Part shown: piece by piece, positions 1-20,429 of the stretch
Layout: each line of letters starts with the position of its first letter
Numbering within the stretch: position 1 is the stretch's first letter
Notes under the pieces: generated by a model
Databases searched by the model: none
What the model saw: only the letters and a program-made list of their open reading frames with translations
Told to the model about the DNA's origin: nothing
IMG/VR virus record: IMGVR_UViG_3300025083_000286
Coordinates: 1 to 20,429 of that record
Strand: one strand, 5' to 3'
DNA from: a virus
Length of the DNA: 20,429 nucleotides
Made by a program: the position numbers and the translations under genes

Positions 1-1289
1 GTAAAAAATGCTCCCTCCGTTTGACCTATTAAGTCGCTTACGCTTGTTTTGTTACAATCTTCTTGATTCCTCGTTACACTACTCCCATAGGTAGGGATGT
101 AGGATGTTGCGTAGCTTCCTTGTTCCATTTGGAATCCATATACTGATACATCAACATTAGTATCCGTTATTGTTCCTCGTATCTCAAAACCACAATAGTT
201 TGAGGTTACAGGAGAAACCTCCGTGTAGTCAAATCTTTGCCACTCTGGAGTAGCTACAATCGTACTTCTATGCCCTCCTGCATAATGAAATGTTAATGTT
301 TGGTTTGAGCCTGTATTGGATTTCATATAAAAACTCAATGTTGCATCACTTAAAGATACATTTACCAAATCTCTCAAACCACTTCTATCATTTATTGTAC
401 TACCGCAAGTTGCTTGAAATCTAATAGCATTATCAAATCCTTCAGGAGATTCTGTATAATTATTTGTAATTGTTTGGGTGGATGTACCTGTAGTAAACCC
501 TGTCAATGCACCACTTCCACTATATTCGCTATATGGAATATCATTAGTCCTTTGTGGCTCTAACAAGAGTGAAGGACACGAACTATCCGTATAGTCCAAT
601 CTTGGTACATTATCAGTAATACCTCCATATACGGCAGATGTAGTTGTTTCTATATAGTCTCTTGCTACAAGTCCCTGCTCAAGTTGGGCATCTTGGATGT
701 AGATGTTACCTGATGCTGGGAAAGTATTATCAGCATTAGCAGGATATATACGGAATTGAGTAACGCTATCACTATATGTAATAGAACATCTGTACCAACC
801 GCCTCCTACATCTTCAATAGCAGCATCAATAAGATTCCCTGCGGGGCTTCCAAGAGTACCATTATTTAAGTTAAAGAAACTTCTTGGTGCATCCGAACTT
901 GATGCACGAAGAAATACACCTTCTAAAGTTCCTTTCTTTGCATATACCGAAAAAGTATGCACACCGCTTGTAGATGTAGATTGCATCACTCTATCAAATA
1001 CTTGGGCAACATCAAGTTTCCAAGCATCACTACTTCCATCATATCCACTCTGCCCTGATGTCAAAGTAAGAGAGCCTGTCTTTGTCCAAGTGGTAGTAAA
1101 CCCATTACTCTGCAAGAGCAGGTTTTGAGTCTCCTTCTCTATATTACCATCTGCATTAATTCTCGTAGCAGCAGATGAACGAGTGAAAGTAAAATCACCA
1201 TCACCGCTGACTGGCTTCTGCGAGTAGACCTTTCCTGCCTTTGTACCGCTTGGTATTAAGACCAAACTTGATTTGTCGTATATACTCAT
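1..1289 (-). CDS. Tail fibre / adhesin-like protein, C-terminus cut by window edge
   Basis: The frame is open from ATG at 1289 to the left edge (429 codons) and continues outside. It starts one base after the stop of the 599-aa fibre gene. The opening MSIYDKSSLVLIPSG is followed by GDGDFTFTRSSAATRI, the same N-terminal block as that neighbour (SSLAMIP, GDGDFTFSRGSNLAATRV). Two beta-rich carbohydrate-binding-like modules follow. The first ends near DAQLEQGLVARDYIET and the second ends near GFQMEQGSYATSYIPTYG, with CPSLLLEPQRTN between them. The visible part ends in SVSDLIGQTEGAFF, which typically opens a concanavalin/LamG-like domain in phage tail proteins, so that domain probably lies beyond the edge. 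Likely role: a distal tail protein that touches the host surface. The paralogy to the next gene is visible; the role is inferred from domain type and position. Confidence 0.8.
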   Translation of the reverse strand, partial: MSIYDKSSLVLIPSGTKAGKVYSQKPVSGDGDFTFTRSSAATRINADGNIEKETQNLLLQSNGFTTTWTKTGSLTLTSGQSGYDGSSDAWKLDVAQVFDRVMQSTSTSGVHTFSVYAKKGTLEGVFLRASSSDAPRSFFNLNNGTLGSPAGNLIDAAIEDVGGGWYRCSITYSDSVTQFRIYPANADNTFPASGNIYIQDAQLEQGLVARDYIETTTSAVYGGITDNVPRLDYTDSSCPSLLLEPQRTNDIPYSEYSGSGALTGFTTGTSTQTITNNYTESPEGFDNAIRFQATCGSTINDRSGLRDLVNVSLSDATLSFYMKSNTGSNQTLTFHYAGGHRSTIVATPEWQRFDYTEVSPVTSNYCGFEIRGTITDTNVDVSVYGFQMEQGSYATSYIPTYGSSVTRNQEDCNKTSVSDLIGQTEGAFF

Positions 1290-1290
1290 C

Positions 1291-3090
1291 TTATATAGTT
1301 GTTAATGCGATACACTCGCTATCAGTTAATGCCGTGTCAAAGAATAATTTTTGATTCGTGTCCCACTTTGAGTTTCCTGCAAAGTGAAACTTGTCTTGGT
1401 CAAATGGATTGTTAAATCTAGATGATAGTAAAGAACTATCTATTTCATCACTTTTTTTAGAGCCATTCATAAACACTACAAGTTTATCACCATCGTATCT
1501 AATACACATTCTTAATTGAGTATTAGTTCCATTGTAACCTGTAAAACTCCACGAAGCAGGATATGTACTTCCCGATGCTGAAGTTCTGTAACCCAATGAT
1601 GTCGTATATAAATGCATTAGTTCACCACTTGTTGAGCGTAAATAAAATGCTTCTTGTCCTGCTTCAAAATTATCTATGTCAATAAAGTAAGTCCAATTAT
1701 TAGAGGTTGAGATACCTGATGCATTCATACCAAACAATTCGCATTTGTCAAGCGACCTCGTAACCGCAGAACCATAGGTGGGTATATACGAAGTTGGATA
1801 GCTTCCTGCCTCCATTTGCGCACCATAAGTGTAGATATAGTTAGAACCAGACCAACCGCCTGTTTCGCTTTGAGCGTGGCTAATTGGTCTAATTTGAAAT
1901 GCGGTAGCACCACTTCCTGTATTAGTTGTTATAGAACATCTATACCAATCGTTACCCATATCTTCAATAGTGAAAGAAGGAGATAAATCGTCAAATTGAG
2001 ATAACTCCGCAGTTCCTGCAGATAAGTCAAAATTAACTACTGCGGTATCACTACTTTTATCAAATGCTCTCATTGTAAATACTGATGCATCTCCTGCTTT
2101 TGCAAAAACTGATAATGTTACATCAACATTATCCCCAATAGTAGGATAATCATAATATCTTGGAAAATTGTTTGTTGCGGTAAGTTTGACTGCATTATAA
2201 GTACCTTCAGGACTTAATGTATCTGCAGTATTATATTCAGCACTTAATTGTGTGTCTTGAAGATTACCTCCATCAAAATACTCACTTCCTGTAATTGAAT
2301 TACTCCGTTGAGGCTCAAGTAAAAGAGCAGGACACGAACCACTATAATCTAATCTCGGTAAGTCCTCTAATATACCTGCTTGGGCAGTAGAAGAACCTGT
2401 CTCAATGTAGTCAGTAGCAACCAAGCCTAATTCTCTTTGAGCATCGGCAAATAAGATTCCTGATGTACCATCTCCTGCCCAACTACTAACGCCTAAATCT
2501 TCAAGTAGATATACTTGAAATCCATATTGACTTGTGGTTGATGAACCACTACCTGTTATTGATATTCTATACCAACCATTCCCTGCGCTCCGTATGTCGG
2601 TATCAATTAAAGTGCTTCCTAATTGAGAAACTATCGTACCATTACTTAAATCAACTTGTACGGAAAGGTCAGTCGCTCCTGTATATGTAACAAAGTTTAC
2701 AAAATTATATCCATCTGCTTTAGCATAAATACTTGCAGTACGAACATCATACGACCAAGTTTGTATCTGCTTTATTCTATGATATGTTGTACTTGTGCTT
2801 GGAATAATCTTCCACGCATTATTTGAACCATCATACGATGTGTAACCACTTACAGCAGTCGTATTATCCTTGTTCCATTGAGAACGGCTGAAATCGTTAG
2901 AATACAATATCGTATTCTCTCTACCCTTCTCAATAAGACCATTAACATCTACCCTCGTAGCAGCAAGATTTGAACCCCTACTAAAGGTGAAGTCTCCATC
3001 TCCATCCGTAGGGCGTATGCTATACAACTTACCATCCTTTACCGCAGTAGGTATCATTGCTAAACTACTAAAGTCAAATAGTTTACTCAT
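1291..3090 (-). CDS. Tail fibre / adhesin-like protein with two repeated modules and a LamG-like end
   Basis: A 599-aa protein. I chose ATG at 3090 rather than an upstream TTG because its A-T-G-A overlaps the TGA of the preceding gene and because MSKLFDFSSLAMIP lines up with the start of the paralogous next gene. Residues 1-60 form a conserved N-terminal block. Two related modules follow (about 61-231 and 268-440). Each has a [S][IV][YF]AKA strand (120, 327), a [GD]WYR motif (172, 381) and a closing segment DAQRELGLVATDYIET (216) or GAQMEAGSYPTSYIPT (423). Residues 455-599 look like a concanavalin/LamG-type beta sandwich ending in LFFDTALTDSECIALTTI, a common ending for such phage proteins. 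Likely role: receptor binding or surface polysaccharide recognition at the tail tip. No catalytic motif was recognised, so depolymerase activity is not claimed. Confidence 0.82.
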   Translation of the reverse strand: MSKLFDFSSLAMIPTAVKDGKLYSIRPTDGDGDFTFSRGSNLAATRVDVNGLIEKGRENTILYSNDFSRSQWNKDNTTAVSGYTSYDGSNNAWKIIPSTSTTYHRIKQIQTWSYDVRTASIYAKADGYNFVNFVTYTGATDLSVQVDLSNGTIVSQLGSTLIDTDIRSAGNGWYRISITGSGSSTTSQYGFQVYLLEDLGVSSWAGDGTSGILFADAQRELGLVATDYIETGSSTAQAGILEDLPRLDYSGSCPALLLEPQRSNSITGSEYFDGGNLQDTQLSAEYNTADTLSPEGTYNAVKLTATNNFPRYYDYPTIGDNVDVTLSVFAKAGDASVFTMRAFDKSSDTAVVNFDLSAGTAELSQFDDLSPSFTIEDMGNDWYRCSITTNTGSGATAFQIRPISHAQSETGGWSGSNYIYTYGAQMEAGSYPTSYIPTYGSAVTRSLDKCELFGMNASGISTSNNWTYFIDIDNFEAGQEAFYLRSTSGELMHLYTTSLGYRTSASGSTYPASWSFTGYNGTNTQLRMCIRYDGDKLVVFMNGSKKSDEIDSSLLSSRFNNPFDQDKFHFAGNSKWDTNQKLFFDTALTDSECIALTTI

Positions 3091-3350
3091 AATAATTTGT
3101 TTAATTCTGTTATAGTACAAGCATTAGCCTCGGTAGCACCGCCAAGAGAAGATACTCTTATAGAATAATGATTGAATAAAAACTCGCCACCATCAACAGT
3201 AGGGGTTCTTTTAATAGCCTTGTTAACACATTTAGCAGATTCAATAACACCACCATCGCTCTCAACTCTTTCAACAAAGGCTAATACAGAAGCCAATAGC
3301 TTACTGATAACCCTTGATGATATAAGAGATATGCTGTTTATTAAATTCAT
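3087..3350 (-). CDS. Small RV-GG-E-C repeat protein (87 aa)
   Basis: An 87-aa protein starting directly after the TAA of the 88-aa gene (TAAATG). Its TGA overlaps the ATG of the 599-aa fibre gene, so the two are probably translationally coupled. It carries two copies of a 19-residue motif, RVESDGGVIESAKCVNKAI (28-46) and RVSSLGGATEANACTITEL (65-83), 37 residues apart. The same motif and spacing occur in the 106-aa protein two genes upstream, so the two are paralogues. No signal peptide or clear membrane segment is visible. Function is unknown. Position between tube-like and fibre genes suggests a small tail-tip or virion accessory protein, or a fibre assembly factor. Confidence 0.72.
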   Translation of the reverse strand: MNLINSISLISSRVISKLLASVLAFVERVESDGGVIESAKCVNKAIKRTPTVDGGEFLFNHYSIRVSSLGGATEANACTITELNKLL

Positions 3351-3617
3351 TTACAGTATCGCTTTGTAAGCTAATACCTTGCCCGAAGACACAGCAACAC
3401 TGTCAAACTTACCAAAGACAGTAGTACCCTCTGATAGACTAACTGAAGTAAGCGCATCACCTGCTTGTGTTGTGGTTGTTACCACACTGTCCTCTAATGC
3501 TTGAATAGCACGACAAGAATCAGTTGTAGAAGCACCGCCCTCAACCACTCTGAATCCGTAATCACCTGTGGCTGTTTGATAAAAGTTTCCTTCCTTTACG
3601 ATATTTTCGTAAGCCAT
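3351..3617 (-). CDS. Small virion-region protein (88 aa), one degenerate RV-GG-C motif
   Basis: An 88-aa protein starting at ATG 3617, four bases after the stop of the 106-aa gene, and ending immediately before the next ATG. Residues 23-41 (RVVEGGASTTDSCRAIQAL) resemble the repeat in the two flanking proteins but with one residue fewer between R and C. The C-terminal half (GTTVFGKFDSVAVSSGKVLAYK, 64-85, split here by reading as GTTVFGKFD then SVAVSSGKVLAYK) is a beta-rich ending of a kind I recognise in small phage structural proteins. Function is unknown; a decoration or tail-tip accessory role is plausible. The compact operon placement makes it a real gene. Confidence 0.66.
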   Translation of the reverse strand: MAYENIVKEGNFYQTATGDYGFRVVEGGASTTDSCRAIQALEDSVVTTTTQAGDALTSVSLSEGTTVFGKFDSVAVSSGKVLAYKAIL

Positions 3618-3621
3618 TTTA

Positions 3622-3942
3622 TTATTGTTTTAAATTGTATAATTCTGTTATAGTGCAGTTTCTTGCCTCTGTATCTCCACCCGCTAATGCTACACGAGCA
3701 GCGTAAGCCTCAAATAATTCACGGCCTATATTAGCTGTAGGAGAATTGTTTATTTCATTTGCAACACAAGCATAAGACTCTATGGTAGCACCATCCGCAA
3801 GCACTCTTGTGCCAAAGCCTTCATATCCAGAATAAACAGAACTGCCAGAGTATCCACCTCTTACATATAGGTATTTAGGCTGCACATTAACTTGCACAGC
3901 ATCCTTCATATATCCCGTTCCGTTATTCAGTAAATAACCCAT
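3622..3942 (-). CDS. Small RV-GG-E-C repeat protein (106 aa)
   Basis: A 106-aa protein whose ATG at 3942 shares one base with the TAA of the 175-aa gene (TAATG), a typical coupled junction. It contains two copies of the motif, RVLADGATIESYACVANEI (46-64) and RVALAGGDTEARNCTITEL (83-101), with the same 37-residue spacing as in the 87-aa protein. The N-terminal 45 residues are Gly/Tyr/Ser rich (for example YVRGGYSGSSVYSGYEGFG) and absent from the paralogue. Function is unknown. The motif with conserved Arg, Gly-Gly, Glu and Cys could be an oligomerisation or metal-binding unit; that is speculation. Confidence 0.72.
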   Translation of the reverse strand: MGYLLNNGTGYMKDAVQVNVQPKYLYVRGGYSGSSVYSGYEGFGTRVLADGATIESYACVANEINNSPTANIGRELFEAYAARVALAGGDTEARNCTITELYNLKQ

Positions 3943-4469
3943 TAATCAAAAATGGTTTGGTCGCTAAACACCGCTTTATCATTGATTGCCAAAGAAGCGA
4001 TACCACTTTCGGTATTTAGTGTTATATTGACATAAGACTTCTCACCAGTACCTGTACCGCTGTTAGCCTCATAGTTCATCGTTAAGCCATCCATCCACCC
4101 ACTGATGGTCACAGTGTCGTTGTTGTGTAAAAGAACGCAGCAGATGTCCTCTCTGCGGCTCATAAGGTCTATTTGATTTACCTTATTGTCTACAGCAGGA
4201 GCTTGGATAGTAATATCAGTAGAAACAACACCCAATCCATTGGAGGTGTTCTTGTTTTCTGTGAATGTTGTAGTTCCGTCCTTTGGGTTATGCTCAAACT
4301 TTACGGTGTCTACAGTATCAACTTGAGTTACCTGTGTCTCATCAAGAGGATTAAAGGTAATCGTCAAGTCTTTTTGTAATAATAGGACAGCTTTCTTGAT
4401 ACCACCTGTAACTCGTTTGTTACAGTTAATATCAATATCGCTTAATAAAATGCTACAATTGAAAGCCAT
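3942..4469 (-). CDS. Tail-tube-like protein, second paralogue (175 aa)
   Basis: A 175-aa protein that resembles the 197-aa product of the preceding gene at both ends: MAFNCSILLSDIDINC and GGIKKAVLL near the N-terminus, and MNYEANSGTGTGEKSYVNI near the C-terminus, against MACNVNLGNDITYSC, GGIVKLGLV and VDANSGTGRSEKNRFQL in the neighbour. In Bacteroidota phages proteins of this type usually sit with the virion genes and look like major tail or tube proteins; this assignment is from family resemblance and not proven here. An intrinsic terminator lies just upstream (4481-4510), so this copy is probably expressed less than its paralogue and may be a minor tube, tail-completion or tail-tip variant. 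Confidence 0.62.
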   Translation of the reverse strand: MAFNCSILLSDIDINCNKRVTGGIKKAVLLLQKDLTITFNPLDETQVTQVDTVDTVKFEHNPKDGTTTFTENKNTSNGLGVVSTDITIQAPAVDNKVNQIDLMSRREDICCVLLHNNDTVTISGWMDGLTMNYEANSGTGTGEKSYVNITLNTESGIASLAINDKAVFSDQTIFD

Positions 4470-4480
4470 ATATTCTTAAA

Positions 4481-4510
4481 TAAAAAGGGGCGAGGTTTTC
4501 GCCTCACCCC
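4481..4510 (-). terminator. Intrinsic terminator after the first tube-like gene
   Basis: Read on the minus strand, GGGGTGAGG, loop CGAAAA, then CCTCGCCCC forms a 9-bp stem with one central U-G pair, followed at once by UUUUUA. On the plus strand the central pair would be a C-A mismatch and there is no following U run, so the element is directional for the late operon. The next gene starts about 11 nt after it with no visible new promoter, so it probably reduces rather than stops downstream expression. Confidence 0.85.
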
Positions 4511-4516
4511 CTTGTG

Positions 4517-4527
4517 TTAATTTACAA
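4517..4527 (-). repeat. Junction motif TTGTAAATTAA, copy 4
   Basis: Minus-strand TTGTAAATTAA, 8 nt after the stop of the 197-aa gene and just ahead of the terminator stem. It is identical to three other copies at gene junctions (6092-6102, 7932-7942, 15620-15630). Confidence 0.6.
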
Positions 4528-4535
4528 GATTGCTA

Positions 4536-5129
4536 TTAAGCAAGGATGCTACCAGTTAAGGTATCCCAGTTAGCTTTACCAAGGTCACCACCAGTTTCCG
4601 CAAGAGAGAAACCAAGACCAAGCTCATCACCAGTTACGGTCAATTGGAAGCGGTTCTTTTCAGAACGACCAGTTCCAGAGTTAGCGTCAACAGTACCCGC
4701 GTACAATCCGTAGTCCAAACCAACAACGTGGTAAGTTCCAGCAGCAGTCTCAACAAGAGCAACTAATTCAGCACCACCTTTAGAAATTTTGTTTAGTTCA
4801 GATACTTTAGAAGGAGTCATCTTCGGAAGCTCTACAGAAATAGTAGGCACACAAGATACAACACCGTCAGCACTTACAGTTTTTACTTCACTGAATACAG
4901 AGAATCCGTCTTTATTGTTAAAGCTAATCTCAATACCATCTGCTGCATCAATAGCAACAATAGTCCCGCCAATCTCACGGTCACTATTATCTACGGTAGC
5001 GTTTTCAAGTGCGCCACCTGTTTTAAATAGGTCTGATTTATTTACCAAACCAAGCTTAACAATACCACCAATTGCGATGTCATCACAAGAGTAGGTAATA
5101 TCGTTACCAAGATTTACATTACAAGCCAT
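4536..5129 (-). CDS. Tail-tube-like / major virion protein (197 aa)
   Basis: A 197-aa protein located right after the capsid gene. It has a conserved N-terminus (MACNVNLGNDITYSC, then GGIVKLGLV), a middle with alternating hydrophobic strands and a C-terminal DANSGTGRSEKNRFQLTV segment. I associate this architecture with abundant tail (tube) proteins of Bacteroidota phages; a capsid decoration protein is the main alternative. It is bracketed by an RNA hairpin upstream (5147-5166) and an intrinsic terminator downstream (4481-4510), so its message should be as abundant as that of the capsid gene, which fits a multi-copy virion protein. It is paralogous to the 175-aa gene that follows. Start is ATG 5129; the leader is AT-rich without a strong Shine-Dalgarno. 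Confidence 0.68.
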   Translation of the reverse strand: MACNVNLGNDITYSCDDIAIGGIVKLGLVNKSDLFKTGGALENATVDNSDREIGGTIVAIDAADGIEISFNNKDGFSVFSEVKTVSADGVVSCVPTISVELPKMTPSKVSELNKISKGGAELVALVETAAGTYHVVGLDYGLYAGTVDANSGTGRSEKNRFQLTVTGDELGLGFSLAETGGDLGKANWDTLTGSILA

Positions 5130-5146
5130 TTGTTATAGGGTATTAA

Positions 5147-5166
5147 GGAAGGGCCGAAGCCCTTCC
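5147..5166 (-). promoter_or_regulatory. Stable UUCG hairpin between capsid and tube-like genes
   Basis: Minus-strand arms GGAAGGGC and GCCCTTCC form a perfect 8-bp stem closed by a C(UUCG)G tetraloop. The loop reads CGAA on the other strand, so the stable form belongs to the late transcript. It starts 11 nt after the capsid stop. The following bases are UUAAUA, too weak for an efficient terminator. It more likely protects the 3' end of the capsid message or acts as a partial terminator. Confidence 0.75.
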
Positions 5167-5177
5167 GTTAGTTATTA

Positions 5178-6062
5178 TTATGCAGCGTAGACAATCTCGT
5201 CGCCTTTCAAGTAAGAGAAACCTAACTTGAACTGACCCCAGATTTTATCAGAAGACAATTCAGCTTCGTACTTCATATCAATGGCACGAACGTCATTGTA
5301 CTCGTCAGTCAACATTACGATGTTCTGTGCAGCAGAAATCATAAATTGGCCAGCAGGCATAGATGGGAAGTGGATAACTTCCATACCGTAGTAGTTCGGT
5401 ACGCCACCTTCTACAACACCTTGTGGAGTTGTAGTGTATAAACCAGCGATAGCGATTTGGTAAGCTTGCATAGCAGCAGTTCCCAAGAAGATAGCAGGTT
5501 TGAAATCACGGTCAGCATCACCGTAAACAGCAGCCAACATAACGTCAGACATTTCTTCGTAAGCACCTTCCAATTTGTCAAGTACATTAGCAGAAGTGAT
5601 GGCTCCACCAAGTGGGAAGTCTATTACAGAAGCATCAGCAGCCATTTCAGTAGTCAATTCAGTACCTGCAACAGTCAATGCTTTCTCAGCAGACAATTTT
5701 GCGAAGTAGTCAAATACCCAATCCTTGAACTCAGCGTCCATAGTCTCTGGGTTGTTCTGACCTTTCTTCAAAAGAAGACCACGGTAAGAAGACTCAAGAG
5801 CGTTTTTACAGTTTAAGAAAGACCACTTGTAAGTAGTTACAGTCATTTCTTTTTCTCCGATTGTAGCAGCAGAGTTGCCGTCAAACACACAAAGGTCTGA
5901 ACCGAAAGATAATGTAGCGTCAAAGATTGGTACGTTTACCTTAGCTTTAACACCATCTACAAGACGGAAACGGTTTAGTACCGCTGCCGATTTTACCATA
6001 GTATCAATGAAGAGGTCTGGACGTCTGTCACCGTATGGCAAGTTTGATATTACTATACTCAT
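5178..6062 (-). CDS. Major capsid protein (probable)
   Basis: A 294-aa protein starting at ATG 6062 (MSIVISNLPYGDRRPDLF). It lies directly downstream of the protease-scaffold gene and upstream of the tube-like gene, which is the usual capsid position. It has the mixed alpha/beta composition and a length compatible with HK97-fold capsid proteins of Bacteroidota phages, and it ends in a beta-rich stretch (about 225-294: YYGMEVIHFPSMP, QNIVMLTDEYNDVR, IWGQFKLGFSYLKG). No short diagnostic motif exists for this fold, so the call rests on context, length and general resemblance. The 42-nt leader contains a TTGTAAATTAA copy and an A-rich stretch before ATG; a UUCG hairpin follows the stop. Both fit strong expression. 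Confidence 0.8.
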   Translation of the reverse strand: MSIVISNLPYGDRRPDLFIDTMVKSAAVLNRFRLVDGVKAKVNVPIFDATLSFGSDLCVFDGNSAATIGEKEMTVTTYKWSFLNCKNALESSYRGLLLKKGQNNPETMDAEFKDWVFDYFAKLSAEKALTVAGTELTTEMAADASVIDFPLGGAITSANVLDKLEGAYEEMSDVMLAAVYGDADRDFKPAIFLGTAAMQAYQIAIAGLYTTTPQGVVEGGVPNYYGMEVIHFPSMPAGQFMISAAQNIVMLTDEYNDVRAIDMKYEAELSSDKIWGQFKLGFSYLKGDEIVYAA

Positions 6063-6091
6063 TTTATTTTAATTTAAGAGGATTCGTTTAA

Positions 6092-6102
6092 TTAATTTAC
6101 AA
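6092..6102 (-). repeat. Junction motif TTGTAAATTAA, copy 3 (capsid leader)
   Basis: Minus-strand TTGTAAATTAA, 3 nt after the stop of the protease-scaffold gene and about 30 nt before the capsid ATG. With copy 2 it shares the longer form TTGTAAATTAAT. Confidence 0.6.
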
Positions 6103-6105
6103 TAA

Positions 6106-7158
6106 TTACTTGCGGTTAAAGAAGTTGTTAATCATATCTACCTTTTCAGAAGTGATACCATTAAAAACTACTGTCTTGTCTTCTACCGTTTCAGCAACTT
6201 CTTCAGCCTTTTGTTCAGCAGCAAATTGCTCCTCAACTTCAGCTTCGTTAGCTTCTTCTTCAGCAGTAAATTCTTCAGAGACTTCCTCGGCAACTTCTTC
6301 AGTAGCTTCGTACTTGTCATCCTTCATTTCTTCTTTCTCTTCCTCCTCTTTGTGTTCGGGAGTATGAGCCATTTCTTCTTCATCTTCTTCTACAGCAGCG
6401 TTCTCTTCTTGAGACTCACCCATAGACGAGATGTGCTTTTGAATCATTTCAATGGCTTCCTTCAAATCAGAAACACCAGCAAACTTATCTTCAAAAGATG
6501 TCACAGCTTCAAGGAGCGAGTTATTCTCGTTCTCCAAAGCTTCAATTCTTGCTTCGTACTTGTTAGTCATCGTCTCAAATTGAGCCTCCAACTTACCAAG
6601 TTCTTTGCCAAAACTAAATTCGTTCATTTGTTCTTCGTTATTAATTGTTGGTTTAATATCTGCCTTAATCTCAATAGAGAAACCATTTATCTCTCCATTT
6701 TCAATTGCAGTAAATAATTCGTCAGACTCAATCTTTGCCTTCACGAATACGGTTCCGTTTGGTAGCTTGTAACCATAGTCTACAGACTTATCGTTATCAC
6801 TCTCTTTAGTCCAAACTTCAAGCATCACTACATCGTCAGTATCGTTCTGATGGTTAATGCCAAATGCGTTAAATAACCCTTCCTTAGAATACTTGTACAT
6901 AATCTCTTGGATTGTCTCCGCAGTGAAGCGTACATAGTAATATCCCATCTCGGTGGAGAAGCGTAGGATTTCCTTGTTAGGAATCATAATCGGGCCTACA
7001 ACCTCTTTCTTCTTTTCATCAGCAAACATCTGTACCTTCTCTACTTCATTGAAGTGGATGAAGTCCTCCTCAATAGCGGGCTTGTCTACAAGAGAAATCT
7101 TATACATCCCTTGAGCGATGTCATCTAATGTTATATCAAATAATGGTAAGTTATCCAT
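6106..7158 (-). CDS. XkdF-like prohead protease fused to an acidic scaffold
   Basis: A 350-aa protein. I chose ATG 7158 (MDNLPLFDITLDD) because the longer reading from 7209 would add 17 residues inside the upstream coding region. Residues 1-165 resemble the XkdF-like putative serine protease group: VDKPAIEEDFIHF (24-36), a candidate catalytic His in FGINHQND (H103) and the GEINGFSIEIK motif (155-165) with candidate Ser161. Residues about 180-240 are predicted coiled coil (KLEAQFETMTNKYEARIEALENEN region), and about 250-330 is extremely Glu-rich, as in scaffolding domains. Such fusions direct prohead assembly and are then cleaved during maturation. An internal ATG at 6627 (MNEFSFGKELG, residue 178) falls exactly at the protease-scaffold boundary and could give a separate scaffold. 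Confidence 0.82.
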   Translation of the reverse strand: MDNLPLFDITLDDIAQGMYKISLVDKPAIEEDFIHFNEVEKVQMFADEKKKEVVGPIMIPNKEILRFSTEMGYYYVRFTAETIQEIMYKYSKEGLFNAFGINHQNDTDDVVMLEVWTKESDNDKSVDYGYKLPNGTVFVKAKIESDELFTAIENGEINGFSIEIKADIKPTINNEEQMNEFSFGKELGKLEAQFETMTNKYEARIEALENENNSLLEAVTSFEDKFAGVSDLKEAIEMIQKHISSMGESQEENAAVEEDEEEMAHTPEHKEEEEKEEMKDDKYEATEEVAEEVSEEFTAEEEANEAEVEEQFAAEQKAEEVAETVEDKTVVFNGITSEKVDMINNFFNRK

Positions 7159-7927
7159 TCTTCTTTGCTTTTTTATGCCACTTTGGTAGCAGGTCATTAT
7201 CTTGTACATACTTTGGGTTAGACGGTCTTCCGTTCTTAACCAAGTACATAAATGCGTTTAGTCGGGCAAGTCCCCATTGTGTAGCACTTGTAACCTTTGG
7301 TGAGTGTCCTGTATTGAAGGCACCCATACCACGAAGCACAACACGCTTTGCGGCTCCCATACCTACCTTCTTATCGGGGTACTTCTCGTTATAAGCGTCT
7401 ACCTTAGTCTTTATAGACTTAAGAACTTTTGCAGATAGCTTTCCACCTTTTCCAACACCTTTAGGATTCTTGTTAGGAGTATCGCTCTTAGGTGCTTTGG
7501 GAGATTTCTTAATGCTTCCATCCTTGCCTTGTGTAGCGTAATCATCCTTTTTCTTACGATTACCATACGGGAGGTCAGCCACATCAGCACTTGCCTTAAC
7601 TGTTCCGTTTCGTATGCTTTCAGCTTTTCTAATTGCCCAGTTAACACCGCTCGTTCCTCCCCAACCAAGCCAAGCAACATAGCCTCTATCTTTCCAAGGC
7701 GTGTCCTTATACTTAGGGTCAATCGCAGCATTCTTTCTATGGCGATTAAAAGCAGCCATTCTCGCAATAGTTTCATACGATAGTTTTCTTTTTGATGCTA
7801 ATTGGTTTGCACGGGTCCAGCCCACAGAGGTCATTCCCTTAACTTCTTTTCCGTACTTCTTCTTCCACTCAAGAACTTTCTTGGCGTTGTTAGTAGCAGA
7901 TTGTGGGTAGTCGTTGTATGTAGCCAT
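7151..7927 (-). CDS. Head-module accessory protein with two conserved phage domains (258 aa)
   Basis: A 258-aa basic protein. I chose ATG 7927 over a TTG one codon earlier. Its end overlaps the protease-scaffold start by 8 nt. Residues 1-108 carry SATNNAKKVLEWKKKYG, VGWTRANQLAS, ETIARMAAFNRHRKN and WLGWGGTSGVNWAI, a domain I know from phage head regions, often near or fused to XkdF-like proteases. Residues about 185-250 carry RGMGAFNTGHSP, WGLARLNAFMYLV and GRPSNPKYVQDNDLLP, a second domain seen in phage proteins of unknown function (possibly the DUF5824 type; not verifiable here). A Lys/Gly/Pro-rich linker joins them. The biochemical role is unknown; context suggests prohead assembly or maturation. 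No nuclease or protease motif was recognised. Confidence 0.75.
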   Translation of the reverse strand: MATYNDYPQSATNNAKKVLEWKKKYGKEVKGMTSVGWTRANQLASKRKLSYETIARMAAFNRHRKNAAIDPKYKDTPWKDRGYVAWLGWGGTSGVNWAIRKAESIRNGTVKASADVADLPYGNRKKKDDYATQGKDGSIKKSPKAPKSDTPNKNPKGVGKGGKLSAKVLKSIKTKVDAYNEKYPDKKVGMGAAKRVVLRGMGAFNTGHSPKVTSATQWGLARLNAFMYLVKNGRPSNPKYVQDNDLLPKWHKKAKKNG

Positions 7928-7931
7928 CAAA

Positions 7932-7942
7932 TTAATTTACAA
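7932..7942 (-). repeat. Junction motif TTGTAAATTAA, copy 2
   Basis: Minus-strand TTGTAAATTAA immediately after the TAA of the 913-aa gene and 4 nt before the ATG of the 258-aa gene, so it occupies the ribosome-binding position of that gene. Confidence 0.6.
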
Positions 7943-10684
7943 TTATTGTAGTATCCCTTCTATAGTGAGGTATGCGTAGTCATCAAAGACTTGGCCCTTC
8001 GCACTCTTAACAAGTATATTGTTTTGAGTAAATCTTGTAGCCTCAAGTGTTTGTAAGAAGAAGTCTAATGAAGCTAATTGAACTGTGGGGACAACCATAT
8101 CAAACTCTATTCGGGGATTTTGGCTTTGTAATATTTTCTCTGATGTTTGGAATAGACGAGTATAACTCTGTGTCGTATTACCATCTAAATCCTCAAACAT
8201 AAGGTTCCATCCAGCCGTGTTGAAGTGAAATAATCTTCCGTTAAATATATGCTGACCACCTATATTTGTGCTTAAAGGAGACAAGTCTATATTTGAGAAT
8301 ATAATTTGGCTTTCTGTTTTCATATCACTGTCTTGATAAAAACCTTCAAGCGTAGAGTAAGGAACGAGCATATTCGTTTTGTACAAAGGCTTGTCAAGAT
8401 AAGCGAACCTTAATCCAACATCCTTGTTTGGAGTGAAAATATTCTCAGTAAAACCTAATTGAGCTGCGCTAAATGTTTCATAGTTTGTCAGCTCGTTGTA
8501 TTCTCCCGATTCCTCACCACATACAGACTTGTAGTATATAGAAGAGTTTAAATTTATTTTTAACTCAGCGATACCTTCTGTATTAACATTTTGAGTAGTT
8601 GAGCCAATTGTTATATCATCATTATCTAAGTCATCAAAATACAGGTTGTAATTCTTGTTGTTTATGTTAAGCGTCTTAGCCTTGTCTCCACCATTGGTTA
8701 TCTTAACTGATTTCAAATCATCAACAAGAGAATTAATATCTTGATTACCATCTCTAACTATAGATAATGGGTCTACTCTTAAAATATTGACACCATTAGA
8801 AAACTCGTAAAACAATCCACAGTCAAACCTTTTGAGTACAGCGGGTAAGATATCAGATACGGTTAGCGGAGACGTTTGATTAACTGAATCCTCTATAGAA
8901 AACTCGTCATCAGTCTTATATATAAATGTATCTGCGTTAGAGCGGAAATTTACATTTAGTAATGCATAATCACCAATTCCATCTGGAGTACCTATTCTTG
9001 TGATGGCTTTCTTGATGTCTCCTACACCAAATACTTCGGGAGGAGTTATCCCAAACTCTCTCCACCAAACTCCTGTAAAAAAATAAGCACCAACATATTC
9101 TATTTTAAGATTGCCATCTAAGGGTTCAAGAAAGTAATTGATACTGTACTCACTACCACTGTCAACAAATATTTCTTGACCCGAAGGGAAGTTCACATCA
9201 ATATCTGGGAAATCTATTTTATCAGCCCAAGTTGCACCATTATCTATAATCGCAACGTCTACGGGATTACTTGCTCCAGTATTACATTTTCTGTATTGTG
9301 GTTCTGATTGCTGATAATTACCTTTTTCAGAATATCCTTGGCTAACCGTGGCACCTGTTGTATCAAGTACAATGTCATCCCCATTTGAATCCTGTAATGG
9401 TATCTTTTTTTTCATCGTTCCATCAGCATAGATACCAACATACAACTTGAAAGTCATAGTTGTGTCGGGGTCCGAAAGTATTATATCTTTAACCATCTTA
9501 TCTCGCTGGATAACAGGTATCTCGTACTGCAAGTCTCTTATGGTAACGCTTGATGATGGAAGGGTAATGTCTGCATTGAAAGAAACTTTAGGACAAAAGA
9601 ATCCTCTTATCCCATCTTCGTCTATTCCGTTAGTAAAATCGTAAGGATAAAAACCCATTTGTTTTTCAGCACCCCACTGCTGAACAGTGTATATAGGGTC
9701 GGCATCATTTATGGTACCGTAGTTACCAGCGGTTTCCATACTGCCCCACCAATCAGTGTGTATCTCCATTGCTGTTCCATCTATCTCAATACAGCTATCT
9801 AAGTTGGTGTTAGTCCCTGCCCAAGCGGGTGACTGGCGTAAAGAAAATCTTCTTACGTTCACGTCCTGCTTTGCAAGTAATTGTGATGGAACAACCATAT
9901 GTAGTTTCTCTGCTTGAAAATCGGGGAATGCAGGATTGGTTGCATACTGACCTAATCCAAACAGCTTTGATTCTACACTAACAGGAAACGATGCCGTGTT
10001 AAGGTAGAGGCCTATATATTCTAAAAACTTTGAAACAGAGAACACAGGCATAATACCTGTTCTCTTTAATCCAGGACCATACTCTAAAAACTGCCTTGCT
10101 GCGTATCCAAACTTCCCATCCACATCATTACAAAAATCAACATAAGGAAAGGATATTGGCCTTGTGTAGTCTGGATTTTGTCCTATTACCCCTGCCTCAC
10201 CACCGTTAGATGTGGTTTGTAAGAACTGAGCAAAGGTGTGTCTGTTTCTGTAGTAGGAGTTTGCCTCACCGTATAGTGTGCCTAACTTAATATCTTTCAT
10301 ACCCGAAAGGTACTTTGATAAAAAGTCTTTTAGGTCAACCTCTACATAGGACTCAGAGGAGTTGTATTCAAAAGAAACTACGTTTAATATTCCCGATATC
10401 TCTGTATTTGAAGAAGACCCGTAAACAGTAATCTTAAAGTAGAAATCATCTTTTGGAAAATCAGTGCTTAAAGAAGTAAAAGGGTCAAAATCAAATACAT
10501 CAGAACCTTTGTTTCTATTCGTTAAGGGTATTCTAATCTTTGTAAAGAATGGAAGTCTTACCTTGTCAATTTCTAAACTATCATAGAAATCTAAATCATA
10601 GTCAAGCTGTTGCTCGGGAAACAGGTCTACATTGTAATAACTATTGGCTGTATTATCACGGCTAAGCTGTAAAGTAAAATCCAT
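7943..10684 (-). CDS. Large tail-tip / baseplate-like structural protein (913 aa)
   Basis: A 913-aa protein, ATG 10684, one base after the stop of the 185-aa gene. The N-terminus (SRDNTANSYYNVDLFPEQ, 8-25; then DSLEIDKVRLPFFTKIRIPLTNRNKG) resembles the opening domain of large tail proteins in Bacteroidota phages, where a strand-rich block is followed by an F-x-[KR]-x-[FI]-x-[VI]-P segment. The rest is long, beta-rich and without transmembrane or enzyme motifs. The centre (about 620-660, GLFYEFSNGVNILRVDPLS) and the C-terminus (FDMVVPTVQLASLDFFLQ) are compatible with hub-type or Dit/Tal-like folds. The position two genes after the tape measure is where distal tail, hub and central fibre proteins normally lie, which is the main basis for the call. 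The exact role (hub, baseplate or receptor binding) cannot be set from sequence alone. Confidence 0.65.
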   Translation of the reverse strand: MDFTLQLSRDNTANSYYNVDLFPEQQLDYDLDFYDSLEIDKVRLPFFTKIRIPLTNRNKGSDVFDFDPFTSLSTDFPKDDFYFKITVYGSSSNTEISGILNVVSFEYNSSESYVEVDLKDFLSKYLSGMKDIKLGTLYGEANSYYRNRHTFAQFLQTTSNGGEAGVIGQNPDYTRPISFPYVDFCNDVDGKFGYAARQFLEYGPGLKRTGIMPVFSVSKFLEYIGLYLNTASFPVSVESKLFGLGQYATNPAFPDFQAEKLHMVVPSQLLAKQDVNVRRFSLRQSPAWAGTNTNLDSCIEIDGTAMEIHTDWWGSMETAGNYGTINDADPIYTVQQWGAEKQMGFYPYDFTNGIDEDGIRGFFCPKVSFNADITLPSSSVTIRDLQYEIPVIQRDKMVKDIILSDPDTTMTFKLYVGIYADGTMKKKIPLQDSNGDDIVLDTTGATVSQGYSEKGNYQQSEPQYRKCNTGASNPVDVAIIDNGATWADKIDFPDIDVNFPSGQEIFVDSGSEYSINYFLEPLDGNLKIEYVGAYFFTGVWWREFGITPPEVFGVGDIKKAITRIGTPDGIGDYALLNVNFRSNADTFIYKTDDEFSIEDSVNQTSPLTVSDILPAVLKRFDCGLFYEFSNGVNILRVDPLSIVRDGNQDINSLVDDLKSVKITNGGDKAKTLNINNKNYNLYFDDLDNDDITIGSTTQNVNTEGIAELKINLNSSIYYKSVCGEESGEYNELTNYETFSAAQLGFTENIFTPNKDVGLRFAYLDKPLYKTNMLVPYSTLEGFYQDSDMKTESQIIFSNIDLSPLSTNIGGQHIFNGRLFHFNTAGWNLMFEDLDGNTTQSYTRLFQTSEKILQSQNPRIEFDMVVPTVQLASLDFFLQTLEATRFTQNNILVKSAKGQVFDDYAYLTIEGILQ

Positions 10685-10685
10685 A

Positions 10686-11243
10686 CTATCGTGTTGCGAT
10701 ATTAAATTCTAAAGAAGACCTAAACTTGTTGTTCAGTGTGTCTAATGACTTTTCTGAAAGACCAACTCCATAAGCCAGTGTATCACAGAAGTCAACAAAA
10801 ACTACATCTTTAGAAGTAATTATCACATCCGAGGCTCCAAAATATCCTATTCTTTTTTCGGGTATAATTAAAGAGTAAGATATATTTGAATTGTATTGAG
10901 TATAGGCTTTGGAGTACATACCGTTCTGAACATCTACAGCTATGCGATAAACGTCAGCAGTATGCACTGTATTGGTATTATACACTCTTATCTCGCTATT
11001 AAAAGTTGATAGGGAGACAGGATATATTTTTTCATCAAACTCAAAAGTAGCACCACCAACATTATCTGTGCATATTGCATAAACAGATTTTTCGTATCCA
11101 TCAGTATACACAATTCTTACAACTTCCTTTAAATTAAAGTTTCCCGAAGAGGTTGCCTCTCTTAGCGTGTTAGGTGCTATAAGGTTTAAAGAAACATTGC
11201 TAAAAATAGTTCCTATGCCTTGTTGAAATATTAAATCAGCCAT
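10686..11243 (-). CDS. Tail protein next to the tape measure (185 aa), unknown family
   Basis: A 185-aa protein whose ATG at 11243 shares one base with the TAA of the tape measure gene. The sequence is beta-rich, with no membrane segment, coiled coil or Cys cluster. Nothing in it matches a family I can name. In many siphoviruses the gene after the tape measure encodes the distal tail protein, so Dit-like or tail-tip function is the best contextual guess. Its tight coupling to the tape measure and the 913-aa gene suggests the three act in one assembly step. Confidence 0.55.
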   Translation of the reverse strand: MADLIFQQGIGTIFSNVSLNLIAPNTLREATSSGNFNLKEVVRIVYTDGYEKSVYAICTDNVGGATFEFDEKIYPVSLSTFNSEIRVYNTNTVHTADVYRIAVDVQNGMYSKAYTQYNSNISYSLIIPEKRIGYFGASDVIITSKDVVFVDFCDTLAYGVGLSEKSLDTLNNKFRSSLEFNIATR

Positions 11244-14200
11244 TATATTCTGTCGTTTCTATCTCTGATTTTACGTTCTGTATTATTACTATTCAAGTCC
11301 TTGTCAGCTACATAGGCTCTCACAGGTTTACTGCTGTTATTTGCAGACATAGCTGTGTTCATAGCTATCTCCTCAAGGTAATCTACACTCGCCAGACCTG
11401 TTACTGCTCCGACAACCCCCCCTACAGCAAATTTAGTTTGTCTGTTTCTACTTGCGTTTAAGCCTGTGTTGTTTATTTTGTCAAGTAAATCCCTGTGCAT
11501 TGAAGTAGCACGCTTATTAATAATGTACTCCCCACCTTCCATCTCGTATCCACCTCTACCTTGTACAGAGAAGGGAACACCGCCTTCAGCGTGCGATGGC
11601 CCGTTTACAACACCACCATCAGCAAATTTTTTATCAAAATATTTCCTGCTATTAATCGCACCTATCTGAGCAGTAGACTGAGCTAATGCAATACCCGCAC
11701 CAATAGAACCAACTATAGCCGCTGTTACAGGCTCGTAGTTTTGAAACGCCTGTAGATAAGACTGAGCGGCAGCCTCAACACCATCTAAAGCAGCATCATT
11801 TCTGTCTTGTTTCTTCTCAGCATTAAACAACTCTTTTGCTATAGCGTTCTCTTCAGCTACTTGAATTTTACGAAGGTCTTTTTGTTTCTTTCTAAACTGA
11901 GACTCTGTAATTAACTGATTGTTAAGCTGAGACTTTAATATCTCGTCTTCAATCTCATACCTGTTTTTAACTTCCTCCATATCTTGAGCAAGTCTGTTCT
12001 TAGTATTCTCTAAAGCAACATCATTAAAAGCACCCAGAGACTCTCCTAATGCGTTAACAGCATCCATAGCTATATCGGCCCAAGCAGTTTCCTTGAACTC
12101 CTTTGTAAAGTCCTCCCAATCCTTCTTGCTTTTCTCCGTGGAGTTTGACACGGTAATAGAAAGAGCATCAAAGTTAATTAACATATCATCAAGAAATTTA
12201 TTAACTTCTTGAGAAGTACCTGCGAATGTTCTGAAAGTTTCTATCGTTTCTATGAACCTGTTTCTAAGTTCAGCTACAGCTCGCTCATAACCTTCTTGAC
12301 TCAGAGTGCCATCTTCTTGAGCTTTTTTCAAATCTCTTAGCTCGGAAGAGTAATTATCAAATGCCTTGCTTACGTCATTTATTACCTCGCTTCCTAAAAC
12401 CTCTGATAATTTTTCATTAGCTTTTACTGCGTTCTCAACTAAATCTATGTTTTCTTCGTAAACAGGAACTAATCCTGCAATTGTTTTAGCATTATCCCTG
12501 TAAGCTTCAGACACTGCTGCTGCTCGTTTAGCTTCTATGTCAGCCTCTTGTTGAGCAGTCTCCGCTACTGCGGTTTGCTGTTTAGCCCTTTCATTTATAG
12601 ATTTAACTAAGTTAGCAGTGGACTCGTTCTCAATTTTTATTTTTTCTTTTATATTTTCTTTTTCTTCCCTTATGGCTTTTTTTCTCTCGCTCTCTCTTTT
12701 TCTATTAAGGTCGTCTTCACTAAAAGAAATATTGGTTAATTGGTCTAAGTACCCTTGTAACGCACCTACTAAACCTTTGTACTTTATTATCTCATCTTCA
12801 GTTACCTCTACCATTTCAGACCTTATACCAAATGCATCAGTCTGTGTTCTTACACCTGTGTTAATTATTGCATTGTATTCAGATATCTGAGAATTAATTC
12901 TTTCGGCAGTAATGTCTACTTCATCATTAACATTTATTTGGTCCTCAAAAGCCTGTGTCAACCTTCTTACCGATTCTTCGTATTCATCAGTAGCTATAGT
13001 TTGACCTTCTGTTATCAATGTTTGCTTTTTACTTTCTTCTGCTACCTCTTCTAATTTTAACCTAAATCCATCTACCTTTTGAACTTGCGCTAATGCAGCA
13101 TCACCTATTTTTGAGAATCCGTCTGGGAGATAGTCTAAAAAAGATGTCTCCGTTCTATTTAGTGCCTCTAAAGATTGTTGATATTCTTCTTGAGATACAC
13201 CTAATAATTCAAGAGATTTATTTAGAGAACCCGCTCCTTTTTCAACTTCTTTTGCACCAGCATTAAAGGCTTCAAAACCAACTTCATTAATAGCTTGAAA
13301 GCCTCTTGCTGTTTTACCCGCTGCTGGGAAAAACGCATCTAACACAGAAAGAAGTATGTCACTGTTTGCTATTGACTCTCCTATGTTTATTTGAAATTCT
13401 ATGAATGCTGCGTTAAGAAGTTTCATTTGACCAGCGAAATTATCAATATCCTTCGCAGCAGATTGCAAAGCTCTTCCTTGTTCATAATACTTTTCATTGC
13501 CTTTGTCTATAGCATCAATGTTTTTCAACAATGTGATAAGCTGTGCTGCATTACGCTTACCTACTAAATCAACTGCTTCAGATAAAGATATGTTTTGCTT
13601 TGCTAACGAGTTTAAAGAAGCCTCTACGTCTGCACTCGTCTTCCCAAGCTCAGTGAATATACCACGAAGACCTGTACCAACACGAGATGCTGTAAATCCA
13701 TTGTCAGCAAGAACAGCCATAGCACCTGCTGTTTGTTCAATTGTCAATCCTAAGTTTTTAGCTATTGGACCTACATACTGAATTGCCGTGCCAAAACTAT
13801 CAAAAGATAAAGCACTGTTGTTTATAGATGTTACAAGTACATCGCCAACAAACCCTGCTTGTTCAATGAGTAAGTCAAACTGATTTATTACTTTACCTGT
13901 TTGTTGTGCTACAGCATCAAGTGGTGCGCCAAGGGCTTGAGCTGTAAACGCAATTGCCTGTGTAGAAGCAACGACATCTTCTGCGGTAAAACCAAGTTTT
14001 GAAAGCTCTGTTTGCAATCCTACAATTTCTATTGCTGTAAACTTTGTTGAACCAGCTACGCTTAGTGCATTCTTTCCAAGAACCTCCACTTCCTCTGATG
14101 TAGCACCTGCTACTGCACCAAGGCTGGCAAGTGCCTTTTCAAAAGCGATTGATTGTTTTACAGAGCCAATGGTTAATTCGGTGAATATTCTTTGAGTTGC

Positions 14201-14503
14201 ATTAAGAGCTTTGTAAGCTAATCCATACCGAGCTAATGTGCCTATGGCTGTTTTCAGTTTTCCGAAAAAGCCTTTGTTAGTTTTGTCTAATTTAGATGTT
14301 ATCTTATTAGCATTTTCTAACTCTTTGTTAATTTCCTCGTGCTTTTTTCTGTACTGAGGCATTAACTTATTTACCTTTTCGTACTGCTCTTTAAGCTTTT
14401 TTAATTCTTTAGCCTGTTGTTTAGTAGCTTCACCATTCTTGTTTATTTCTTTACTAAGAGATAAAATCGCTTCTTGAAGCAGTGTTACTTTATTTACACC
14501 CAT
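11243..14503 (-). CDS. Tail tape measure protein, TP901 type
   Basis: A 1086-aa protein, ATG 14503 (MGVNKVTLLQE), one base after the gp10-like gene. Residues 1-75 are Lys/Glu-rich coiled coil. Residues about 85-400 match the TP901-type tape measure core (FEKALASLGAVAGATSEEVE, STKFTAIEIVGLQTELSKLG, AGAMAVLADNGFTASRVGTG, LRGIFTELGKTSADVEASL). A long helical coiled-coil section follows (about 480-900). Near residues 960-1000 is FADGGVVNGPSHAEGGV followed by EMEGGEYIINKRAT, a Gly-rich ending I associate with tape measures of Bacteroidota phages, and the C-terminus has PVRAYVADKDL. It sets tail length and is ejected with DNA. At about 0.15 nm per residue the length would correspond to a tail of roughly 160 nm (inference). 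Confidence 0.93.
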   Translation of the reverse strand: MGVNKVTLLQEAILSLSKEINKNGEATKQQAKELKKLKEQYEKVNKLMPQYRKKHEEINKELENANKITSKLDKTNKGFFGKLKTAIGTLARYGLAYKALNATQRIFTELTIGSVKQSIAFEKALASLGAVAGATSEEVEVLGKNALSVAGSTKFTAIEIVGLQTELSKLGFTAEDVVASTQAIAFTAQALGAPLDAVAQQTGKVINQFDLLIEQAGFVGDVLVTSINNSALSFDSFGTAIQYVGPIAKNLGLTIEQTAGAMAVLADNGFTASRVGTGLRGIFTELGKTSADVEASLNSLAKQNISLSEAVDLVGKRNAAQLITLLKNIDAIDKGNEKYYEQGRALQSAAKDIDNFAGQMKLLNAAFIEFQINIGESIANSDILLSVLDAFFPAAGKTARGFQAINEVGFEAFNAGAKEVEKGAGSLNKSLELLGVSQEEYQQSLEALNRTETSFLDYLPDGFSKIGDAALAQVQKVDGFRLKLEEVAEESKKQTLITEGQTIATDEYEESVRRLTQAFEDQINVNDEVDITAERINSQISEYNAIINTGVRTQTDAFGIRSEMVEVTEDEIIKYKGLVGALQGYLDQLTNISFSEDDLNRKRESERKKAIREEKENIKEKIKIENESTANLVKSINERAKQQTAVAETAQQEADIEAKRAAAVSEAYRDNAKTIAGLVPVYEENIDLVENAVKANEKLSEVLGSEVINDVSKAFDNYSSELRDLKKAQEDGTLSQEGYERAVAELRNRFIETIETFRTFAGTSQEVNKFLDDMLINFDALSITVSNSTEKSKKDWEDFTKEFKETAWADIAMDAVNALGESLGAFNDVALENTKNRLAQDMEEVKNRYEIEDEILKSQLNNQLITESQFRKKQKDLRKIQVAEENAIAKELFNAEKKQDRNDAALDGVEAAAQSYLQAFQNYEPVTAAIVGSIGAGIALAQSTAQIGAINSRKYFDKKFADGGVVNGPSHAEGGVPFSVQGRGGYEMEGGEYIINKRATSMHRDLLDKINNTGLNASRNRQTKFAVGGVVGAVTGLASVDYLEEIAMNTAMSANNSSKPVRAYVADKDLNSNNTERKIRDRNDRI

Positions 14504-14504
14504 T

Positions 14505-15167
14505 TTATAATATATTTCCTATTACATCATTTTGTATGTCCACAAAAGTAGTTCCATACAAATCAATCAATCTGTTTGTTATCTTTATTTGCGCTCTTGA
14601 TAAAGAAGCGTCTACACCTGTACTCTTATCTTCAAAAGGACTTAGGAAATCTTTTTTAAGAATACCATTCCTACTTATCCCCCTTGCTATGATATAAGCT
14701 ACGGACTTTCTTTCCCAATCTCTTTTAGCTTCTTTTTCTATGCCGTTCCTTGTTATTGTGAAACTCTTCCCTCTTGATTGCTTTACCTTAATCCACTCTG
14801 CAATCCTATCTATATTAGGGAACCACTTTTTATCTGGGCTGTTCTTTGTTAAGTAAACATACTTTTCTTCAGCCAACCCGTATCTCAATCTTACAGCTAT
14901 CTCTGTTGCCACAGGTGTTCCATTAGGTCCAATCTTAGCGGTCCTTACAACTACGCCTCCCCTTTCAACAAGAAACTTATCATCCCTTGATGGAAGTATA
15001 CTACCTGTTAACTGAGGATTTGAAAGCTCTCCTGTTGCGACAAGACCTTGTGACTTTATCTTTTGCACTACCTTCTTGATAATAGCAGACTTACGGAACT
15101 CCTTTGCTACGGCAGCAACAACGATTACCTTAATAAAATTCTTATATTGCCCCTCGCTAAAAGCCAT
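14505..15167 (-). CDS. HK97 gp10-like neck / tail completion protein (220 aa)
   Basis: A 220-aa basic protein, ATG 15167, directly after the TAG of the tail-terminator-like gene. The central part (RLRYGLAEEKYVYLTKNSP, then WFPNIDRIAEWIKVKQSRG) followed by SVAYIIARGISRNGI is the pattern of HK97 gp10-like proteins that join the head to the tail or complete the tail: a P-x-(4)-I-x-x-W block and an A-x-x-I-A-R-x-I-x-x-x-G-I block. The N-terminal 45 residues are strongly basic. The position between a tail-terminator-like gene and the tape measure agrees. I judge this from pattern only. Confidence 0.62.
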   Translation of the reverse strand: MAFSEGQYKNFIKVIVVAAVAKEFRKSAIIKKVVQKIKSQGLVATGELSNPQLTGSILPSRDDKFLVERGGVVVRTAKIGPNGTPVATEIAVRLRYGLAEEKYVYLTKNSPDKKWFPNIDRIAEWIKVKQSRGKSFTITRNGIEKEAKRDWERKSVAYIIARGISRNGILKKDFLSPFEDKSTGVDASLSRAQIKITNRLIDLYGTTFVDIQNDVIGNIL

Positions 15168-15608
15168 CTATGCTTCGTCTATGCCCCTTGTGTACGGCTT
15201 GCGTGAAAGAACAATATCAAAGTCAGAGAACGCTGTGGTTACATTGTAATCTTCAAGCGGTGTGTTTAAAAGTTCAACCTCGTCAAAGTTTACATCTCTA
15301 CCCAACTGCATAAGCTTATCCTGCAATTGACCTATGATAAATATATTTTCCTCTATGGATTGTATTGATGCAAGGCTATCGTCCTTTATTGTTTTATCTA
15401 AAACTAAAACCGAAAAAGAAAGCGTGTACACTGGTGAATTTAAATCTCTTGATAGATTAGAAGAACTCGGTATCAATACGAGTGTCCTATAATCAAAATC
15501 GTATTGCTGTAGGTCATCCTCCGATGCCGCAAATATAAACTCGTTGACCATAAGATGCCCATTAGCAAAGGACTTAATCTCATTATAAAGGTCTGTTAGG
15601 TTGTTCAT
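15168..15608 (-). CDS. Tail-terminator-like protein (146 aa)
   Basis: A 146-aa acidic protein. I chose ATG 15608 (MNNLTDLYNEIKSF), preceded by AAAGAAAGACAAT, over an upstream TTG at 15671 whose residues would read the end of the previous gene in another frame. The layout fits small tail-terminator proteins: an N-terminal helix, DYRTLVLIPSSS, a YTLSFSVLVLDKT strand pair, a central helix about 75-100 and a C-terminal DFDIVLSRKP strand. It sits in the usual neighbourhood, just before a gp10-like gene. The frame stays open upstream of the ATG to 15695, past a slippery A7 run in the previous gene (see findings). Confidence 0.55.
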   Translation of the reverse strand: MNNLTDLYNEIKSFANGHLMVNEFIFAASEDDLQQYDFDYRTLVLIPSSSNLSRDLNSPVYTLSFSVLVLDKTIKDDSLASIQSIEENIFIIGQLQDKLMQLGRDVNFDEVELLNTPLEDYNVTTAFSDFDIVLSRKPYTRGIDEA

Positions 15609-15619
15609 ATTGTCTTTCT

Positions 15620-15630
15620 TTAATTTACAA
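15620..15630 (-). repeat. Junction motif TTGTAAATTAA, copy 1
   Basis: Minus-strand TTGTAAATTAA spanning the stop codon of the 236-aa gene (TTG TAA are its last two codons) and running into the A/G-rich leader of the 146-aa gene. Confidence 0.6.
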
Positions 15631-16335
15631 TTTACGCATTGCCGCTTGTTGGCGTTGGTTCGCGGACTCAATCTTGTTTTTTTGAGCGAGGTAGCTCATC
15701 TCGGGCATTACGGTGGACATCTTTAGCATATAGATATCTGAGTACCTTCTTATATCTTCTTGCGCTAACATACGGACCATAGAGTACCAATACCATTGTT
15801 GGCTAAACAACTGTTCAGATGTAACATCGCCTTCCTCTTCCTCTGTTTCTTCCTCATCGGGTATTTCATAAAACACTCCAGAGAATTGCTTGAATAAAAC
15901 AAATTCTCTATTATCAAGAAATTTGGTAACAGCTCTGTAAATATCTTCAACGGGAGAATCTAAGATGGCTTGTTTATTAACCTCCTCATCCTCAGTGTTT
16001 TCATTGTCAAATTTAGTATGATGCTTGGGTCTTATAATTAATTCTGCTATAGCAAGGTCGTTCTCTGCTTCGGAATCATACTTCGTTTTACCCGTAATAA
16101 TTTGCTCAAGCATAATAAATTGCCCAAGAACGAGTTCCATAATATCTGTATATATATTGAACCTGCTATTAGTTTCATCGCTTATACTACCCTTCATTTC
16201 AATGGGGTATGTACTCACGACATTTCTTGTAGTGCTTACTTTGTCTTCTGGAGCAAGGGTTGATATGTAGTCAAGTATTCCATTCTCTTCTTTTGAATAC
16301 TTTGATATCTCAAGGTGCTGTCTGAATGTAATCAT
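15625..16335 (-). CDS. Tail-assembly-chaperone-like protein (236 aa)
   Basis: A 236-aa acidic protein. I chose ATG 16335 (MITFRQHLEISKYS) because its A-T-G-A overlaps the TGA of the large terminase gene. Residues 1-155 are mainly helical. Residues 158-170 form an acidic linker (EETEEEEGD region). The C-terminal part, WYWYSMVRMLAQEDIRRYSD (181-200) and VMPEMSYLAQKN (209-220), resembles the C-terminal region of Bacteroidota tail assembly chaperones (W-x-W, leucine-rich helix, 'D-I-x-x-x', then a conserved helix). Size and position do not fit a portal, which would be expected here. The last codons contain a canonical slippery heptamer A AAA AAC (15682-15676). Other readings, such as a head-tail adaptor, remain possible. 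Confidence 0.5.
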   Translation of the reverse strand: MITFRQHLEISKYSKEENGILDYISTLAPEDKVSTTRNVVSTYPIEMKGSISDETNSRFNIYTDIMELVLGQFIMLEQIITGKTKYDSEAENDLAIAELIIRPKHHTKFDNENTEDEEVNKQAILDSPVEDIYRAVTKFLDNREFVLFKQFSGVFYEIPDEEETEEEEGDVTSEQLFSQQWYWYSMVRMLAQEDIRRYSDIYMLKMSTVMPEMSYLAQKNKIESANQRQQAAMRKL

Positions 16336-17582
16336 AAAAACAAAGTTACTCCACCATCCTGTTCTTCTGCCGCACAATACGCACAGATTGCCAAGCTCAT
16401 AACCATATCATCGTGCTTGCCATCGGTGTTGGAGAATTGTAGGTTACCTGTAATAGAGTTACGCTTAGACTTAAAGTCGTAAAGCTCCTTTATCAAGTCC
16501 GTGTTCTTGGGTATCTTAATCACCTTGTCCTCAAACAGCTTGATGAGGTTACGGATAATCTCGGGCTTACTCTGTGCTGAGGTTGTAAAGGGTATAAGTT
16601 TGTAGAGCCTATCGTCATCTGTCAAGTCATCAAACAACAGGTCGTTATTGTTTACCTCAAAGTATGCGGCAGCTAAGTTCCTGTCGTGTTTTAGGTAGAA
16701 TGATTTTATTCTTTCCTTAAACTCCTCGTAGTCCATTCCCTCTTCCTTGTAATTGAATCGGTCTATGTCAACCACTCTGTAGTCATCAGACATCGCTGTA
16801 AGCACTGTATAATCCTGTGCCACACCAATATCCATTCCTATGTAGGTTCTCTCACATCTTGTATCTAATTTATCTACAACAGCGTCCTCAACATTGCTGA
16901 ACAAGGCATTAGCACTCACAGGCTTACACAAGAACTCTTGGTCAAACTGTGCCTTAGTCATACTCTTCTTAATACCGAGTACGGTCTTAGCTACATTGTC
17001 ATCGTTAAGGTCAAGGTATGTCCTTTTAATGGACTTAATCTGTTCCCAATTCTCTTCTTGCTGCCCTTCCTTGTACCAGTCGTAGAACCAGTTAGGGCCG
17101 TTAAATGTACTTGCCGCAGTAACCTTACCACCCGTCCTTGTAACCATAGGCAACAGCACCTCGTTGATAAAGTCAAGCTTCATATATGCCGCCTCATCCA
17201 AGTATATATAATCCAATGTGGCACCACGAAGATTATCCCCACTGTCAGCAGAGCGAAACTTAATAAATGAACCATTGTAAAAATACATCTCATTCGCCTT
17301 GCGGTCATACCTCTTGATTATCTTGGTCCATAAATCTTGGTGGCTACTGAACATCCCCTCAATGTCCTTCATCACTTTGTTAGCTTGGTCTTGTATTGGG
17401 CTGACCCAGAACATTCGGTGTTTAGGGTTGTTCAATGCTCTCATCACAGCATCATTCTGCATATAGAAAGTCTTACCCGTTTGTCTCCCTGCAACTAAAC
17501 AACTAATAAAGGGGCTGTCATCGTGAACGAGCCTATGGAAATCAACCTGCGGCTCAGTAGGTTTGTATAGCTTAATCTGCAT
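16332..17582 (-). CDS. terL: Terminase large subunit
   Basis: A 416-aa packaging motor that cuts and pumps DNA into the prohead. ATPase signatures: Walker A VAGRQTGKTF (30-39; Lys37), Walker B YIYLDE (125-130; Asp129, Glu130) and the coupling motif TAASTFNG (155-162). The C-terminal RNase H-like nuclease domain shows IGMDIG (Asp251), AYFEV (Glu309) and GKHDDMVMSLAI (Asp391/Asp392), so all three acidic positions are intact. The length is near the lower end for the family but complete. ATG 17582 overlaps the end of the small subunit by 11 nt and the TGA overlaps the following ATG. Confidence 0.95.
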   Translation of the reverse strand: MQIKLYKPTEPQVDFHRLVHDDSPFISCLVAGRQTGKTFYMQNDAVMRALNNPKHRMFWVSPIQDQANKVMKDIEGMFSSHQDLWTKIIKRYDRKANEMYFYNGSFIKFRSADSGDNLRGATLDYIYLDEAAYMKLDFINEVLLPMVTRTGGKVTAASTFNGPNWFYDWYKEGQQEENWEQIKSIKRTYLDLNDDNVAKTVLGIKKSMTKAQFDQEFLCKPVSANALFSNVEDAVVDKLDTRCERTYIGMDIGVAQDYTVLTAMSDDYRVVDIDRFNYKEEGMDYEEFKERIKSFYLKHDRNLAAAYFEVNNNDLLFDDLTDDDRLYKLIPFTTSAQSKPEIIRNLIKLFEDKVIKIPKNTDLIKELYDFKSKRNSITGNLQFSNTDGKHDDMVMSLAICAYCAAEEQDGGVTLFL

Positions 17583-18024
17583 CTACATCCAAATAGTCTT
17601 GCTCTTCGTCTGGAGCTGTTAAATCTATCGTAGCGGTAATATCAATCTTGGTCTGCTCCACCTTAGTGGGAGCCTTGTACCCTTGCATATCATTGATAAT
17701 CTTTATAGCGTCCATAGCAGCCTTCATATCATCGTTTGCTATCGCCATATCCCTAATACGAATTAAGGCCGTTAGGTTCGTTCCCTTGGCCGCCTCAATG
17801 CTCTTAAGCTCTGAGTTGGCTATCTCCATTAACGCCTTGTGAAAAGCTGTACCCGTAGTTCTCCTATCACGATAGTAGTTTGTGTAACCAAGCTCCTTAG
17901 CAATCTTACCCGAAGCATCCATACCGTTATCACGAATCCCCTCAAGGAACTTTGACTGAAGGTCTGTTAGTTCGCTACCGCGACCCGAGACTACTTTCCC
18001 GAAACTGTTTCTCTTACTTGGCAT
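17572..18024 (-). CDS. terS: Terminase small subunit (probable)
   Basis: A 150-aa protein immediately upstream of the large terminase gene and overlapping it by 11 nt. Residues about 19-70 look like a DNA-binding helix-turn-helix (LTDLQSKFLEGIRDNGMDAS, KIAKELGYTNYY), with a helical oligomerisation stretch about 70-115 (SELKSIEAAKGTNLTALIRI region) and an acidic tail (APDEEQDYLDVDAD). Such proteins recognise the packaging site and deliver DNA to the motor. No single diagnostic motif is present, so the call rests on size, helix-turn-helix character and position. It starts at ATG 18024 and overlaps the upstream small gene by 11 nt. Confidence 0.82.
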   Translation of the reverse strand: MPSKRNSFGKVVSGRGSELTDLQSKFLEGIRDNGMDASGKIAKELGYTNYYRDRRTTGTAFHKALMEIANSELKSIEAAKGTNLTALIRIRDMAIANDDMKAAMDAIKIINDMQGYKAPTKVEQTKIDITATIDLTAPDEEQDYLDVDAD

Positions 18025-18301
18025 CTGTAATCTTGTATAGTGGAATGTTATGTGCGCCTAACCTACCTGTGAAAGTTAACTCACTAAAGCTTGGTGCTGT
18101 CTCATCACTATGATACCATTTCCAAATAGAAGTCTTCACCCTTTGGATACAACTCCCACAAGAAGTCTTTGGATTCTCTTGCTTTGGAAAGTATTTACTC
18201 TTGCCCACCATAGAGTTGTAAAACTTAAACATCTCTGACTTGGTATCACCTTTAGGCATTGTTCCGCTCAATAAGGCTATTAGGAGTTCTTTAGCTGACA
18301 T
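18014..18301 (-). CDS. First gene of the late operon: small CxxC protein (95 aa), unknown
   Basis: A 95-aa protein, ATG 18301, the first gene of the leftward operon and overlapping the small terminase gene by 11 nt. A central TSCGSCIQRVKTSIWKWY (47-64) has a Cys48-x-x-Cys51 pair and a basic/aromatic helix. The pair could bind metal or be a redox pair. Only two Cys are present, so a zinc site would need partners from another subunit or the single His64. I do not recognise a named family. The position suggests a packaging or regulatory accessory. Confidence 0.6.
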   Translation of the reverse strand: MSAKELLIALLSGTMPKGDTKSEMFKFYNSMVGKSKYFPKQENPKTSCGSCIQRVKTSIWKWYHSDETAPSFSELTFTGRLGAHNIPLYKITDAK

Positions 18302-18409
18302 ATCTTACTGTTTTGGTATGATTGTATAGAAGTGTTTAATTGAGGCTCTTAGAATGCCTCTAATGGAATATACAATATTGAATGTTCAATGTCTTTCATT
18401 ATTCTCCCC

Positions 18410-18508
18410 TTATTATAATAAACTAATTATAATAAACTTTACTCCCATAGTAAAGTTTATTATGATAATAGTATTAGAGTAAAGTAAGACTATTATAATA
18501 ATAGTATT
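18410..18508. repeat. AT-rich direct and inverted repeat cluster
   Basis: The direct repeat ATTATAATAAACT occurs at 18412-18424 and 18426-18438 (14-nt period). TTATTATAATAA is a perfect 12-bp palindrome (18410-18421). ATAATAGTATT is a direct repeat at 18465-18475 and 18498-18508. A 15-bp inverted repeat is nested inside. Such clusters occur at operators and at iteron-type origins. Confidence 0.7.
18429..18463. repeat. Perfect 15-bp inverted repeat, 5-nt loop
   Basis: The left arm ATAATAAACTTTACT (18429-18443) and the right arm AGTAAAGTTTATTAT (18449-18463) are exact reverse complements around CCCAT. Neither side has a U run, so it is not a standard terminator. It would lie in the leader of a late transcript starting near 18521, or it could be a protein-binding dyad. 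Confidence 0.8.
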
Positions 18509-18527
18509 TATTATTATACAATATTCC

Positions 18528-18553
18528 CAAAGGTACTTCTGACATTCGTCAAA
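18528..18553 (-). promoter_or_regulatory. Possible late promoter: TACCTTTG -7 element
   Basis: The minus strand reads TACCTTTG at 18535-18528, a full match to the Bacteroidota -7 consensus TAnnTTTG, 227 nt upstream of the first late gene. The best upstream TTTG (18553-18550) is only 14 nt away, shorter than the usual 17-23 nt spacing, so the -33 part is weak or activator-dependent. Confidence 0.4.
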
Positions 18554-18556
18554 TCA

Positions 18557-18580
18557 CCTTCCCCCCGCCCCTTCCCCCCG
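18557..18580. repeat. C-rich tandem repeat
   Basis: Two copies of CCTTCCCCCCG (18557-18567 and 18570-18580) give a pyrimidine-only run apart from single G residues, followed about 26 nt later by T9. It is very unlike the AT-rich surroundings. Confidence 0.7.
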
Positions 18581-18690
18581 CTCCGTGAGGCCAGCTAATA
18601 CTCTAATTTTTTTTTACTCGGTCAATCCCTTGCTACCACTACGATACAGCTATTTCAATGTTAAGAAACTGTTATTTGATGCAATTTTAT

Positions 18691-18722
18691 TTTTTTATTT
18701 AAAAATCTTGAACATATCTTTG
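18691..18722 (+). promoter_or_regulatory. Possible early promoter: TATCTTTG -7 element
   Basis: TATCTTTG at 18715-18722 matches the Bacteroidota -7 consensus TAnnTTTG. A TTTT at 18691-18694, 20 nt upstream, could be a degenerate -33 TTTG. The predicted start is near 18729, giving an AT-rich leader of about 50 nt before the 85-aa gene. Confidence 0.5.
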
Positions 18723-18781
18723 TAGCGAAGCGCACAGGGCGTAACACATTAAAACTATTTAATAATTAAAACACCATTAAA

Positions 18782-19039
18782 ATGAAAAATGCAAAAGTAG
18801 TATTAACACAAAACGGACAAGCTAAAATACAAGCGGACAACGTGAGCGAATTAGTAAAGGCTTTATATAAGGGCTTAAAATTACAAAACAAGTTAGGCAA
18901 AAGGTTTTTAAAATTAGGTGCCACTACTGAAGTAAGTATACCTACAAAAAATACTAAATACCTACAATTGCAAAAACTAAACGCTAAAGGCTTTAATGAG
19001 GCGCAAATGTTAGCAGTCATTGAATTTTTAAACGCATAA
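18782..19039 (+). CDS. Small protein (85 aa), unknown, first rightward gene
   Basis: An 85-aa basic protein, ATG 18782, the first ORF behind the rightward promoter-like element. The leader is A/T-rich (ATTAAAACACCATTAAA), typical of Bacteroidota genes. The sequence suggests short strands followed by helices (NVSELVKALYKGLKLQNKLG; then KGFNEAQMLAVIEFLNA), with no Cys cluster, signal peptide or membrane segment. I do not recognise a family. Position and size are those of an early phage gene, possibly a regulator or host-takeover factor (inference). Confidence 0.68.
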   Translation: MKNAKVVLTQNGQAKIQADNVSELVKALYKGLKLQNKLGKRFLKLGATTEVSIPTKNTKYLQLQKLNAKGFNEAQMLAVIEFLNA

Positions 19040-19042
19040 TAT

Positions 19043-19240
19043 ATGAGCGCGGTATTTTTAGATTTTAGCACTAAGCAAGGGCAAAAGAAACGCCTTGCGA
19101 CAAAGGTCCGCAACCTTGATGCATCCAATAGGAAGCAACGCGCACAGGCGCAAAAGGAAGCCATTGAAAACACATACGCACTGCGTATAGATAGAGCGAA
19201 CGAGCAACGCAACACAAGGAAAGCGAAGCGCAGAAAATAG
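19043..19240 (+). CDS. Small Arg/Lys-rich protein (65 aa), unknown
   Basis: A 65-aa protein, ATG 19043, three bases after the stop of the 85-aa gene. It is very basic and largely helical (KKRLATKVRNLDASNRKQRA and the C-terminal NEQRNTRKAKRRK) with no hydrophobic segment. The composition suggests nucleic-acid binding. The coding stretch is noticeably richer in G+C than the gene before it. No family is recognised. A longer antisense ORF covers it but looks like a shadow. Confidence 0.55.
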   Translation: MSAVFLDFSTKQGQKKRLATKVRNLDASNRKQRAQAQKEAIENTYALRIDRANEQRNTRKAKRRK

Positions 19241-19393
19241 GCGCATAGCTGAACACATCGCAAGAGCGACAACGCCAAACGGCGGATAGTGGTGACCACA
19301 CTCAAAACGGACAAACCTTAAGCGGATACGTGCGCCTTGTTGCATCGTGTCGTAAGTCTTAGGGTTTGTCGGTGTTGTATAAAATATAGAATT
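19241..19393 (+). ncRNA. Candidate structured RNA or structured leader
   Basis: A gap with no ATG, about 51% G+C by hand count over 19241-19380. Potential helices: TCGC/GCGA (19258-19261 with 19266-19269), CGCC/GGCG (19273-19276 with 19281-19284), GTGGT/ACCAC (19289-19293 with 19295-19299), and a 13-bp helix with one G-U pair between GACAAACCTTAAG (19310-19322) and CTTAGGGTTTGTC (19358-19370). An alternative 8-bp helix ACAACGCC/GGTGTTGT (19269-19276 with 19371-19378) would make a three-way junction but competes with the CGCC hairpin. No tRNA features. It could be a leader controlling the 38-aa and gp88-like genes. Structure is seen in sequence; function is inference. Confidence 0.35.
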
Positions 19394-19510
19394 ATGAAAG
19401 CAAAGATTTACAGAACCCTTGAGCGGTTCAATGATGACAATTCGGGAACCTTTGAGGCAATTGCATTGATTGGTTTTTTAGCAATAATAGCTTTAGCTAT
19501 TGTAAAGTAG
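19394..19510 (+). CDS. 38-aa single-membrane-segment peptide
   Basis: The ORF MKAKIYRTLERFNDD... has a basic/polar N-terminal half (1-19) and one hydrophobic segment (about 20-37, EAIALIGFLAIIALAIV) ending in Lys. It resembles a small inner-membrane peptide with the N-terminus probably in the cytoplasm. It ends 5 nt before the gp88-like gene and begins right after the structured gap, with AT-rich ATAAAATATAGAATT in front. Size and hydrophobic profile could suit a holin-like or membrane regulatory peptide, but no endolysin is nearby, so no role is assigned. Confidence 0.5.
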   Translation: MKAKIYRTLERFNDDNSGTFEAIALIGFLAIIALAIVK

Positions 19511-19515
19511 AGCGT

Positions 19516-20253
19516 ATGCAAACCTTAGAGAAAATACAGGTAGATTACAAGATACCTAAGAACCTACTGAGCGTAGGTACGAGTAACGCAAAGACAAAGA
19601 AGAACGGCAGAGATACCCGTATACTTTACTTAGCACCTGCAACGCAGAACAGTAAGGGTGCAGATATGTGTCCCAATCGTAGCGCAGGGTGTACGGCATC
19701 GTGTCTCTTTACCGCTGGGCGTGGGCGAATGTCCAATGTAGCGAATGCAAGGATAAACCGTACCGAATACTTCTTAGATGAACCGAAGACATTTATAGCA
19801 CAAATGACCTTAGAGCTTGAGTGGGCTAATCTACAAGCAAAGCGTACAAATAGCAAGATAGCTATACGGCTGAATGGCACGAGTGATAGAGACTTTCTAT
19901 ACCTAATCAAGAAGTTTACAGGCAAGGACTTCCGAGATTGGGAGAACCTAAAGTTCTATGACTATACAAAGATACCGAGTAAGCTACGCAGATACGGTAA
20001 GTCAAATTATGTGCAGACCTTCAGTAGGGCAGAGGATAACCACGATGAGGCTATGAAAGCCCTTGCCGATGGATATCCTGTAAGTGTGGTATTTCGTAAG
20101 GAGTTGCCCGATATGTGGAACGGATACCCCGTAGTGAACGGAGATAGTAGCGATGACCTTATGCTTGACAGACCGTATAGTGAAGGCTATGTGTTGGGGC
20201 TTGTTGCTAAAGGCGATGGTAAGAAAGATACCACAGGGTTTGTAGTTGATTAA
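19516..20253 (+). CDS. gp88-like phage protein (mycobacteriophage gene product 88 type)
   Basis: A 245-aa protein, ATG 19516. It shows the ordered signatures of the phage 'gene product 88' family: GTSNAKTKKN (21-30), ILYLAPATQNS (36-46), a Cys cluster CPNRSAGCTASC (52-63; Cys52, Cys59, Cys63), TAGRGRM, RLNGTSD (118-124), FYDYTK (147-152), TFSRAED (168-174), VVFRKELP (191-198), VVNGDSSDD (206-214) and GLVAKG (228-233) to DTTGFVV. The length is complete for the family. The biochemical function is unknown. The three Cys and many conserved Asp/Arg/Asn suggest an enzyme with a metal or Fe-S site, but that is inference. Confidence 0.85.
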   Translation: MQTLEKIQVDYKIPKNLLSVGTSNAKTKKNGRDTRILYLAPATQNSKGADMCPNRSAGCTASCLFTAGRGRMSNVANARINRTEYFLDEPKTFIAQMTLELEWANLQAKRTNSKIAIRLNGTSDRDFLYLIKKFTGKDFRDWENLKFYDYTKIPSKLRRYGKSNYVQTFSRAEDNHDEAMKALADGYPVSVVFRKELPDMWNGYPVVNGDSSDDLMLDRPYSEGYVLGLVAKGDGKKDTTGFVVD

Positions 20254-20285
20254 ATAATTTATATATTGCACAAAAATTAAATGAT

Positions 20286-20429
20286 ATGGAACAGATTGGA
20301 AACGTGTGGATAGAAGCCACAGTGAAAGTAAGAGTGAACCGCAGAGTAACTCTTTGGAATGAGGATAGTGAGGAGTATTTGTTAGAGGCTATGTACGATG
20401 GAGACATAGAGATTATAGAGGTAGCAGAT
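20286..20429 (+). CDS. Start of an unknown rightward gene, cut by window edge
   Basis: ATG 20286 (MEQIGNVWIEATVKVRVNRR) is open to the right edge (48 codons seen). Another ATG at 20281 is in a different frame and closes after 10 codons. The visible part is acidic with alternating strands. It is separated from the gp88-like gene by 32 AT-rich nt. No family is recognised. Confidence 0.55.
   Translation, partial: MEQIGNVWIEATVKVRVNRRVTLWNEDSEEYLLEAMYDGDIEIIEVAD

Follow-up and report, generated by a model that had tools for sequence, protein, structure and literature searches.

A conserved array of palindromic words around a hairpin, a candidate paired replication or transcription control site in an uncultured family of marine phages

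Introduction

Which process could be served by a dense cluster of AT-rich repeats lying between the two gene arms of an uncultured phage? The DNA analyzed here (the window) is the virus record IMGVR_UViG_3300025083_000286, 20,429 bp in length, whose genes include, by family, the terminase large subunit, tape measure, and GP88. On gene content, the leftward genes are called late and the rightward genes early. The cluster, array 1 (18410–18521, minus strand), occupies the divergent gap between the early and late arms and has the highest repeat density of the window (49, vs 23 for the next region). It lies upstream of three late genes on the minus strand: orf1 (18014–18301, 95 aa), the first late gene, with a homolog in all 67 loci compared; a small terminase candidate (TerS; 17572–18024, 150 aa), proposed from its position and a conserved N-terminal HTH-like motif, for which the family search of the window protein gave no match; and the terminase large subunit (TerL; 16332–17582, 416 aa), assigned by a family match. 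A GP88 family gene is found in the early arm at 19516–20253, and this family is present in 9 of 22 related records.

A preliminary description of the region proposed an operator array or an iteron-type origin, with the hairpin possibly acting as an attenuator in the late mRNA leader. Here we compare the cluster with those of related phages and weigh these readings against others.

Results

Relatives and probable host

The orf1 search gave 36 loci, and each of three TerL queries gave 80, these being the best 80 of 194, 197, and 198 relatives with mostly the same contigs in all three sets. A pattern search of bacterial genomes for relatives returned 20 matches, none of which was confirmed. Among named phages, there was no DNA match to 17500–20429 and no match to the late protein encoded at 5178–6062, and the TerL matches, in 927 records, were all below 60%. 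The late protein encoded at 7151–7930 matched 212 records, again below 60%, and 183 of these are named Salinibacter; among the matches listed, the annotations were major capsid protein, prohead protease, or hypothetical protein. Salinibacter is placed in Rhodothermota, in a group with Bacteroidota. A candidate early promoter, TATCTTTG (18715–18722, plus strand), resembles the −7 box of Bacteroidota promoters, TAnnTTTG. From this site and the Salinibacter phage matches, we infer a host in or near Bacteroidota.

Array 1 in the window

On the late strand, array 1 runs in the order R1, R2, a 16-nt spacer, R3, the hairpin, R4, and R5. The word common to it is the palindrome TATTATAATA, which is degenerate at some sites. 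R1 together with a preceding TTG (TTGTATAATAATA) is at 18509–18521 (minus strand), and R2 (18489–18506, minus strand) forms the dyad TACTATTATTATAATAGT. The spacer (18473–18488, minus strand) separates R2 and R3, which are inverted relative to each other; it has opposite orientations in sublineages, and the R2–R3 spacers of loci L068 and L069 are exact reverse complements of each other. R3 (18458–18471, minus strand) has the degenerate core CTATTATCATAATA, at which many relatives of the same type have TATTATAATA or TATTATTATAATA. The central inverted repeat (18429–18463, minus strand) has perfect 15-bp arms and the loop ATGGG (CCCAT on the plus strand), and when each strand was folded as DNA, the z values were −6.55 and −7.43. 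R4 (18426–18434, minus strand; core TATTATAAT) overlaps the outer hairpin arm, and R5 (18410–18421) is the perfect 12-bp palindrome TTATTATAATAA.

The individual repeats listed in the preliminary description were all recovered: the palindrome and the hairpin just given, a 13-bp direct repeat, ATTATAATAAACT, at 18412 and 18426, and an 11-bp direct repeat, TATTATAATAA, at 18411 and 18491, to which another, ATAATAGTATT at 18465 and 18498, can be added. The cluster extends past the end first assigned to it (18508), as far as 18521. The core said to be shared by the repeats requires a correction. The repeats themselves are real, and the 9-mer TAATAAACT/AGTTTATTA occurs three times in the whole window, always inside array 1, but the core kept by relatives of the same type is TATTATAATA and not TAATAAACT.

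The region was compared with shuffled sequences, with boundaries that were picked after it had been seen. Among 5000 dinucleotide shuffles of 18400–18530, none contained a 15-bp stem and 37 contained a direct repeat of at least 13 nt; for 18410–18518, a 15-bp stem was reached in 2 of 3000 shuffles. The latter segment holds 39 repeated 9-mer positions against a shuffle mean of 5.8, a number reached in none of the 3000 shuffles. The repeats and the 15-bp hairpin are thus real and beyond chance. A scan of the window for the DnaA box TTWTNCACA found none in array 1 and a single match at 4124.

Conserved place and changing words

In the relatives, the array stays in place but varies in sequence, falling into about seven types that each have a palindromic word of their own. 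By assignment by eye, the 62 loci comprise 29 of type A, 9 of B, 8 of C, 7 of D, 5 of E, 3 of F, and 1 of G. The word is TATTATAATA in type A, to which the window belongs, TATATACTTAG in type B, and TACTAATATATTAGTA in type C; types D and E have ACTAT and TAGTTACTAT words, and types F and G have others. The words usually surround an inverted repeat, which is perfect in most members and has a loop of around 5 nt. This central hairpin is kept with unrelated arms, as in ATACTCTCTCT-TTATT, TAGTAGACCTCT-TTATT, TAGAATACTC-TATAC, and CTATAGATACCC-TATAC. Nearly all arrays outside type F have it, mostly with 9–17 bp and often with a 5-nt loop.

In 54 of 72 loci, the 1.8 kb upstream of TerL contained a perfect stem of 10 bp or longer; in some of these loci (e.g., L096, L105, and L217), the stem is not the unique-arm hairpin. 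The remaining 18 are accounted for by contigs that end before or in the array, by a shorter stem or one with a T-G pair (types B and E), or by type F. Elsewhere, perfect stems of at least 11 bp are rare, with 0–3 per record in six whole records and one in the window.

The absence of the repeat core from close relatives had been named as an observation that would count against a functional array. The exact TAATAAACT does vary, even within type A; the array, the hairpin, and the word TATTATAATA persist within this type, so the proposal survives the comparison. Taken across relatives, these patterns indicate a genuine site of control that has been conserved within a family of uncultured phages.

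Pairing in the hairpin

The stem was examined for covariation in 21 of the 29 distinct type-A sequences, eight near-duplicates being left out, with a structure drawn to suit the way in which the alignment placed its gaps. For the 14 stem pairs, 96.3% of 294 cells were paired; both sides had changed in 28 cells and one side alone in none, and the 11 unpaired cells all belonged to two outer pairs. Covariation scored 0.288, compared with 0.099 in shuffles and 0.03–0.10 (maximum 0.103) when the structure was slid. The numbers of paired cells and of cells with two-sided change were above all 500 shuffles. Two of the five measures were not above the shuffles, namely the pairs with two-sided change (5 vs 3.7, reached by 96 of 500) and the further pair types (7 vs 6.9).

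In a set of 36 distinct hairpins, the extended stems gave 563 cells, of which 516 were Watson-Crick pairs, 7 G-T, 3 A-C, and 37 other mismatches; by eye, the mismatches were mostly in the outer, word part. The hairpin patterns, which were written after the sequences had been viewed, matched 62 of 64 loci, the misses being L078 (incomplete) and L091 (type F). Over all quasi-palindromes, the mismatches were 13 G-T, 5 A-C, and 99 others, and the excess of 13 over 5 is not clear given the base composition. No terminator-like site was detected in 18250–18850, and an Rfam search gave no match at gathering scores. An RNA stem under selection should show G-U intermediates, and we therefore read the inverted repeat as a DNA-level element; the lack of one-sided stem changes favors pairing in DNA over an RNA leader.

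Promoter motifs and the flanking block

A candidate late promoter (18367–18388, minus strand) consists of TTGTATATT at 18367–18375, preceded by a small dyad, TGAACATTCA, at 18379–18388. Its motif, TTGTAnATT, recurs upstream of late genes. The window has six copies, all on the late strand, against a shuffle mean of 1.72, and only 1 of 100 shuffles reached six. Five of them lie between late genes on the minus strand (18367, 15622, 7934, 6094, and 4519), and the sixth is inside GP88, antisense. Six other genomes were scanned, and in five of them 37 of 47 copies were on the late strand and not within an ORF of that strand, many of them 14–80 nt before a late gene; G014 had two matches with no late-gene pattern. 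Of 53 distinct loci, 37 have the motif no more than 130 nt from orf1. On these grounds it is taken as a putative late promoter element, a candidate −10-only one; a role in translation is possible. As the motif lies between array 1 and orf1, the hairpin would not be in the leader of that promoter.

On the other side of array 1 is a CCTCnCGGAGCGGGGGG-like block (18561–18590, minus strand), recognizable by eye across array types, with which we group a TGACCG element (18619–18624, minus strand). Of 53 distinct loci, 52 have TGACCG or TGAACGG in the 620 nt upstream of orf1 (raw count). A bipartite pattern was too strict, matching 12 of 53. TGACCG is about 30–40 nt beyond the CCTCnCGGAGCGGGGGG block, and the sequence further out is unrelated between close relatives. 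The block might serve in packaging or in the exchange of modules.

A second array with the same words

The 7-mers repeated in array 1 of each genome were counted per 170 nt in the 16 larger records, four of which were scanned in part (G013, 20 of 29 kb; G015, 33 of 53 kb; G016, 40 of 52 kb; and G018, 40 of 43 kb). A second cluster, array 2, was found in the early arm of 14 of the 16, with 20–56 hits per 170 nt (record means 1.03–2.36). The next-best windows elsewhere had 5–13 hits, except for 14 in G007 and 21 in G010, which we refer to as third sites. No array 2 was seen in two type-F records, where the best other windows had 10 and 7 hits. The distance between the arrays was 3.1–5.5 kb in 12 of 13 records measured, and 5.3 kb in a further record, G013. 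Array 2 of G007 is at 3411. In G011, they are 32.6 kb apart on the contig, or about 6 kb if the contig is circular. Array 2 of the window phage itself would lie beyond the 20.4-kb record, as judged from G001, whose array 1 is nearly identical.

The best-scoring word set for array 2 was that of its own type in 12 of 14 records, with the own genome included. When the own genome was left out, same-type words on average outscored the best other set in 11 of the 13 records having a same-type partner; both misses were of type D, whose words overlap with those of type A. Many of these phages thus have two arrays, usually with the same words, as if both were read by one co-evolving DNA-binding protein.

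Besides the word palindromes, a perfect stem was found near the array-2 words in 11 of 14 records, and by eye a stem was seen at array 2 of G011 and an interrupted one in two type-B records. The perfect array-2 stems of those 11 records are 11–171 nt before the ORF. The 16 records contain 113 perfect stems of at least 8 bp (loop 3–7), and the 64 flanked by own words are all at array 1, array 2, or the third site of G007, where a 12-bp stem lies directly before a late-arm ORF. In G010, the word cluster with 21 hits is at a like place, with no stem listed.

Base skew was inspected at both arrays. In none of the 13 records measured does GC skew change sign across array 2. For AT skew, a sign change is seen there in five type-B and type-C records (G002–G006), in which the stretch between the arrays carries some genes on the other strand. 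Near array 1, the skew shifts at the point where the direction of transcription does. GC skew was dropped as uninformative with respect to an origin.

Proteins encoded near the arrays

Array 2 precedes a gene for a DnaA-domain-IV-like or ECF-sigma-like protein in 11 of 14 genomes. The products of type C (G003) and G013 matched the Bac_DnaA_C profile over the cut-off (2.3e-12 and 4.5e-14, respectively) and matched PDB 1j1v (DnaA) by sequence with E about 2e-4; that of type B (G002) matched below the cut-off (1.8e-4). The array-2 proteins of G004, G005, and G006 are DnaA-like by homology, and that of G015 by a motif seen by eye. The type-D protein (143 aa) had no profile match.

In G001, G007, G008, and G010, array 2 is followed by a sigma-like gene, and in G011 a 77-aa ORF comes first and a sigma-like gene further on, so that a sigma-like gene is at or near array 2 in five of six type-A genomes. 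The Pfam r4 matches of this type-A protein were below the cut-off. Its structural model was poor (pLDDT 55.5), and the 50 hits listed were mostly sigma or transcription-initiation entries with E of at least 0.003 and TM of 0.16–0.38; the sole listed hit with E below 0.001 was another kind of entry. A sigma-like protein was seen at 4327–5055 of L120 and in relatives.

A second DnaA-domain-like family, of about 142 aa, is encoded beside an exonuclease gene in 12 of 16 records. Its Pfam DnaA match was below the cut-off in G001 and in types B and D (G001, G006, and G017), and there was no such match in type C (G003). The model of the G001 protein (pLDDT 85.5) has a long C-terminal helix. Its nine best Foldseek hits were DnaA or bacterial replication-initiation entries, some with titles lacking DnaA, and one hit had E below 0.001 (3pvp, TM 0.78 by target). 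By profile or predicted fold, a stand-alone DnaA DNA-binding domain is found in type C, G013, and G001, the signal being weaker or absent in other members; these proteins are 136–179 aa long.

Both DnaA-like proteins are 27–28% identical between G003 (type C) and two type-B genomes and 98–100% identical within type C. Many other genes are 60–95% alike between types B and C; tail genes and some small ORFs are equally divergent. Two type-B array-2 proteins with the same words are 60% identical, and the type-A 142-aa proteins are about 39% identical between subgroups that have words in common. The tool kit of G001 includes Erf, an exonuclease VIII-like protein, a DnaB-like helicase, and a RusA-like protein.

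Linkage with the terminase genes

When the array type of each locus was compared with that of its nearest neighbor, neighbors with TerL identity of at least 96% being left out, it disagreed in 4 of 62 loci for TerS, 2 of 62 for TerL, and 20 of 62 for orf1, which lies between the array and these genes. This agreement with the nearest TerL and TerS neighbors indicates that the array type is linked with the terminase module. Some type-A and type-B phages have orf1 proteins with 92–97% identity, suggesting that this gene is swapped between phages separately from the array and TerL.

One TerL search yielded 44 contigs whose ends fall no more than 5 kb upstream of TerL; for 38 of them the end lies in the nearest 2 kb, at positions that are scattered. 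These ends, spread over about 2 kb, revealed no common DNA end at the array, assembly data being a weak test of this. Mosaic upstream sequences can explain the scatter, and the contig ends were rejected as packaging ends.

Discussion

Three readings of the array appear improbable in the light of these results. In one, array 1 would be a pac- or cos-like packaging site that the small terminase recognizes, and cutting would take place at the CCTCnCGGAGCGGGGGG/TGACCG block; its position next to TerS–TerL and the linkage of array type with these genes suit such a site. However, array 2 has the same words far from the terminase genes, the contig ends point to no common cut, and the HTH-like motif of TerS is, by eye, near-identical in types A and B, whose words differ. 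A packaging site read by TerS was rejected because this motif does not track the words and array 2 exists, and we regard the packaging reading as very unlikely. Still less probable is a transcribed hairpin acting in the late leader by attenuation, antitermination, or translation control. In the cases inspected by eye, the loops do hold one orientation toward the downstream gene (e.g., C-TTTA-G), array 2 can abut an ATG (G010), and G-T mismatches exceed A-C ones over the quasi-palindromes. Against this stand the 28 two-sided and no one-sided changes, the 7 G-T pairs among 563 cells, the unclear status of the G-T excess beside 99 other mismatches, the missing terminator and Rfam match, and the late motif on the gene side of the array. 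The attenuator suggested in the preliminary description was therefore discarded, chiefly on the missing one-sided changes and the missing terminator. The hairpin could instead be a mutational by-product of functional words, its arms being kept complementary by template switching or palindrome correction without selection. Both arms do change together with no intermediates, and the adjoining spacer is inverted between L068 and L069, but perfect stems of at least 11 bp are rare elsewhere, whereas arrays outside type F almost always have a hairpin, often with a 5-nt loop. We consider this by-product origin unlikely, if less so than the packaging reading.

The other half of the preliminary proposal, an operator array or an iteron-type origin, fared better, as the conserved place, the homogenized words, array 2 with the same words, and the DnaA-like or sigma-like genes in 11 of 14 genomes all agree with it. 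Our leading interpretation, held tentatively and a little short of probable, is that array 1 is one of two paired initiator or operator arrays with a cruciform-capable element, comparable to the twin origins of SPP1. The inferred role is initiation of replication, control of late or early transcription, or both. An origin is suggested by the conservation of place and architecture with turnover of sequence, the two-sided stem changes, the own-word array 2, the Bac_DnaA_C products, the DnaA-like model of the G001 142-aa protein, and the SPP1-like tool kit. A transcription switch, in which the arrays are operators or enhancers and the protein encoded at array 2 autoregulates there and turns on the late operon via array 1, is a serious possibility that we nevertheless judge to be on the improbable side. 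The arrays lie directly upstream of genes, the late motif is downstream of array 1, the third sites of G007 and G010 precede late-arm ORFs as operators might, the sigma-like gene in five of six type-A genomes (known from sub-cut-off Pfam r4 matches and a poor model) suits transcription better, and the lambdoid immunity operator pairs offer an analogy. The switch accounts less directly for the DnaA-domain proteins, operators need no hairpin of arbitrary sequence, and TTGTAnATT is also repeated at late genes that have no array by the word scan. Several other observations speak against an origin: the GC skew does not change sign at array 2, and the skew at array 1 follows transcription; the words are kept despite the 39% identity of type-A 142-aa proteins and the 60% identity of the type-B array-2 proteins; the DnaA match of the 142-aa family is weak or absent; the type-D array-2 protein has no match, type F has no array 2, and array 1 has no DnaA box. 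On balance, the sequence evidence slightly favors an origin over an early/late transcription switch.

If the paired arrays are origins, the following course can be envisaged. A phage DnaA-domain protein, probably a dimer, would bind the words of both arrays. The AT-rich words and the hairpin would let the site open by melting or cruciform extrusion, driven by binding and supercoiling, and a helicase would be loaded, so that replication starts at one array. The other array might be a second origin or a fork barrier, as proposed for SPP1 oriL and oriR. Replication would then feed recombination-dependent concatemer synthesis by the phage Erf, exonuclease, and RusA-like resolvase, and, when bound at array 1, the protein may in addition control the late promoter that follows it closely. 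In a more specific and rather doubtful version, a cruciform hairpin of free sequence, constrained only to be self-complementary and to have a short loop, and type-specific flanking palindromes would be read by stand-alone DnaA-domain dimers, the words and proteins being replaced together to give immunity-like types of replication or late control.

If these proposals are true, origin or switch sites would become predictable from sequence in a large group of uncultured phages. The word types and their candidate DnaA-domain readers would form a natural series for learning how such domains choose DNA. With a hairpin kept in DNA by complementarity and not by sequence, the idea that cruciform DNA is a working part of a phage control site could be put to a direct test.

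Comparison with known systems

A search of open-access papers, covering titles and the beginnings of abstracts, found no description of an array of this kind, and the closest parallels are partial. The lambdoid immunity operators OL and OR form two regions per genome with words that are common to both and differ between immunity types; here, in contrast, a hairpin lies between the words. An iteron origin with a DnaA-domain initiator is resembled in the repeated AT-rich words and in the initiator-like gene that several types have beside array 2. It differs in that the DnaA DNA-binding domain stands alone here and that array 1 lacks the DnaA boxes, TTATnCACA, of an oriC-type origin. The gene beside array 2 is DnaA-like over the cut-off in type C and G013, below it in type B, and by eye in type G, with no match in type D, and is sigma-like in most of type A.

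The promoters of the N4 virion RNA polymerase, as outlined in the consulted part of one report, are extruded DNA hairpins whose stems mix non-conserved and conserved bases (PMC4496689). They share with our arrays the use of a DNA hairpin in a phage control site. In N4, the hairpins are short, with conserved bases in the stem and a loop of 3 nt, whereas the stems here are mostly 9–17 bp with a loop often of 5 nt and flanking palindromes. Conserved stem bases with a 3-nt loop were not found among the arrays examined, in which the arms vary.

The nearest likeness is to SPP1, which, in the sections consulted of two reports, has two distant origins of similar layout, with repeats and AT-rich DNA, one inside the initiator gene (gp38) and one in the late region (PMC6316719, PMC3485210). 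The SPP1 sites are about 12–13 kb apart, compared with mostly 3.1–5.5 kb here. Our words, unlike those of SPP1, are palindromes around a hairpin, the nearby proteins are DnaA-domain-like or sigma-like, and the origin activity is a prediction. The resemblance to oriL and oriR, judged from the same material, lies in the two common-repeat sites per genome, seen in 14 of 16 records with own-type words scoring best in 12 of 14, and in the occurrence of a DnaB-family helicase, a RusA-like resolvase, an exonuclease, and an annealing protein in one phage (PMC6316719, PMC3485210).
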